From: Stieleria varia
Lineage (GTDB): Bacteria; Planctomycetota; Planctomycetia; Pirellulales; Pirellulaceae
Assembly: GCF_038443385.1 (NCBI RefSeq)
Contig: NZ_CP151726.1
Span: forward strand, 62,001-126,000
Length of the DNA: 64,000 nt
Direction: 5' to 3'
Shown here: positions 1 through 64,000 of the stretch, one piece after another
Layout: every line of letters starts with the position of its first letter
How positions within the stretch are numbered: the stretch's first letter is position 1
The notes under the pieces: generated by a model
The model's database searches: none
Told to the model about the DNA's origin: nothing
What the model saw: only the letters and a program-made list of their open reading frames with translations
Position numbers and translations under genes: made by a program

Positions 1-1817
1 ATCAAACGCCTCTGCGGACACCCGAGCCGACGCTCAAGCCATCGGCGACTCATGTCGATCAGTTGTTGAGTGTTGACAATCAGTACATCGACGCTTGTCC
101 ACGCTACACCGCGCGAGTCATTCAGGGTGTCAAAATCGGCTCCAGCCCGGATTGGATCGTGGCGGCACTCAAAGCGGTCAACATCGGGATCGTCAACAAT
201 GTCGTCGACATTACCAATTATGTGATGATGGAATGCGGTCAACCGCTGCACGCATTCGATCACGCCAAGATCAACGACCAGAAAATCATCGTGCGACCGG
301 CACGCTCGGGCGAAACGATCACGGCGATCGATCATCACGAGTACGCCCTGGACGAATCCATGTGCGTGATCGCAGACGCCAAAGTCGCAACAGCGGTTGC
401 CGGAGTGATGGGCGGTGCCGATTCCGAGATCGACGAAAACACCACGGACATCGTGTTGGAGGCCGCTGATTTCACGCCGCTGATCGTGCGCCGAGCCGCG
501 CGGTCGCTGAAGTTGCACAGTCCGTCATCGTTCCGTTTCGAGCGACGCGTCGATCCGGCTCGAATCGATTGGGCCAGCCGCCGTGCTTGTGAGCTGATCT
601 GCGAAATCGCCGGCGGCCAAGTTGCCGACGGCGTGATCGACACCGCGCCGGAGTTGCCGCCGCGCACACCGGTTGTTTTGCGATTGAGTCAACTAAAACG
701 GATCTTGGGAATCGAGATTCCCCCGGAGACGGTCTCGCGAATTCTCACCGACCTGGGCTGCACACCGGGCGACGCACCGGGCGAGTACCTCCCGCCGACT
801 TGGCGACACGACCTGACTCGCGAGCCGGACTTGATCGAAGAAGTCGCGCGGATCCACGGCTACGACAAGATCCCCGAAGACGCGCCGATCCCCGTTGCAC
901 CGAGCAGCAAGCGTGTGTTCGATTCCGCGATGGAACGAGCCCGCGGCGTGATGACCGCAGCAGGACTCAGCGAAGCCATGACGCCCAGCGTGGTCACCGT
1001 CAATCTGGACGAATCACTCAGCCCCTGGACCGATCGACCCGCCCTGCAAACGCAAACCGCGATGCTCAAGGGTGCGAAGTCACTACGTCGAACACTGATC
1101 CCCAGCTTGCTGCAAGCGCGTGCGAACAATTGGGCTTGGGCGTCCATCGCCGCCAACCTGTTCGAGATCGCCCACATTTACTTGCCCGGCAAAACCTCAG
1201 AGGACCTGCCCGAGGAACTCTACACCTTGGCAATCGTTTCCGGCCAAGATTTCTTTGTCGTCAAAGGCGTCATCGAAAAACTGCTGCAAAGCATGGGGAT
1301 TCACCAAACACTCTCGGTCCAGCCGGTCGAGCGTCCCGGCTTCATCCCCGGCCAAATCGTGCAACTGGCTCTTCAAGGAGACGCTGAGAACACCATCGGT
1401 TACCTCGGCACCGTCGCGCCGAAAACTCTCAAACGATGGAAACTCCCCGAGCCGGTTTGTGTCGCCGAGCTATCGCTGCCCGCATTGATTCAGCGATCTC
1501 AATTGGTGCCGCAGCAACAGCTCGTCAGCATGTTCCCCACTGTCCAGCGAGACTTGAATTTCATCATGAGCGAGTCGGTGCGTTGGAGCGAACTGGAGTC
1601 GGTGGTCCGATCCGCCGTCGGCACGCAATTGTCTGACGTTGCTTATCGCGAAACCTATCGCGACGCAGAGCGTGACGGCAAAGATCGCAAGCGGGTGCTA
1701 CTGAGTGTGGAACTGCAGAAAGACGACGGTACTCTCAGCGGTGATGAAGCCGACGCGTTGATCCAAAGCATCATCGGTGCGTGCAAAGACAAGCTGTCCG
1801 CCGAGCTGTTGAGCTGA
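1..1817 (+). CDS. pheT: Phenylalanyl-tRNA synthetase beta subunit, 5' truncated by the window
   Basis: Beta subunit of the alpha2-beta2 cytoplasmic enzyme that charges tRNA-Phe. The frame is open from base 3 with no stop, so the true start lies before the window; about 604 residues are visible, against 670-800 for the family. The B3/4 editing-domain signature NYVMMECGQPLHAFD sits near the start. The B5 region follows in the middle (about residues 200-275 from the TTG at 63), then the catalytic-like core, and a C-terminal ferredoxin-fold anticodon-binding domain beginning at FPTVQRDLNF. The next gene starts 3 bases after the stop. Identification is firm; only the N-terminus is missing. Confidence 0.96.
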   Translation, partial: QTPLRTPEPTLKPSATHVDQLLSVDNQYIDACPRYTARVIQGVKIGSSPDWIVAALKAVNIGIVNNVVDITNYVMMECGQPLHAFDHAKINDQKIIVRPARSGETITAIDHHEYALDESMCVIADAKVATAVAGVMGGADSEIDENTTDIVLEAADFTPLIVRRAARSLKLHSPSSFRFERRVDPARIDWASRRACELICEIAGGQVADGVIDTAPELPPRTPVVLRLSQLKRILGIEIPPETVSRILTDLGCTPGDAPGEYLPPTWRHDLTREPDLIEEVARIHGYDKIPEDAPIPVAPSSKRVFDSAMERARGVMTAAGLSEAMTPSVVTVNLDESLSPWTDRPALQTQTAMLKGAKSLRRTLIPSLLQARANNWAWASIAANLFEIAHIYLPGKTSEDLPEELYTLAIVSGQDFFVVKGVIEKLLQSMGIHQTLSVQPVERPGFIPGQIVQLALQGDAENTIGYLGTVAPKTLKRWKLPEPVCVAELSLPALIQRSQLVPQQQLVSMFPTVQRDLNFIMSESVRWSELESVVRSAVGTQLSDVAYRETYRDAERDGKDRKRVLLSVELQKDDGTLSGDEADALIQSIIGACKDKLSAELLS

Positions 1818-1820
1818 CCG

Positions 1821-2849
1821 ATGGCCATCCAAGTCACCGCGTACTGTACTCATCGCAACCCACCCGAAATCACGTTTCCTCTGGACGCGATTTTGACTCG
1901 CGACCGCAGTGACCCCGGTTTGGTCAGCCATCTGGAAGACGTCATCGGCTACATCATGCAAGACGGCCAGCGAGAGATGACCGCGTCGCTCTACGGCGTC
2001 TTTCGTCATCTGCAACGTTGTCAGGTGCAGTATCAGTTCACCGTGGAGGGCGAGAACATCGAAGCGGTCGCGCCCTGGGCTTGGAAAGCCAACGCGATCG
2101 TGATGTTGCCCGACGGAGCCTTGCGTGATCCCAACGGCGCGGTCTTGATCGATCCGGATACCGGCTTACCGGATGATGAAGCGCAGATTCCGTTCTTGCC
2201 AGAAGCCCGACAGCGGAAAGCACAAAGCGAGGTCTTGCTACGCAACAGGTTGATCGAATTGCCTGACGCGTTGCCTCCGGTCGTGTGTGAACACGAAGTC
2301 GTTTTGAAATCGGCAGACGATGTCGCGTGGCGTGCGATCGCGTTGTTCATCGTCGCGGTACGCGCAGAATCGATTGCGTCGGGCAAACCGATCGACCCGG
2401 CGCGTCTGCAGGAGAAGTCGCCGCTTGCCTTTCAAGCCTTCACGCCGGCCGAGAAAGAGTTTGTGTTTTCCACCACTCCTGATCCGCAAACCGTCATCAA
2501 CTTTGCGTGGCGGTACGAAGCACTCTTTGTGTTGCAGTGGGCGCTCGGATTGCATCCGCAATTGCCTTTTCCCAATGAAATCTGCGATGTCCCCTTGGTC
2601 GCCCAAACCATGATGACTCAAAGCAATCGAGATCTGATACAGAACGCGAAACTGCGAGCGGTGTCCGAGATCTTAGATGCGTTGGATCAGAATTATCGTC
2701 TTTTGTGGGCGGCGCGAGACGCGAGCGGCCGACAAGTCGACCCGCCATCCCAAATCGACGGCGGCGTGATCAGCGAACGTCAACACGCCTTGAACTGGAT
2801 CACCGGTTTCGAAGACGCCCCCTGGGACGACGTCGACATCCCGTCGTGA
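1821..2849 (+). CDS. DUF4272 family protein
   Basis: A 342-residue soluble protein of unknown function. The central and C-terminal part matches the DUF4272 pattern as I know it: AWRAIALFIVAVRAES, then EKEFVF, then FAWRYEALFVLQWALGL and CDVPLVAQ. The start is the ATG 3 bases after the pheT stop, so it is probably co-transcribed with pheT. The last 255 bases of the gene recur as a detached fragment at 7167-7421, with 10 differences in 255 positions. No signal peptide or membrane segment is seen. The family assignment is by motif memory; the function is unknown. Confidence 0.85.
   Translation: MAIQVTAYCTHRNPPEITFPLDAILTRDRSDPGLVSHLEDVIGYIMQDGQREMTASLYGVFRHLQRCQVQYQFTVEGENIEAVAPWAWKANAIVMLPDGALRDPNGAVLIDPDTGLPDDEAQIPFLPEARQRKAQSEVLLRNRLIELPDALPPVVCEHEVVLKSADDVAWRAIALFIVAVRAESIASGKPIDPARLQEKSPLAFQAFTPAEKEFVFSTTPDPQTVINFAWRYEALFVLQWALGLHPQLPFPNEICDVPLVAQTMMTQSNRDLIQNAKLRAVSEILDALDQNYRLLWAARDASGRQVDPPSQIDGGVISERQHALNWITGFEDAPWDDVDIPS
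2594..2848 (+). repeat. 255-bp direct repeat, copy 1 (inside the DUF4272 gene)
   Basis: The segment from cttggtcgcc to the stop codon tga is repeated in the same orientation at 7167-7421. The copies differ at 10 positions, and half of the changes are silent at codon third positions. Together they bracket about 4.3 kb of minus-strand genes. Confidence 0.93.
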
Positions 2850-2928
2850 GTTGGCAGGATATACAGCACGCAAACTGATTTGAATTCTAGGAACAAGTAT
2901 TTGTCGATGTGCAATCAGAGCAAGTCAG

Positions 2929-3135
2929 CTAAGGTGACGCTCGGTAGCGTCCAACAAATCGAAAAATCGGCTCTCCTTGTGATCCATCGCTCTGCGTCAA
3001 CTCTTCCATAAAAAACACCTTGACATCAACAACCGACGAGTCATGTGACTCATTCCATCGGTCACCAAAGTACTTGCACATCGCATCATTCAAGCGATCG
3101 GAATTCCTGCCCCAAACTGCCTGGGCATAGGACCT
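2929..3135 (-). pseudogene. C-terminal remainder of the HTTM gene beyond an in-frame TGA
   Basis: Continuing in the same frame past the TGA at 3136-3138, there are 68 further sense codons up to a TAG at 2931-2929. The translation begins RSYAQAVWGRN and continues DAMCKYFGDRWNES, which resembles the usual end of HTTM proteins, where a short W/Y-rich segment follows the last membrane helix. The codon that became TGA would most naturally have been TGG (Trp, as in YWRSY), a single base change. It could be a real nonsense mutation or an assembly error. Confidence 0.75.
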
Positions 3136-4278
3136 TCAATAGCGATTCTTCATATGCGTTCTCAGGTTGTGCGGTTTTTCAAGGATGACAGTGTTATTTG
3201 TCCACAGATCAATCTCCGAATCATTATCCAACTTGGCAGCCAAGATAATCCAGCGATCAGATATCATCGGCGACGGGGCAAACATCTTCCATCTTTGACC
3301 AAGCCCCAAAATCAACTCAAGCCTAGAAATTTCTGCTGGGTACCGATCGGGCAACCAAATCGTGCGAATGTTCCCGCCAACAACGAGGAGCATTGAAACC
3401 ACTAAGATGCAACGCTGCAAAAGTGTGATGTGCTTAGAATCGTCTGCAAATGAGAGTGGCTGAACGCAGAACAATGTTCCCCATGAATTGTCAGGAATAA
3501 GCGGGATCCAAGCAATGCACATCACGATTGAAAAATTCCACAGACTCAATGTCAATCCAATTCCAATGTGGAAGCTCCAAAACACAAGTACAAGGATTCT
3601 TCGCAGGTTTCCACGGCATACGGGCACAAAGATTAGAAAGGCTCCGATTCGCTCTATAGCCAGGGTTGCTACTGTAAGAGCCGTTGTCAGTGTTGACTGT
3701 TTGCTGAGCCAACTTCCGAAAGGTGACGTAATGTGCTCTAACAACAACGAATCTCTTACTGCTGTGAAATCAGTTGTCCAGGCAGTTCCTGATTTTGTCA
3801 TGCCATTCGAGAAGTAGATCAAGAAGAGCTGCATCAAGAAGGCACCAGAAGCCAACTTTGACAGACGTTGAGTACCATCAAGTGGGAGAAATATTGCCCA
3901 GAAGAAAAGCAGACGCAGGACGCTATCTCCTCCATTGATGGTAAATGGACAACGGCAATGAAGTGAAAGATAGAGAACAAAGAGTGCAACAGCACTGGCT
4001 CGAGGATAATAGCCAATAGCAAACGCGATGCTAATTGCCGCCATTATTAGCAGCATAGAATACGCGAACGCAACAGACCCTCCGCATAGCCAGACAGAGA
4101 CGCTGGCAAGGTCATGTGCCTCACTTTCAAGAAGCACCGATCGAGGCAGTACGCTTTCATCCGAACAGAATGCCGTGATCGATGAAATCCGTGACAATAG
4201 ATCGCAGCAAGAGAATAAACCCAACGCAATTCGAAAGACGATCAACGATCTTTGGCTGATGTCAAGTGGACTTATCAT
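3136..4278 (-). CDS. HTTM (vitamin K-dependent gamma-carboxylase-like) membrane protein, probably truncated
   Basis: A 380-residue polytopic inner-membrane protein with about eight hydrophobic segments. The N-terminal RIALGLFSCCDLLSR, the central FTINGGDSVLRLLFFWAIF and FFSNGMTKSG-like region (YFSNGMTKSG), and the late WKMFAPSP are hallmarks of the HTTM family. This family includes vitamin K-dependent gamma-carboxylase homologues, but the bacterial members lack a proven reaction. The frame ends at TGA 3136-3138, yet coding sequence clearly continues to 2929, so the protein is probably missing about 68 residues. It is the last gene of a four-gene minus-strand unit, 61 bases after the preceding exported protein. 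No function is claimed beyond membership of the family. Confidence 0.85.
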   Translation of the reverse strand: MISPLDISQRSLIVFRIALGLFSCCDLLSRISSITAFCSDESVLPRSVLLESEAHDLASVSVWLCGGSVAFAYSMLLIMAAISIAFAIGYYPRASAVALFVLYLSLHCRCPFTINGGDSVLRLLFFWAIFLPLDGTQRLSKLASGAFLMQLFLIYFSNGMTKSGTAWTTDFTAVRDSLLLEHITSPFGSWLSKQSTLTTALTVATLAIERIGAFLIFVPVCRGNLRRILVLVFWSFHIGIGLTLSLWNFSIVMCIAWIPLIPDNSWGTLFCVQPLSFADDSKHITLLQRCILVVSMLLVVGGNIRTIWLPDRYPAEISRLELILGLGQRWKMFAPSPMISDRWIILAAKLDNDSEIDLWTNNTVILEKPHNLRTHMKNRY

Positions 4279-4339
4279 TTACGCCACCGGATTGACACGA
4301 CGGGATTCTCCTCACTCTCTTGCTGGAGATTCGACCTCG

Positions 4340-5410
4340 TTACTCACTTTTGTCACTGAGGCCACTCGCTCCTGCCTCATTCGGATCTAGCAGTTTTCGG
4401 AACTCATCAGCTTGATCGATCATCGAAAAATCGAATACGGACTCTGTGAGCGGCTGATTCACTGACACCCAATGAAATCGCTGGTCTCGTTGGACCATTA
4501 CGTCCATGAAATTCTCTTTCAGAAAAGCACGAATCTTTTCTGCCCGGTTCTCACCATCAATCTGCTCGACTTGTTTGATCAGGTCGTCAGGCGGGAGACG
4601 ACCTTGGCGATCCAAGTATTCACCAACGACTTTCTCGGGCAGAAAAATTCCCTTATGTGACTCCCAAACGATCTCGTCTCTTCCAAGTATCGTCGTTTCA
4701 GTGTTCTGAGGAGACCTCCTTCTCCATTGAACTTCGACTGGCATCAATGAGTCCTTAGAGAAACTCCACCGAAAGCCAGAATCGTTGTCAAAGAATGCCT
4801 GTAGAACAACGTTCTCGCCTTCCTGGGCGATTGCCGATACGTCGGTTGCGGTTCGAGGATAGACATCAATCAGGTTTGCCATATCTTCTGTCCATGTTCG
4901 AGTGCTCCCCCAACCTAACTTCATGAAAAGCAAGACGCGAAAATCAGGTACGGTATGATTGTCAAAAACCACTCGAAAATCCTGAACTTCTCGTGGCGGC
5001 AGATGGCGTTCAGGTGTGTCGAAGGTTCGGAACTTGCCCTCTTTAACGATGAATCCCGTCTCAATGGACTGCTTGTAAGGACGATCTCCAAGCGACTCTT
5101 TCACTGATGTCTTGGCGTACACAAAGCGGTTGGCGTCCCAATCAAAGATGAGACGTTCGTACGTCGTTCTTGTGAAACCGGCAACAATCGCCGGCTCTCT
5201 GATTTCGTCCGTGCGAACCAAGACATCGAACTGCTTCAACGGCAACCAGTTGGTGCCTTGCGCTTGCAAGAATGAGTCCAACTCCTCGCGAACGTCTCCG
5301 TAGGCGGCCGTGGGGGCGTGTGCGGCGTAGATCAAAAAAGCCAATAGGAATGCAGCGTCGACATAGAGCTTTCCCATTGTGTTCCATGAAGCGTTTAACA
5401 TGTTTTGCAT
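4340..5410 (-). CDS. Exported hypothetical protein
   Basis: A 356-residue protein with an N-terminal hydrophobic segment (AAFLLAFLIYAAHA) followed by AYGDV, consistent with a cleaved signal peptide; ATG starts at 5410, 5401 or 5377 are all possible. The body is mostly beta-rich and polar, with no motif I recognise. A repeated style of text (FIVKEGKFRTFDTPERHLPP, DEIVWESHKGIFLPEK) resembles outer-membrane-lipoprotein-like or planctomycete exported hypothetical proteins. It lies between the small cysteine-rich protein (51-base gap) and the HTTM gene (61-base gap), so it is likely part of the same operon. Base composition looks more AT-rich than the flanking chromosome. Confidence 0.75.
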   Translation of the reverse strand: MQNMLNASWNTMGKLYVDAAFLLAFLIYAAHAPTAAYGDVREELDSFLQAQGTNWLPLKQFDVLVRTDEIREPAIVAGFTRTTYERLIFDWDANRFVYAKTSVKESLGDRPYKQSIETGFIVKEGKFRTFDTPERHLPPREVQDFRVVFDNHTVPDFRVLLFMKLGWGSTRTWTEDMANLIDVYPRTATDVSAIAQEGENVVLQAFFDNDSGFRWSFSKDSLMPVEVQWRRRSPQNTETTILGRDEIVWESHKGIFLPEKVVGEYLDRQGRLPPDDLIKQVEQIDGENRAEKIRAFLKENFMDVMVQRDQRFHWVSVNQPLTESVFDFSMIDQADEFRKLLDPNEAGASGLSDKSE

Positions 5411-5461
5411 TTTGACGATCTGTATTTACGTGTTTCTGAATGTGACGTCCAACAGCACGCC

Positions 5462-5776
5462 TCAATCCTGTTCGCTGACACACTGAACTGTTGCACCCGA
5501 ACTGAAGCTTGACTGACCAAACGAAGTGTGATCGGCAACGGAAACAGGCCCTCTAAGGATGCGGTTCTTATCAACGGGACATCGGGCACCGAGGTAGATG
5601 CCCAAGACTGGATCATACATATCCTGGCAGTCGACACCGTTGCATCCATACGAGCTTAAACCCGTAAGTTGTGTGCAAGTGGCTTGGCCTGTCGTGTAGC
5701 AGGTCTGACCACTTGCGATTGAAGTTCCCAGAAAGAAAAGGGTGCCCATAAGCACGAAGATTGACTTGGAATTCAT
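5462..5776 (-). CDS. Small secreted six-cysteine protein
   Basis: A 104-residue protein with a clear signal peptide (MNSKSIFVLMGTLFFLGTS, cleavage probably after ASG near residue 23). The mature part of about 80 residues has six cysteines at positions 26, 34, 45, 50, 66 and 99, which fits three disulfide bonds. The text YDPVLGIYLGARCP is unusual, and I do not recognise a family. It lies 42 bases after the DUF1573 gene and 51 bases before the next, so it is probably in one operon with the HTTM protein. Being small, secreted and next to a membrane enzyme, it could be a modified substrate, but that is inference. Confidence 0.7.
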   Translation of the reverse strand: MNSKSIFVLMGTLFFLGTSIASGQTCYTTGQATCTQLTGLSSYGCNGVDCQDMYDPVLGIYLGARCPVDKNRILRGPVSVADHTSFGQSSFSSGATVQCVSEQD

Positions 5777-5818
5777 TGTTTTGATGAGCCTTTTGACAGG
5801 AAGAAATATGCGAGCTTG

Positions 5819-6901
5819 TTACTCGCCCTGACTCTGTTGAGAAAAATGGATTGGCGAACTCACTTCATACGCACCGTCCTTTGTCTTGATATTCCAATGA
5901 ACCAAACGTTGTCCTTGCTCTAAACTCCCCAGATTCTGCTTAGCGATTGTCAGCCTTACTCGAAGCACTCCAGGCGACAGGATCTGAACCTGCGGACGCA
6001 AGGTCTTTCCGCCAAAACTCGCGTCAACGATTGCATCAAACTTGCCATCATGTTCGGCTTTCTCACTATTGATGCGAATCAGTGCTGTGACTTCAAAAGC
6101 GATGTCTGACGTAGCGCGGGCGCGAAGGATTCCAGGATATACACTCACAGGCAAGACTCGCTTCATTACGCAAAAGCACACCGTTTCAATTCCAGTGAGG
6201 GTGTCAATGCACGATATTTCTCCAGACTGTTGCGAACCCGCCATTTTGGTTTCATCAACTTCGAGCTCCAGATAGACAGATCCATCTTTTTTGACGATTG
6301 CAACCTTGATGTCACCTAAGGACTCCGCAACATGTGTTGTCAGGTTCTCAGCGGCCACGGGAGCAGTGACGAGTAGTGGTAGAGTGAAAAAGTTTTTCTT
6401 TTTCTCAGGGTCGACATCAAGTACTACTCGCGCGTCTTTGAAGGTCAGAATTCCGCCGATGTTGTACGAGACTTTTACCTGGATGCCTTCAAGACCGGAT
6501 GGCTTGCTAGACTCAAGGAAAACAACCCAAAATGCCGAGGGTTTCTTCATCTGCTTTTCAACAGGGGCAGTGAATTCAAGCAGTAGATCTGATCCTGCAT
6601 CTAGCTTGAGAGCGCTCACGTCGGCCCCAAAACACGAACAGCTCGTTTTTACACCCTTGAATTCAAGGTTGTTATTCGTCGCATTATGAATCGTTAGCTT
6701 AATGCGGTATTTTTTGTTACGATTAAGCTGTCCCGCATCTAAGTCGATCAGGTACTGGCCTGACCGGTACTCTGGCGTCGCAGTGAATTCAAGGGTCTCG
6801 GCTTCTTCAGCATCTTTTGATGCTGAGAGAGTTCCTGCTAAGAGCGTCGCAAAAAGGATTGGCGACAGAAGTAGGCGCAGCAGTACTGAAGACGGTTTCA
6901 C
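5819..6901 (-). CDS. DUF1573-like exported protein
   Basis: About 360 residues from a GTG at 6901 (protein begins VKPSSVLLRLLLSPILFATLL, a signal sequence). A longer ATG start at 6994 is possible but would run through a poly-G tract, so I prefer the GTG. The KKYRIKLTIHNATNNNLEF region followed by VKTSCSCFGAD is the DUF1573 hallmark: an Ig-like fold with a conserved SCSC-type cysteine pair. The C-terminal half looks like a second Ig-like domain. It is the first gene of the four-gene unit that ends with the HTTM protein. Function is unknown; the family is common in planctomycete exported proteins. Confidence 0.75.
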   Translation of the reverse strand: MKPSSVLLRLLLSPILFATLLAGTLSASKDAEEAETLEFTATPEYRSGQYLIDLDAGQLNRNKKYRIKLTIHNATNNNLEFKGVKTSCSCFGADVSALKLDAGSDLLLEFTAPVEKQMKKPSAFWVVFLESSKPSGLEGIQVKVSYNIGGILTFKDARVVLDVDPEKKKNFFTLPLLVTAPVAAENLTTHVAESLGDIKVAIVKKDGSVYLELEVDETKMAGSQQSGEISCIDTLTGIETVCFCVMKRVLPVSVYPGILRARATSDIAFEVTALIRINSEKAEHDGKFDAIVDASFGGKTLRPQVQILSPGVLRVRLTIAKQNLGSLEQGQRLVHWNIKTKDGAYEVSSPIHFSQQSQGE

Positions 6902-7166
6902 AATGTTTGCCCCGGATGAAGTTGATCTGACTTGCCGGTGGCCCCATCTCAAGAGACCACACGCCTCGATCTCGATGTTACGGGGGGGGGGCACGTGTCA
7001 ACAAATAAGTTTGTCTTTTCATATTTTTTTTGGGTGGTCTTGTGCGGGTAGGTGCTTCGCTGTGTTTTGGTTCACCGCGGCTTCATCAAGTAGTGAATTA
7101 CAAATCACACCGTTGCCATGCCACTGGTTCCAGCAAAACGAATAGAGCAACATTTGCGTTTTTTGA
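6902..7166. other. Gap at the right edge of the cassette with a 10-G tract
   Basis: No gene is supported here. It contains a run of ten G at 6982-6991 upstream of the DUF1573 gene, followed by an AT-rich stretch (atattttttttgggtgg) that may hold its promoter. The right edge is the abrupt start of the DUF4272 fragment at 7167. Confidence 0.5.
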
Positions 7167-7424
7167 CTTGGTCGCCCAAACCATGATGACTCAAAGCCAT
7201 CGAGATCTGATGCAGAACGCGAAACTGCGAGCGGTGTCCGAGATCTTAGATGCGTTGGATCAGAATTATCGTCTGTTGTGGGCAGCGCGAGACGCGAGCG
7301 GCCGACAAGTCGACCCGCCATCCCAAATCGACGGCGGAGTGATCAGCGAACGTCAACACGCCTTGAACTGGATCACCGGTTTCGAAGACGCCCCCTGGGG
7401 CGACGTTGATGTTCCGTCGTGAAT
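7167..7424 (+). pseudogene. Detached 3' fragment of a DUF4272 gene (direct repeat copy 2)
   Basis: The last 84 codons and the stop of a DUF4272 gene, with no upstream part. It aligns with 2594-2848 with 10 differences: amino-acid changes are N to H, I to M, D to G and I to V, and the remainder are silent. This pattern suggests it diverged while still part of a functional gene rather than after duplication. An ATG-started frame at 7030 runs into it, but its first 46 codons have no protein character. Confidence 0.9.
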
Positions 7425-7435
7425 TAAAACGTAGG

Positions 7436-7828
7436 TCATGCGGAGCATGACACAATGTGGCTTGCCGTTTGACCCGCAGCCGAAGGCGTAGGAGACACTA
7501 CCAACCGGATGACACGGCAGCGTCGGATGCCGCTTCCGCCTACGCCTTCGGCTACGGGTCAAACACTAATGAGGTCAGTGACGCCCGGCTGGTTTGCCGA
7601 GGTGACCGGATTGTGTCATGCGGAGCATGACCTACAGGCTGCAGGCTTCACGCCGTTTGACCCGCAGCCGAAGGCGTAGGAGACACTACCAATCGGATGA
7701 CACGGCAGCGTCGGACGCCGCTTCCGCCTACGCCTTCGGCTACGGGTCAAACACTACTGAGGTCGGTGACGCCCGGCTGGTTTGCCGGAGGTGACCGGAT
7801 TGTGTCATGCGGAGCATGACCTGCAGGC
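7436..7828. repeat. Two tandem ~180-189 bp repeats with internal palindromes
   Basis: Copies at 7436-7615 and 7616-7804 plus a partial third at 7805-7828. Each begins with the short palindrome tcatgcggagcatga. It then contains a long inverted repeat whose arms run from gtttgacccgcagccgaagg to the facing ccttcggctacgggtcaaac, and ends with ggtgaccggattgtg. The tail also occurs alone at 9659-9707, and the inverted repeat recurs in variant form at 29254-29351 and 44883-44981. Confidence 0.88.
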
Positions 7829-7937
7829 TCTCGTCCCAACCTGTCATTCGCGAGATTGTCGCTTGACTTTCCAAGTCGATAGCGGGCACCAATATGTTTT
7901 CGTGCTTCGTCAAATCTTGGTGAGTCGCTGATGCAGG

Positions 7938-8918
7938 TCATTTTCGCGACTGCAAGATGTCGATCAATGTCGTGACGTCACCCTCTGCAACAACCCAGAC
8001 TCGCATCCAGTGGGGATTGTAGTAAACCCAGCCGGATTTCGAGCCCCCACGCGACCATTGCAAGAAGATTAAATCGGCTTGCAAGTTGAGACGACCGTTG
8101 TTGTACACCTTGTTGACGTAGTGTTCGTACACTTCGTCTTTGCCAATCGCCGAGGCACCTTCTGTGGGAAAAATCTGAAAGTCATATTTGACTCCGTAAT
8201 CCGTCACATTCGGCTCGTCCTGGCGCTCAAAGACCTCTCGAAAGTGGAAGGTCGCCAGCCCACTTTCATGTTCAACCAGCAACACACTCCCTTCGTAGGG
8301 AACAGAAGCTGCAACATTTCCATCAAATGAAATGGGATCTGAATCGGGTCCCTTAAAACGCTTTTCCGCCTCCCGATACTGTTTTTGAATCTCAGCGTCT
8401 GGAGTCAGAAAGCTTGCTAGGTCGACAGCTTTCTGATTCTCCTCGTCAAGGAACCGATGCGCTACGACAGGATGCAAGGACAGCTCGTGAGCGTCGAAAA
8501 CGAGCTCACCTTTCCCATCTTGCAAATAATGCCAATGCAGTTGATACGGACCGATCGATATCTCCGAGCCACTCGCTTCAACTTTTCCGTCCTTCAGTTT
8601 TGCAAACAGCTTGCCGTTTCCGGTCGTCTCTGACTTGGCTCCACGTTCCAGATAACGCCATTGGAATGGCACCCATACGATCCCATTGCCGGTCGCGTTT
8701 GCCCGTTCATCAATATTTTCTAACAGCAATGCGGCAGTACCTGCGTCTCCTGTGATCACGTAGAGACGCTGCCTGATTGGGTCGGCGTGAGTCGGTGAGT
8801 GAATCAATCCGGGGGACGTTTCATCAGCTTTGCTGTTCGTTCCCCGCAAGGCCATCACAGTGATGCAGCTCGAGATAACGAGCCCAAAAAGGAAAGGCTG
8901 TTTTGTGACGGCTTGCAT
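7938..8918 (-). CDS. Exported hypothetical protein
   Basis: A 326-residue protein with an N-terminal signal-like segment (FLFGLVISSCITVMAL). The middle contains short beta-rich motifs such as IGPYQLHWHYLQDGKGELVF and VPYEGSVLLVEHESGLATF; the end reads GGSKSGWVYYNPHWMRVWVV. I do not recognise a domain. It stands alone between two repeat-rich intergenic regions, with no near neighbour on its strand. A real gene is likely because the frame is long, has a signal peptide and has normal amino-acid composition. Confidence 0.7.
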   Translation of the reverse strand: MQAVTKQPFLFGLVISSCITVMALRGTNSKADETSPGLIHSPTHADPIRQRLYVITGDAGTAALLLENIDERANATGNGIVWVPFQWRYLERGAKSETTGNGKLFAKLKDGKVEASGSEISIGPYQLHWHYLQDGKGELVFDAHELSLHPVVAHRFLDEENQKAVDLASFLTPDAEIQKQYREAEKRFKGPDSDPISFDGNVAASVPYEGSVLLVEHESGLATFHFREVFERQDEPNVTDYGVKYDFQIFPTEGASAIGKDEVYEHYVNKVYNNGRLNLQADLIFLQWSRGGSKSGWVYYNPHWMRVWVVAEGDVTTLIDILQSRK

Positions 8919-9239
8919 TGGTAAAACTCATTCGTTTTGCACGGGGCGCTACGTGGCTCCGATTTGGATCAACGCCCGAGACATGTGTCCACGCATTGCA
9001 ACATTGTATCTGGTGCTGGATGACTCGGCTTGCCACGATAGAAATCGAGCCGCCTGCTCGGGGAGATTACGTTCAATCCCTAGTAGCTCAACGTCTCTAA
9101 GCGGATGACGCTACCAAACGCCGTGACGCGTGAGCGGCCGGGTATTGCGCGCACTGAACCCATTTCATTCCGTGAAACCCGTGACCTGACAGTCAGCGGC
9201 TTAGAAAGCAACGGTTTCACGTTGAATTTCACGCAAAAT
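8919..9239. other. Intergenic region upstream of the exported hypothetical gene
   Basis: About 320 bases that should hold the promoter of the minus-strand gene at 7938-8918. Short frames occur on both strands but none has protein-like composition. Confidence 0.4.
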
Positions 9240-9310
9240 ACCAGCACGACGCGCAAGCGAGTGAATGGAGGAACAGTAAGACGATTCACTCGCTTGCGCG
9301 TCGTGCTAGT
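9240..9310. repeat. Dispersed palindrome, arms agcacgacgcgcaagcgagt
   Basis: An inverted repeat with about 25-bp arms around a 19-base centre. The same palindrome, slightly diverged, is found at 30623-30687, and a half copy lies at 42806-42831. It lacks a T run, so it looks like a REP-type repeat rather than a terminator. Confidence 0.85.
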
Positions 9311-9419
9311 AAAGACGAGGAAAATGGTTGAAGCGATCGAAGTACTAAGCCGGACGCTATTGCGTTGCGGCTGATGTGCCACGGTAACGTCCTCATTTCA
9401 ACATAAAACAAGTTACTAC

Positions 9420-10036
9420 GACCACTCACGTCGTAGAGGAGGACATCCCACACAATATCCGCGGCTTGCGGCCTGTTGATTTAATCGAAATTGGGAACGC
9501 AAGGGTGAGCCGTGGGCCGTAAGGCACCGGGCAATGCGGTAGGCCCGGCCGCTTACGCGTCGCGGCTCACTAAATCAACAGAACACTTGCCATGGGCTTC
9601 GTCAATACCATGAGGCCCGCGGCTAGTGCCTTGCGGCTCACTCAATCAGCGGTCTCGTTCGGTGACGCTAGGCTGGTTTGTCGAGGTGACCGGATTGCGT
9701 CATGCGGGGAACGTGAAAAGAATTGTTGCTGCATATGACCGCGAAGCGGTCTCAGACGGTAGCCGGCGATAGAGCGCAGCGATCATCGCCGGTTGAGTCG
9801 GCCTGTCGCGAACCGACCCCGCAGGGTGTCGCAGCCCAGATTCCGAGAAGTCTGCGACACCCTTCGGGGTCGATTCAACAGGGTCGTCGCATACCACGGG
9901 TGCGCCTTCGGCGACCCGTGGCTACCATCTGCGATCCCTCGCGGGATCCAATTTCGCACTCACGAATCAGTACTCATACAGATGGGTAAACAAAGACGTC
10001 AGCAAAACATTTCACGTCCCGAGCATGACCTACCCA
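9420..10036. repeat. Repeat-rich intergenic region
   Basis: No credible gene. It contains a family beginning near ggcccgcggctagtgccttg (9610-9655), whose close relative is at 62520-62565. A solo copy of the 7436-type tail lies at 9659-9707. Several short hairpins lie in a row between 9735 and 9955 (for example gaccgcgaagcggtc and gatccctcgcgggatc). Confidence 0.7.
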
Positions 10037-12202
10037 TTACAGCCGGATGACCTGTTGGTCGGCAACCGTTTCGGCGTTTTGATGGCAGCGAGCGGCAAGC
10101 TCTAACTTGACGTGCCAGCAACCGTTTTCGTCGCCGGTGATCCACCAGTGCGGCAGCACACAGACGCTTTGGTGCACCAACTCAAAACCGGCTTCGCTCT
10201 GGCTGACCGTTTCGATCGGGAACGCCCAGATGCTGCTGGGACGATCCAATCCCAACGACACGTCGATGTCTAGCCAGCGGTCTGAAAGGTTCAATCCGGA
10301 CACGTCGTGCAAGTCCAGTTTTTCACCGAGTTGCCCCATCCGATTGCCGGAGACATCGCTGAAGTAGCGATCGTCCGCACCGGAGGGCAGTCCCGAGAAA
10401 TTCATCTCGATCGCGAAGTGCAACTGTCGGTCCCGCGGCAGGTTTTCCAGCAAGTAAGTGATCTCCAGACTTTCGCTACCGGCAAGCATGGTGACCGCCT
10501 TGGTCAACTTGATCGGAATGCCCCACGCATTGCCTTCGCGGTGCATCTGAACTTGCACGCGATCTTCGCCGCGGCGGAGTTTGGTCTCAAATGGCAGGGC
10601 AACGAAATCGCCCCGCTCGGGAGCCTCACCGCGCGAAACCGTATCAAGCGACGCGTCGTTGTCGTAGAAGTGATCCATCAGGCTCTTGCGGGCGTAGCGA
10701 TCGTACTGCAGGCGTTGATCCAGGCCCTCTTGTTTGAACACCACGCGGTCATGAATGCTGGCGACGTTTTCGCCATCGACCGACGGCCCGGCGAGCACTT
10801 TACGGTGATAACTTTCAGGCCGCCGTTGCAAGGTTGCGAGCAGATTGTGACTGATTTCTCGCACATCCAACTCATACATACGGCCGCCCATGCCTGGTGC
10901 CACCCAAGCACACAGCTTGTCGTTGCTCAAGCGGACTTCCTGCAATCCGTCAAAGTTGTAATCGTCCGCCGTGGCGTGAAGCGCGCCGTGGTTGCCGCCC
11001 CCGATCCGCTCCAGCAAGTTGTCCGCGGCGATCAAATGCTCGTAGACAGCGTTGCGCAAGTGCGGCAGGTAGATCCCGCCGAACGCACCGTGCCAGTACG
11101 GACAGTTGCATTGACCGCGATAAAGATGATCGCGAATGACGGCCAGCTCACCGGCATCGACGCCTGCCGATTCGGCATCCGCCAATCGACGACTGACGTG
11201 CATCATGCGAGCGTACATCTCGTTGGTTTCGGGATACTTTGTCTTGAAGTTCCGCCAGAATCCGCCGCGAATGAATGTCTTGAGTGTCTCCCAGTGCTCA
11301 TCGTGCTCCATCGCGTGCACGACATCGTCGAGCTTGTTCTGCGATTCAACCGGCAGCGCCCACTCGGTCATCTCGCGATAGCTGCAATCGGGCAAGTAGA
11401 CCTTGCCAGCGGCGGGAGTGCTCTCGACGGCTTGCGACAACGTGATCGTGTGCAACCATTCGGCGTTCTCGGTCAGCGCACCAAAGAAATCACGCAGCCA
11501 GCCTTTCTCATAGACGTGCACCTTGGTGTCCGGCCATGTGCCAAATTTTTCACCGTCGTCACCGAACGTCAGCACACCACCGGGAGCCTGATGCGACATT
11601 TCACGACAATGGTCGATCGTTGCCGCAACGCTCTGGAACGGAATCGTGTAGCGAAGGTGCTCCGAGCCCGGGAATACCCTCAGCATGCGACCTTGGTCTT
11701 CTGTGACATAGTATCCGGTGAGTTGGTCAGCGGGGATGCCTGCGGCGCGAAAGTGATAGTCATCCAACACCGTATACCGAATGCCCGCATCCACGACATC
11801 GCTCGTCAGACCGGACTCCCAGACGCGCTCGGGAGTCCACATGCCATGCGGACGAACGCCCAAATTGCGTTCCAACCAAGCACCGTACGTTTCAATCTGG
11901 CCGACGCGATCGCGACTGGGCAACATGGTGAGGATCGGTTCGTACTGAGGTCCGCCGACGATCTCGATGCGACCCGATTCGATCAGCAGACGCAGACGAT
12001 CCAGGTACTCCGGGTGACGCTGGGCGATCCACATCATCAGCGGACCGGAGGTGTGCAGCGAAATGTTCAACCGGTCAAAAGGCTCGAACACATCCAGAAA
12101 CGGCAGATAGCTGTCCTGATAGGCCTGCTCGAAAACACCGTCGAAATTTCCGATCGGTTGGTGATTGTGCAGGACCAAGCAGAGATGGATGTGCGGCATC
12201 AT
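10037..12202 (-). CDS. GH57 family alpha-glucan enzyme (4-alpha-glucanotransferase/amylase type)
   Basis: A 721-residue enzyme acting on alpha-1,4-glucans, cytoplasmic (no signal peptide). The five GH57 regions are visible: HNHQP (residues 12-16), the GGPQYEP region near 84-90, MWTPERVWES with the likely nucleophile Glu125, and TFGDDGEKFG with the likely acid/base Asp216. The 91-residue spacing of the two catalytic residues equals that of the Thermococcus litoralis 4-alpha-glucanotransferase (E123/D214). The C-terminal half is the beta-sandwich typical of these enzymes. I chose the ATG at 12202 (MMPHIHLCLVLHNHQ) over the longer frame start at 12397, whose extra 65 residues have no family match. 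The precise specificity is not settled. Confidence 0.88.
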   Translation of the reverse strand: MMPHIHLCLVLHNHQPIGNFDGVFEQAYQDSYLPFLDVFEPFDRLNISLHTSGPLMMWIAQRHPEYLDRLRLLIESGRIEIVGGPQYEPILTMLPSRDRVGQIETYGAWLERNLGVRPHGMWTPERVWESGLTSDVVDAGIRYTVLDDYHFRAAGIPADQLTGYYVTEDQGRMLRVFPGSEHLRYTIPFQSVAATIDHCREMSHQAPGGVLTFGDDGEKFGTWPDTKVHVYEKGWLRDFFGALTENAEWLHTITLSQAVESTPAAGKVYLPDCSYREMTEWALPVESQNKLDDVVHAMEHDEHWETLKTFIRGGFWRNFKTKYPETNEMYARMMHVSRRLADAESAGVDAGELAVIRDHLYRGQCNCPYWHGAFGGIYLPHLRNAVYEHLIAADNLLERIGGGNHGALHATADDYNFDGLQEVRLSNDKLCAWVAPGMGGRMYELDVREISHNLLATLQRRPESYHRKVLAGPSVDGENVASIHDRVVFKQEGLDQRLQYDRYARKSLMDHFYDNDASLDTVSRGEAPERGDFVALPFETKLRRGEDRVQVQMHREGNAWGIPIKLTKAVTMLAGSESLEITYLLENLPRDRQLHFAIEMNFSGLPSGADDRYFSDVSGNRMGQLGEKLDLHDVSGLNLSDRWLDIDVSLGLDRPSSIWAFPIETVSQSEAGFELVHQSVCVLPHWWITGDENGCWHVKLELAARCHQNAETVADQQVIRL

Positions 12203-12650
12203 GTTTGTTCTAGCTGACAGCGTGAAAGGATTGATTGCAAAAGGCGTGCGTTTCCGTTCGAACGTCGATTCTACGCAACGCGGGCACTTTTCCGAATGAC
12301 CACAACGCCTTGCTTGCAGCGATCGCACCGAATGGGGCCGGTCGTTGTGGTAAAGGTTCACCCAGCGGGATCGCACTGCCCAACCGTTAGACTCCATCGA
12401 TTAGAGACGTATCGGCAGGGTGAGGCCACCGAGTTGACTTGATTTGCCGGCCCGAGTTTCACAAAGCGGAAACAGGGGCAGATTGAGTGCCACAGTTTTT
12501 CAGCATTGGATTTCGGGAGACTTCGCCTGGGCTGTTCAATGATTGGGATTGGCAAAGCGTTTGGCGGAGCACCCTATCGACTTGAAAAGTCCAGCGACGT
12601 TTACGCAAGATTCATTCCTTGCTTCCGCCGGGCTTGCCCCGGTTCGGAGC
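12203..12650. other. Intergenic region upstream of the GH57 gene
   Basis: About 450 bases without a supported gene. It presumably carries the promoter of the minus-strand GH57 gene. Small frames here have no coding character. Confidence 0.4.
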
Positions 12651-12775
12651 AACAACTGGCAGCTACCATCAACAAAAGCACATTCACCGCCCCCACGGCC
12701 CGCGAATCGCCGAAGGCGATACGCTGGCCGTGGGGGATTTCTGTTGGCGAGTGAAGGTAGCCGACAGTTGTTTCC
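12651..12775. repeat. Long imperfect inverted repeat
   Basis: Arms of about 50 bp: caacaactggcagctacc with cgcccccacggcc on the left, facing ggccgtggggg with ggtagccgacagttg on the right. It can fold into one long hairpin with a centre near cgaatcgccgaaggcga. Intergenic, no T run. Confidence 0.7.
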
Positions 12776-12862
12776 TCCGCCGAGACAAACTCGACGGAAG
12801 GAGCTGCGCGGAACAAAACTTGCGTAACAAGAGAAAAGAAGTGTGGAAGTGCAAAAACAAAC

Positions 12863-13129
12863 TCAATCGACTTCAATCGATGTCAGCATGTAGTCGGTCG
12901 ACGAACGTCCTTGCTGACGTAGACGTTGTGCCGCGCGCATTGCCCTCGCCTCTCGTAACGCTTCCGCCCGGGCCAGGCGAGTCGGCAAGGCTTGCTGCTC
13001 CCGTCTCAGCATTGCCAGTCGCTGACGCTGGGCATTCTGGTGCATGTAGCCAATCATTTGTCGCTGTCGGATGATGCGATGAAGGCCACCGGACTGAGGG
13101 TAGGATTTCCGCGGCGTTTGATTTGACAT
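12863..13129 (-). CDS. Possible small basic hypothetical protein
   Basis: An 88-residue Arg/Gln/Ala-rich protein starting MSNQTPRKSYPQS at the ATG at 13129. The middle (RQRQMIGYMHQNAQRQRL, then alanine-rich LARAEALREARAMRAAQRL) is predicted to be helical and very basic. It lies divergently from the binding-protein gene with only about 45 bases between starts. An overlapping alternative frame on the same strand (12873-13133) looks less protein-like. I recognise no family; it could be a chance frame in GC-rich DNA. Confidence 0.4.
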   Translation of the reverse strand: MSNQTPRKSYPQSGGLHRIIRQRQMIGYMHQNAQRQRLAMLRREQQALPTRLARAEALREARAMRAAQRLRQQGRSSTDYMLTSIEVD

Positions 13130-13174
13130 ACAACTCGGTTGTCCACAGTTCATTCTCGTTCGATCAAGTCCGTC

Positions 13175-14095
13175 ATGCGTATCGTTTCCTTGCTACCCAG
13201 TGCGACCGAGATCATTTGCTGCCTCGGCTTACGAGAATCGCTTGTAGGCGTGACTCATGAATGCGACTATCCGCGGGACGTGATCGAGTTGCCCAAGGTG
13301 ACACGAACGTTGATTCCTCACGACGCAACAAGCCATGAAATCGATGAGCTCGTTCGCCAGCAACTGCAAACCGAAAAGGCTCTCTACAGCCTGGACATGG
13401 AGGTGCTCCATTCGGTTCGCCCTGATTTGATCGTGACCCAAGCACTGTGTGATGTTTGTGCGGTCGCCGAAAGCGCGGTTCAAGCCGCCGCCTGCTCGTT
13501 GCCTGGTCAGCCCCGAGTGGTGAATCTGGAACCGACGTGTTTGGAGGATGTTTTCCAGTGCATCTCGCTCGTCGGTCGAGCTGCCGGGCGTGAATCGGAT
13601 GCCGATCACTATTTGGCGTCCCTACGTTCCCGCGTGGACGCGGTCGCCAGACGCAGTGAATCCGTCGCCGAACGACCGTCGGTCATGTTGTTGGAATGGA
13701 TCGACCCGCCGTTCAGCGCCGGGCACTGGAGTCCCGAACTTGTCGAGATCGCCGGTGGCCGAGAGATCATTGGCGTTGCGGGCGAGCGTTCGGTCACCAC
13801 ACCATGGGAGAGGATTGTTGCGGCGGACCCTGACGTGATCGTCTTGGCCTGCTGTGGTTTTGATGTCGACCGCACGCTGCAAGACATGCCGATTCTGAAA
13901 TCGTATCCAGGTTGGTCGGACTTGCGATGCGTGCGTTCAGGTCGTGTTTACGTGGTCGACGGCTCGGCTTACTTCAGCCGACCCGGCCCGCGTTTGGTGG
14001 ACAGCTTGGAGCTCATCGCACACGCGTTGCACCCAACGGTTCATCCGCTGCCGCCAGGATTGCCGGCAGCTTATCGGATCCCAAACCTACTTTGA
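13175..14095 (+). CDS. Periplasmic-binding-protein-like protein of the cobalamin/iron (BtuF) type
   Basis: About 306 residues starting MRIVSLLPSATEIICCLGL, which is the typical opening of planctomycete BtuF-like cobalamin-binding proteins (class III binding fold). ATG 13175 is preferred to ATG 13139 because the family begins here. There is no clear signal peptide, so it may act in the cytoplasm. Further family features are VGVTHECDYP, the DLIVTQALCDVCAV region in the first lobe, and PDVIVLACCGFD with GRVYVVDGSAYFSRPGPR in the second. No ABC permease or ATPase is adjacent. Its end overlaps the convergent DUF1080 gene by 9 bases. Ligand unproven. Confidence 0.8.
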   Translation: MRIVSLLPSATEIICCLGLRESLVGVTHECDYPRDVIELPKVTRTLIPHDATSHEIDELVRQQLQTEKALYSLDMEVLHSVRPDLIVTQALCDVCAVAESAVQAAACSLPGQPRVVNLEPTCLEDVFQCISLVGRAAGRESDADHYLASLRSRVDAVARRSESVAERPSVMLLEWIDPPFSAGHWSPELVEIAGGREIIGVAGERSVTTPWERIVAADPDVIVLACCGFDVDRTLQDMPILKSYPGWSDLRCVRSGRVYVVDGSAYFSRPGPRLVDSLELIAHALHPTVHPLPPGLPAAYRIPNLL

Positions 14096-15403
14096 GGCAG
14101 CCTCGGCTTTTTCGTCAGCCGCTTTGTCGTTCTTTGCGGGTGCAAATGTTTTTTCTGCAGCTGGTTTGGTCTCTGCCGGTTTGGCTTCGGCTTTGTCCTT
14201 CTTTGCTTCTGCAGGTTTCTCTTGCTTTGCGTCGGGCTTCTTATCTTCTTTGTCCGAGGCGGCGCTAGGTTTCTGCTTTTCCGCAGACTGCTTTTCAGTT
14301 GATTTCTTCTCGGGCGATTCTGGTTTGGGATCGTCTTTTTTCGTGACCGGGAATTCCACCGTGGTCAATCCACGGTCGATTACCCACATGTTTCGGAACC
14401 GAACCGGATCGCCGTGGTTTTGAATGTGGATCGGCAAGAGCAACGGTGCTTCTTCTTTGCCAGCACCGGTCTTGTTCGGCAAGGAAACGTTGTCTTGGAC
14501 TTTGACGCCGTTGATCCAACTGGTGATATGAGCGCCACGAATCTTGCTGCCGTCGGAGGCCCAGCGGGGCGCGGTGAACTGAATGTCGTAGGTTTGCCAG
14601 ACCAGCGGCGGCAAGCACATGTTCAGATCGGGTGCCTTGAATCGATACAACGCTCCGCATCCATCGAACACCGGTTCGGTGGCAAAGGAATCCAGGACTT
14701 GGCATTCATAGCGGCTTTGCAAATACAAGCCGCTGTTGCCTCTCGATTGGCCGGTAGCCTGAGGCATGTACGGCAGTCGGAACTCGACGTGCATGTTGAA
14801 GTCTTGCAGCATGGGACGAATTTCGGCACCCTCCATCAACAGCCCATCGTCCGTCATGCGTGCGCCGACGAACTGATCAACGTTCGTGCCATCAAATAGC
14901 ACCAACGCTCCCGCGGGCGGTGTGGCGCCCAAGGTCGGGCTTTGACGTTCGACTCGGTCGAGGTGTCCCAGTTTGTCGCCTTTGCGATCCACGATCAGGC
15001 AATGATCTTTCTCGACAAAGATTGCCCAGGGTCCGCCGGACAGAACAACATAGTCGCCGCTGCGGATCCCGATCATCTTCGTCATCTCGGGCTTGTGCTT
15101 TTCTTGACCGGGCAAGCCACCCCAGAAGGAAATGGCTTCGAACTGATCTCCGCCGATCGGTCGGATCTGTAGTGCCAAGGGCTCGTACTGGTTTTCTCCG
15201 GTCTTAATCGCTCCCGCAAATTCACCCAGCAATGCGTAGTTGGGGTCGTCGGTTGGCGGAGACGTGAACGCGGGTCCCTTGCCTGATCGTTGTGCCATTG
15301 CGCTGGTTGAGCAGACGGCAACTGCTGCGAGAGCGAACGTCAACGCCAAAGATGATTTCGGAACGAATCGAAAGATCGAGAGTGGGGAGGGACGATTGGG
15401 CAT
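14087..15403 (-). CDS. Secreted DUF1080 (3-keto-disaccharide hydrolase-like) protein with a charged C-terminal tail
   Basis: 438 residues with a signal peptide (SLALTFALAAVAVCSTSAMA, cleaved before QRSGKG). Residues about 170-350 are a DUF1080 concanavalin-like domain: GALVLFDGTNVDQF, then GNSGLYLQSRYECQVLDSF and VWQTYDIQFTAPRW, with DRGLTTVEFP at its end. The last 90 residues are a low-complexity Lys/Glu/Ala/Pro tail (KKDDPKPESPEKKSTEKQ and similar), which could be a wall-contact or disordered segment. Family members with activity cleave 3-keto glycosides, but this one is untested. It is divergent from the sulfatase. Confidence 0.85.
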   Translation of the reverse strand: MPNRPSPLSIFRFVPKSSLALTFALAAVAVCSTSAMAQRSGKGPAFTSPPTDDPNYALLGEFAGAIKTGENQYEPLALQIRPIGGDQFEAISFWGGLPGQEKHKPEMTKMIGIRSGDYVVLSGGPWAIFVEKDHCLIVDRKGDKLGHLDRVERQSPTLGATPPAGALVLFDGTNVDQFVGARMTDDGLLMEGAEIRPMLQDFNMHVEFRLPYMPQATGQSRGNSGLYLQSRYECQVLDSFATEPVFDGCGALYRFKAPDLNMCLPPLVWQTYDIQFTAPRWASDGSKIRGAHITSWINGVKVQDNVSLPNKTGAGKEEAPLLLPIHIQNHGDPVRFRNMWVIDRGLTTVEFPVTKKDDPKPESPEKKSTEKQSAEKQKPSAASDKEDKKPDAKQEKPAEAKKDKAEAKPAETKPAAEKTFAPAKNDKAADEKAEAASK

Positions 15404-15466
15404 GAGTCTGTGAGGCTCGAGCGGGGGTGATGGATTCGTGAGGCTGACCGAGGCGGGATTTTGAGT

Positions 15467-15584
15467 CTAGTGCATCGTCCAGTCTTGATTTTGGGGTTAG
15501 CCACGGTTGTGTCACGAAAACCGTGGCTAACGCCAAAACGGCTCATTTATCGAACCCACGTTCTAAGACTGGACGATGCACTAG
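15467..15584. repeat. 118-bp element with perfect 20-bp terminal inverted repeats
   Basis: The ends are ctagtgcatcgtccagtctt and its exact complement. Inside is a second palindrome, agccacgg...ccgtggct. The same element in reverse orientation is at 44695-44827, with 15 extra bases. A half copy lies at 42929-42968. It lies between the DUF1080 gene and the sulfatase, so it sits in the divergent promoter region. MITE-like. Confidence 0.88.
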
Positions 15585-15754
15585 GCACAGCACAAGCCTA
15601 ATTGCGGGCTGTTGCCGAGGCCAGCATGGGGCTCAAAAAACCCACGATTGCCCCCCAAGCGACGTTTGGGGCGTGACAGGCGTTACGATTAGAATGCGTT
15701 TCTGCGAATCACCCGCCCATCCATTCCCCCCCTCCCAGCTCACAAATTGCTCCC

Positions 15755-17332
15755 ATGATCCAGATGCTTCATTCGACCCGATCGATGATCGCTGCGACCG
15801 TCTATGCGGCGATCGCGATGCTGTCCGTCCACGCCTTTGCGGCCGATCGCCCCAACATCGTATTCATCTTTACCGATGACCATTGCCAGCAGGCGCTCAG
15901 CGCATATGACCCGTCACGCGTCAGCACACCCAACATGGATCGCATCGCTCGCGAAGGCATGCGGTTTGATCGATGCTATGTGACCAACGCGATTTGTGGT
16001 CCCAGCAGGGCCGTGATTCAAACAGGTAAGTACAGCCATCTCAACGGATTTGCCACCAACCGAGATCGATTCAACGGCGATCAGCAAACCTTTCCCAAGC
16101 TGTTGCAGGCCGCAGGATATCAGACCGCCATCGTCGGCAAATGGCACTTGGTTTCCACCCCACAGGGATACGACTACTACGACATCCTGCAAGGTCAGGG
16201 ACCCTACTACAATCCGCCGATGATCACGGCCGGCGAAGACGGCAAGCCGGTGACGCGTCGGCATACCGGTTACACGACCGAAATCATCACCGAAAAAACA
16301 CTGTCGTGGCTGAAGGAGAAACGTGATCCGAACAAGCCCTTCATGGTGATGTATCAACACAAGGCACCGCACCGAGATTGGAGACCCGCGCCAAAGTATC
16401 TCCATTGGCTGGACGACGTGACGGTCCCCGAACCCGAAACGCTTTGGGACAACTATGACGGGCGCACGCAGTCGGCAGGTCGTCAGTCGATGACGATTAA
16501 GGAACACTTGACTCCGAGAGACCTGAAACTTGCCGGTTACGGCAACATGAACGATGAGCAAAAGAAGGTTTGGGATGCTGCCTACGGTCCCAAGAACGAG
16601 GCCTTCGAAAAAGCCAAGCCCGATATGACGGAAAAGGAAATCATTCAGTGGAAATATCAACGCTACGTGAAAGACTACTTGCGTTGCGTCAAAAGCGTTG
16701 ATGACGGGATCGGCGAAGTCCTTGATTATCTCGATGAAGCGGGACTGGCGGACAACACGGTGGTGATGTACTCATCCGACCAAGGTTGGTATCTCGGCGA
16801 ACACGGCTGGTTCGATAAGCGTTGGATGTACGAAGAGTCACTCAAGACACCTTTGCTGGCCCGTTGGCCGGGCACCATCGCACCGGGATCGACGAACAAC
16901 GACATCGTTTCCAACCTCGACTTCGCGGAGACTTTTCTCGACATAGCCGGCGTTCCCATCCCCGGTGACATGCAGGGACGAAGCCTGGTGCCGATTTTCA
17001 AAGGCAACACGCCGAACGATTGGCGTCAGGTTTTCTACTACCACTATTACGAGAACCCGGGTGCCCACAACGTCGCCCGACATTTCGGCGTGACGGATGG
17101 AAAGCACAAGCTGATCCACTACTACGCCCTGGAGGGCAAGGCGATCAACGACTGGGAACTGTTCGACTTGGCCAGCGATCCCAACGAACTGCAAAACGTC
17201 TACGGCAGCAGCGAGCACATGAGCCAACAAAAACGTTTGGCTGACGAGCTGGAGCGTTTGAGGAAACAGTTCGCGGTTCCTGAAGACACCGACTTGGGTG
17301 CCAGGCAACGGAACCAACGCAACAAAAAGTGA
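15755..17332 (+). CDS. Secreted S1 family sulfatase
   Basis: 525 residues with a signal peptide of about 30 (ends HAFAA). [15 protein letters not shown] carries metal-binding aspartates (D41, D42). The activation motif CGPSR begins at Cys81, the residue normally converted to formylglycine by the sulfatase-maturing enzyme. GKWHLV (about 127-132) and the late HRDWRP and [15 protein letters not shown] are further S1 motifs. It acts on sulfate esters of polysaccharides outside the cytoplasm. No maturase is seen in the window. The start is the ATG at 15755 with the best signal sequence. Substrate is unknown; planctomycetes encode very many of these. Confidence 0.93.
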
Positions 17333-17335
17333 CAA

Positions 17336-17363
17336 GTACGTCAGGCTTTCTAGCCTGACGTAC
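17336..17363. repeat. Perfect 12-bp-stem palindrome after the sulfatase
   Basis: gtacgtcaggct, a short loop, agcctgacgtac. There is no T run, so this is a REP-like palindrome or weak transcription stop rather than a canonical terminator. A degenerate relative (gtcaggctggaaagcc) follows at once. Confidence 0.7.
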
Positions 17364-18021
17364 ATGGGGAGTAGGTCAGGCTGGAAAGCCCAGGGCTTTT
17401 AACATCTCTGTACTGAACATGTCTGTACTGAGCGTCAAACCATGAAGAACACTGGATTGACTCGTTGCAAAGGAGTTGCAGACATGTCATGGATGGCTAG
17501 GTAGGCATCACGCTCAGCCGTGATGCGGTGCGACCAAGCGGTTTGCAATCCAGAAAACGTCGTCGGCCCTTGGGTGTCAAACGAAGCTGCTACCGGCATC
17601 TCCAACCCTCAAATCAACTGTTCGACACGATCGACTGAGATTGCGAAATCTGTCGTCGAGCGTCATCCTGCGGGGGACGTGCGGAAAATAAGTGTCGCGA
17701 AATCCACGTAGCAATCATCGCTTCGCGTGATTTTGGCAACGGGAGAGGACACATATTCTCCAAACCGACCACGAAGTGGTAAAACAACATAGCCTGGGGT
17801 CGCGGCGAAGCCAGCGCACCCCGAGTTAGCTCCGATAGCTGCGGAGCAGCGACAGCATACAGCATGGGGTGCCAACCCCATGTTTCTGCAAGCGAGTCCG
17901 CCCAGAAGCTGCGGAGCAGCGACAGCATAAAACGTTTGGTGCAGCCCACAGCACGCGGTGGTCCGGATGCAATCTGTCGCCGCTCCGCGGCTTGTTGGCG
18001 GCATCGGGCGGTGTTCACCTG
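17364..18021. other. Gene-free repeat-rich stretch left of the insertion sequence
   Basis: Contains two direct copies of agctgcggagcagcgacagc (near 17838 and 17908) and several GC-rich hairpins. Short frames on both strands are not protein-like. Confidence 0.6.
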
Positions 18022-19563
18022 GGGCTCGCGCCCTCTTTATCCTACACATCTCCGATGAGCCTTTTGTAGGCGAGGAAAGCTTCGTGGTACGACTCGATTT
18101 TCCGCATTCCTCGCCAGATCGTTGTGGAGCCGGGCGGGCCTTGGCCTTTCTTGTCCAGATAGCCGCCAAGCTTGGCGACCACCAGCATCCATTCGCCGAT
18201 CGTGGGAGGTGTTTCGGGAACCTCACGTCCGGCAAAGACCACGAGGTACGTCGCCTTCCAAAAACTGGCATCGTAGAAACGCTCGCAACTGACTTGCGGA
18301 CAAACTCGATTGGCGGTCTTGAGTTGCTCGACTCGAAACCCAGTGATCATCAAAAGCGTCACCGCACGCACGTATGTATCGATCTGCTCGTACTTCAGCT
18401 TCTCAATCTTCATGCCGCTCTTGAGCGTCTTGAAATACAGTTCGATGTCCCAGCGGCGACAATAAGAACCAATGACTCGTTCGATTTCCGAGATCGTCGA
18501 AATGGGGAGCGATGTAAAAAGTAACCAGCGGATCGGCTCTTCGCCTTCGGGTGCGTCCGTTTCGACGGCCTCGACAACATTGATCGTCACGTCGGGAGCA
18601 CGACCACCAGGGCGTGCCGGGCCGCGTAAAGTGACCTGCCGGGCACGAATCGAAATCGATGCTACCCGGGCACTGCGACTCATCCGACGAGCACGCGTTT
18701 CTCCGATAATTAATGACTTTCGCTCGCTTAAATCGATTTCACGCTGAAACTGAAACTCCGTCTCCTGCATCACTTCGGAGATCGTCCTGGTTTCACCTTG
18801 ATCGAGCACTGTGCGATCTTGGCAACCACGAATGACGTAGTCATAGTTGGCCGCCAGATCATCGGTTTGCGCTAGCAATTCATAAATATCAGACTCGCTG
18901 TCCGAGACGCCAATGTAGTGCGTCTGGGGATGAGCCAGTGCGATTTGCTCGCCACTTTGAAACATCTCCAGCCAACGGTAGCTTTCTTTTTCTTCAAAGG
19001 CTTGCTGGCGTCGCAGGTTGACTTTTTCTGTTTTGTTCAGATCCGTCTTGATGTCATCACGCGTCCAAATGCACTGATCGACCGTGCCCAGAACAAGTCC
19101 ATCCTCGGTGATCGCATAGAGTGGGTGCAGAAAGAAACCGAATTTGTCCCGACTCTCCAACGGCCCGGCCCCGCGGACTTGCCGCTGTGGTTTGGTGAGA
19201 TCACAGACGGTGGTATCCTGGGATAGGATGACGACCGGTTGCTCGGCGGTGCGAGCGATTGAAGCATCATTGTGGGCTTTGAGAATGCCGTCCACAGGGA
19301 TATTTCGATTGTTTACCAAACGGTAGGTTGCCTCAAGTTTCGCGTTGTCCTTACACGCACTGGGCGTAGATTCGGCAATCTCGGACTGTTGCTCAAGAAT
19401 CAGGGCGACACGTCGCTCCCGCCGCTTATCACCTAAATCCAAAGTCCGAAGCTCATCTTTTATCCAGCTTGCCATTGTCCCGATCCCTGGGGAAGTGTTT
19501 TGTCGACTCCAACCGACCAAAGGGTAGAAAAAAAGATGTGTAGGATAAAGAGGGCTCGCGCCC
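18022..19563 (-). mobile_element. IS4/IS50-like insertion sequence with 12-bp target duplication
   Basis: The ends are perfect 18-bp inverted repeats (tctttatcctacacatct at 18034-18051 and its complement at 19534-19551). They are flanked by the 12-bp direct repeat gggctcgcgccc at 18022-18033 and 19552-19563. The element proper is 1518 bp and has one transposase gene. With the element removed, the target reads cctggggc-tcgc-gccccagg, a palindrome split in its loop. The full 12-bp duplication fits the IS4 superfamily range. The element appears intact. Confidence 0.9.
18042..19475 (-). CDS. IS4-family (IS50/Tn5-like) transposase
   Basis: 477 residues starting MASWIKDELRTLDLGDKR at the ATG at 19475. 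The N-terminal LGDKRRERR is the Tn5-type DNA-binding domain. Catalytic residues by motif are D87 (ILSQDTTV), D192 (GVSDSESD) and E345 in the YREK signature YCRRWDIELYFK. The corresponding Tn5 residues are D97, D188 and E326. It excises and inserts the element by cut-and-paste using hairpin ends in that group. The frame is open to the stop inside the left inverted repeat region. A longer start at 19586 would extend beyond the element and is rejected. Confidence 0.94.
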   Translation of the reverse strand: MASWIKDELRTLDLGDKRRERRVALILEQQSEIAESTPSACKDNAKLEATYRLVNNRNIPVDGILKAHNDASIARTAEQPVVILSQDTTVCDLTKPQRQVRGAGPLESRDKFGFFLHPLYAITEDGLVLGTVDQCIWTRDDIKTDLNKTEKVNLRRQQAFEEKESYRWLEMFQSGEQIALAHPQTHYIGVSDSESDIYELLAQTDDLAANYDYVIRGCQDRTVLDQGETRTISEVMQETEFQFQREIDLSERKSLIIGETRARRMSRSARVASISIRARQVTLRGPARPGGRAPDVTINVVEAVETDAPEGEEPIRWLLFTSLPISTISEIERVIGSYCRRWDIELYFKTLKSGMKIEKLKYEQIDTYVRAVTLLMITGFRVEQLKTANRVCPQVSCERFYDASFWKATYLVVFAGREVPETPPTIGEWMLVVAKLGGYLDKKGQGPPGSTTIWRGMRKIESYHEAFLAYKRLIGDV

Positions 19564-19630
19564 CAGGCTGTATGCTGTCGTCGCATCCGCGACTGACCTG
19601 ACGTGTGTGAGCCGGCAAGCCCGGTGTGGC

Positions 19631-22504
19631 TTACTCGTCCGACGGAGTCGTCGATTCTCCATCGGTTTCGATTGCCGGTGCATCGGCGTCTGCAACCGTC
19701 GCTCCATCAGCTTGCCCCTCAGCGGGCGGTGTTGTGGGGATGTCGGCAAGCGGGATTTCTTCGCCGGTGTCTTCCTCCGGTGGAACACGGACGGCAGCGA
19801 TCACGGAGTCGCCATCATCCAGGCTCATGATCCGCACGCCTTGTGTGTTGCGTCCGATGACGTTCACGTCGGCGGCTTTGATCCGCTGCAGCTTGCCCTT
19901 GGCGGTCATCAAAAAGATTTCGTCGTCGTCGGTCACGTTTGTGATCGCGATCACCGGTCCATTGCGTTCGCTGGTGCGAATGTCGCGCAGACCTTTCCCG
20001 CCACGCCTTTGTGTTCGGTACCGTGCCGACCCGCTACTGCTCTCGGATTCGTTTTCGGACTCACCCTCTTCCGTGATCGCATTGGGTCCGAACAGGGTGC
20101 GTTTGCCGTAGCCTTTTTCGCAGACCGTCAGCAACGTGGCCTCGGGATCGGCGACCACCATGCCGACGACGCCATCGTCTCCGACCAGGGTGATGCCTTT
20201 GACACCGGAGGTGTTGCGGCCCATCGGGCGAGAGTCGGACTCTTTGAACCGGATCGCCATTCCGCCGTGGGTCACGAGGACCAGTTCGTCGCCGGGGCCG
20301 ACGACGCGTGCGTCGACCAACTCGTCGCCTTCACGCAATTTGATCGCGATGATGCCACCACGTTTGGGACGGCTGTACTGTTCCAGCGGTGTCTTTTTGA
20401 TCAACCCGCTGCGGGTCGCCATTGTCACGTAGAAACCATCCTGGTTGAAATCACGCACGGGCAGGCAGGCGGCGATCTTTTCGTTTTCGTCCAACGACAG
20501 CAGATTGACGATTGCGCGTCCTTTGGCATCACGGGGCAGTTGCGGCAGGTCGTAGACCTTTTGCCAGCGGACTTTGCCAGTCGTGGTCAGAAATAGCAGG
20601 TAGGCGTGGGTACTGGCGACGAACAAGTGCTCGATCGGATCTTCGTCGCCGACCTTGGCTCCCTTGAGTCCTTTGCCGCCACGGCGTTGTGACTTGTAGA
20701 CGCTCGACGGAGTGCGTTTGATGAACCCTTCGTGGCTGATCGACACCACCATCGTTTCTTCGGTGATCAGATCCTCCAAATCGATGTTGCCGAGTTCCTC
20801 GTTGGTGATCTGTGTGCGTCGTTTGCTGCCGAAGCGACGCTTCATCTCCTCCAGGTCTTCCTTGATGATGGCGTAGACCCGAGCTGGCTTGGCCAGGATG
20901 TCCAGGTAATCGGTGATCTCGGCAAGCAATTGAGCGTGCTCTTCGGTCAGCTTTTCTTGTTCCAAGTTGACCAACTGGCCCAGACGCATGCGGAGGATTT
21001 CGTCCGTCTGCACGCTGGTCAGAGTGTAGGTGTCGGATTCGCCGCGTTCCATTTGGAACTGCCGGAATCCTTCGTCGCCCAATGCTCGTTGCATCATCGA
21101 TGCAGGGCACTCGATGCCCATCAATCGCTCTTTGGCTTCCGCCTGCGTGCGACTTTCGCGGATCGTACGGATGATTTGGTCGATGTCGGCCAGGGCCAAC
21201 AACAATCCTTCGACCGTGTGTTTGCGTCGGCGTGCTTTGGCCAACAAGAACTGTGTTCGTCGGCGAATCACACTGACTCGGTGACGAATGAACTCGGTCA
21301 GCATTTCCTTGAGCGTCAACTCGCGGGGTTTGCCATCGACCAAGGCCAAGAAAATCAGTGAGAACGTGTCCTGCAGCGGCGAGAATTGGTAGAGCTGATT
21401 GAGGATCACATCGGGATCTTCGTTGCGTTTGAGTTCAATGACCAAACGCACGGGTTCCTTCAAATCGCTCTCGTCGCGAATCCCCGAGATGCCTTTGATA
21501 CGATCGCCGTTGACCAGAGCGGCGATCTTTTCGACCACGCGGTCGCGGTATTGTTGATAGGGGATTTCGGAAACGATGATTCGATGCCGATTTCCCTTCA
21601 TCTCCTCGACGCTGCACTTCGCCCTGACGACGATCGTGCTGCGACCTGTTTTGTAGCCGCGACGGATACCTGCGCGACCGCAGATGATGCCGCCGGTGGG
21701 GAAGTCCGGACCGGGAACGATGTCAAAGAGTTCTTCGTTGGTCGTATCGGGTTCGTCGATCAGCTTGATGACCGCGTCACAGATCTCGGTCGGGTTGTGA
21801 GGCGGAATGCTGGTCGCCATGCCCACCGCGATCCCACCGCTGCCGTTGATCAGCAGGTTGGGGAATTTACTTGGCAGAACCGTCGGTTCCGTCCGTACTT
21901 CGTCGTACGTCGGGATGAAATCGACTGTGTCGAGTTTCAAGTCATCCAGCATTGCCGCGGCGACGGCGCTCAAGCGAGCTTCGGTGTATCGCATGGCCGC
22001 CGGCGGGAGTCCGGCGATGCTGCCAAAGTTTCCCTGTTTGTCGATCAGCAGGGCACGCATGTTCCATTCTTGTGCCATCCGAACCAGCGTCGGATAGATC
22101 ACACTTTCACCGTGCGGGTGATAGTTACCGGAGGTGTCACCGGAGATCTTTGCGCATTTGACTCGTTTGCTGCCGGGGCCGAGATTGAGGTCATTCATGG
22201 CGACCAGGATTCGACGCTGCGACGGTTTCAATCCGTCACGCACGTCGGGTAATGCTCGGCTGACGATGACGCTCATTGCGTAGGTCAAATAGCTGTCCCG
22301 CAACTCGTCTTCGATGGGCAAATCGATCATCCGCAGCGCCCCAGCGCCGCCGTTGCCGTCGCTGCTGCCGCCGAAATCGCCGGAGGCCGCCGGAATGTCC
22401 GTGCCGGAGCCTCCGTCGTCGGAACCGCCGCCCGCGCCAGGGGTCAACGCACCGTTCTCTTCTTCGTCTTGGTTGCCATCGACGGGTTCGTTTTCGTCAG
22501 CCAA
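19631..22504 (-). CDS. gyrA: DNA gyrase subunit A
   Basis: 957 residues, the DNA-breaking subunit of type IIA topoisomerase, forming a tetramer with GyrB (not in the window). The catalytic Tyr173 lies in [10 protein letters not shown]. The canonical part begins at [15 protein letters not shown] (Met59). The upstream 58 residues are acidic and Gly/Ser-rich and are read from a TTG start at 22504, with a possible AGGA site 10 bases before. The quinolone-resistance region reads GESVIYP: Ser134 equals E. coli Ser83, but the Asp87 position is Pro138. QRRGGKG occurs twice ([12 protein letters not shown] and [12 protein letters not shown]), the first being the usual GyrA box. The C-terminus ends in an acidic tail. 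The gene stops 80 bases from the insertion sequence. Confidence 0.97.
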
Positions 22505-22695
22505 CGTGGTGTCCTAGCGAGGAGGTCAAAACGGCCCAAAAGGCCGTAAAAATAGCGTTCATTTTGAACCAGAGATTGTACCATTTGGCGTGCATTGTCA
22601 CAACGAGGGCACGCTCACCGCTGGCGTTGCCCAGATGCCCTTGGTGAGCCACAATGGGACCGAACCTATGACTCCATTTCGACCGGTTTCGTCGC
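22505..22695. promoter_or_regulatory. Divergent intergenic region between gyrA and the MOSC gene
   Basis: 190 bases that must serve gyrA (leftward) and the MOSC gene (rightward). It contains the hairpin acggcccaaaaggccgt at 22530-22546. No confident -10/-35 pair was assigned. Confidence 0.4.
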
Positions 22696-23340
22696 TTGAT
22701 CACCATCCAGTCCATCCAGATCGGCACGGTTCGCAGCGAAGGCGATCCGGAAACGCGTGACGTGACTCAATGCCACTGGACCAGCGCGTTTGACAAGCAG
22801 CCGTTAGCCGGCAAGGTCACCGTGTCCCCGACGGGCATCATCGGGGATGAAGTCGCGGACACGAGAGTTCACGGCGGGCCCGAGAAAGCGATCCTGTGTT
22901 ACGCCGCGAGCCACTACGAGAGTTGGTCGGCTGAACTGCCCGGTCATCCGTGGGCTGCTGGCGGTTTTGGCGAAAACCTGACCCTCGCCAGCGTCGACGA
23001 ACACTCGGTTTACCTAGGCGACGTCTACACCGCAGGCGACTGTGTCCTTCAAGTCAGTCAGCCGAGACAACCTTGTTGGAAAATCTCACGCCGTTGGCAA
23101 ATCAAGACGCTGACCAAGCTGGTCGCGCAAACGGGTCGAACCGGTTGGTACGTTCGAGTGCTGTCGCCAGGAACCTTGCAAGCAGGCGATACACTTTCGT
23201 TGACAGATCGTCCTCACCCTGATTGGACGGTCGCGCGAGCCAACGATGTTTTGTTCGGCCGCGAGTCGGAACGTTTGTCCGTCATCGAGTTGATGAACAT
23301 CACCGAGTTGTCGGATGAATGGAAATCCAGCTTGGCCTAA
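22696..23340 (+). CDS. MOSC domain protein (YiiM-like)
   Basis: 214 residues. The first ~150 residues are a MOSC domain (sulfur-carrier fold of molybdenum cofactor sulfurases): GIIGDEVADTRVHGGPEKA, FGENLTL, and QPRQPCWK with the conserved cysteine. The C-terminal part (LSVIELMNITELSDEW) matches the 3-alpha domain of YiiM-type proteins, which take part in molybdenum-linked N-hydroxy compound reduction. The start is a TTG at 22696; an in-frame TGA lies 27 bases upstream, which limits the choice. It is divergent from gyrA. Confidence 0.85.
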   Translation: MITIQSIQIGTVRSEGDPETRDVTQCHWTSAFDKQPLAGKVTVSPTGIIGDEVADTRVHGGPEKAILCYAASHYESWSAELPGHPWAAGGFGENLTLASVDEHSVYLGDVYTAGDCVLQVSQPRQPCWKISRRWQIKTLTKLVAQTGRTGWYVRVLSPGTLQAGDTLSLTDRPHPDWTVARANDVLFGRESERLSVIELMNITELSDEWKSSLA

Positions 23341-23344
23341 ACCG

Positions 23345-24355
23345 CTATCGCGGCCGCGAAGAAATCCTGTCGCGTGGCGAGTCAGCGTCCAAACCCGCGA
23401 CATGAGCAAGGTTTAAACCCGTCAATCGCTGGTCCACCAGCCGAATCTGTGCATCGGTCATTCGATGCGCCACGTGTCGCCAGTGTTCACGATCGTTGGC
23501 CAAGCTGGACGCAAGTGACGCCGGGGTGTCATCCTCAACTGACAGGATCTGAGCGAGAACTTCCTGGATTCGTTCCCGTTGCTCGATCTCCAGATCATTC
23601 GACAACAGGACCTTGCGCAACATTGGCGCAGCGGGCCGTCCCAACTGCAACAACTGTTTCATCGCATGTCTTCGCGACGATGCGCGGTCCGAACGCAAAC
23701 CTTCGATCAGTTCATCCACCGCTGTGTCCGAGATCTCAGGAATGTTTTCCAGTTGTCCCATCAACTCGACTTGAGTTTGATGATGGATCTGCATCAGACA
23801 TCGACCGTCGAGCAGCTGTCGAAACAGATCGCCGCAATGCAGCTTGATCCCGGTTGAATCTTGCGCCAGCAGGTGAATCAGCGACGCACCGCGATACTTC
23901 TCGTTCAGTTGTCCACGCTGTACGGTCCAGACCAGTTCGCCATGATGTGGCTGTTCCAAGATCGCTTGCTCACCGGTCTTTGTGAGTGTTGATTCGATTC
24001 GCATCCACGTCGCGTCTTGAACCGACACACTGATGCGTTGTTCGGGATGATTCACGCTGTAGTGCATGGACGGTAATCCGCGTGCCGCCATCACGGAGAT
24101 CGTTTCGGTGAACTCTTCGTTCTCTGGCGGGACCGCGAACTGAGCGGAGCCCTTGCGATAGCAAGACCGATCCAAGTGCAGTCGGCCTGATCGCAGCCGA
24201 AATCGTGCCATCCCGTTCTCGGCAAAGAAGTCTGAACGGGGAGGTTCCTGACGCGTGAAGTCAAGACCCTCAGCGGGTGGCGTCCGTTGTGCACGAGACG
24301 TCGAGTGAAACAGGAGAACGCCGAACAAGGCGGCGAAAACCGAAATCGTTTTCAT
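23345..24355 (-). CDS. Exported HEAT-repeat-like hypothetical protein
   Basis: 336 residues from the ATG at 24355, with a good ribosome site (gggagg about 7 bases before). The protein starts MKTISVFAALFGVLLFHSTSRA, a signal peptide. The C-terminal half (LIEGLRSDRASSRRHAMKQL with LGRPAAPMLRKVLL) looks like a HEAT-type repeat of the kind seen in planctomycete exported proteins. The N-terminal half has a short beta-rich part. No enzyme motif is seen. The frame extends to 24457 but the extra 34 residues lack a signal and are dropped. It ends 5 bases past the convergent MOSC stop. Confidence 0.72.
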   Translation of the reverse strand: MKTISVFAALFGVLLFHSTSRAQRTPPAEGLDFTRQEPPRSDFFAENGMARFRLRSGRLHLDRSCYRKGSAQFAVPPENEEFTETISVMAARGLPSMHYSVNHPEQRISVSVQDATWMRIESTLTKTGEQAILEQPHHGELVWTVQRGQLNEKYRGASLIHLLAQDSTGIKLHCGDLFRQLLDGRCLMQIHHQTQVELMGQLENIPEISDTAVDELIEGLRSDRASSRRHAMKQLLQLGRPAAPMLRKVLLSNDLEIEQRERIQEVLAQILSVEDDTPASLASSLANDREHWRHVAHRMTDAQIRLVDQRLTGLNLAHVAGLDADSPRDRISSRPR

Positions 24356-24700
24356 CGCTGAACCCTCCCTTTTTCGAGCGAATGGGTCGCTTCGCAAGGT
24401 CCAAGAGTAAATTATCGGCAGGAAATCCTTGCGAATTGACCAAGTTTGCCGATCCACTGTTCGATTACGAAAGATTCTTTTTCACAGCAATGGCAGCATT
24501 CAGGCGATTGTGGGAACGCCGACCAATCAGCCGTTACCCCCCGATTCGGGCGCTTAGTCACTTGTCAACAGGTGACCATTTGACTGAGAATAGCAAGGTG
24601 CCGTAACACTTAAGCGGCTTGGCCGCTTAGCCAGACCGAAAGCAGGTCTCCATTGGGCCGCTCCCGTTCTCTCTTATCCTTACAATAAAGGCAACGTTCC

Positions 24701-25828
24701 ATGCAGTGCTCCATTGTCGGTCTGGGCACAGCATTGCCAGCGGGCGCGGTTGCGCAAGAAGACGCGTTGGCGATGTCCAGTGAAGTGATCTGTGATAGCC
24801 CTAAGCAAGAACGCTTGCTCAGGACTCTCTTTCGCAAGTCCGGTGTGAAAACGCGACGCACCGCGATTCCGTGGCAAACCGGTTACGAGTGGGCCAAGGG
24901 GGCTCATGTCGAATCCGACGGCGGTTCGGTGGCAACGGCCTTTGAAGTGTGCAATGGTCCGCCGACCGGACATCGCATGGACCTCTATGCCAAGTTTGCT
25001 CCGCCGCTGGCCGAACGTGCCAGTCGCGCCGCGCTGGACATTAGCCCCGTCTCCCCGCAAGACATCACGCACTTGGTCACTGTTTCTTGCACAGGGTTTT
25101 CTGCTCCCGGTGTCGACATCCACTTGTTGCAATCTCTCGGATTGCCCGGGTCGACGCAGCGTGTGCATGTCGGATTCATGGGATGTCATGGTGCGATCAA
25201 CGGACTACGCGCCGCGCGTGGACTCGCCGCCGCTGACCCCGATGCCAACATCCTGATGTGTTGCGTCGAACTATGCAGCCTGCACTATCGAATGACTTGG
25301 GACGCCGAAGCCATGGCGGGCAATGCTTTGTTCGCCGATGGAGCCGCGGCCGTTGTGATCAACAACCAGTCCAACAACGAAATGCATCCGCTGACGTTGG
25401 CCGATACCCAGTCGTGCCTACTGCCCGACACGACAGACAAGATGTCGTGGATGGTCGGCGACCACGGTTTCGAGATGCGACTCAGTGGTGCCGTGCCCGA
25501 TTCGATTCATGAAAACCTGCGTCCTTGGTTGCAGGCTTGGTTGGCAAAACACGATCTGACTCTCGATGACGTCCAAGATTGGATCGTGCACCCCGGCGGC
25601 CCTCGCATCTTGGATGCTGTGGTCGACTCGCTGGATTTGCCGACCGACTCGGTGACCGTGTCTCGCGAAGTGCTCAGCGAACTGGGAAACATGTCTTCAC
25701 CGACGGTGCTGTTCGTCTTGCAACGATGTCTTGCTCAGCAAGCCGCAGCCGGTGAAAAACGCAACGGACCTCGCGTGCTGCTGGGATTCGGACCTGGTTT
25801 GGTTGCCGAAGCCGCCTTGCTGAAGTAG
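24701..25828 (+). CDS. Type III polyketide synthase (chalcone synthase-like)
   Basis: 375 residues with the thiolase fold. It condenses a starter acyl-CoA with malonyl-CoA units to give alkylpyrones or alkylresorcinol-like products. The catalytic triad is visible: Cys162 in GFMGCHGAING, His297 in DWIVHPGGPRIL, Asn330 in SELGNMSS. The GFGPGL loop near the C-terminus is also conserved. No methyltransferase, oxidoreductase or other tailoring gene is adjacent, so it seems to work alone. The last codons (AALLK) are the first unit of a tandem minisatellite that continues downstream. Product not predictable from sequence. Confidence 0.92.
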   Translation: MQCSIVGLGTALPAGAVAQEDALAMSSEVICDSPKQERLLRTLFRKSGVKTRRTAIPWQTGYEWAKGAHVESDGGSVATAFEVCNGPPTGHRMDLYAKFAPPLAERASRAALDISPVSPQDITHLVTVSCTGFSAPGVDIHLLQSLGLPGSTQRVHVGFMGCHGAINGLRAARGLAAADPDANILMCCVELCSLHYRMTWDAEAMAGNALFADGAAAVVINNQSNNEMHPLTLADTQSCLLPDTTDKMSWMVGDHGFEMRLSGAVPDSIHENLRPWLQAWLAKHDLTLDDVQDWIVHPGGPRILDAVVDSLDLPTDSVTVSREVLSELGNMSSPTVLFVLQRCLAQQAAAGEKRNGPRVLLGFGPGLVAEAALLK

Positions 25829-25906
25829 GGGCCGCTTTGCGAAGTCGGAGCCGCCTTGCTGAAGTAGGGCCGCTTTGCGAAGTCGGGGCCGCTTTGCTGA
25901 AGTGAC
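25811..25906 (+). repeat. Five-unit tandem minisatellite overlapping the PKS stop
   Basis: Units of 19-20 bp: gccgccttgctgaagtaggg, gccgctttgcgaagtcgga, gccgccttgctgaagtagg, gccgctttgcgaagtcggg, gccgctttgctgaagtgac. The first unit spells the PKS C-terminus and its TAG, so the array looks grown from coding DNA. Confidence 0.9.
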
Positions 25907-25918
25907 GGTACGTGTCTC

Positions 25919-26788
25919 TCAGGCAACTTTTTGAGAACGCTCTGCAGACACCTGCAGACCGTGCTCGGTTCGTGTTCTGCCTGTTCGCTGCGTCTCGTCG
26001 CGGATTTCACGGTTTCGCCTCAGATCCGCATCGTTGACGTATCCTCGTGCGTGATCCAGGTGCAGGCAAACGGTCTGGTATCGCACGTGTTTGCCGCGAA
26101 TGCCCGCGTTCTCCAATCGCTCGCCCAACTCGCGGTCTTCGCCGCCGTAACGCATGCGTTCATCAAAACCGCCGGCGGCAACGATGTCCGTCGTCCAGCC
26201 CGACGCGTTGTTTCCATTCCAAGTCGGCTTGGTCGTCGTGACCCGGTTCAGAAAGTCAGCCCAGATTCCTCTCGCGTTCAACCTCAACCAACGAGGTGAG
26301 AACGGCAACCCGCTGGAACGCAAGAAAGACACCGAGAACGCTCGACCGCTACGAATGTCGTCCACGGAAATCGCTTCACTGACCGACATCGGCAGCTTGT
26401 AGTATCCGCCTGAGAGAAAGCGTCCGGGACAAGCTGCGGCGTGATGTTGGGCGAGAAAATCGGGACGCGGGATGCAATCCCCGTCGGAGAACACCAAGTA
26501 GTCGCCCTTGGCCGCCCGTATCGCCTCATTGAGGATCGTGCATTTGCGAAACCCATCGTCGAGATGCCAAACGTGCCGGATCAGCATCTGCGTCTGCTCG
26601 CGGATTCGCTCGATCATGTCGCGGGTTTCGGATCGCGATCCGTCGTCGGCTATGATCAATTCAAAATCATGATACGTCTGCATCGCGTATCCCCACAGGG
26701 ATTTTTCTAACCATGCAGGCGCGTTGTACGTGCTGAGCACCACGCTGATCCGACGAGGTTTTCTGTCGTTGGTTTGATCGTCAGTCAC
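25919..26788 (-). CDS. Family 2 glycosyltransferase
   Basis: 289 residues, a GT-A fold enzyme. SVVLSTYNAPAWLEKSL and FELIIADDGSRSET form the nucleotide-sugar-binding part, and YLVFSDGDCIPRPDFL holds the DXD-type motif (DGD). The C-terminal FDERMRYGGEDRELGERL is the acceptor-side ED motif of galactosyltransferase-like GT2 members. It is cytoplasmic or membrane-associated, probably adding sugar to a cell-surface glycan. The exostosin-like gene lies 30 bases upstream on the same strand, suggesting one operon. It is convergent with the PKS. Confidence 0.88.
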   Translation of the reverse strand: MTDDQTNDRKPRRISVVLSTYNAPAWLEKSLWGYAMQTYHDFELIIADDGSRSETRDMIERIREQTQMLIRHVWHLDDGFRKCTILNEAIRAAKGDYLVFSDGDCIPRPDFLAQHHAAACPGRFLSGGYYKLPMSVSEAISVDDIRSGRAFSVSFLRSSGLPFSPRWLRLNARGIWADFLNRVTTTKPTWNGNNASGWTTDIVAAGGFDERMRYGGEDRELGERLENAGIRGKHVRYQTVCLHLDHARGYVNDADLRRNREIRDETQRTGRTRTEHGLQVSAERSQKVA

Positions 26789-26818
26789 AATGAGCCTGTT
26801 GGTTTGCTGAGTTGCGAT

Positions 26819-28240
26819 TCATGCCACTTGTCGAGACCGGGTCTTGCCGGGTGACGATTGGGGCGGTGATGATCTGCCCAGCGCAGGGACAGCTTCATGG
26901 TCATAAAGGTTGTGTTCATGAAACGGCACGCAGATCAGGCCGCCGGAGAGGTCGATTGTTTCATCACACAAGGCTTGCATGAATCGTGAACCGCACAAAT
27001 GTTGCTCGTAGTACGCGATGGCTCCCTGCCGCAGTCTCGCGATCTGTGCCGATGACATGCTCTCGATGCGATCGATCGCAGTGACCAGCCCATCGGTGCC
27101 ATAAAAACAAACCGCGTTGACGTCGTCCTCCAGCGGCGGCGTCATTCGGTCTCCATACTCAATCAACGGGATGGTTCCCACGCTCATCGCTTCGATCAAA
27201 TGATGGCAGGTCGGTTGTGCCGCACCCGGGCAACACAAAAAGAACTCGGCCGATGCGATCGTGGTCAGCCAGTTCGAGGCGGGGATGCTGTGTTCCCGCG
27301 AGTCGACCAAAACGATTCTGTCGCGTACCGGCAACCCCCGCGGGCAGGTCGCGTCGTCGTCACACGGGCGTGTTGCGATGTGTGGGGCGAAATTCTGTTT
27401 CAAAGTTTGCAAGAGTTCCAATCGTGGCACGACGCCGAACTCATGCTGCATCTTGTCATCGCCGTACTTGCGTTTCTGGTTTCCGGCAAAGAATACTCCG
27501 CAGCGACGTGGGGTTGCTCGCAGTGATTCCAAGTCGGTTGTCGCAAGCTGCTGTAATGTCGCTGGGTGCATCGGATAGGGCATCACCGGGATCGAGCGAT
27601 CAATGTCGCGTCCGATCAGCATTTGCAATCGCGTCACACCCGAATCCAGATGGTTACCAACGCGTGACGCGGTTGGCTCCGCATCGCAGAGCACCAGAGC
27701 ACCGGCGGGAATCTGATTTTCACGATCTGTGCTCGATGGGTCCAACCACCGCACCGCGGTCTCACTGAGCAATTCCCGACCATGGATCTTTCTGGCAACC
27801 GCTGACAGGATCAGTCGTGAGCAGCGGATCGAAAACGGTGACCCGATCGCCTGTGCCCAGCATGCCAGTGTCATCAAGTGTCGACCACAGTCGATCAATA
27901 AATCCGTGGTTGTCAGATCCAACACGACCGGACGTCCCCCGGTTCCGACGCCGGAATCCGTCGACCGGAGTGACGGGTGGAGCAACGCGTCGGGGCGAGA
28001 GGCGAGCATTCGACGGGCCCGACGAATATCGATGGGATACCGGATCAGCGTCTTGAGGTGCATCCGCGGGCCGTTTTCTGCCAAGATGGGGTGAGGGTGG
28101 ACGAAATGACGGTGGTAGCCGATTTTTGCCAGCGGAGTCAATATTTCCCCAGCAAACTCTGCGTTGCCGTGGAGCTCGCCAGGCGCTATCCTTTTGATAA
28201 TGCTGCGCCCTGTGATGCGGCACAATGCTGCCATAATCAT
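26819..28240 (-). CDS. Exostosin-like (GT47-type) glycosyltransferase
   Basis: About 473 residues on the longest frame. The C-terminal part carries the exostosin signature: SAEFFLCCPGAAQPTCHH, then LIEAMSVGTIPLI and NAVCFYGTDGL. The middle region (CGVFFAGNQKRKYGD) fits the UDP-sugar glycosyltransferase fold. The start is uncertain: Met60 (ATG at 28063) or the ATG at 28240, which would overlap the leader of the divergent TraB-like gene. It is paired with the GT2 gene 30 bases downstream, so the two probably build the same glycan. Specificity unknown. Confidence 0.75.
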   Translation of the reverse strand: MIMAALCRITGRSIIKRIAPGELHGNAEFAGEILTPLAKIGYHRHFVHPHPILAENGPRMHLKTLIRYPIDIRRARRMLASRPDALLHPSLRSTDSGVGTGGRPVVLDLTTTDLLIDCGRHLMTLACWAQAIGSPFSIRCSRLILSAVARKIHGRELLSETAVRWLDPSSTDRENQIPAGALVLCDAEPTASRVGNHLDSGVTRLQMLIGRDIDRSIPVMPYPMHPATLQQLATTDLESLRATPRRCGVFFAGNQKRKYGDDKMQHEFGVVPRLELLQTLKQNFAPHIATRPCDDDATCPRGLPVRDRIVLVDSREHSIPASNWLTTIASAEFFLCCPGAAQPTCHHLIEAMSVGTIPLIEYGDRMTPPLEDDVNAVCFYGTDGLVTAIDRIESMSSAQIARLRQGAIAYYEQHLCGSRFMQALCDETIDLSGGLICVPFHEHNLYDHEAVPALGRSSPPQSSPGKTRSRQVA

Positions 28241-28276
28241 CTTTCAGACTTCCCAGCTTCTCCAAAGGCTCTCCCG

Positions 28277-29227
28277 ATGCGTTGGATCGTTTTGCTTCTG
28301 TTTGTTTTTGCCTCCATTGCCGATGCAGCCATGGGGCTGGCGCAATCCGCAGTCGCTCCGGTTGCCGAAAAAGAATCCGCGACGGAAAAGAAAGCCGACG
28401 GCGGCGATCAGGCCAAGGCGGACGCGGCGAAGAAAGAGTCCGAACTGTATCTGCGGATCGAAAACGACGCAAAAGGAAAGCCACACGCGTTGCAGACTGC
28501 GATCGTTCGATTCGAAGGCCAGCCGGGGAGCCGACATGACGGGGCGGTGGTCGACTTGGTCGGTGTCGTCCATATCGGCGAAAAAGACTACTACAAGGAT
28601 CTGGATCAGCGGCTGGGCACCTATCAAACCGTGCTCTACGAACTGGTCGCTCCCGATGGCACGCGTATTCGTCCCGAAGATCTCAAAGGCCGACGCGGAA
28701 TGCTCGCCTCCATGCAAACCGGCATGAAGGACATGCTGAACTTGCAGTACCAACTCGAACGCATCGACTACATGGCGGAGAATTTCCGTCACGCCGACAT
28801 GAGCCCCGAAGAATTTTCCGAGGACCTGGAACGCCGCGGCGATGCCGTCTGGAAAATGGTTGCACGAATGATGGGCGCTGGTCTTGCCTCCCAGTCGTCC
28901 AGTAGCGGCGATGTTGGGATGCTGTTTGCCATGTTCAGCGACAATCGCAGCCAAAAAATGAAACAAGTCATGGCGCGTCAACTGATCGACATGGAATCGG
29001 TCACCACCGGCATCAATGACGAAAACGGCGAAAACACCCTGATCAAGGGACGAAATGCCAAAGCCTTTAAGATCTTGAAGGAAGAGTTGGATGCCGGCAA
29101 AGAGAATATCGCCGTCTTTTATGGTGCCGGTCACCTGTCAGACATGGCCAAGCGTCTGGAGCAGGATTTCCAAATGAAAGCAACCAAGACCACTTGGTTG
29201 ACCGCTTGGGATCTGTCCAAAGATTGA
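28277..29227 (+). CDS. TraB/GumN-like protein with signal peptide
   Basis: 316 residues from the ATG at 28277, with a signal peptide (RWIVLLLFVFASIADAAM). TraB-type motifs are VVDLVGVVHIGEKDYY (GxxH element), VLYELVAPDG and ENIAVFYGAGHLSDM (GAGH element). The family, which includes GumN and Tiki, is related to erythromycin esterase-like and metal-dependent proteases, though bacterial functions are mostly unknown. The N-terminal 60 residues after the signal are Lys/Ala-rich linker. It starts divergently from the exostosin-like gene. The frame is open from 27977, but the signal peptide decides the start. Confidence 0.85.
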   Translation: MRWIVLLLFVFASIADAAMGLAQSAVAPVAEKESATEKKADGGDQAKADAAKKESELYLRIENDAKGKPHALQTAIVRFEGQPGSRHDGAVVDLVGVVHIGEKDYYKDLDQRLGTYQTVLYELVAPDGTRIRPEDLKGRRGMLASMQTGMKDMLNLQYQLERIDYMAENFRHADMSPEEFSEDLERRGDAVWKMVARMMGAGLASQSSSSGDVGMLFAMFSDNRSQKMKQVMARQLIDMESVTTGINDENGENTLIKGRNAKAFKILKEELDAGKENIAVFYGAGHLSDMAKRLEQDFQMKATKTTWLTAWDLSKD

Positions 29228-29253
29228 ACCGGCTGTGGGCGGTGCATCACTTC

Positions 29254-29351
29254 GTTTGCCCCGTAGCCGCAGGCGCAGGAGACGCCACCACACGGTTTGC
29301 CTTACGGGATCATACGCCGCTTCCGCCTGCGCCTTCGGCTGCGGGTCAAAC
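29254..29351. repeat. Palindromic repeat, gtttgcccc...gggtcaaac family
   Basis: Variant of the inverted repeat seen twice at 7472-7742 and once at 44883-44981. Arms start gtttgccccgtagccgcagg and end gccttcggctgcgggtcaaa. Confidence 0.8.
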
Positions 29352-29385
29352 AGGGCCTTCCGCCGTTGGCTGTTCAAAATTTGGG

Positions 29386-29571
29386 GTTGTGGCACTATGG
29401 CGCTCCGCAAGTTTCTGTCACCTCTCCCGGCGCAGCTAGTGGCCCCCAGTGAGCCTCAGGCGCTAGCCGTGGGCCTGAGGCTGTTGGCCCCCAATGAGCC
29501 TCAGGCGCTAGCCGTGGGCCTGAGGCGGATTGTGGTGCCGGCCCACGGCTAGCGCCTGAGGCTCACTCTGA
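29386..29571. repeat. Mixed repeats: shared 50-bp block plus tandem and inverted 45-bp units
   Basis: 29386-29437 is the reverse complement of a block at 44996-45041 (gcgccgggagaggtga and on), with several differences. 29441-29531 is a 45-bp unit repeated in tandem (ggcccccagtgagcctcagg), followed at 29540-29565 by its inverted part. Confidence 0.8.
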
Positions 29572-30030
29572 TTGCGATGCATGGGACAAAAACATGGACT
29601 GAAAAAACAATGTCAACACAAAATTATGAACAGCCCAGCCTTCGGCCTTGGGCCGCGCTTCAGCCAAGCGGAGCCTGGTTGGATCGCCCAGTTGATTGAG
29701 TCGTGAAATTGCTCGCCACGGAGCATGTTAAACTGTAGCGATTCTGGCGGTGGCGGAAACTGTCCCGATGCGAGATTCTGTATCGCTCGCGGCCAGATTG
29801 GCAATCGTCGCGGTCGTGCCGGACGCGTCGTTCTTTTCGATGACAGGCGGTTTTCGGACGCCAGTGAGGACTTGCAAGTGCGAGTCGTCCGAATGCCGAA
29901 ACCATGCAAGGAGCGCCACTGAATCCTCGTTTGATCAGCGCTGCCACCTCCGGGGACCCAGTGTCCCGAACACAATCCAGCCATCGGGTTTCCCGTTGTT
30001 CATCCCACAGGCGGAAGGAACTGCCAAGCC
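29572..30030. other. Intergenic region before the exported hypothetical gene
   Basis: About 460 bases with no supported gene; it should include the promoter of the gene at 30031. Frames on both strands are short and not protein-like. Confidence 0.4.
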
Positions 30031-30594
30031 ATGCGACGCATGAATTTTCACGGACGAATCATCCTTGCCCTGGTCGCCCTCAGCGTGGTCTCGACCTCAG
30101 CGATGGCAGACTGGCATCAATTCTGGCACAACATGCATGTCGGATTTCACCGCAACAACGCATGGCCCGATCCCTACAACGATGTCGATGCACGCGATGT
30201 GATCGCTCCGTTTGAGATCATGAAGCACAACGGCTGGCGGTTGAACAACACGATGGGCGCCCAGTTGTTCCGCGAAGGCGATGGCGCTTTGCTGGCATCG
30301 GGCCACGAAAAGCTGTATTGGATCGCGACCCAAGCTCCACCGAATCGCCGCAACGTCTACGTCCTGCGTGGCCGAAACGAACGCGAAACCAACGCTCGCG
30401 TGGCATCGGTTCGTGATTCGCTCGCTAGATACGATCGCAACGGTGTTCCGGAATTGTTCGTGATCGATCGTGAGCCCTCAACGGGATCGGGTGCCCGTGC
30501 CACCGCCGTCAATCGTATGTGGATGGACGCCATGCCGACACCAAAACTGCCGTCACAGAGTGCGTCGGGAACCGCCGCAAGCACCGCACCGTAG
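30031..30594 (+). CDS. Exported planctomycete hypothetical protein
   Basis: 187 residues with a signal peptide (IILALVALSVVSTSAMA, cleaved before DWHQF). The mature start WHQFWHNMHVGFHRNNAWPD resembles, from memory, a text conserved in Rhodopirellula-type genomes, with many His, Asn and Trp residues. The rest (FEIMKHNGWRLNNTMGAQLF, IATQAPPNRRNVYVLRG) has no known domain. A palindrome and a rho-independent terminator lie downstream. Real gene likely, function unknown. Confidence 0.75.
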   Translation: MRRMNFHGRIILALVALSVVSTSAMADWHQFWHNMHVGFHRNNAWPDPYNDVDARDVIAPFEIMKHNGWRLNNTMGAQLFREGDGALLASGHEKLYWIATQAPPNRRNVYVLRGRNERETNARVASVRDSLARYDRNGVPELFVIDREPSTGSGARATAVNRMWMDAMPTPKLPSQSASGTAASTAP

Positions 30595-30622
30595 TTGATA
30601 AATCGCGTGTTGGACTTTGATG

Positions 30623-30687
30623 CCAGCACGACGCGCATGCGAGTGATACACGGCGTTTTATTCACTCGCTTGCGCTTCGTGCTGGTA
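30623..30687. repeat. Second copy of the agcacgacgcgc palindrome
   Basis: Arms agcacgacgcgcatgcgagt and actcgcttgcgcttcgtgct, slightly diverged from the copy at 9240-9310. Confidence 0.8.
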
Positions 30688-30723
30688 TTGGCAGGGTTTG
30701 ACAGCAAAGTATTGAAAAATCAC

Positions 30724-30757
30724 GGCGGCCTGGGCATCAGCTCAGGCCGCCTTTTTT
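30724..30757 (+). terminator. Rho-independent terminator
   Basis: Stem ggcggcctg / caggccgcc with a GGCATCAGCT loop, followed by six T. It lies about 130 bases after the exported hypothetical gene, before the TPR gene. Confidence 0.85.
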
Positions 30758-30975
30758 CATGACTGACATCTTTTATGCGTCAGTTGCAGATCCCACTGAA
30801 GTCATCGCGTTAATTCGTCCGATTGATACAACCGGCAGGTTTGATTTGATCACTCCTCCGTGTGCGCCTCTGCAATAAACCGCAGTGAATCGGAATCGTC
30901 GTCGGAAGCGGCTGGCAGCAACCAGCGATGACATTGGATCCTGATTCCAACTCAAACGACTCAATAGCATCATCC

Positions 30976-32445
30976 ATGTCTTTGCTCCACCAACGATCGT
31001 CGGTCGCCCGCAAACAGACCACGCAACGAAAGACCTTGGCGCTTCGGAAAGCACTCGCCGCATCGATCCTCGGTGCGTCGCTGGTTTCGATGACCGGTTG
31101 CTCGATGAGTCGGCCATCGTTGGCATCCCTGAATCCTTTTTCGAGAAAGGACACGGCGTCGCAACCACTGGGTAGTGAAACCAAGTCGGCCCCCGTGGCC
31201 TTTGCCAGCACGGTGGTCAACGGTACCAAGTCGGCCGCGACGAAATCACGCGACACTGTGGTGGGTTGGTTCAAGTCGGATGATGAGTTGGCGGGCAAGA
31301 CCACTCAAGTCGAATCACAGCCCGATCCATTGCGATTGGACAACAAAGTCGAAGTCAGTCCGGAGGTGTTCATCGCCAACGGCCGACTTTGGGAATCAAC
31401 AGGTAACCTTGAGAAAGCGATGACGAGCTACGCTCAAGCCCTGGAGAAGGATCCCGACAACGCCGACGCGCTGTCGATGGTGGGACGTTTGCACTTCCGT
31501 CAAGGAAACCACGAGCAAGCCGTCGATTTCTTCAGCCGCGCGGTCAAGCGAAAACCGGATGAAGCCGCTTTGCAGCACGACCTGGGTGTCGCGATGAGCC
31601 GGATGGGTAATATGGATGGTGCCTCCTCGCACCTGACTCGCGCCCTGGAGCTGGAACCAGGCACGTCGCGTTATGCGAATAGCTTGGCCAGCGTTCGATT
31701 CGATGCCGGCGACGCCGCAGGTGCACTGGATGTGCTGTCCAAGAACAACAAACCTGCCGTTGCCCACTACAACATGGCATTCTTGCACTATCGCAAAGGG
31801 CAAACCGTGCAAGCCAGTGAGCAACTCAACTTGGCCATGAAGTACGAGCCGCAAGCCGCAGGTGACTTGTCGACGCGTCGTGCGGTCGATCGATCAAAAC
31901 AGTTGCTCGCACAATTGCAGTCGCCCGCCGGTCCAGCCGTCGGCGGCCCCGGAACCGCGATCGTTCAATCGGTCAACGGGACTCCTGGAGTAGCACCCGT
32001 TGGTACAGCACCATCTGGCGCGGCGACCACTCAAATGGCTGCCAATGGCCAAGCGACAACAACACCGTCTACCGGGGTACCCGCAACGGGAGTTCCTGGA
32101 AACGCGACCACTCCCGTGTACCAAATGGCCAGCACGAAGATGCAACCCGGCTACGCGACTTTGCCGACCGGCACAGCACCGCAAGTGACTGGCGCAAGCT
32201 CGACGCCCGGCACTCAGCCGACTTACCAAAGCGCAACGTATCGTATGCCGTCATCGACGCCGCCGGTCGGTGCAACGACGAACACCCCGAGTGCAACACT
32301 GCCTGCGGGCACGGCAACTCCGCCGGCAACGCAGACTCAGCAGCCGACTCCAACTCAAACGGCACCCACTCAAGCCGCGCCGACCACAAGTGGTCCGATG
32401 ACGTTGCCGCCGGGATTCAACTTTCCGTTTCCGGAAGAAAACTGA
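30976..32445 (+). CDS. TPR-repeat lipoprotein with Pro/Thr-rich tail
   Basis: 489 residues from the ATG at 30976. The N-terminus ends in a lipobox-like SMTGC (Cys42), suggesting lipid anchoring after an unusually basic leader. Residues about 130-260 form TPR repeats (LEKAMTSYAQALEKDPDN, HEQAVDFFSRAVKRKPDE, MDGASSHLTRALELEPGT). The last ~170 residues are low-complexity Pro/Thr/Ala with repeated TAPSGAATTQ and TPTQTAPTQAAP text, ending LPPGFNFPFPEEN. Likely scaffolds protein contacts at the cell envelope. An upstream start at 30928 gives no signal and is not preferred. Confidence 0.8.
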   Translation: MSLLHQRSSVARKQTTQRKTLALRKALAASILGASLVSMTGCSMSRPSLASLNPFSRKDTASQPLGSETKSAPVAFASTVVNGTKSAATKSRDTVVGWFKSDDELAGKTTQVESQPDPLRLDNKVEVSPEVFIANGRLWESTGNLEKAMTSYAQALEKDPDNADALSMVGRLHFRQGNHEQAVDFFSRAVKRKPDEAALQHDLGVAMSRMGNMDGASSHLTRALELEPGTSRYANSLASVRFDAGDAAGALDVLSKNNKPAVAHYNMAFLHYRKGQTVQASEQLNLAMKYEPQAAGDLSTRRAVDRSKQLLAQLQSPAGPAVGGPGTAIVQSVNGTPGVAPVGTAPSGAATTQMAANGQATTTPSTGVPATGVPGNATTPVYQMASTKMQPGYATLPTGTAPQVTGASSTPGTQPTYQSATYRMPSSTPPVGATTNTPSATLPAGTATPPATQTQQPTPTQTAPTQAAPTTSGPMTLPPGFNFPFPEEN

Positions 32446-32450
32446 TCCCT

Positions 32451-32477
32451 GCGGTTTGATCGCAAGCCGCATTCTTT
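32451..32477 (+). terminator. Weak hairpin after the TPR gene
   Basis: Stem gcggttt / aagccgc around gatcgc, followed by attctttg. Short, with a G-U pair, so only a possible terminator. Confidence 0.35.
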
Positions 32478-32484
32478 GACTTGC

Positions 32485-34230
32485 TCAGAGTGTCCTTTTT
32501 AGGGCGTCCTCTTCACTGCGGCGCCCGCCTCGCCAACCATTCTGCTCCAGCCAACCGGCGACCAGATAGATGGTGAGGAACAGGGGACCAATCGTGAACA
32601 AAATTGCAGGAACCGTTCCGGCGGAGAAAATGGAGAATTGAAACACTTCCTGCAAGATGGCACCGCTTACTGGGATACTCAGTAGCAGGAACACTTTCAC
32701 GAGGTCCAGCAGCCACCAGCCCGCTAAGTGTATGCGAAGCATGATAGCGGTGACGAACAGAATGACTGTCATCAAGACGGCAACTACTGCAAGTTCTTCC
32801 CAGTACTCTCTGATCGCGCGGACCGCAGCCAGCTCGACGCCAACGACGAGCGTGATCCACATCAGATCTCCGATGCCCCATTGGCGCGTCCGCTTTGTTG
32901 GCGGTGAAGGACCAATCCATCGACTGCGTCGTCCTGATGGCAATAGAAAGAATCTCGCAGCAGAAAGAGCGGGTGCAGCCAATATGACGATGTACAAAAG
33001 CGACGCTTCCCACGTCGTGTCGATTCGAAACATCAGGGTCTGAGCAATTGCGTCAGTTGCCGTCAAGATGAACGAACCCTGCAGGAGCGTCGCCAGAAAA
33101 GACTGTCCTGACGTTATCCCGACAGAGACCACCACGAGCGTAATGGATGTCAGGAGCACGCAGTAGGCAGTCATGCACAGGCCGGTCATCGCCGCAAACA
33201 CAAACCCGTCAAGGTCTGAGAATGGGCTGACGGTAAAGTGTTGGAACAACCATGAGTGAGCGATGCGCACTGCGACTGCCGCCAGAACCAAGCCACAAAC
33301 CGTTGGCCAGCCATGCTTCCTTACGACGCCTTTCTCTCGCTCGATCGAGGAAAACCTCAATCTGTTCTGGAACGTTATTCCAACCGCAGGTTCTGGATTC
33401 ATCTGCCAGCCCGTACGGCTGAGAAAGATCGATATGCCGATCGTGGAGAGCATGCCTGTCACCGCGATGATCGCCATTTCGTAACGGTACATGAGCCAAT
33501 CGGATGTGGTGAAGGCACCTATGGCCAACAGCCCCATCACAGAGCATGTCACGGTAGCGACGACTGATCGCACCCAATGCTCGCGATGATCAAGGGTTCC
33601 ATGGAGACAGATGATTGCAATGCCAAAGCCAACCAACCCCGTGGCGAAAGCACAAGCTTCCTCGCCACCCACCATCGACCGATAATAATGACTGGATATG
33701 TCTCCCCAAACATCAATGACAGTTTCCTGCGGTAGAATGATCGCGACCGCAGCAAACGCCAGCCAAACCAAGAAGGGCATCCACACATTCCACCGCCCTG
33801 GTGGGCCAAGCACCAGCATTCCTGACGCCTGCAAGTAACGCTCGCCAGCCAGATTGCCCCGCGTTGCCTCTCGCCAAATCAACACACCCGACACCAAACC
33901 GAACACAAACCAGTCTCGGTATTCGATGAATTCACCCAGGGACACGCGAGCACCGATGGCTGTCGTGTAGCAGGACGAGACCACCAGCACCAACACAACT
34001 GCCACCGACACTCTGGCCTTCAGCAGCAATGCGACGACGATCAGCATTGCAAATCCGCTGGTTCCGGCGGAAAGCAATCCCAGCATCACCAATTGCATCC
34101 AATCGCTGTCACCGGCAACACTGAACGGCTTGTATTCAAGATATCCGGCGCCAAGAAACGTCATTGCCCAAGCGAACAATAACGCCAGCAACAGGCTGCG
34201 GTACCAACGTCGTCGCAGCAGTCGGATCAT
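32485..34230 (-). CDS. Polytopic membrane protein of unknown function
   Basis: 581 residues with about 14 hydrophobic segments (first [11 protein letters not shown], last [10 protein letters not shown]). No transporter or enzyme motif is recognised. Its ATG (34230-34228) overlaps the DUF1559 stop (TGA 34229-34227), i.e. ATGA, which points to translational coupling with the pseudopilin operon. The C-terminus is basic and ends [12 protein letters not shown]. It may be a platform or export partner, but that is inference from context. Confidence 0.75.
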
Positions 34231-35279
34231 TTTGGCTCATCTGCGTCTTCGACGGCAGGCTTCTCTTGTTCTGGTGTGTCTTGGTCTGGCGTGTCTTGGT
34301 CAGATTCTGTTGCCTGGTCGCCCGTCGCTGCTTCGCCTGCCGTCTCTGGTTCCGACGTCACCACGGGTCCGCCATCATTCCAACCGATCGGCAGCTTTCC
34401 ATCGCGACGATCGGCCATCTGCGCCAAGATTCTCTGATCTGTCGATGAGCTGAAAAAACGGACTTCGCCTGCACAGGTCAGCGTATGCGCACCCGAAGGA
34501 TGGTCGCTTGCCAAGCCGCCGACGTACAGCGGTCCCTGCGGTTTTGCACCGGGCGCACGTATCGCCTGTCGTTCGGCATTGATCGGATGACCCGCCGTTC
34601 GCAGTGTCGATCGGGTTCCCGACATCCATCCCAAGTCGTCGTCGAAATCCACCAGATGCTCGCCCACGATCAGCGTGTAGGCCAAACCGTCGGTCACATC
34701 GCGTTGTGTGACCGGCTGATTCAACCGAAACATCCCATTGGTTCCTTCGTCAATCGGCGTCTCGATCGACGAAATGATTCCAGCGTACGCGCTCGTGTAG
34801 TCGCGGACTTCTGCAGCCGACGGGCACCGAACCATGGGCAGGGTTAGCGCGCGGACCGGCGCGTTATTCTCGTGATACACACTGACATCGGTATCGATCT
34901 GGTTGGCCACCACTTTGGCATCCAGTTGAGGCAACAAGGCGGCGATCCAATTGTGGTGATATCCTTGAGGCACGGACTGAATCGGTCCGGTGGGATTGAT
35001 GCTGCCAGCGGGATAGTGCCCGGTCTCCATCGAATAAGCCGACAAGGCGAGCGCCAACCCTGCCAAATTCTGTTGGCACTGATTTCGTCTTGCCAGTTCC
35101 CGCATGTTTTGTACAGCGGGCAACAGCATGCCGACCAGGATGCCGATGATCGCGATCACCACCAACAACTCGACCAACGTGAACGCGAGACGAAGACTTC
35201 GCTGTGCACTTCGTCGCGTGTCAGTGAGACTCTTGGAATGGCAAGTCATCGATTGAGAAGTCATCATTGTCTTTTTCAT
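34227..35279 (-). CDS. DUF1559 (prepilin-like, type II secretion G-type) protein
   Basis: 350 residues. After 30 residues comes the type IV prepilin-like N-terminal helix [20 protein letters not shown]; the preceding [11 protein letters not shown] has the expected positively charged leader with the F(T/S)LVE processing site. The region [20 protein letters not shown], then [19 protein letters not shown], is typical of the DUF1559 family common in planctomycetes. The C-terminus carries an acidic [15 protein letters not shown] tail. It lacks a usual stop region and ends in ATGA overlap with the membrane protein. Likely a pseudopilin assembled by the GspF proteins upstream. Confidence 0.88.
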
Positions 35280-35653
35280 TTGTCATCATCCGAAACGTTC
35301 TGTTCTCGATCTCGCGAAAGCTCAGCGAGCACTTGGTCGTCACTCATCCACCGCGCCGTGATTCTGTCGCCATCATCGCTCAACGTCAGTGTCACCCACT
35401 GGCGATTGTCATCGATCGCCAAGCGAACCGGCGCAACAAGATCCGAAGCGGGTAGCTCCGACACCGTTGCGATCGCAGACTCCAGCGTCTGCAGTCGTTC
35501 GCTTTGCATCCAGTGGTTTTGAGATCGCACGGTCCCCGTCACCAACGCTTGTCCGGCAAACACGACGACCAGCATGACGATCGCAACGAGCAGCAGCATG
35601 GCCGCGCCGACGCGTCGGGTACCTTTTACGGAGCGTTTGAGGGTCGAGTTCAT
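35276..35653 (-). CDS. Small PilX-like pseudopilin-associated protein
   Basis: 125 residues from the ATG at 35653. A hydrophobic N-terminal segment [20 protein letters not shown] is followed by [20 protein letters not shown], the layout of PilX/GspK-like minor pilin proteins. The rest is short and acidic ([11 protein letters not shown]). It overlaps the preceding and following genes by ATGA. The family call rests on layout and context only. Confidence 0.65.
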
Positions 35654-36120
35654 GGGGTACGCCTCGCCTGAATGATCCAAACGGCCAACCACTCATTCTC
35701 CGCCGCCGAATCGCCCGACAGTTTCAGCTTCACTGCCTCGTTCCCGACGGCGAATCCTGGTTCACAAGTCTCCGTCAAACAATACGTCTCCAACTGCCCC
35801 TCGGGTTCATTTCGAATCAAACGCTCGATTCGTTTGGGTCGTTGACGCACAAAATACTCGATGATTTTTCCGCCTACCTGGATTTTGAGCTGACCGGGTG
35901 CGGTGGACTCAATCGTCTCCGCCGCCTGAACATCGGAGCGCAAGTCATCGGCCAGCCGCTGAATTTGGTTGACCGCCAATTCGTTCTGGGCGACTTCCTT
36001 GCCGACCAGTGCGACTCGTTGCAGCAATGTCGTGGCGGTCACACCGATGAACAGCAGACAGCCCAAGACAGCAACCACCTCCACCAGCGTGAGTCCATTT
36101 CGACGAGCAGGATCATTCAT
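35650..36120 (-). CDS. Pseudopilin (PilW/GspJ-like)
   Basis: 156 residues from the ATG at 36120. The N-terminal helix RRNGLTLVEVVAVLGCLLF is a prepilin-peptidase target: a charged leader, then G-L-T-L-V-E with the conserved E5. The body (VNQIQRLADDLRSDVQAAE) fits the PilW/GspJ type. It starts 8 bases within the end of the preceding pseudopilin and overlaps the next by ATGA. Confidence 0.8.
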   Translation of the reverse strand: MNDPARRNGLTLVEVVAVLGCLLFIGVTATTLLQRVALVGKEVAQNELAVNQIQRLADDLRSDVQAAETIESTAPGQLKIQVGGKIIEYFVRQRPKRIERLIRNEPEGQLETYCLTETCEPGFAVGNEAVKLKLSGDSAAENEWLAVWIIQARRTP

Positions 36121-36589
36121 TGTCCGCTCCCTCCCTTTCGGTGTCGGCCTTGATCTCAACGCTCGATGTCTCTTGCTGTGGCTCAGCCCACCAACGCACC
36201 GATTTGCGGGTGGTCCCCGCTGGATGCATCGCAGTCACAATCGCTCGAACGACGGGACTTTCACCGATGGAGGCATCACTGGTCCCAATGGTCACGACAC
36301 AACCACAGGTCAGTTCGCGATCATCGGTCCATCGCTTCACAGAGGCAGAGATGTCAGAGCTAGACATTCCCTGGATCTGATCCATCACGTTCTCGACCGC
36401 CAATTGGGTCGCCAACGCTTCGCCGCTGCGGGTTTGCAGCGAGCGAGCAGACCAAGAGAGTTTGCCGACGGCAACGATGGTCGCCACCAGCAACGCCGAC
36501 GCCACCGCGACTTCGATTAGCATGCTGCCCATGCGACGGCAACGCGCTCGACTGTAGCCGTACCGACTGTGTCTAATGCATCCGCTCAT
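36113..36589 (-). CDS. Pseudopilin (PilV/GspI-like)
   Basis: 158 residues from the ATG at 36589. The leader RARCRRMG is followed by SMLIEVAVASALLVATIVAV, the GspI/PilV-type helix with the conserved E5. The rest has LAVENVMDQIQGM and CGCVVTIGTSDASIGESP. It overlaps the preceding GspF-like gene by ATGA. A longer start at 36703 would place 38 residues before the leader and is not preferred. Confidence 0.78.
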   Translation of the reverse strand: MSGCIRHSRYGYSRARCRRMGSMLIEVAVASALLVATIVAVGKLSWSARSLQTRSGEALATQLAVENVMDQIQGMSSSDISASVKRWTDDRELTCGCVVTIGTSDASIGESPVVRAIVTAMHPAGTTRKSVRWWAEPQQETSSVEIKADTEREGADNE

Positions 36590-37737
36590 GCAGCACCCCC
36601 CAATATCCAACTGCTCATGAATCCCACGATCCAAATCGCGTACATTGCCACACACAGACCGACGCAGCAGACGATCACGGGATGAACGATTGCGGTCCAC
36701 CATCGCAAACGATGAATTGCGCCTCGCACGCCGTCGATCGCAAACCCGTCGAGCAAATCGGCCGCACGCTGTGCAGAACTTTCTGTTAAACGGCTTTGTT
36801 GATCCGAGTCGATCCAGCCAACCTTGTGAAACGCATCCGCGGGGCGCGTGCCATCACCCAACAGTTGCAATGCCTGATGAATCGCCCTTTGCCCTTTCTT
36901 GTCGCGGGTGTTCGCCGACGCGATGGTGAGCACTTCGTGAACAGGCATCGAACGTCGCAAGCCCGCGGCCAAGCCGACCAGAATCTCAGCGTTCTGATAC
37001 GCCCGGTTGAGCGACCAACCAGCCATCTTGTTTCGCGGCCACCAAGAGAGGAACAATCGCGGCCCAAGCCACAAGATTGCTAGACACACCAACAGCAAAA
37101 GAATCACGGGGCCATGGATTCCACCGGGGATTTCGGAAAGTCCTCTCATCTGCGTTTCTTCGGAGACTTTGTTGAACGTCGGCACAATGAAAGTTCCAAT
37201 AAACATCATCACAAAACTGCAGGCCAAAACGGTCACGGTCAGGTAAGCGTAGCGAGCCTGGATTGACGATTCGTGATCGGCTTGCTGAGCGATTGCCAGC
37301 ATCGGTGTGTCGGTTTCGTCTTCCATGGCGGTGCGATTGGATGGTTTTTCGCTCTGACGTGCTCGCATGGCCACGGCGGTTGCGATCTCCAACGGTAGCT
37401 TGGAATGATATGCCGCCGCGACGGGTTCCTCGCCGTATTCCAGTCTCTTTGCCATCTCGTAGCATTCTTGTCGCAGCGAGCCGCTCGTCGTCGCCGCCCC
37501 CAACAACGCTTGCACCGATCCGTCGCGATCACAAACCAGTCGCAGCGCAGCGTTCAATGCGATGGCATCGGCGCGACGCTGCAATCTGGTCCATTTCACG
37601 ATCATGAAGATCACAGCGATACTCAACAACAGACCCAAGATCGATGGAACAACGAATCCAAACAATCCCAACGCTATCAGGATCGATACGACGATCAATG
37701 CGATTTGCAGACGGTAGTTCAAGATGGGGATGTTCAT
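36586..37737 (-). CDS. GspF-like type II secretion/type IV pilus inner-membrane protein
   Basis: 383 residues, a full two-repeat GspF protein. N-terminal membrane helices (LQIALIVVSILIALGLFGF, ILGLLLSIAVIFMIVKW) precede repeat 1 (LRLVCDRDGSVQALLGAA to ALAIAQQAD-like DTPMLAIAQQADHESSIQA). Then come membrane segments and repeat 2 (LNRAYQNAEILVGLAAGLRR, then RLTESSAQRAADLL). It is the platform that links the ATPase to pseudopilins. ATGA overlap with the next gene; 7 bases to the preceding one. Confidence 0.82.
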   Translation of the reverse strand: MNIPILNYRLQIALIVVSILIALGLFGFVVPSILGLLLSIAVIFMIVKWTRLQRRADAIALNAALRLVCDRDGSVQALLGAATTSGSLRQECYEMAKRLEYGEEPVAAAYHSKLPLEIATAVAMRARQSEKPSNRTAMEDETDTPMLAIAQQADHESSIQARYAYLTVTVLACSFVMMFIGTFIVPTFNKVSEETQMRGLSEIPGGIHGPVILLLLVCLAILWLGPRLFLSWWPRNKMAGWSLNRAYQNAEILVGLAAGLRRSMPVHEVLTIASANTRDKKGQRAIHQALQLLGDGTRPADAFHKVGWIDSDQQSRLTESSAQRAADLLDGFAIDGVRGAIHRLRWWTAIVHPVIVCCVGLCVAMYAIWIVGFMSSWILGGAA

Positions 37738-37744
37738 CCAGGAA

Positions 37745-38617
37745 TCAAAACAAAGAGTTGTTGCTAAAAGAATTGATGATCTCCAACACCTGATACCAAA
37801 TCCAACCCATCGTGGTGGCCATCGACAGCCACAGCAGCAGTCCAGAGACCAGGACCGCGAACACAGGAAACAGAGCGAGCGTCAGTTGCCCACGTCGGTG
37901 CGACACTGAGTCAAAGTGATCCCGCGCTGCCTGCCATCCGATCTGCGGTTGATCGCCGGAGTGGTCCACCAGAACCGTCAGCAACGCTGCGTCGCCCGAC
38001 AAAGGCACCCCGGCTGCTCCTGAGATCGCCCCGCCGTACCCCGACTCGATGCGTTGTGCTGAACGCAGCAGCCATTGTCGGACGTGTCCTGTCTGGCAAG
38101 TCCGAGCGACCAACCGGAATGTTTCCGGGTACGTCTTTCCATGATCGAGCAACCGGGCGACAGCGTCGGCCGTGTTCGCCCAGTCGATCGCCAACAAGGC
38201 GTTATCCGCACCCGGCAATCGCTTGCGAAGAACCGCCACCACTGCAATCGCGACCAACAGCACGGCGACGGCACCCAGCACCGGCGCGGCCGCCAGTGAC
38301 GTCCACGGCGGTGTTGATGGCGACGAAACGGAAAACCAACTGAAACCGTCATCGTCCCGATTACTTTTCAGTATCTCGTGCATGAAATGATTCATGCGAA
38401 GTGCAAAGAAACAACCGATGGCTGCCGCGGTGGTCATCATCAACCAACCGCCAACCCAACACCACCAAAGTCGACTTCGCAATTGCCGTCTTTCTTGGCA
38501 AGCAACCAAGAATCCAAGCACGTTCGGGTCCGCTGTCGGTCCATCCTGATCGGCGGGCGTGGCGTTGTCCTTGCCTGCCATCAAGACCGCAGCGATTGTT
38601 GGTTCGAGACCCATCAT
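37745..38617 (-). CDS. Short GspF-like protein (single repeat)
   Basis: 290 residues. An N-terminal pair of hydrophobic segments (WWCWVGGWLMMTTAAAIGCF, LAAAPVLGAVAVLLVAIAVV) is followed by one GspF-type repeat (TADAVARLLDHGKTYPETF to WLLRSAQRIESG), then two C-terminal membrane helices (LFPVFAVLVSGLLLWL). The usual GspF is about 400 residues with two such repeats, so this is a half-size member. Overlaps the preceding gene by ATGA. Confidence 0.72.
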   Translation of the reverse strand: MMGLEPTIAAVLMAGKDNATPADQDGPTADPNVLGFLVACQERRQLRSRLWWCWVGGWLMMTTAAAIGCFFALRMNHFMHEILKSNRDDDGFSWFSVSSPSTPPWTSLAAAPVLGAVAVLLVAIAVVAVLRKRLPGADNALLAIDWANTADAVARLLDHGKTYPETFRLVARTCQTGHVRQWLLRSAQRIESGYGGAISGAAGVPLSGDAALLTVLVDHSGDQPQIGWQAARDHFDSVSHRRGQLTLALFPVFAVLVSGLLLWLSMATTMGWIWYQVLEIINSFSNNSLF

Positions 38618-39588
38618 GGCGATACTGCTCCGCCATCGAAGGTGGTCGTCGCGATCGACAGGTAAACCGGACCGATCACAAAATACAAATAGCCCAGAAT
38701 CAGCGAGCCGCCAATCAGCAGACTCGCCACGCCGGGAATCATTCGGGTCCAGATGTAATGGTGACGCCGCCCAACAAACTCATGACGAGATGCCATCGAC
38801 CGAAACGCCGCAATGATCCCCTGTTGATTCTCCTCTTGTCGCCCCCGGACACCGAACTTTCTCAACCAGTCACCTATCGGAGAGTCCGCCAACGTTTCCG
38901 GCGGATGAGCGGCTAGATGAGTTTCACCGGCAATTGCCGCAGCGGCTTGGATCGCCGGCTGGTCTGCGACGCCGCACTGAACTTGATCCGCCAGCGCGCT
39001 GCAGAACAATTGTCGACGGGCATGAAAAGGCAATCGCTGGCGTCGCCACACCATCCACACGATCCCAACGATGGTGAACAGAGCCAGCCCCATGCCGATG
39101 AACACAACGTTTTGACGGATCCATTCTGCGACCTGCTGTGCACCCGATGGCAGCGTCGAAATGTTGGCCAGCGAGATTCCCATGGCGGACGCCAAAGTCT
39201 TGCTCATGGGCAATACCAGCACGGCATACCCGACCCACAGCAACAGAATCGGGTACACCCAAGCGATCCGTGAATCGCGATTGAGCGAGTGTCGACGTCT
39301 CAATTGCTGGGCAACACGATTCAGCAAGGCAGGATCGCCCGTGGTCTGACAAACATTCATCGCCGCGGCACATTGCTTGCCGAACACGTCATCCATTGAC
39401 TCCAGGACCGAAGCGGCCGTGCGACCTTCGGACAAGGCATCGGCAAAACGATCCGCGGTCTTGGCGATCCAGCCGACCTGTGTCCGCTGCAAGCGTTTCA
39501 TGCAATCGGACAACGGTGTGTCCGAACGAACAGCAGCGGCGATCTCGTCGAGGAAGTCCGCCAGTCGTGTTTCCGTTACTCGGCTCAC
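38614..39588 (-). CDS. GspF-like protein (first of three)
   Basis: 324 residues. The N-terminal repeat (LADFLDEIAAAVRSDTPLSD to RFADALSEGRTAASVLES) is GspF domain-like, followed by SRIAWVYPILLLWVGYAVLV, the usual YP-containing membrane helix. Then comes a second region (RQLFCSALADQVQCGVADQ) and a final helix GVASLLIGGSLILGYLYF. First of the three adjacent GspF-like genes; 24 bases from the DUF6798-like gene upstream. Confidence 0.78.
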   Translation of the reverse strand: MSRVTETRLADFLDEIAAAVRSDTPLSDCMKRLQRTQVGWIAKTADRFADALSEGRTAASVLESMDDVFGKQCAAAMNVCQTTGDPALLNRVAQQLRRRHSLNRDSRIAWVYPILLLWVGYAVLVLPMSKTLASAMGISLANISTLPSGAQQVAEWIRQNVVFIGMGLALFTIVGIVWMVWRRQRLPFHARRQLFCSALADQVQCGVADQPAIQAAAAIAGETHLAAHPPETLADSPIGDWLRKFGVRGRQEENQQGIIAAFRSMASRHEFVGRRHHYIWTRMIPGVASLLIGGSLILGYLYFVIGPVYLSIATTTFDGGAVSP

Positions 39589-39612
39589 TGGTCCGTCTCA
39601 TGTCGCGGTTCG

Positions 39613-41256
39613 TCACGGGTGCGGTAGTTCGTAAACCGCGTAAGTTTCGTTGATTTCGTCCGCCATCGGATAGACTCGAATCAACGGCAAGTTCGCTCCC
39701 GTGATGCGACGGTCAACGAGCATGAATCGAACACCGTACCGCGAGTGATACTGTTGCAATTTGGCGTAGTTGATGGTGACGCGAGCGTTGGGCAACACTT
39801 CGCGAAAACGCCGATCCCATTCGATAAGGCTCGCCGCATCTTGCGGAACGTCTTTCCAGTTTACCACTTCCGCCCGCTCGGCGTACCATTTGAAAGATTG
39901 TTGGTGACGAGGCGTCAAAAGGACTTCGTTTTCTGGCATCGCGACCCGAATCCACTGGCAAACGGCCAGCCAGTCCGCGTACGCGGCACGCTGCTCGGTT
40001 ACCGAGGAATCGGCATAGGGTCGGAGCAGTCGGTCGCTGGCCGACGGCGGAATTCCGATCCGACCCCGCTCATAGGTCGACCAGCCGACCAAGCCGATGG
40101 CCCCGGCAATGATCCAATGGGCCACGCGGCGGACGGTTTCCTGGCTCTCGGCTCGCAAATCCTGCAAAGCATAAGAGCCCCGCAGTAGCAACAAACCGAC
40201 GACCAATGGCACCACCGCATCGGTCAGCCGGAACCAATAGAACCGCAACAGTTTGGCCGCCAAGTCCGGCATGACGGAGGGCAGCATCCCGATCAGTAAT
40301 CCGACGGCCGCAATGCCGGCCGCCCCACAACCGAACCAAAACAGTCGCCGTGAGAGCGTGTCACGCATCGCCCACCCCAAGCCCAACATGGCCGCAACCA
40401 GAACGCCATGCCGCGCATACCAAGACCACGGAAACATTGCCGGCGTCAGGTGATGACTGATTCTCGTGTAAGAATAGATTTGTGCCGCGGCAACGGAATC
40501 CTCCGCACTGGCAGCCGATGTCAACCACAACGCCGGCAACAGACCGAACAACGCCAGCGCCCCGCCGATGAACAATCCGGGACAAAGCAGACCTTGCCAC
40601 TGCCACTTTGTTCTTCCGTCGTCGACTCGGCGAAGTTCCGTGACGGCATAGCAAACCATGGCGGCGATCACCGACCATCCGCCGGTCAACACATGAAACG
40701 ACGCGGCCGCTCCCATCCAAGTCCAAACCCAGTTCCATTGCCGGTGCACCAGGGCCGCCAAACCCAGCAACACCAATCCATACGCGGGCACCTTGGCTTC
40801 GATGCCGCCGACCACCCATTCGCCGGCCAGATTGCCATACTCAACTCCCGCGATCCAAATCACCGCCACGACAAGCGACGCAAATGGAATCGGGATCAAT
40901 GCCCGAGTCAACTTGCACAAACCGATCGCCAACATCAACCAACCGACGATCCGACCGATCCAAGCCGTCGCGGCGAGCGATACGAACCTCGTCGGCCAGC
41001 CGAACAAGAAATAGAACGTCGTGTGCGCTTTGCCCGATGCGGCAAAGAGATCTTGCTCACACCATGTCGCGTCCCAATAGTTCTTGGCCTTGACCAAATA
41101 GTGAGCTTCGTTCACGTGCGGTGCCGGATCGCCCGCATAGACGTAGAACAGCAACATCAACAAGGCGATCTCGATGATGACTCCCGTCCAGAGGAACGTC
41201 TCACGAGTTTGCGTCCGGAGGAATGTCTCGCGGCCTTGTGTTTCGTCGTGAATCAA
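39613..41256 (-). CDS. Polytopic membrane protein (DUF6798-like)
   Basis: 547 residues with about 12 membrane segments. An early loop HYLVKAKNYWDATWCEQDLF followed by FYFLFGWPTRFV looks like the planctomycete DUF6798 family (from memory, moderate). Asp/Glu in the first loop after a helix and EVWYAERAEV-like text (KWYAERAEVVNWKDVPQD) recall GT-C glycosyltransferases and related lipid-linked-sugar enzymes. It sits between pdxA (39 bases upstream) and the GspF genes (24 bases downstream), so it may belong to the same unit. Function unknown. Confidence 0.6.
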   Translation of the reverse strand: MIHDETQGRETFLRTQTRETFLWTGVIIEIALLMLLFYVYAGDPAPHVNEAHYLVKAKNYWDATWCEQDLFAASGKAHTTFYFLFGWPTRFVSLAATAWIGRIVGWLMLAIGLCKLTRALIPIPFASLVVAVIWIAGVEYGNLAGEWVVGGIEAKVPAYGLVLLGLAALVHRQWNWVWTWMGAAASFHVLTGGWSVIAAMVCYAVTELRRVDDGRTKWQWQGLLCPGLFIGGALALFGLLPALWLTSAASAEDSVAAAQIYSYTRISHHLTPAMFPWSWYARHGVLVAAMLGLGWAMRDTLSRRLFWFGCGAAGIAAVGLLIGMLPSVMPDLAAKLLRFYWFRLTDAVVPLVVGLLLLRGSYALQDLRAESQETVRRVAHWIIAGAIGLVGWSTYERGRIGIPPSASDRLLRPYADSSVTEQRAAYADWLAVCQWIRVAMPENEVLLTPRHQQSFKWYAERAEVVNWKDVPQDAASLIEWDRRFREVLPNARVTINYAKLQQYHSRYGVRFMLVDRRITGANLPLIRVYPMADEINETYAVYELPHP

Positions 41257-41295
41257 GATTCCTTACCAAGTGTGTGCAACTGGATGGATGGCGGC

Positions 41296-42294
41296 TCAAC
41301 CCACCAAATCGATCGCCATCTCGATCGCGCGCTGCATGCTAGTGCTGCGTGCCTTTCCCTGCCAAGCGATGTTCATGGCGGTACCGTGATCGACGCTCGT
41401 TCGTACGATCGGCAACCCCAGTGTGACGTTCACGCCGTCATCAAAGGACAACGTTTTCAGCGGGATCAAACCCTGATCATGATACATGCAAACGTACACG
41501 TCGACTTGGTCACGCATGGCCGGAGTGAACGCCGTGTCCGGAGGCAAGGGGCCGACGATGTCAAACCCTTCTCCTCGGGCCTGCTCGATCGCCGGCCCGA
41601 TCAATGACTCTTCTTCGCCGTGACTGAGCAAACCGTTCTCACCGGCGTGGGGATTGAGCCCCAAGACGGCGACCCGTGCGGGACGTTTCAATCGGCGAGA
41701 TAGCGCCGCGCCGCCCAAACGGATCGCCCGAACGATCGACTCTCGCGTCAGCGATCCGACGACATCCGCCAGCGGAATGTGAATCGTACACAAAACGCAT
41801 GAGATCACATCGCTGGTCAGCATCATGCTGTAGTCGCTCGTCCCCGTCCGCTCAGCCAACAACTCGGTGTGACCGATAAAGGGCACGTTCGCAGCATGCC
41901 AGGCTTCCTTTTGGATCGGGCCGGTGACAATCGCATCGAGTCGACTAGCAAGTGTCTCGGTGATCGCAGCGTCCACGGCGACAAAGGACGCGAGGCCGGT
42001 GCGGTGATTGAACTTTCCCGCGGTCACTTCGTCGCACTCGATCTCACCCACATCCCAGCATGCCGCGCTGACGCCATCCCATTGGGAGGAGCGGAAGTCT
42101 GATGACGGCAAGGCGAGGTCCAATTGCTCGCTGATGCGTTGCAAGATCCTCCGAGGTCCGATCAACACCGGGGTGCAACGTTCGGTGACTTCCGGTATCG
42201 CCGCACAAGTGAGCGCCAATTCCGGACCAACCCCAGCGCAATCACCCACGGTGATTCCAATGACAGGTCGAGGTTGTGGGGTCGATGGAGACAA
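41296..42294 (-). CDS. pdxA: 4-hydroxythreonine-4-phosphate dehydrogenase
   Basis: 332 residues, the NAD-dependent enzyme of the deoxyxylulose-5-phosphate-dependent pyridoxal phosphate pathway; cytoplasmic, homodimeric. Visible motifs are GITVGDCAGVGPE at the start, VTGPIQK, the metal-ligand histidines in FIGHTELLA, LNPHAGENG and YHDQGLIPLK, and late TSVDHGTAMNIA. Length matches the family. It may be the first gene of the long minus-strand unit leading to the pseudopilin operon, with 39 bases to the next gene. The intergenic region to its right holds only repeats. Confidence 0.95.
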   Translation of the reverse strand: MSPSTPQPRPVIGITVGDCAGVGPELALTCAAIPEVTERCTPVLIGPRRILQRISEQLDLALPSSDFRSSQWDGVSAACWDVGEIECDEVTAGKFNHRTGLASFVAVDAAITETLASRLDAIVTGPIQKEAWHAANVPFIGHTELLAERTGTSDYSMMLTSDVISCVLCTIHIPLADVVGSLTRESIVRAIRLGGAALSRRLKRPARVAVLGLNPHAGENGLLSHGEEESLIGPAIEQARGEGFDIVGPLPPDTAFTPAMRDQVDVYVCMYHDQGLIPLKTLSFDDGVNVTLGLPIVRTSVDHGTAMNIAWQGKARSTSMQRAIEMAIDLVG

Positions 42295-42530
42295 GATTTC
42301 TGCGTCAGGTCGGAGGGATCGCGTCGAAGCCCAGAGATTTTAGCTGCCCAACGCCACTTTGTCGTGAGCCGTGGGTTGGTCGTGTTCCAGGTTGGACGAT
42401 TCACGCGACTCATTGCAGACTTCGCAACGCATTTGCACAAAACGACTTGCGGGGATTGGTGCGATAACCATCGGTATCTATCAGCCGCCACGCGATAGAG
42501 AGCGTCCGGTTTAGGTCGACGTCACAGAAC
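42295..42530. other. Upstream region of pdxA
   Basis: About 235 bases that should hold the promoter of the pdxA-led unit. No gene seen. Confidence 0.4.
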
Positions 42531-42782
42531 ATGGCTCCCCTCTCCCCACAAAGTAAGGCAAGTGCTGCTTGCCTTACTTTGTGGGGAGAGGGGCTGGGGG
42601 TGAGGGGCTGAAACCGATCGAAACTGATGATCTGATTCACTATGAAATTGTCTGCGAGGTATCTCAAACCTACTCTTCGGCAAGCATACTTTTCAGTACA
42701 CGTTGCCCCCTCACCCCCTGCCCCTCTCCCCCAAATCCTGGCTCGCTTAGGCTCGCCAGGATTTGGGGGAGAGGGGAGCCAT
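42531..42782. repeat. 252-bp nested inverted-repeat element
   Basis: Outer ends atggctcccctctcccc and its exact complement (17 bp). Inside each end is a long hairpin of its own (caaagtaaggcaag...cttgccttactttg and aaatcctggc...gccaggattt). Further in lies an inverted pair around ggctgggggtgagggg and cccctcacccc. It looks like a non-autonomous mobile element or a composite of nested hairpins. Not a canonical terminator. Confidence 0.85.
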
Positions 42783-42805
42783 GATTGTTTTGAACGCACC
42801 TCCAG

Positions 42806-42968
42806 TCGCTCACTTGCGCGTCGAACTGGTATTTTGTCGAAGATTCGTCGACCTAAGCCGGACGTTCTCGCTAGGGTCCGGTTCTCACTCCTTTACGCGG
42901 GAACCGGACACGGCTGGTGAAGAATCCACGGCTCATTGATCGAACCCGTGTTCTAAGACTGGACGATG
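42806..42968. repeat. Half copies of two dispersed repeat families
   Basis: 42806-42831 matches one arm of the agcacgacgcgc palindrome (9240, 30623). 42929-42968 matches one end of the ctagtgcatcgtcc element (15467, 44695), in the orientation ending ggacgatg. Confidence 0.7.
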
Positions 42969-43098
42969 TTCCCTGGGGGAGGTGTCCCAAAAGTGATCTT
43001 CGGTCCAGCGGGACGGTCGGGGTACAATAACCGTGGATGACTTTTCTGCGGTTGCTGTCATTGTGCTTTTTGGCCGTCTCACTTTTCACGAAAATCGA

Positions 43099-44688
43099 AT
43101 GCCCCATCGATCCGATCCAACAACGCTTGCGATTTCGAACGCCTGGATTGCCGCGATTGCCATGCTGGCTTGGGCCGTATCGCTCGTCGGGACGCCTTGC
43201 CGAGCGCAAGACGCAGAAAAAATGGGCGAAGAACCGGTTGTTGCCCTGGTCGTCTGCCCGCCCGAGTTCGACGCGGCGATTGGGCCCTGGATCGAGCATC
43301 GCCAATCAGACGGAATTCGTGTCGTCAAATTGCCGTCGCAGTCGACCGCGGAAAAACTTCAGGCATCGATCCGGGAGGCAGCCGACGATCAAACACGCTA
43401 CGTGGTGTTGATCGGCGACGCGCCGGCAATCGGCACGCCCTGTGATGTTCAATCGCAAATTCCCACTGGGTACAGCAAGTCTGTCGTCACGGCCAAGTGG
43501 GGCAGCACGCCGACCTTGGCATCGGATTTGTCGTTCGGCGATCTCGACGGCGATGGTGTCCCGGAACTTTGCGTCGGACGCCTGCCCGTCGATGACGCGG
43601 GATCACTGACAAAGTTAGTCGATCGCATCATCGCCTACGAAACCTGTGTCGACTTCGGTGACTGGCGAAACCAGGTGCAACTTGTCGGCGGCGTTGGAGG
43701 GTTTGGTGCCTTTGCCGACTCCGCGATCGAATCGGTCACACGATCAGTCGTCACGGGAGTCTTGCCACCTGAGACCCGTACGATCGTTTCGTATGCCAGC
43801 GAAGGACACATGTTTTGTCCGGTCGGCGATTCGTTCACTTCCGCGGTGGTCGATCGCTATTGCCGAGGATGCCGGTTTTGGGTCTACGCCGGCCATGGAT
43901 CGGTCACCAGATTGGATCGCTTTCCTCGTACGGCCGAGGGCATGCCGATTTTGGATTCGATGACGGTTCGTCAATTGCAGAACAAGCAAGGCGTTGCTCC
44001 GATCGCCATGCTGTTGTGTTGCTTCACCGGTGCCTTTGATGCGTCGGAAGATTCGTTCGCCGAACAACTGCTGCTGCACGATGGCGGTGCGATCGCTGTC
44101 CTGTCTGGCAGCCGCGTGACGATGCCGTACGGCAACGCGACTGCAGCGGTCAGTTTGATCGATGGAGTTTACGCACAACGATTGCCACGACTGGGGGACG
44201 CATGGCTGGTCACGTTGCGACAGATCATGAAAGACGACGAAGCGAATCGGTCGTCGATCCGTGTGATGATGGACGGCTTGGCCACCATGATCAGCCCTGC
44301 GGGGACGAAGCTGATCGACGAACGATCCGAGCACGCTCAGTTGTACAACTTGCTCGGAGACCCGATGCTGAGGCTTAATCCACCCCAGCCGGTGCAGATC
44401 AAAGCCGAGACAGGTTACCAACCCGGCACCCCGATCACGATCGAGTTGACTTCGCCGATCGACGGTCGCTTGACACTCAGTTGTCATCATCCCTTGGGGG
44501 CGAGTTCAGCGGAGGATCCCAACGAAACGCAAGTTGCAGTGCAACACGCGGACGTTGCCGCGGGACTCGGACAAGCCTTTGCGATCACGTTGCCGGAGAA
44601 GATTTCGGGCCCGATGATCTTGAGAGCCCACGTATCAGGCGTCGCAGGTTGGGCGTCCGGTGCTGCTCGCACGAATGTGCGACAGTGA
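43099..44688 (+). CDS. Gingipain-like C25 family peptidase
   Basis: 529 residues from the ATG at 43099, with an N-terminal hydrophobic segment (NAWIAAIAMLAWAVSLVG) that may be a signal or anchor. The catalytic dyad follows the C25 layout: His266 in VYAGHGSVT and Cys308 in MLLCCFTGAFD. Asp/Gly-rich LASDLSFGDLDGDGVPEL and FGAFADSAIESVT are further C25-like. The C-terminal ~100 residues look like an Ig-like domain. It probably cleaves proteins outside the cytoplasm; specificity unknown. An in-frame start at 43033 has no signal and is not preferred. Confidence 0.82.
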   Translation: MPHRSDPTTLAISNAWIAAIAMLAWAVSLVGTPCRAQDAEKMGEEPVVALVVCPPEFDAAIGPWIEHRQSDGIRVVKLPSQSTAEKLQASIREAADDQTRYVVLIGDAPAIGTPCDVQSQIPTGYSKSVVTAKWGSTPTLASDLSFGDLDGDGVPELCVGRLPVDDAGSLTKLVDRIIAYETCVDFGDWRNQVQLVGGVGGFGAFADSAIESVTRSVVTGVLPPETRTIVSYASEGHMFCPVGDSFTSAVVDRYCRGCRFWVYAGHGSVTRLDRFPRTAEGMPILDSMTVRQLQNKQGVAPIAMLLCCFTGAFDASEDSFAEQLLLHDGGAIAVLSGSRVTMPYGNATAAVSLIDGVYAQRLPRLGDAWLVTLRQIMKDDEANRSSIRVMMDGLATMISPAGTKLIDERSEHAQLYNLLGDPMLRLNPPQPVQIKAETGYQPGTPITIELTSPIDGRLTLSCHHPLGASSAEDPNETQVAVQHADVAAGLGQAFAITLPEKISGPMILRAHVSGVAGWASGAARTNVRQ

Positions 44689-44694
44689 GCATGA

Positions 44695-44827
44695 CTAGTG
44701 CATCGTCCAGTCTTAGAACGTGGGTTCGGTAGATGAGCCGTTTTGGCGTTAGCCACGGTTTTCGTGACACAACCGTGGCTAACGCCAAAACGGCTAACCC
44801 CAAAATCAAGACCGGACGATGCACTAG
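44695..44827. repeat. 133-bp copy of the ctagtgcatcgtcc element, reverse orientation
   Basis: Ends ctagtgcatcgtccagtctt and aagaccggacgatgcactag (one mismatch). The sequence equals the reverse of 15467-15584 with a 15-base insert and a few changes. Confidence 0.88.
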
Positions 44828-44882
44828 CTGGGCAGCTCGCATTTTGCGTCAGCCCGTTCTTGACCAAAGTCCGTTCCAGTTG

Positions 44883-45041
44883 AGTTTGACCCGCAGCCGC
44901 AGGCGTAGGTGGAAGCTGCGTTTGGTTCTGCGGTGCCATCCGGTTGGTAGCGGCACTGACGCCTGCGGCTAGGCGTTAAACGATCCGAGCTCCCCCAGTT
45001 GCGCCGGGAGAGGTGATAGAAACCTGCGGAACCACAACCCC
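44883..45041. repeat. Palindrome of the gtttgaccc family plus shared 46-bp block
   Basis: 44883-44981 is the tttgacccgcagccgcaggc...gcctgcggctaggcgttaaa variant of the 7472/29254 inverted repeat. The block at 44996-45041 (gttgcgccgggagaggtgat...) repeats 29386-29437 in reverse. Confidence 0.8.
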
Positions 45042-45061
45042 ACTGATTCCTCCGCCCAACG

Positions 45062-48000
45062 TTACCGTAGCGGCTGGTCCGTCGACTCCGCTTGATCGGC
45101 CCACTCGCCGGCCAACTGCTCGGCCAGCTCGATCGGGTAATCGGAGTCCAGTTCAGCAGCTTTGAGCGCCTCGGGACCCGTGACGCCTGAATCCGCCAAT
45201 GCCAAACGACGACGGGCGTCTTGCATTTTGACCCAGCCCTCGTACGCAAACATGCCGCACAACGCGAAACAGGCAATCATTCCCAGCGGTTTCAGGATTC
45301 CCGAGAGCGCGCCCGTCATGTTGAACAAGAAGTAGATCGCAACAGCCATACACAGTGGCAATAAGGCAATGCCGAACTTCGTCAACGCTGCCCACTGCAG
45401 CTTTTGTGCTTGCAAGCGGACGCTTCGCTCGACCGCGTTGCGAGCAGACTGATTGGCCAATTCTCGCATTGCAGACATGTTGCTGTTCCGCTCCGGGGCT
45501 TGGCTGCGAGGAACCAGCGGTGCGTCGTAATCAATGGGCACCGTTTGAGCGGTTGACTCGGACAGCGACTGAGTGCTCTCGCCGATGTCGTTGCTGGTTT
45601 GAGTGTCCTTGCTGAGCGTTTGACTGATCTTTTCAGTCTGCCCCGTCGACGTTGTGGTTCCCGCTGAGTCACCTTGAACTCGCTGCAACAAGCGATTCAT
45701 GTAGGCTTCGATGGAGTCGTCTTCCGGATCATCGACGCTCGCAGCTGGTTCTTGCTCGACAACCGGTGATTCGACTTGTATTGGAGTCGGAACCGTGTCG
45801 CCATACTCCATTTCGTCGTCGATCGTGTCGGCTGGCGAAGCATAATTCCATGATGACGCCTCGGCCTCGGGCTCGTCTTGTCCGTACGATAATTCCGCAA
45901 GCGACGACAATTCCGCAAGCGACGACGGAGAATCCATCACGAACGTGCCATCGGGCGACTCATCCGAGTCGGAATGGTAGGACGAATAGGGGTCGGAACC
46001 GGTGTGCGATTGCATCGATTCATAAGAATCTGCCTCGCTGTATCCCGTTTCGCTGTATCCCGTTTCGCTATATCCGTCTTCGCTGTATCCGTCTTCGCTG
46101 TATCCCGTTTCGCCGTATCCGTCTTCGCTATATTCGGCCGGGAACCCATAACCACTAGGGCGAGAGTATGAATCGTCCTCTTTCAGGGCTGACACAGCAG
46201 AGTCATGGCCGGCACCGAATGATTCCGGTTCGCCGAAATCGTGATCATTTGACTTCGCTTGGTCCAAGTCCCGGATCAACTGTTCGGCGAGGCTTCCAGC
46301 CTCAATGTTGTCAGGCTTGGTCAACTCCTGGACGGTTGGCCGTTCGGTATCCGTCGGGGATGGCGATTCCGTTTCGACGAAGGAATGACTTTCTGCGTGC
46401 CGTGCCCAGTGATGGCTATCGCTGGCGATGGGCTCGTCCACTGGCAAATCGTCCACTGGCAAATCGTCCTCAGCGGCCAACGCCTGATCAAGTCCGTGCT
46501 GGATTTCGTCGATGGTGTCTTCCACGGCGATTTCGGGTGCCTCATCCTGCCAACTCACACCGGCGTCCGTCGTCTCGTGATTCTCCGAAACGCGTTCTGC
46601 GATCGGCGTGGACCAGGTGGATTGATAAGTCGGCCATGCGTCGGCGGGGTCGTCCGCATGCTCGATGGATTGATCCTCGCCCAGTGGTTCGGTGTGTCCC
46701 AGCGAAGTCTGTTGGGCAGTCTGCTGGTTCGTCTCCTCGGTATCCAATTCGTCTGCCGCTTCCCTGACGAAACTCACTGGATCGGAGACGACCAAAGTAG
46801 ACTCGACGGGAAACTCATCTTCGTTACTCGTTTCCACTTCACCCGACTGCGAGCCGGCCAATGATGGCCACTGCGGAGCAGAGTCGTTCAGCCGAGCAGG
46901 GTCGTTCAATCGGGCGAGCGTCGCGTCGTGATCCAACTGGATCTGTTCCAACTGACGTTTCGCCGATTCCAGTTCACTGCTGAGTGCGCCCCAAGCTTCC
47001 TGCGTCGGGCGTGATTCGGCATCGGCTTGGGCATCGTCTCGCTCGCGGCTGGTTGTCTCCAGGTCACGTGTCAGAGACGTGTTGACTTCCTTGAGTTGTG
47101 CCAGTTCCGAATTGGCTTGGGCCAAATCGACCGACAGTTGCTCAATCGTTTGACGCAGCTCCTCGGCTTCGGAGAGCCAACTCTGATAACCGGACTCGTT
47201 GTTCGACTTGGTTTGATCGATCAGCAGTTCCAGCTGTTTGATCGATGCTTCGGCCCCCTCGTAATCAGACCGCAACTGCGACGCTTCTTTGTTGGCCGCG
47301 GCAACGGTCGATTGCAGACGCTGGATTTCAGCGTTGAGTTCCTTGACAAAGGTCTCATTGGCCGCACGGACGGACAAGTGCGACTGTACCTGGCGTTTCA
47401 GATCTGCGATCTCTCGATCGCTTTGCTGTGTCCTCGATTCCAACGCAGTCGCTGCCGCTGCGGCGCGTGACTCGGCATCGGCCAGTTGCGTCCGCAATTC
47501 CGCGAGCTGCTTTTCCGATTCTGCTTCAGCGTCGGCCAATTCCTGAATCAATCGGGAGATTCTTTGCTCGGTTTGGGCACCTGCTTGCGCGCTTTCGCCG
47601 AGTTGCTGCTCAAATTCCCAAGCACGTTGCTCGTTTTCCTCCGCGCGTTGTTGAGCGGCGGTCAACAACTCCTCGGCTTGAGCGACATTCAGCTCCAACT
47701 GCTCGATGCTGGCCTTTGCTTCGGCCTGTTTGGATTCCAATTCCTCTTGCGTTGCGGCCAGTTTCTCCTGGGACACCCCAAGATCATTCGCAGCGGCCAG
47801 CAGTTCTTCCTGAGCGACTTGCAGTTCCGTGCGAGCGGACGCCAGCTCAGCCAGAGCGGACTCATGCTGCTGTTGGGCTTCCAGCAATTCGCGTTGGGTC
47901 GTTTCCAGTTGGGACCGAATTTGTGTCAGTTCGCTGGCAGACTTGTCACGTTGCTGGGTCAACGAATCCAGTTCACGACGCGCCTGGTCAAGTTCAAATG

Positions 48001-49159
48001 ACAAGCTTTCGCAACGCGCTTGGGCTTCGCCGCGTTGGGCCTCGCACCGCGCGTGCGCGTCGATCGCCTGATCACGAGCGACCTCCAGTTGTTTTCGCAG
48101 TCGCGAGTGTTCGTCACGTTGCTGCTGTTCGCGGCGTTGCAGTTCGTCGTATTCGCTGCTGACACCGGCAAGTCGTTCATTGAGCGAGGCGAATTGATCT
48201 CGCATCGTTTGGACGGCAGCGGTCGCCGACTCCGCCTGTCGTTGCGACTGCGCCAGTTGCTCGGCGGCCTCGTTGATCTTTTCCTGGTGTTCTTCCTGCA
48301 GCAGACGAAGCTCTTCTTTTTGAGCCTCCAGCTCCGCCCTTCGCTGCTTGAGCAACTCGTCCTTGTTCTTTATCTCATCCGACTGCTCCAGATTGGACTG
48401 ACGCAGTTGTGTCAGTTCGTCTTGGCTGGTGGAGAATTCGTGCAGGATTTCACGGGCTGCGTTTTCCTGTGCGACCAGTTCCGATTCACGGATGCGTAGT
48501 TGCTCGGCGCGATTCCAGAGCTCGCTTTCGCGTTGACGCAAGGTCATTTCACGGTCGTCGCAGCGATTCTCCCTAGCTTCGCACTCTGCATGCCGCGCGT
48601 GCCATTGCTCCGACAGGTCAGCTATCTTGGATCTCAGGTGACGATCTGTCACTTCTCGCGGCGTTTCGAACTCGGTCAATGATGGCGCGCGACGCGGACC
48701 GTCCGACTTTGGCTCTGGTGCGGAGAGCAACTCAAATTTGTAGCTGCCCATTCGGATCACGTCGCCGACCCGCAGTGTCGATTCGGTTGCCCGCGCACCA
48801 TTGAACTCCAGCGGTACGGAGTAGGCTCGCAGCAAGACGCGGTGGGCGTCCCGCAAGAGCACCGCGTGCATCGGACGCAGAGTGTCGTCGCTGAGCTGAA
48901 TCGAACATCCCTCGCCGCTACCGAAGGTGTATCGATTGCCCGTCAGACGCAATCGGCGCACGGGGGCTCCCGGCTGCATCACACGGAATTCGATCGCCGC
49001 TGACCCGAACGAATCTCTGTCCGATGCATCTCTGTCGGATGCATCGTTTGAGGAGAACGTCGTTCCGCTCAAAGTACTGGAAGCACCAAAGGGGGAGTGG
49101 CTTCGTTCGTCAGCGAGGTCGGTTTGGTCTGTGCTCACCGCAGGCTTCCTTGCTTGCAT
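45062..49159 (-). CDS. Large FHA-domain, coiled-coil and membrane protein
   Basis: 1365 residues from the ATG at 49159. FHA domain at about residues 60-150: RRLRLTGNRYTFGSGEGCSI, then LSDDTLRPMHAVLL and LRVGDVIRMGSYKFELL. FHA modules bind phosphothreonine. Residues about 170-790 form a very long coiled coil (QRESELWNRAEQLRIRESEL and many Gln/Glu/Ala heptads). Then comes an acidic, disordered region with GYSED-type repeats, and near the C-terminus two membrane helices (ALTKFGIALLPLCMAVAIYFL, ALSGILKPLGMIACFALCGM). It may connect a Ser/Thr kinase signal to the envelope, but no kinase is adjacent. A longer start at 49336 adds 59 residues without signal or domain. Confidence 0.82.
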   Translation of the reverse strand: MQARKPAVSTDQTDLADERSHSPFGASSTLSGTTFSSNDASDRDASDRDSFGSAAIEFRVMQPGAPVRRLRLTGNRYTFGSGEGCSIQLSDDTLRPMHAVLLRDAHRVLLRAYSVPLEFNGARATESTLRVGDVIRMGSYKFELLSAPEPKSDGPRRAPSLTEFETPREVTDRHLRSKIADLSEQWHARHAECEARENRCDDREMTLRQRESELWNRAEQLRIRESELVAQENAAREILHEFSTSQDELTQLRQSNLEQSDEIKNKDELLKQRRAELEAQKEELRLLQEEHQEKINEAAEQLAQSQRQAESATAAVQTMRDQFASLNERLAGVSSEYDELQRREQQQRDEHSRLRKQLEVARDQAIDAHARCEAQRGEAQARCESLSFELDQARRELDSLTQQRDKSASELTQIRSQLETTQRELLEAQQQHESALAELASARTELQVAQEELLAAANDLGVSQEKLAATQEELESKQAEAKASIEQLELNVAQAEELLTAAQQRAEENEQRAWEFEQQLGESAQAGAQTEQRISRLIQELADAEAESEKQLAELRTQLADAESRAAAAATALESRTQQSDREIADLKRQVQSHLSVRAANETFVKELNAEIQRLQSTVAAANKEASQLRSDYEGAEASIKQLELLIDQTKSNNESGYQSWLSEAEELRQTIEQLSVDLAQANSELAQLKEVNTSLTRDLETTSRERDDAQADAESRPTQEAWGALSSELESAKRQLEQIQLDHDATLARLNDPARLNDSAPQWPSLAGSQSGEVETSNEDEFPVESTLVVSDPVSFVREAADELDTEETNQQTAQQTSLGHTEPLGEDQSIEHADDPADAWPTYQSTWSTPIAERVSENHETTDAGVSWQDEAPEIAVEDTIDEIQHGLDQALAAEDDLPVDDLPVDEPIASDSHHWARHAESHSFVETESPSPTDTERPTVQELTKPDNIEAGSLAEQLIRDLDQAKSNDHDFGEPESFGAGHDSAVSALKEDDSYSRPSGYGFPAEYSEDGYGETGYSEDGYSEDGYSETGYSETGYSEADSYESMQSHTGSDPYSSYHSDSDESPDGTFVMDSPSSLAELSSLAELSYGQDEPEAEASSWNYASPADTIDDEMEYGDTVPTPIQVESPVVEQEPAASVDDPEDDSIEAYMNRLLQRVQGDSAGTTTSTGQTEKISQTLSKDTQTSNDIGESTQSLSESTAQTVPIDYDAPLVPRSQAPERNSNMSAMRELANQSARNAVERSVRLQAQKLQWAALTKFGIALLPLCMAVAIYFLFNMTGALSGILKPLGMIACFALCGMFAYEGWVKMQDARRRLALADSGVTGPEALKAAELDSDYPIELAEQLAGEWADQAESTDQPLR
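46036..46140 (-). repeat. Seven 15-bp tandem repeats encoding GYSE(D/T)
   Basis: Units such as cgctgtatcccgttt and cgctatatccgtctt, in frame with the FHA protein, giving SEDGYSEDGYSETGYSETGY in the acidic region. Confidence 0.9.
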
Positions 49160-49658
49160 TTCATCAAAAAATCCATACGAACTGAGTCGAATGGACAATG
49201 TCACTGTCTGTGTTTCGGATGATCGGGTGGGTGCTGTGAACCAAATTAGGCCGGTCAGAGGGGTTTTGTCGGCACGGTCCTGGATTCGGGCGAACTGGCG
49301 AATCTGGGGGAAGTCCGTGGTAGGAAGGGCGCTCAAAACGACGCCAACGGCACGTCGCTGCGGGAAATGTCCGACCCGCTGGGGACAAAATCAGCCAATT
49401 TCCCACCCATAAAAAACGCGTCATTCGTCATCTTTGGCGTCATCAGGGTGATTCGTGGGCAAGAGGCCGTGGATTTCCGCGCTGACTTTGCTGGACCGCT
49501 TCCTAACATAACGATGCCAGCAGACCCCACCCCTTTTCTGACCACCACACTGGTGGGGTGCATCAAACCGGAAATCCTGCAGTTGCGTATGCAGTGAATG
49601 TCTTGCGTCGATGTCTGGCGGTGGTCGATTCAGTAAGCGAACCCAAGAGGTCCCTCCC
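49160..49658. other. Gene-free region between the FHA protein and the DksA-type protein
   Basis: About 500 bases. It contains short frames on both strands, none supported. Should include the promoters of both divergent genes. Confidence 0.4.
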
Positions 49659-50069
49659 ATGACACGTAAACAAGCGATCGAGAAACTCAAGGCAACGTTG
49701 ATCCAACGACGCGAAGGATTGCGACGCACGGTGGCGGGTGACCTGAAACTGCTGCAGAAAATGCATCGCCCCAAGAGTGGTGACATCTTGGACGCGGTTG
49801 CCGACTCCGTTCAGGACGAGTTGAACAGTCAACTGCTGGAGGCCGAAAGCAAAGAGCTCCAGGCGATCGACGATGCGATCGCAAGAATGGACAATGACAG
49901 CTATGGCATCTGTGAGGGTTGTGGCAAGTCGATCCCGCTGACACGTCTGCGTGCCGTCCCGCATGCGAACGATTGTATCGAGTGCCGGCGACTGCTGGAG
50001 CGAAAACGAAAGCACCCCGCGGCCAGCATGAATCGCGTGTTCGACCAGTACGAACCTGACCCCGTTTGA
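49659..50069 (+). CDS. DksA/TraR zinc-finger family protein
   Basis: 136 residues from the ATG at 49659, preceded by aagagg at a good distance. An N-terminal coiled coil (KLKATLIQRREGLRRTVAGD, LDAVADSVQDELNSQLLEAE) leads to the C4 zinc finger CEGCGKSIPLTRLRAVPHAN..CIEC. That is the layout of proteins entering the RNA polymerase secondary channel. Compared with E. coli DksA, the acidic tip motif (DxxDxA) is only partly present (DILDAVADS), so whether it works with ppGpp is open. Followed by a terminator. Confidence 0.88.
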   Translation: MTRKQAIEKLKATLIQRREGLRRTVAGDLKLLQKMHRPKSGDILDAVADSVQDELNSQLLEAESKELQAIDDAIARMDNDSYGICEGCGKSIPLTRLRAVPHANDCIECRRLLERKRKHPAASMNRVFDQYEPDPV

Positions 50070-50174
50070 GTGAAACCTCGCAAGAGCTTGATTCAACGCC
50101 GCATTTGTAGCAGTGCGTCGGGCTGAATGATCCGTACGGGTCAACACGATTCAGTAACCAGTGACAAACATGAC

Positions 50175-50217
50175 GACCGAGCATCCCAACCTGTGTTGGA
50201 TTGTTCGGTCGTTTTTT
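50175..50217 (+). terminator. Rho-independent terminator after the DksA-type gene
   Basis: Imperfect 16-bp stem gaccgagcatcccaac / gttggattgttcggtc with ctgt loop, then six T. Confidence 0.75.
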
Positions 50218-50366
50218 GATTTGCCATCGATGCGGGTTCTGTCATATGCCCCGCGCAGGGATGCCAACACAATGTCTTAAAAAGTGGACGAGCGATTTCG
50301 ACGATGCGTAGAATGCGACGCACTCCCTCGTCGATCCTCCCTTCCCATGTTTCATTGACTCGTCCT

Positions 50367-51605
50367 ATGGCACTACTGCAGACTTCCATTCCGCGCTGGG
50401 CGCAGCGACTGGTTTGTTCGCTGACGCTCACCGCGATCACAACAGGCGTCGGTTCATCGCTCGTTCATGCCCAAGACGCCGATGCGTTTCGATCTCGGTA
50501 CCCGATGCCTCACGGTTCCGCCGACTTGGATGAAACTGGAGCCAACAGCGATGGTCGCTCTGTCAGTGTTCGTCGCCCCCCTGTCACGATATCGCCCAGA
50601 AACGCAACCGAAGCGTTGGTTGATCAGAATCGTGAGCAATTGTTCAACGAGCTGGCAGAGGAGTTCAACGCATTCGATCGCTTGGGCAACCTCGTTCGTC
50701 GCGTTTCGCAATTGGTCAAGCCAAGTGTGATTCACATCGAAGCCCACAAGACACAACGCCACGAATCCTATGATGAAGCCGGCAGCGGAGTGCTGGTCAG
50801 GCTGGGTGGCGGCGACTGGGTGTTGACCAATCGACACGTGATCCTGGGCTCGAAACCCAATGAAATTCTGTTGCGTACCGCGGACGGTCGCGAGTTTCAT
50901 CCGACCCGCATCGAGGCCGATCCCAGCACCGACGTTGCTGTGATGCAAGTCGTTGGGCTGCATGTGCCTGCGGCCCGCGTCGGTGATAGCCGAACGGTCG
51001 AGATCGGAGACTTTTTAATCGCGATCGGCAGTCCGTTCGGTCTTAGCCACAGCGTCACCTTCGGGATCTTGAGCGCCAAAGGACGTCGTGATCTTTCCCT
51101 AGGTGAACAGAAGATCGACTTGCAGGATTTCTTTCAAACCGATGCCGCGATCAACCCGGGCAACAGCGGAGGTCCGTTGTTGAACCTGCGAGGCGAAGTC
51201 ATCGGACTCAATACGGCCATCGCCAGCAGCAGCGGTGGCAGCGAAGGAATCGGTTTCGCCATCCCGATCAACATGGCGATCAAAGTGGCAGACGAGTTGA
51301 TCGAGCATGGTGAATTGCGACGCGGTTACTTGGGTGTCACCCTGGATCCAGATTATCGGCCCGGCAGCGGGACATCTTTGCCGGGCGGTGCCTTGGTCAA
51401 GGATGTTCGACGTGGCTCGCCAGCCGAACGAGCCAACTTGCAACGCGGCGACGTGATCATCCAGTTCAATGACACGCTGGTGGACAACGACGATCATTTG
51501 GTTGCCCAAGTCGGCATGACAGAGATCGGCTCGCAGGTGCAGATGATCATCTATCGTGACGGCAAGCGTTACCGAACCGATGTCACGCTGACGGACGTCA
51601 ACTGA
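50367..51605 (+). CDS. HtrA/DegP-like serine protease with PDZ domain
   Basis: 412 residues from the ATG at 50367. The signal-like segment SLTLTAITTGVGSSLVHAQ (cleaved near residue 36) sends it to the periplasm. The trypsin-like domain has the triad His157 (TNRHVI), Asp189 (STDVAV) and Ser267 (PGNSGGP). A C-terminal PDZ domain follows (LRRGYLGVTLDPDYRPGSG, GSPAERANLQRGDVIIQFND). It has one PDZ, as in DegS, rather than two as in DegP. Degrades misfolded envelope proteins. The upstream frame start (50304) adds 21 residues ahead of the signal. Confidence 0.92.
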   Translation: MALLQTSIPRWAQRLVCSLTLTAITTGVGSSLVHAQDADAFRSRYPMPHGSADLDETGANSDGRSVSVRRPPVTISPRNATEALVDQNREQLFNELAEEFNAFDRLGNLVRRVSQLVKPSVIHIEAHKTQRHESYDEAGSGVLVRLGGGDWVLTNRHVILGSKPNEILLRTADGREFHPTRIEADPSTDVAVMQVVGLHVPAARVGDSRTVEIGDFLIAIGSPFGLSHSVTFGILSAKGRRDLSLGEQKIDLQDFFQTDAAINPGNSGGPLLNLRGEVIGLNTAIASSSGGSEGIGFAIPINMAIKVADELIEHGELRRGYLGVTLDPDYRPGSGTSLPGGALVKDVRRGSPAERANLQRGDVIIQFNDTLVDNDDHLVAQVGMTEIGSQVQMIIYRDGKRYRTDVTLTDVN

Positions 51606-51626
51606 ACTGGACCGGGCTGGACCGTG

Positions 51627-52970
51627 TCAGACGGGTTCGTCGAGCCCCAACAAACGCGTCAAAGCGGTGTCCACCTCAGCGAAACCGCTTTCTGTGGAGT
51701 TTTTGGCTCGGGCAATCGTTTCCAGACAATCCCGTTGCCGCCTGTTGAGCGGCACGGGCTCGCCCGTCGACGGCGGTTGCGGAACAAGCCTTGCGATGAT
51801 CTTGGCCATTAGCTCGGGTATACCGACTGCTGTGGTGGCAACCGTGTACAGCACGTCCGTTTGTTTACGCAGATCTGGGCTCCCTGCGAGCAAGTCGACT
51901 TTGTTGAGGACATGCAGGATCGGCAGCGGTCGCAGCGCCGCGACTGTGCTCGACTCTAGCCATGCAAGCGAGTCGCTGGTCGGTGGGGGAGATCCGTCTT
52001 GTGCTTGCCGTACAGCAACTACCAAGTCCGCTTCGGCGATCGCCGATTGGGCTCGCCGCATGCCTTCTCTCTCGATCGACTCGCCGCCTTCGTGCAAACC
52101 TGCGGTATCACGAAAGCGGATCGGCCATCCGTCGATCACCGTTTCACAACTCAGCACGTCACGCGTGGTGCCGGGCTGATCCATCGTGATCGCGCGGTCG
52201 TAGCCGATCACCGCGTTGAGCAAACTGCTCTTGCCCACATTGGGCGGCCCCGCCAGCACAACATCAAACGGCGAGACCAAATGCAATCCGACGTTGGCGT
52301 GTCGCAAGATCGCAACGGCTTGCTCGCTCACCTCGCCCCAAGCGTCTCGATCGCTGCGGAGCCGTGTTCTGCTATCGATCGCCCAGCGTGTCATCCCGCC
52401 ACGGACTTGATCCAACGCGATCGCCGCGGTTCGCTGTGTGGGGCAACGAATCAGAACCTCAAGAGCTTCGCGGACCAGTCGCCCGGTTTCCGAGCTGTCT
52501 CCATCCGTTGCAAATTCGTCAGCCAACACTTCGATTGAGGAAACAATTTGACAGCCCAGGGCCGCTAGATCGTCCAGGATCCGCCCGACAGCGGCTTGCC
52601 CGCCGTGGCAGTGAATTTCCATGCGGCCTCGGTCCAGCGGCAACACCACGACGGATTCCCCGTGAGTCACTGAACCCCCTGGCTTCGTAGCAGCACTGTG
52701 GGTCGCTTCGCTGTGCTGTTCTTTGTGCTGCTCTGGAGGTCCCGTCCACACGCCGTAGCGAATCTGATCCGCTTTCATCGGCGTTGCCGATGCGGATTGA
52801 AAGCAAGCTGCGATCAGACGGTGGACGTTGTCACTGGACTGCAGTCGATCACGCAATGCGACGACAGCCACAGCCGATCGACCGTCACCCGTCAGCCGAC
52901 AACATTCGATGGAATTGCAGTCGGGGCGTGATTCGTGTTTGCAGCTTTCTATCATTTGGGGTAAAGACAT
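51627..52970 (-). CDS. MnmE/TrmE-like tRNA-modification GTPase, divergent
   Basis: 447 residues. The N-terminal TrmE-type folate-binding part is present but weak (HCHGGQAAVGRILDDLA). The G domain is clear: G1 GPPNVGKSS, G2 TTRDVL, G3 DTAG, G4 NKVD. MnmE normally ends with a conserved C-x-G-K motif needed for C5 modification of wobble uridine; here the C-terminus reads ALTRLLGLDEPV with no such cysteine. It may still be the tRNA enzyme using another route, or a paralogue with another role. It ends 22 bases past the convergent protease stop. Confidence 0.8.
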   Translation of the reverse strand: MSLPQMIESCKHESRPDCNSIECCRLTGDGRSAVAVVALRDRLQSSDNVHRLIAACFQSASATPMKADQIRYGVWTGPPEQHKEQHSEATHSAATKPGGSVTHGESVVVLPLDRGRMEIHCHGGQAAVGRILDDLAALGCQIVSSIEVLADEFATDGDSSETGRLVREALEVLIRCPTQRTAAIALDQVRGGMTRWAIDSRTRLRSDRDAWGEVSEQAVAILRHANVGLHLVSPFDVVLAGPPNVGKSSLLNAVIGYDRAITMDQPGTTRDVLSCETVIDGWPIRFRDTAGLHEGGESIEREGMRRAQSAIAEADLVVAVRQAQDGSPPPTSDSLAWLESSTVAALRPLPILHVLNKVDLLAGSPDLRKQTDVLYTVATTAVGIPELMAKIIARLVPQPPSTGEPVPLNRRQRDCLETIARAKNSTESGFAEVDTALTRLLGLDEPV

Positions 52971-53060
52971 TACACGGTGGTTGAATAGACTAGCGCGGCA
53001 AACATGTCGGATGCATGTCGCAATCAGAATTCATTGGAACATTCCGCACGCTACTGAGCT

Positions 53061-54083
53061 ATGCCAAAGCAGCGACCAGACCTATCGTCCATGACAGACG
53101 AAGAGCTCCTGGACATGCGGTTGTGTGACTTGAAGCTGACGATCCGCGACACGCCGCTGGAGGCTCGGATCGATCAGCTCAACGGAGAGCTTCGTGATCG
53201 AGAACTCCATTTCCGTCCGCACTGTTGGCTGAGCGACGATTGGTACTCTCCCGACGGCATTCCCGGGATCGCGATCCCGTTTTATCTCGCTCATCCGCGT
53301 CTGATCCGGTTGGAACGCAAGCAGTTGTTGGAGGTAGAGGGTGGGACGCACCCGTGGTGCATGAAAATCCTGCGTCACGAAGCCGGTCATGCCATCGATA
53401 CGGCGTTCAATCTCCGTCGACGCCAAAAGTATCGCGAAGTCTTTGGGCGGCCCTCGTTGCCGTATCCTGAGTATTACCGCCCCAAAACGCAGACCCGTGA
53501 TTATGTTCTGCACCTCGACATGTGGTACGCTCAAGCACACCCGCTGGAGGATTTTGCAGAAACATTCGCCGTTTGGCTGCGTCCCGGCTCTCGCTGGCGC
53601 AGTCGATACCAGGGGTGGCCCGCGCTGAAAAAGTTGCATTGCGTCGATGAATTCATGAAAACCGCCCAGGGACGAGCGCCGAAGAATAACGTACGCCAGA
53701 GCCTCGATCCGATCAGTCGCATCCGCAAGACACTGCGAACTCACTATCAGCGAAAGCGTGAACACTACGGGTTGAACCATCCCAGTGTCTTTGACGCCGA
53801 CTTGAGAAAGCTGTTTGCCCAACAAAAAAATGGCAACGGAGGTACCACCGCAGCCGCTTTCCTGAGCCGCAGTCGGGCGGAAATCCGAGAAGTGGTCGCG
53901 AAATGGACGGGCGAGTATTCCTACACCATCGACCAAGTGGTCCAAGAAATGATTGAGCGTTGCCGCGAAATGAAGCTTCGGGTGGGAAGTCCCGTCGAGC
54001 AATGCAAACGCGACGCCATGATCCTGGTGGCCATTCGAACGGCGAACTACCTCAACTCCGGTCACAGGCGGGTCATGCTGTGA
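53061..54083 (+). CDS. HEXXH metallopeptidase-like protein
   Basis: 340 residues. The zinc motif HEAGH is at 106-110 with a downstream third-ligand candidate in HPLEDFAETFAVWL (Glu163 or Glu167), the gluzincin pattern. There is no signal peptide, so it probably acts in the cytoplasm. YSPDGIPGIAIPFYLAHPRL is a family-like segment that I associate with hypothetical zinc-binding metallopeptidases adjacent to ATP-grasp ligases. Its last four bases (GTGA) overlap the start of the next gene, showing translational coupling. Target unknown. Confidence 0.75.
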   Translation: MPKQRPDLSSMTDEELLDMRLCDLKLTIRDTPLEARIDQLNGELRDRELHFRPHCWLSDDWYSPDGIPGIAIPFYLAHPRLIRLERKQLLEVEGGTHPWCMKILRHEAGHAIDTAFNLRRRQKYREVFGRPSLPYPEYYRPKTQTRDYVLHLDMWYAQAHPLEDFAETFAVWLRPGSRWRSRYQGWPALKKLHCVDEFMKTAQGRAPKNNVRQSLDPISRIRKTLRTHYQRKREHYGLNHPSVFDADLRKLFAQQKNGNGGTTAAAFLSRSRAEIREVVAKWTGEYSYTIDQVVQEMIERCREMKLRVGSPVEQCKRDAMILVAIRTANYLNSGHRRVML

Positions 54084-55108
54084 GCAAATCTCGCGTTCTG
54101 GTCCTCGTTCGCGACGGGCATGTCCCGCCTGAGACACTCGAGGGTGTCAGCGACAAAAAACTCTACGCCTGGAAGGCCGAGTTCGATGTCTGTGAGACCC
54201 TGCGGCGTATCGGTCACGAAATCTTGCCGCTGGGTGTCTACGACGATTTGTCGCCGATCCGAAACGCCCTGAACGAGTTCGCACCGGACATCACGTTCAT
54301 GATGCTGGAGGAATTTCATGGCGTCGTCACCTATGACTTTGCCGTGATCAGCTACCTGGAACTGATGCAGCAACCCTACACAGGATGCAATCCACGAGGG
54401 CTGTTGCTGAGTAAGGACAAGGCGCTGAGCAAAAAAATCCTCACCTACCACCGCATTCAAACACCTCGATTCGCCGTGTTTCCCGTCGGTCGTACCGTTC
54501 ATCGACCCAAGAAACTCGAGTTTCCCCTGTTCGTCAAAAGCGTCGTCGAAGACGCTTCGTTCGGCATCTCACAAGCCTCCATCGTCCACAACGATGCCCA
54601 GTTGGCCGAACGAGTCGCCTTCATTCACGAACGCGCCAACGACGACGCCATCGCCGAGCAGTACATCGAGGGCCGCGAGATCTACGTCGGTGTGATCGGA
54701 AACCAGCGACTCCAGACCCTGCCGCCATGGGAAATGAACTTCGGCAGCTTGCCCGACGACGCAGCAAAAATCGCCACCAGCCGCGTCAAATGGGATCATC
54801 GCTATCAGGACAAACACGGGATCACCACCGACGCGGCCGAAGGACTCAGTGATGAACTGCAGGCTCGCATCAGCAAGACATGCAAGCGAGTCTATCGGGC
54901 ACTGAACATGAGCGGCTATGCCCGAATGGACCTCAGACTCACCGATGCAGGTGAGATTTTCGTCCTGGAAGCCAACGCGAATCCCAACATCGAATACGGT
55001 GAAGACTTTGCCGAGTCCGCCGAATCCATCGGGATCAGCTACGAAACCCTGGTGCAACGGATTCTCAATCTGGGACTCCGCTACAAAGCCGACTGGATGA
55101 CGGGCTGA
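54080..55108 (+). CDS. ATP-grasp ligase (D-Ala-D-Ala ligase-like)
   Basis: 342 residues from a GTG at 54080 that overlaps the preceding stop. The N-terminal domain starts SKSRVLVLVRDGHVPPETL. ATP-grasp motifs are LFVKSVVEDASFGISQ, EQYIEGREIYVGVIG, and RMDLRLTDAGEIFVLEANANPN with the metal-binding residues. The family joins a carboxylate to an amine with ATP. Because it differs from standard Ddl and is coupled to a peptidase-like protein, it may build or trim a non-ribosomal dipeptide. That use is inference. Confidence 0.85.
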   Translation: MSKSRVLVLVRDGHVPPETLEGVSDKKLYAWKAEFDVCETLRRIGHEILPLGVYDDLSPIRNALNEFAPDITFMMLEEFHGVVTYDFAVISYLELMQQPYTGCNPRGLLLSKDKALSKKILTYHRIQTPRFAVFPVGRTVHRPKKLEFPLFVKSVVEDASFGISQASIVHNDAQLAERVAFIHERANDDAIAEQYIEGREIYVGVIGNQRLQTLPPWEMNFGSLPDDAAKIATSRVKWDHRYQDKHGITTDAAEGLSDELQARISKTCKRVYRALNMSGYARMDLRLTDAGEIFVLEANANPNIEYGEDFAESAESIGISYETLVQRILNLGLRYKADWMTG

Positions 55109-55115
55109 GGCCGAA

Positions 55116-55478
55116 ATGAATTTGCCCGCATTTCACGTCCACCTCTCCGCAGGCCGCCGCGCCTCGGACGAAATGTCGCTCAGTTTCGAAGAGGCGCAGC
55201 AGCGGCTCAGCGAGCTGGAGCGGCTGTACTTTGAACCCGACGGCTCGTTCGTCTGGGCAGGTGCCGGATTTCAGGTTTTCGGCATGCTGTACGACGCCGC
55301 CGGCAAATTGCAGTACGTCGAACTGCGGGGAAAATGCACGCTCGCCGCTTGGCGACGGCTGATCGAATGCTTCGTGACCATCAATGCGGCTGGTCAAAAA
55401 TCGACCATCGTCGTCATGGTTCTGCCAGAACGACAGTGGCAAGAATTGCAAACCTTTGAAAGTTTGTTCATCGCCTGA
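55116..55478 (+). CDS. Small hypothetical protein downstream of the ATP-grasp ligase
   Basis: 120 residues, starting 7 bases after the ATP-grasp stop, so very likely in the same operon. The text LSFEEAQQRLSELERLYFEP, then GAGFQVFGMLYDAAGKLQYV and ending WQELQTFESLFIA has normal protein character. No domain is recognised. No signal or membrane segment. Confidence 0.7.
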   Translation: MNLPAFHVHLSAGRRASDEMSLSFEEAQQRLSELERLYFEPDGSFVWAGAGFQVFGMLYDAAGKLQYVELRGKCTLAAWRRLIECFVTINAAGQKSTIVVMVLPERQWQELQTFESLFIA

Positions 55479-55761
55479 CGGATTGGGCTGTTGCAAAACA
55501 CAGCACTTTTCCCCCGCCTCAACATCGAAAAAAAAGAAAAAAGCGGCAATTCTCTCGGTTTTTCATGGAAGGAAATTCCGTTTCGTGCGTCTAGTGTAGT
55601 GATTGGCACACTGGTTGCTTCTGGGGTGTCTCGCCAAGAGAACATCGAAATCGATTCCTGTGAAACGAATTTCGACGTGAAACTTGGCGGCACTCACGGG
55701 CTCTCAGAGCCATACCCAACAGTTGTTTCGGCGACTCACTTTTCATGAGGAAGGAAAAACC
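55479..55761. other. Gap before the 68-residue protein
   Basis: About 280 bases, with an A-rich stretch (cgaaaaaaaagaaaaaagc) at 55528. No supported gene. Probably holds the promoter of the next gene. Confidence 0.4.
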
Positions 55762-55968
55762 ATGTTGACGATTGAACACATGACGGATGTTTTGGCTAAG
55801 CCCGCGATCGCTCATAATGAAACGCTGCCATCGGACGATGTCATCTCCCGACGGGTGGAGCGTATCCGTGCTCAGTGGAGCGAAGCCGAACGCGTTGCCC
55901 GCAAAGAAGAAGCCGAACGCCGCCTCGAAGCGCTGCTGGACACGTTGATGGCCGACCACGCCGCTTGA
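55762..55968 (+). CDS. Small acidic helical protein
   Basis: 68 residues from the ATG at 55762, preceded by a strong ribosome-binding site (gaggaagg). The sequence MLTIEHMTDVLAKPAIAHNE then RVERIRAQWSEAERVARKEE is predicted to be helical. I recognise no family. The strong ribosome site and helical composition favour a real gene. It is convergent with ruvX, ending 65 bases before that gene's stop. Confidence 0.65.
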   Translation: MLTIEHMTDVLAKPAIAHNETLPSDDVISRRVERIRAQWSEAERVARKEEAERRLEALLDTLMADHAA

Positions 55969-56032
55969 TCAAACGCGGGGTGGTTTCCGAGTTCGACACG
56001 ATGACTGAGTCGTCTTTGTCGGCGGTGACGAC

Positions 56033-56608
56033 TCAGTTGTCATCGTCACTCAGGGAATCACCCCCATCGGTTTGATCGTGGATCGATTGGCCTGGGATCG
56101 CGCCGTGGTAACGGCTGGACTCCAAAAATGACTCCAACAAGACCAATGCGGCCACGGCATCAAGTCGCTGTTTTTTGCGACCGCGGGTCAGTCCGCCGCC
56201 GGACAAGCGTTGTTTCGCTGCCGACGTGCTGAAGCGCTCGTCGAACAGCCGCACGGGGACACCCGTTTGCTCAAACAACCAGCGTGCAAATGTTCGGCAC
56301 TCACGGCTCTTCTGACTCTCGCCGCCATCACAGTGGATCGGCAACCCGACGACGAAACCAGAAACACGCTCTTCTTTGACCAGCGTTTTGAAGTACGCAG
56401 CGTCCTTGCTCGGCCCCGATGCCGGATACACTTCGTAGGGGCTCGCCAAGATCCTATCGGGATCACAGATCGCGATCCCGATCCGCACCGTTCCATAATC
56501 GACAGCGGCCAATCGCCCCGACTGTGGAAAATGGTCCGCGCTCGATTCGCCTGTGTTTGCTGACTGGTCGCTGATGTCTGTCATTCCGCCATCATAACCT
56601 TCACGCAT
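56033..56608 (-). CDS. ruvX: YqgF/RuvX family Holliday-junction resolvase-like nuclease
   Basis: 191 residues from the ATG at 56608 (56584 also possible). RNase H-like fold motifs are LAAVDYGTVRIGIAICD with the first catalytic Asp, GFVVGLPIHCDGGESQKS, DERFSTSAAKQRL, and LDAVAALVLLE with the last catalytic Asp. Implicated in 16S rRNA 5' end processing and, in some bacteria, Holliday-junction resolution. The N-terminal 30 residues and acidic C-terminal tail (TDGGDSLSDDDN) are extra to the E. coli form. Confidence 0.92.
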   Translation of the reverse strand: MREGYDGGMTDISDQSANTGESSADHFPQSGRLAAVDYGTVRIGIAICDPDRILASPYEVYPASGPSKDAAYFKTLVKEERVSGFVVGLPIHCDGGESQKSRECRTFARWLFEQTGVPVRLFDERFSTSAAKQRLSGGGLTRGRKKQRLDAVAALVLLESFLESSRYHGAIPGQSIHDQTDGGDSLSDDDN

Positions 56609-56663
56609 TCCCGGTCATGCCCCCCCACGCCTTCCACTGGCCGCATCCAAATGAAAGAATCGT

Positions 56664-56787
56664 GCTAGTAGTCTGGGACAACTTATCTATAGGGTAGTGG
56701 ATCTTGTTAAAGATCCTGTAGCGGTGGGATCATTGGCAAGATCCACTACGGCTAACCCAAACTTCTAGCTGTCCCAGACCATTAGTA
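56664..56787. repeat. Nested imperfect inverted repeat
   Basis: Outer arms gctagtagtctgggacaact and the complement of agctgtcccagaccattagt; inner perfect 13-bp arms gtagtggatcttg and caagatccactac. Confidence 0.75.
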
Positions 56788-56856
56788 TCAAAGCTCAGCT
56801 CGCGGTTTGGGCACTCTCCCGCTCCCGCCATCTCACCACAATGGACCCTGCTCGTT

Positions 56857-57765
56857 TTGCTGACCACTGAATCATTTCGTGTGAAATTCCCCAACGGCGA
56901 TCACAGCGTTGAGCTTGCCGGAATCGTGGATCGACCCCGTGAGCCGGCTCACCGCAACGGTCAAGCTCCGGTCGTTGTTTTCTCCCATTGCTTTACTTGC
57001 AATAAAGACCTCAAGGCAACGGTCCGCATCTCGCGTGCCTTGGCGAAGTCGGGGATCACCGTGCTACGTTTCGACATGACAGGATTGGGCGGCAGCGGCG
57101 GAGACTTTGCCGAGACCAATTTCACCACGAATTTGGCCGACTTGGCCGCCGCGATCCGTTTCGCCCATTCGGAGTTGGGGCCGGTCACCGGCCTGATCGG
57201 ACACAGCTTTGGCGGTTTGGCGTCGTTGGTCACGGCGGCAAAACACTTCGCCAAAGGAGAAACCCAGGCAGACGCCTCGGTGCACTTGGAACATCTCAAT
57301 GGCGTGATCACGTTGGCAGCCCCCAGTGACACCTCACACCTGGCAACACTGCTGGCCAGGATGAATCCAGAGATCGAATCCCTCGGCGCAGGCGACGTTA
57401 CCATCGGAGGCATCACATGGACCATCCACCGGCAAATGCTGGAAGACTTTCGCCAGCATGATGTCACCCGGTGGATTCCCAACATTCGTTGCCCCGTGAT
57501 GCTGATGCACTCACCGGTCGACGAAACGGTCGGCATCGATCACGCCCTGCGGATCATGAGTCTGATCAACAGTGCCGCTCCGAATACTTCGTCGTCGCAA
57601 ACAAGCAAACCGGACACCAATGCGGTCAGCTTGGTGGCTCTCGCCGACGCCGACCACTTGCTGGTGCGCAACACGGACGATCTGACGTACGTGTCCCAAA
57701 CCATGTCAGCGTTCTTGCACCGCTACGCGTCGCGAACACCGTCGCCCGACGTGGCAGATCGATAG
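56857..57765 (+). CDS. Alpha/beta hydrolase with acyltransferase/esterase fold
   Basis: 302 residues from a TTG at 56857. The nucleophile elbow GHSFGG (Ser in IGHSFGGLASLV), the early PVVVFSHCFTCNKDLKA, and DMTGLGGSGGDFAETNF mark the alpha/beta hydrolase fold. The late VDETVGIDHALRIM gives the acid and DADHLLVRNTDDL the catalytic His (LADADHLL). Substrate unknown. Resembles the OsmC-linked hydrolase family in layout, but no OsmC domain follows. Confidence 0.82.
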   Translation: MLTTESFRVKFPNGDHSVELAGIVDRPREPAHRNGQAPVVVFSHCFTCNKDLKATVRISRALAKSGITVLRFDMTGLGGSGGDFAETNFTTNLADLAAAIRFAHSELGPVTGLIGHSFGGLASLVTAAKHFAKGETQADASVHLEHLNGVITLAAPSDTSHLATLLARMNPEIESLGAGDVTIGGITWTIHRQMLEDFRQHDVTRWIPNIRCPVMLMHSPVDETVGIDHALRIMSLINSAAPNTSSSQTSKPDTNAVSLVALADADHLLVRNTDDLTYVSQTMSAFLHRYASRTPSPDVADR

Positions 57766-57822
57766 CATCGCCCAACAGCCACTCGAAAGTCGCTCGACGT
57801 TCCACGTCGATAGCGTGTGCCG

Positions 57823-60800
57823 TCATTCGGCCAACGAGAGAACAACGCTCCCGGATAGCAATTCGTCCTCCAGCCATAGCTGATCAATCACTTGGTCCAC
57901 CGTCGATGCGTTCGTGGCGACTTCCCCTGCAGGAGAGATAGCTCCGACCTCTGAGGGTCTTGCCAACGATGCATTAGGCATTGAAGCGTTCAGCATAGCA
58001 ACGACGATGGCTGCTGGGATCGGCTCCTGTTGGACTTCATGCAACGTCGTGCCGAAGCGAACGAGTGCTTGGTCAATCGCTGTACCCAATGCAATCACCT
58101 TTCGTAGTCCATTTTCGTCCAAATCAACGAACTCCGGTTCCACTTCCCCCAAGCGAATCGCTCTCAATTCGTTGATGACTTGCAAAGCATCGTTGGCGGT
58201 CACTCGACCATCACCGGTTTGGTCATAGTAGACGCCGGGCCACTGCGCCACGTTCATCGGGTCCAGCAGGTCTAGAGTCGTGGCATCCGAGTAAGCATGG
58301 TTCTTTAGCTCATTGATGATGTCCAACGCGTCGCCGGCGGTCACCATACCATTGTTGTTGACGTCGCCAGGGCGAATGATGTTCTGCCAAGGAGCGGCCA
58401 AGTCGAACAGCAAAGACTGCGTCTCGGTAACACCCGCTTGAACCGCACTGCGAAGGAACCGCCCACCCTCGATGGACGTCGGTCCCATCAGCCAAGCACT
58501 GCGATCGACGAACGTGATGGTGTCGTCGACGCCACCCAAGATCGTCAAGTCGCCGGTGGCCGGACGCACGTTGAGCCACGCCTCCGAATCCAGTGTGATC
58601 GAATGAGCGTGCTGTGTACCAAGATCAATGGTGTTAAAACCCGTGATCGTGACGTTTCCATTGTCAGTGAAATCAATGGTTCCGTCGCCACCCATGATCG
58701 TCAACAAATCATCGCCTCCGCCGCCATTGAGGCGCAATTCCTGCGAGACGGTGGCTGGTAGGATGCCGCCGGAGAAGTCGATGATGAACTGATCGGCATC
58801 CGAGGTGCCGAGGATATTCAGTAGCCCGACGCTTTGATTGGGTGCCTGAAAGAGTACTTTGCCGCTGCTCTGCAGCACCAGGTCCGGTCCGTCGATTCGG
58901 AGGATGGCATCTTCGTGCGGTAAGTCAACCTGCAGATTCTGGACCGAGCTGCCATCCAAGATCGTCGCCACATAGTCTTCGACTTCGCCGTCGATCGCCG
59001 AGCCTGTCGGCGTCAAGCCTCCACTGGAACTCAGTCGGAATCTTGCAAAGGTATTGCCTGCGACAGCTCCGGCCGGTACAGCAAACGACAGAGTGTTTTG
59101 CCCCAAGTTGACTGGGACGCTGACTGCGATTTGCTCACCCGCGTCGTCCCAGGATTGGTCTTGATCAAAGTCGATCCATGCATCCAGGAATCCAGACGCG
59201 GACGCAAACACCGAGAAACTGCTGGTGGTCGCCGCATCGCTGCGAGACACCATGTCGGCGATCATAATGACGCCGTCATCGTCTGCACCATCACCATCCG
59301 CTGCATCGTCCGCCAACCCGTTGGGTTCTGAGTCGATCTGGCCGCCCAGTGTCAGCGACCCCACGGCGTGACTTGCCCCATCGGGCAACATCACCGGGTA
59401 GCCCACCGGTGCATCGCCAAAGTCCAATTCGGTTTGAAGTTCAAACGCGCCGATATCGACACCAAAACCATCGTTGCGATAGAAGCCACCGCCTCGCTGA
59501 TCGGCTTGCAATACGGACAGCTCAATGTCATCGAGCCAGACCTGCAGGGCCAGCAACTCATTCTGCACGTAGAACGTCAATCGCAGCGATTCTCCCTCAT
59601 GTTGCTGGAGCGTCTTGGTCACATCAAAGCCACGCGAATTGGGGCCAAGTTGTTCCACCGGATCGCCCGGCTGGGTGGAAAAGACCTCGTCGAGCAGACG
59701 GCCGGTGGAGTCTTCCAGAAAGACACGAAATCCTTGCTGAGGATCAACAAACTGGTTCGCATTGTTGATGATGCGATCGGACCACGACAACGTTGCTTCG
59801 GCAATTCCAGCGGGAACCAAAATGTCTTGATAAAGCCTTCGCGTATTCGGCCCCGTGTCTCTTAGGACGACGTCGGACGACCCGGAGATCGGCGAGTAAG
59901 GATCATCTGCGGCGAGAGTGTCGACGGTCCCATCGTTGATTTCAGCAAAACCGAGTGATGCGTCGGACGTCTCGAATGTCCATCCGGTCAAATCTGCTGT
60001 TTCGAAATCACCGTTGACCAGGAGATTCGTTGTGCCCATCGCGCCAGCGTTGATGGCCAGACTGTCATTCATCAATGCGTGTGTGGGGGTCGGCCCTCCG
60101 TTGTTGCCAAGTGCCCCGACGCCGGGTGAGTCGGAGAACACATCGTTGGCGCCCCCACTCGCGTCACCCGTTCCCAACAGGTTGTGGTCACCCGAAAAGT
60201 CACCGAGCAGATTGTTGGCCGATCCACCTGCTGTGTTTCCGGAAACGATGGAGCCGTTGATGATCTGGCTGTCCGCCGAATCATAAACACCTCCTCCATC
60301 GGTACCCGCAAAATTCTCCGTGATCGTCGACTGACTGACTGTGACCGCACCCAAAGAAGCGATCCCACCACCACGGGTATCTGCGACGTTGGACGAGATG
60401 GTGCTGCCCAGGACGTGTAGCCCGGCACCGCTGGCGTTCCATATTCCACCGCCGTCACCGGAGGGAGCTGCTGCTACGTTTCCGTAAACGGTGCTGCGGA
60501 CCAGCGTCACGATACCGCCGTCGGCGTTGCCCACTCCACCACCGTCCAATGCGGCATTGGTGTGCACGTAGACTTCACGCAGAATCAGATTCTCCTCGTT
60601 GAGGATGGCGCCGCCGCGACCAAGCAGATCGTTGGAGGCAACATCGCCCCCGGTCAAAGTCACTCCGGCAATCGTCACGTTGATCAAGCCATTGGCATCT
60701 CCATCAGCAATGTGGAAATGTCGAAACCCGTCGCCGGTTTCAAATACACCATCGGAGCCAAATTGCGCATCGAGTATCAATCGATCGGCCCCGGGGCCTA

Positions 60801-61119
60801 ACAACTTGACCGGCGATGTGATCTGCATCCCCGTGCCGTTGAGTTCGATCGTGACGGAGTCTGAGTTGAACAGTGTCGTAGCGAATGTGATCGTGTCCGC
60901 CTCCCCATCTTGATTCGCCAGATCGATCGCTTCCCGCAGGCTGACCAAGCCGTCATCGGCGACGACATCCAGACTGGTCGTTACCTCAATCGCGGCCAAC
61001 AATCGGCGACTTTCCAACGTCTCCAGCATGTGTCGACGGTGACGAGTCGCACGAATTTGATTGCTCGGTTGACGTCGTTGACCAATGCGTGAATTTAGGA
61101 AACGAATGCTTGTTTTCAT
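57823..61119 (-). CDS. Giant surface protein: LEPR-type signal, CSLREA, GEVED and dockerin-like parts
   Basis: 1098 residues. The N-terminus MLETLESRRLLAA is the LEPR/LExLESRRLL targeting motif of planctomycete exported proteins. SLREAIDLANQDGEADTITF is the CSLREA start of a right-handed beta-helix, with parallel-beta text (GGAILNEENLILREV, GGGVGNADGGIVTLVRS). A GEVED-type domain follows (SAIDGEVEDYVATILDGS). Near the C-terminus are two dockerin-like repeats: GDVNNNGMVTAGDALDIINE and DQTGDGRVTANDALQVINE. It likely forms part of the cell surface or an extracellular scaffold. A DNA repeat of ggcgccttggccgcc type was not seen. Confidence 0.87.
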   Translation of the reverse strand: MKTSIRFLNSRIGQRRQPSNQIRATRHRRHMLETLESRRLLAAIEVTTSLDVVADDGLVSLREAIDLANQDGEADTITFATTLFNSDSVTIELNGTGMQITSPVKLLGPGADRLILDAQFGSDGVFETGDGFRHFHIADGDANGLINVTIAGVTLTGGDVASNDLLGRGGAILNEENLILREVYVHTNAALDGGGVGNADGGIVTLVRSTVYGNVAAAPSGDGGGIWNASGAGLHVLGSTISSNVADTRGGGIASLGAVTVSQSTITENFAGTDGGGVYDSADSQIINGSIVSGNTAGGSANNLLGDFSGDHNLLGTGDASGGANDVFSDSPGVGALGNNGGPTPTHALMNDSLAINAGAMGTTNLLVNGDFETADLTGWTFETSDASLGFAEINDGTVDTLAADDPYSPISGSSDVVLRDTGPNTRRLYQDILVPAGIAEATLSWSDRIINNANQFVDPQQGFRVFLEDSTGRLLDEVFSTQPGDPVEQLGPNSRGFDVTKTLQQHEGESLRLTFYVQNELLALQVWLDDIELSVLQADQRGGGFYRNDGFGVDIGAFELQTELDFGDAPVGYPVMLPDGASHAVGSLTLGGQIDSEPNGLADDAADGDGADDDGVIMIADMVSRSDAATTSSFSVFASASGFLDAWIDFDQDQSWDDAGEQIAVSVPVNLGQNTLSFAVPAGAVAGNTFARFRLSSSGGLTPTGSAIDGEVEDYVATILDGSSVQNLQVDLPHEDAILRIDGPDLVLQSSGKVLFQAPNQSVGLLNILGTSDADQFIIDFSGGILPATVSQELRLNGGGGDDLLTIMGGDGTIDFTDNGNVTITGFNTIDLGTQHAHSITLDSEAWLNVRPATGDLTILGGVDDTITFVDRSAWLMGPTSIEGGRFLRSAVQAGVTETQSLLFDLAAPWQNIIRPGDVNNNGMVTAGDALDIINELKNHAYSDATTLDLLDPMNVAQWPGVYYDQTGDGRVTANDALQVINELRAIRLGEVEPEFVDLDENGLRKVIALGTAIDQALVRFGTTLHEVQQEPIPAAIVVAMLNASMPNASLARPSEVGAISPAGEVATNASTVDQVIDQLWLEDELLSGSVVLSLAE

Positions 61120-61396
61120 GACACGATCAAGGACGGGCGAAACACGAGGAAGAGGGTGACAGAGGCCCCAGTAGATCGCCTGTCATTTGCCAGACGACGT
61201 TCTCTGTCGCGATGGAGAACATCCAAGGACACAGTTTCGATGTACAAGAATACTCTGCCGCAAACCATTCGCAGCCGCGGCTGCGAAAAATCGGTGAATT
61301 CATACCGGATTACGCAGCAACGTTCTGGACCCGGCGTGGTATTTGCTACGATGAGTTGCGACGTTTCACCTCAATACGCAATGGAGATTCCTGAAC
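61120..61396. other. Divergent region between the surface protein and transaldolase
   Basis: About 275 bases that should hold both promoters. No gene seen. Confidence 0.4.
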
Positions 61397-62377
61397 GTGT
61401 CCACCTCCGCTTCCACCGATACGACGCAACTCGATCAACTCAAGCAGTTCACCAAGGTGGTTGCCGACACCGGCGACTTTGAGTCGATGCGGCAATACGC
61501 ACCGCAAGATGCGACGACCAACCCCTCGCTCATCTTGGCTGCATCAGGACAAGAACAATACAGCTATCTGATCGATCAAGCGGTCAAGGAAGTCGGCAGC
61601 TCGACAGCCTCCGGTCAAAACCAGATTGACGCGACGATCAATCGGCTGTTGATCCTGTTCGGTAAAGAAATCCTCGACATCGTTCCCGGCCGAGTGTCCA
61701 CCGAAGTCGACGCGAGGCTGTCATTCGACACTCAAGGCACGATCGACTTGGCCAAACATTTGATCGGACTCTACGCCGCCGAAGGCATCGAGCGAGACCG
61801 CGTGCTGATCAAGATCGCATCGACCTGGGAAGGCATCAAGGCGGCCGAGTTGCTGCAACAGGAAGGCATCCGCTGCAACCTGACCTTGCTGTTCTCCTTG
61901 CCGCAAGCCATCGCGTGCGCAGAGGCCAAGGTGCAATTGATCTCTCCGTTCGTGGGTCGCATCTACGATTGGTACAAGAAATCAACGGGCACGGATTACA
62001 CCGGTGCGGATGACCCCGGCGTGCAGTCCGTCGGTCAGATTTACAACTACTACAAGAAATTCGGTTACGAGACCGAAGTCATGGGGGCCAGTTTCCGCAA
62101 CACGGGCCAAATCACTGAGTTGGCCGGTTGCGATCTGCTGACGATCAGTCCCGACCTGTTGTCGCAACTGCATTCGTCCAATGAAACGATCGAGCGAAAG
62201 CTGGATCCGGCGTCTGCCAAGCAGAGCGATCTGGAAAAGATCTCTCTGGATGAAAAGACATTCCGGTTCCAGCTCAACGAAGACGCCATGGCGACCGAAA
62301 AAACCGCCGAAGGCATCCGCAAGTTCTCCGCCGACATCCGCAAGCTCGAAAAAGCAATCGCCGAGAAACTGGGTTGA
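61397..62377 (+). CDS. tal: Transaldolase
   Basis: 326 residues from a GTG at 61397. Transfers a dihydroxyacetone unit in the pentose phosphate pathway. The Schiff-base lysine is Lys139 in [24 protein letters not shown] and [10 protein letters not shown] are further motifs, and [17 protein letters not shown] carries the usual text. Length fits the E. coli TalB type. Stand-alone gene. Confidence 0.95.
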
Positions 62378-62606
62378 TGCGATATCAATCGCATCCCTCA
62401 AACGCGTCGGTGCTCAGCCACCTCCACCAAGGAACGAGACTGCTGATTGAGTGCGTTACGTTCTTACTGTGAGCCGATGGCGCTAGCCACGGGCTTCGAA
62501 GCATTTCGTCTTCACCACGAGGCCCGCCACTAGTGCCTTGCGGCTCACTCAATCAGCGTTCTCCTGCGCCGTTGACACGCATCAGGCAACTCCATCGGCA
62601 GCTATC
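62378..62606. repeat. Intergenic repeat block
   Basis: 62520-62565 (ggcccgccactagtgccttg and on) closely repeats a block at 9610-9655. The rest has nothing recognised. Confidence 0.6.
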
Positions 62607-63374
62607 TCACTCCGCGCTAAGCTCTTTCACGCGAATGTTCTTCCATAGCACGGTGCCTTTATTGCCCTTGTGGATCTGTAAACCAAAGAATCCTTTGGCG
62701 TAGGTTCCGTCGTCGACCCAGTGCGCGACGGGGACTCCGTTGATCCAAGTCTTCACAACATTGCCTTTCGCAGAGATCGTCAACCGATTCCAACCTTCAC
62801 GATCAAGCGCCGCGCGAGCCTCAGCGTGTTCTTTCAGCCACAACGGGTAGAAATAACCGCCGCAACTCTGGCCATAGATTCCTCCCGACCAGAAACGATC
62901 CCCCGTGATGCCTTCCATCTCGGCTTGGGGGCCAAAGACGGTTTCGGAATTCTTTCCAGGCTTGGCTTGAGCGCGAAACATGACGCCGGAGTTCCCGTCG
63001 ACTTCCCATTTCATGTCACAGGTAAAGACAAAGTCAGTGAAGTCGGATTTGTCCGTGCACAGATAGGTGCTCGCTGAGCCTTTGACGCATTGTCCGACCA
63101 GCATTCCGTCTTGGACCTTGAATTCGCACTCACCACCCTTGGGGGTCCAGCCGGTCAAGTCCTTGCCGTTGAACAGACTGGTGAATCCGTCCGTCACATC
63201 AGGTTCCGAATCCGTGTTCAACAGCATCGCATCCGCTTTCGGAGCGTTCTGTTGCCCTTTGTATTTTTCGAACCAACTCTTCTGCGCCGGATCGATTTCG
63301 CCTGCCGTTGCGGTCAAGGATGCCAAGCAAACCAAGATCGCCAGGACGAACGATGTGATGGGTGAACGTGTCAT
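62607..63374 (-). CDS. Secreted DUF1080 (3-keto-disaccharide hydrolase-like) protein
   Basis: 255 residues with a signal peptide (FVLAILVCLASLTATAGE). DUF1080 domain: GFTSLFNGKDLTGWTPKGG, DGNSGVMFRAQAKPG, GGIYGQSCGGYFYP, GWNRLTISAKGNVVKTWING, GFFGLQIHKGNKGTVLWKNI. Single-domain, unlike the first DUF1080 protein with its charged tail. Adjacent to lepA, 27 bases away on the same strand. Substrate unknown. Confidence 0.88.
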   Translation of the reverse strand: MTRSPITSFVLAILVCLASLTATAGEIDPAQKSWFEKYKGQQNAPKADAMLLNTDSEPDVTDGFTSLFNGKDLTGWTPKGGECEFKVQDGMLVGQCVKGSASTYLCTDKSDFTDFVFTCDMKWEVDGNSGVMFRAQAKPGKNSETVFGPQAEMEGITGDRFWSGGIYGQSCGGYFYPLWLKEHAEARAALDREGWNRLTISAKGNVVKTWINGVPVAHWVDDGTYAKGFFGLQIHKGNKGTVLWKNIRVKELSAE

Positions 63375-63401
63375 GATGTGAGCTTCCTGATGGAGTGGGA
63401 A

Positions 63402-64000
63402 TCAATCGTTTTCGCTGTCGCTCAGGACGGCCATGAACGCTTTTTGGCTGATCTCGACATTGCCGATCGCCTTCATGCGTTTCTTGCCTTCCTTTTGCTT
63501 TTGCAACAGCTTGCGTTTCCGTGTGATGTCACCACCATAACACTTGGCGGTCACGTTTTTGCGCATGGCGGGGACGGTTTCTCGGGCAATCACTCGGCTG
63601 CCGATGGCGGCTTGCACGGCAACCTCGAACATGTGACGCTCGATCTCTTGCTTGAGCCGTTTGGCAACGGCGCGACCACGACGGTCAGCGTCGGCCCGGT
63701 TGCACACGACGCTCAACGCATCGACGCGTTTGCCATTGACCAAGATGTCGAGGCGGCACAAGTCGGCTGGTTCATAGCCTACCATCTCATAATCCAGCGT
63801 GCCGTATCCGCGGGTGCAACTCTTGATCTTGTCGTGCAAGTCATAGACGACTTCGGCCAACGGAATGTCGTACGTCAACATGGCACGCTGGGCGCCGAGG
63901 TATTCTTGGCTCTTTTGAATCCCGCGACGCTCTTGGCACAGTTTCATGACCGCGCCGATAAACTCACCGGGGACAATGACGTTGCATCGCACGATCGGTT
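63402..64000 (-). CDS. lepA: Elongation factor 4 (LepA), N-terminus beyond the window
   Basis: The C-terminal ~198 residues of LepA. The frame is open to the window end, so the gene continues outside. [22 protein letters not shown] is the domain V text, and the LepA-specific C-terminal domain is seen in [18 protein letters not shown] and [19 protein letters not shown]. The protein back-translocates stalled ribosomes in the cytoplasm. Identification by the LepA C-terminal domain is firm. Confidence 0.95.

What the first reader, a model, noticed from the sequence alone, without database searches (positions are those of the whole stretch)
2594..7424. Gene cassette bracketed by two copies of the 3' end of a DUF4272 gene
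About 4.3 kb of minus-strand genes lies between the intact DUF4272 gene and a detached 255-bp copy of its last 84 codons. The copies differ at 10 positions, half of them silent, so the fragment seems to come from a functional relative rather than from local duplication. This is the arrangement expected when an element enters the 3' end of a gene and brings a replacement end. No integrase is seen, so homologous exchange between strains is an alternative.
Basis: partly seen in the sequence, partly recalled or inferred. Interest (0 to 1): 0.75.

Follow-up and report, generated by a model that had tools for sequence, protein, structure and literature searches.

The report
Foreign operon duplicating a gene's end
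A small foreign-looking set of genes has been added at the end of an ordinary bacterial gene, leaving that gene whole and a spare copy of its last part stranded on the far side; this is an unusual trace of gene transfer, not a new kind of system.

Summary
A 259-bp direct repeat (2594-2852, 7167-7425; 11 mismatches, 10 coding) brackets 4.3 kb whose GC (48.1%) is below all 278 equal windows sampled from the same genome. All 13 genus relatives held have one complete DUF4272 gene and no detached 3' end; none has this operon at the thresholds used. The arrangement is specific to this lineage in that sample.

The cargo is a four-gene minus-strand operon: long DUF1573 protein, Cys-rich secreted-looking peptide, 356-aa secreted-looking protein, and an HTTM-type membrane protein broken by an in-frame stop. 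The first three resemble a patchy Pirellulaceae module.

No tyrosine recombinase matched in the window. The interval is also a rearrangement breakpoint: the usual next gene is at 2.04 Mb, and a gene normally 0.84-1.08 Mb away is now the neighbour.

Best reading: additive insertion (single-crossover type) of DNA carrying the gene tail plus operon. Local duplication during break repair, or an element that lost its integrase, are not excluded. The "half silent" argument does not decide. No strain-level empty site was available.

The parts
1821..2849 (+). Intact DUF4272 gene (342 aa), directly after pheT
   Evidence: PF14094 221 bits, cut-off 27; pheT-DUF4272 order in the 12 genus loci read
2594..2852 (+). 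Repeat copy A: 3' end of the intact gene, to 3 bases past the stop
2853..2928 (.). Left junction and spacer between the DUF4272 repeat and the HTTM remnant
   Evidence: sequence
2929..3135 (-). In-frame tail of the HTTM gene after its premature stop (68 codons and a stop; only a weak match, E 0.02, to the end of one of 7 relatives)
3136..4278 (-). HTTM/SdpB-like membrane protein, 380 aa, ended by an in-frame TGA (probable pseudogene)
   Evidence: PF05090 23.8 bits, below cut-off 27.7; 24-30% identity over most of its length to 7 of 7 planctomycete proteins compared, best E 7e-45
4340..5410 (-). Secreted-looking protein of 356 aa, third gene of the recurring module
   Evidence: no match at E <= 1e-5 in 59 relatives nor at E <= 1e-3 in 391 other genomes of the phylum; profile match E 4.2e-15 to five module proteins
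5462..5776 (-). Small Cys-rich protein (104 aa) with a signal-like N-terminus
   Evidence: weak similarity to the peptides at the same place in two other modules, E 0.034 for one, aligned cysteines
5819..6994 (-). Long DUF1573 protein (391 aa as called; true start probably further in), first gene of the operon
   Evidence: PF07610 23.7 bits, below cut-off 26.1; relatives over most of its length
6995..7166 (.). Right spacer, upstream of the operon, joined to codon 258 of the displaced gene end
7167..7425 (+). Repeat copy B: detached 3' end of DUF4272 (84 codons, stop, 3 bases)
7426..7812 (.). Dispersed intergenic repeats directly right of copy B (136-nt unit, two copies here, 33 matches in a 1.6-Mb sample of the genome)
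7938..8918 (-). Neighbouring gene of unknown function (326 aa, third-position GC 0.56); not bracketed
10037..12397 (-). GH57 glycoside hydrolase; far from DUF4272 in relatives, so a rearrangement breakpoint lies between

Best explanation
A foreign four-gene operon was added at the 3' end of the pheT-linked DUF4272 gene in one lineage of the genus. The incoming DNA, probably a circularised or linear fragment from a close relative, carried the last 84 codons of DUF4272 next to the operon. It recombined through that tail (single crossover, or homologous at one end and illegitimate at the other). This gave, from left to right, a complete hybrid DUF4272 gene, the operon, and the displaced original gene end, which is now decaying. 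Shown: the repeat, the foreign composition, the absence from 13 relatives, the operon's kinship with a recurring module, and the rearranged neighbourhood. Inferred: donor, direction and crossover mechanism.
For: 259-bp direct repeat, two copies only in the genome. Homology stops 3 bases past the stop codon, so the insertion keeps one full gene. Cargo GC below all 278 control windows. Single complete DUF4272 gene and no detached end in 13 of 13 genus relatives; no match there for the 356-aa protein, the peptide or the HTTM protein, and only distant DUF1573 relatives elsewhere in three of the 13. The operon's first three genes resemble a patchy module: long DUF1573 protein in 58 of 241 family genomes, this one included. 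The detached copy carries private residues at 3 of 3 polarisable sites. No tyrosine recombinase in cargo or window. Circularised DNA integrating by single crossover, and one-sided illegitimate integration, are described in E. coli (PMC3240628, abstract).
Against: No donor with DUF4272 next to this cargo was found. The sequence to the right of copy B is not the gene that follows DUF4272 in 12 of 12 genus loci, so the event was not a clean insertion into the ancestral order, or a second event came before or after it. Mismatches cluster at the 3' end of the repeat (6 of 11 in 26 bp, P 0.009; 16-bp window P 0.011; 40-bp window P 0.064), which a simple donor-recipient difference does not predict. 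Silent/replacement counts do not exclude a local duplication.
Confidence: 0.5

Rival explanations
1. Local duplication during repair of a broken chromosome: a staggered break at the end of DUF4272 was filled in and joined to captured foreign DNA, duplicating 259 bp of the target; the detached copy then decayed. The break belongs to the same upheaval that moved the next gene away and brought GH57 in.
For: The interval 2850-10036 is a rearrangement breakpoint: the CDP-alcohol phosphatidyltransferase gene follows DUF4272 in 12 of 12 genus loci but lies at 2.04 Mb here; GH57 lies 0.84-1.08 Mb from DUF4272 on the same strand in 4 of 4 single-contig relatives, here 7 kb away and convergent. The resolvable amino-acid changes are all in the detached copy. 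Silent share compatible (P 0.08-0.25).
Against: Needs the insert to start by chance 3 bases past the stop codon (selection for an intact gene softens this). A 259-bp target duplication is far longer than transposon target duplications known to me (recalled). The silent share is on the high side.
Confidence: 0.28
2. Remnant of a site-specific element like the e14 prophage: a recombinase inserted it into an att core at the left end of the repeat, the element brought a replacement gene end, and the integrase gene was later lost or acts from elsewhere.
For: Layout matches e14 in icd (163-bp displaced end, element supplies the gene end; PMC6379469 passage; 10 silent and 2 replacement differences, PMC2973815 passage). 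The first 31 bp of the repeat are identical. 24 tyrosine recombinase domains in the whole genome. A 29-bp and a 53-bp direct repeat flank two other module loci (L169, L166, not examined further).
Against: No integrase or room for one among the cargo ORFs; no PF00589 match in the window, the nearest 18 kb before it. No insertion at this site in 12 genus loci. None of 5 other module loci is bracketed by a duplicated gene end. No phage family among the six proteins scanned. Serine recombinases were not searched by family.
Confidence: 0.17
3. Assembly error placing a second gene end and cargo here.
For: No reads were available to check.
Against: Single-contig, 99.99% complete genome; the two copies differ at 11 sites, so they are not one sequence assembled twice.
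Confidence: 0.03

Closest known systems
e14 prophage in icd of E. coli K-12 (replacement 3' gene end)
   Same: Element lies in the 3' part of a protein gene, the gene stays whole with the element-side end, and a displaced original end of similar size remains on the far side (passages of PMC6379469 and PMC2973815).
   Different: e14 is a 15-kb prophage that integrates site-specifically and excises (same passages); here 4.3 kb of non-phage cargo, no recombinase found, excision unknown, and a rearranged neighbourhood.
Homology-facilitated illegitimate recombination / single-crossover integration of circularised DNA
   Same: Homology on one side suffices to add DNA to a chromosome (abstract of PMC3240628); that it leaves repeats of the homologous stretch is my inference.
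   Different: Described in experiments with plasmids; here inferred from anatomy only, donor unknown.
Recurring Pirellulaceae module: long DUF1573 protein + (Cys-rich secreted peptide) + secreted protein of about 340 aa
   Same: Same gene order and strand; third gene homologous; third gene found downstream in 25 of the 30 best loci.
   Different: The window copy is highly diverged (16-21% identity), has an added HTTM gene, and is the only one of 6 inspected loci bracketed by a duplicated gene end.

Membership tests
Integrative element with replacement gene end (e14 type) | Target gene kept whole, displaced original end on the other side | tested here: met
Integrative element with replacement gene end (e14 type) | Own integrase | tested here: not met
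   four cargo ORFs, none a recombinase by Pfam; no PF00589 match at E <= 1e-5 in the window. Serine recombinases were not searched by family
Integrative element with replacement gene end (e14 type) | Identical att core at both ends | tested here: inconclusive
   31 identical bases at the left end of the repeat, but identical runs of 53, 61 and 62 bases occur elsewhere in it
Integrative element with replacement gene end (e14 type) | Empty site in close relatives | tested here: inconclusive
   single complete gene in 13 of 13 genus relatives, but pheT only 65-72% identical and the following gene differs
Integrative element with replacement gene end (e14 type) | Excision as a circle | not testable with these tools
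   needs the strain
Additive homologous insertion (single crossover / one-sided) | Insert flanked by direct repeats of the homologous stretch | tested here: met
Additive homologous insertion (single crossover / one-sided) | Donor molecule with that stretch next to the cargo | tested here: inconclusive
   the 356-aa cargo gene is in none of 59 relatives; no strain-level data held
Pirellulaceae DUF1573 module | Long DUF1573 protein followed on the same strand by the third-gene family | tested here: met
   hhalign of the window protein against five others E 4.2e-15, order; five of the 30 loci, the window's included, had supplied the profiles
Pirellulaceae DUF1573 module | Cys-rich secreted peptide between the two | tested here: met
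   104-aa Cys-rich ORF at that place; sequence kinship with other peptides weak (E 0.034); not a constant feature of the module (8 clear cases of 30 by eye)
SdpB export family (TIGR04033) | Score above NCBIfam cut-off | tested here: not met
   15.8 bits against 178.4
Pfam HTTM (PF05090) | Score above Pfam cut-off | tested here: not met
   23.8 bits against 27.7; relatives over most of its length exist

The most novel reading that the evidence does not exclude
The cargo belongs to a horizontally spreading class of Pirellulaceae operons for a Cys-rich secreted peptide (DUF1573 protein with a C-x-C motif, peptide, secreted partner, sometimes a membrane protein). It can enter chromosomes without any recombinase by carrying along the end of a host gene, so the gene stays whole and the entry is selectively silent.
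Probability: 0.1. Interest if true: 0.6.

Novelty: new member of a known kind. Interest (0 to 1): 0.35.

Why it matters
It is a clean example of DNA gain at a gene end that spares the gene, with no tyrosine recombinase in the window, at a chromosome-rearrangement breakpoint. It also leads to a recurring, apparently unnamed Pirellulaceae module (long DUF1573 protein, Cys-rich secreted peptide, secreted partner). My searches of the held open-access library for DUF1573 with Planctomycet* and for DUF1573 with cysteine-rich found no paper, nor did one for DUF4272; subscription papers are mostly not in that library. The module, rather than the bracket, may be the more rewarding lead.

Tried and rejected
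Tandem duplication of [gene end + cargo]: rejected as a simple event, because copy B is not followed by a second cargo copy; homology ends 3 bases past the stop. Transposon: no transposase among the cargo genes and none of 14 weak inverted pairs lies at both cargo ends. tRNA-associated island: no tRNA in the window. Phage or defence cargo: no PHROG hit at E <= 0.01 and no PADLOC hit at E <= 0.1 for six proteins. A recurrent gene-end bracket mechanism in this genome: 1.904 Mb (20%) scanned for direct repeats of at least 100 bp, over 85% identical, 0.8-20 kb apart, overlapping an ORF of 150 aa or more; judged by eye, the DUF4272 pair is the only host gene end around non-mobile cargo. Two pairs at 2.594-2.607 Mb also share ORF ends, but lie in a repeat-rich stretch with an integrase and were not followed. 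Other module loci: 0 of 5 bracketed by a duplicated gene end, but a 29-bp (L169) and a 53-bp (L166) direct repeat do flank two of them; not followed. An attempt to find the empty site of the G002 module through a neighbouring gene failed, because that gene was found in only 5 of 14 genus genomes. Peptide matches in G018 and elsewhere in G000: judged chance. C-x-C motif of the DUF1573 protein predicting the peptide: no association (Fisher P 0.62, 30 loci; its automatic peptide calls, 12, include some that look spurious). HTTM as a module partner: not seen in nine HTTM loci read by eye. A single inversion as the cause of the rearrangement: none of the genes held around the displaced gene matches the 1.5 kb after GH57 in relatives, so more than one event is likely. 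Fold of the 356-aa protein: useless (mean pLDDT 34), so no fold search was made. PDB sequence search with the DUF1573 protein: no hit. A first comparison of DUF4272 relatives used unturned minus-strand loci (relatives' rows) and was discarded; one search replaces it. Paper searches and the abstract of PMC3784515 gave context that I did not use, apart from passages of PMC12884075.
Full report
WHAT IS THERE. The window begins in pheT and continues into a complete DUF4272 gene (1821-2849; PF14094, 221 bits). The last 84 codons of that gene, its stop and 3 further bases occur a second time at 7167-7425 (259 nt, 96%). These are the only two copies found in the genome, a single contig of 9,719,866 bases. 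To the left of copy B the sequence is not DUF4272. To the right of each stop the two sequences part after three bases (one mismatch, then TT).

THE CARGO IS FOREIGN IN COMPOSITION. GC of 2853-7166 is 48.1%. In 278 windows of equal size from 1.2 Mb of the same genome the mean is 56.3% (s.d. 1.6) and none is as low. GC at third codon positions is 0.48-0.54 in the four cargo genes, against 0.68-0.71 in pheT, the 5' part of DUF4272 and GH57. The gene right of the bracket (7938-8918) is intermediate (0.56).

THE CARGO IS AN OPERON RELATED TO A RECURRING MODULE. On the minus strand, in order: a long DUF1573 protein (5819-6994), a Cys-rich secreted-looking protein of 104 aa (5462-5776), a protein of 356 aa with a signal-like start (4340-5410), and an HTTM/SdpB-like membrane protein (3136-4278); the spacers are 42-61 bases. 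The HTTM gene is interrupted by an in-frame TGA, after which 68 codons stay open. Pfam scores for DUF1573 and HTTM are just under the curated cut-offs, but both have relatives over most of their length. The 356-aa protein had no match at E <= 1e-5 in 59 relatives, nor at E <= 1e-3 in the other 391 genomes of a 392-genome phylum sample.

The DUF1573 search of 40 genomes found five places outside this genome. In all five the gene is followed on the same strand by a protein of 337-345 aa. The 356-aa protein matches a profile of those five at E 4.2e-15 over 283 columns. In two of the five, a secreted-looking Cys-rich protein of 143-147 aa sits between; its similarity to the window's peptide is weak (E 0.034 for one). 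A profile of the six DUF1573 proteins finds matches in 58 of 241 genomes of the family, this one included; this genome also has a second, more distant one at 8.216 Mb (at most eight candidates per genome were scored). Loci were returned for 30 of the best matches; 25 of the 30 have the third gene downstream. Five of those 30 had supplied the profiles. By eye, 8 of the 30 carry a clear Cys-rich peptide and 3 more carry pieces of one. HTTM is not a regular partner as far as seen: nine HTTM loci, read by eye, have other neighbours. So the cargo is a strongly diverged copy of a patchy Pirellulaceae module. What the module does is unknown; a secreted peptide with dedicated secreted partners is an inference from gene content only.

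RELATIVES. The nearest held genomes belong to one genus, which I take to be Stieleria in the GTDB sense from the record names and recall. They are distant: pheT 65-72% and DUF4272 52-59% identical. All 13 have one full-length DUF4272 gene and none has a detached end of it at E <= 1e-10; two have additional, remote DUF4272 proteins. None has a match to the 356-aa protein, the peptide (E <= 0.01) or the HTTM protein (E <= 1e-8). Two have a distant DUF1573 module elsewhere, and the profile search adds a third genus member. The insertion is therefore specific to this lineage in the sample held, but no genome close enough to show a strain-level empty site was available.

A REARRANGEMENT BREAKPOINT. 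In 12 of 12 genus loci whose downstream side could be read (the 13th lies at a contig end), a CDP-alcohol phosphatidyltransferase gene (PF01066) follows DUF4272 on the same strand, 89-1619 bp away. In this genome it sits at 2.042 Mb among other genes. GH57, here 7 kb downstream and convergent, lies 0.84-1.08 Mb away on the same strand in all four single-contig relatives (G001, G002, G011, G012; positions). So at least one large rearrangement ended between 2850 and 10036. A single inversion is not supported (which saw only 1.5 kb after GH57). The stretch right of copy B holds dispersed repeats (33 and 34 matches in a 1.6-Mb sample for two of them), which could have mediated later rearrangement.

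WHICH COPY CHANGED. Against 15 relatives, three of the four amino-acid differences can be polarised, and all three are private to the detached copy: I273M (relatives I or V), D336G (D in 15 of 15), I340V (I in 11, T in 4); at 269 neither state occurs in relatives. Some silent differences look derived in the intact copy (for example CTT, in 1 of 15 relatives). Six silent of ten is improbable if both copies drifted freely (P 0.014-0.045). It is not improbable if one copy was constrained and the other free from the start (P 0.08-0.25), nor if both were constrained. Mismatches cluster at the 3' end (6 of 11 in 26 bp, P 0.009; P 0.011 and 0.064 for windows of 16 and 40 bp), as expected if gene conversion between the copies, or a mosaic donor, evened out the rest; this was not tested further.

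MECHANISM. The layout (complete gene, cargo, displaced end) is the product expected when DNA carrying a gene tail plus cargo is added by one crossover in that tail, or by homologous exchange at one end and illegitimate joining at the other. The abstract of PMC3240628 describes one-sided integration and single-crossover integration of circularised linear DNA in E. coli. The same layout is produced by site-specific elements such as e14 in icd: 163 bp of icd displaced and the element supplying the end (PMC6379469, passage), with ten silent and two replacement differences between the two ends (PMC2973815, passage). Genomic islands often reconstitute the gene that they enter (PMC12884075, passages). 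Against an element here: no recombinase in the cargo, none of 24 tyrosine recombinase domains of the genome in the window (nearest 18 kb before it), no insertion at the site in 12 genus loci, no duplicated gene end around five relatives of the module, although short direct repeats of 29 and 53 bp flank two of these. A third route, capture of foreign DNA at a staggered break with duplication of the target, fits the breakpoint and the decay of the detached copy and cannot be excluded. I weigh additive insertion 0.50, element 0.17 and break repair 0.28.

HOW COMMON. A scan of 1.904 Mb of this genome (20%) for direct repeats overlapping coding ORFs showed, by eye, no second host gene end bracketing non-mobile cargo. 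Two pairs in a repeat-rich region with an integrase at 2.59-2.61 Mb share ORF ends and were not followed. It looks like a single event, not a habit of the genome.

VERDICT. The specific mechanism and the foreign origin of one gene end are unproven. The kind of structure is known; what is less usual is the absence of a recombinase, and what is new to me is the module inside.

Noticed in passing
window 4340-6994; loci L165-L169 and L170-L199: Patchy Pirellulaceae module: long DUF1573 protein (C-x-C motif in 25 of 30 loci), sometimes a Cys-rich secreted peptide, then a secreted-looking protein of about 340 aa; five of the latter have no Pfam family above cut-off.
   Followed up: partly
L166:4548-4600 and 10037-10089; L169:9290-9318 and 12483-12511: Short direct repeats (53 bp, 83%; 29 bp, 93%) flank two other copies of the module; dispersed intergenic repeats or traces of entry.
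   Followed up: no
window 3136-3138: In-frame TGA near the end of the HTTM gene; 68 further codons remain open, so the gene is probably a young pseudogene.
   Followed up: yes
window 6982-6991: Run of ten G just upstream of the probable DUF1573 start; a possible slippage site or only a composition oddity.
   Followed up: no
window 7464-7812 and 9100-9400: Dispersed intergenic repeat families, 33 and 34 matches in a 1.6-Mb sample of the genome; the first lies directly right of the detached gene end.
   Followed up: partly
window 2850-10036 against relatives: Rearrangement breakpoint: CDP-alcohol phosphatidyltransferase gene at 2.04 Mb instead of next door, GH57 brought from 0.84-1.08 Mb away.
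   Followed up: partly
G000:C1:43110-43703 and three further places: Tyrosine recombinase domains of identical or nearly identical score at four places (43110, 6974387, 8365934, 8776999), suggesting a multicopy element.
   Followed up: no
G000:C1:55769-57724: Tandem array with a unit of about 196 bp, roughly ten copies, some 4 kb before the window.
   Followed up: no
G000:C1:2592600-2607000: Cluster of diverged, partly overlapping repeats with an integrase; some repeat pairs share ORF ends.
   Followed up: no
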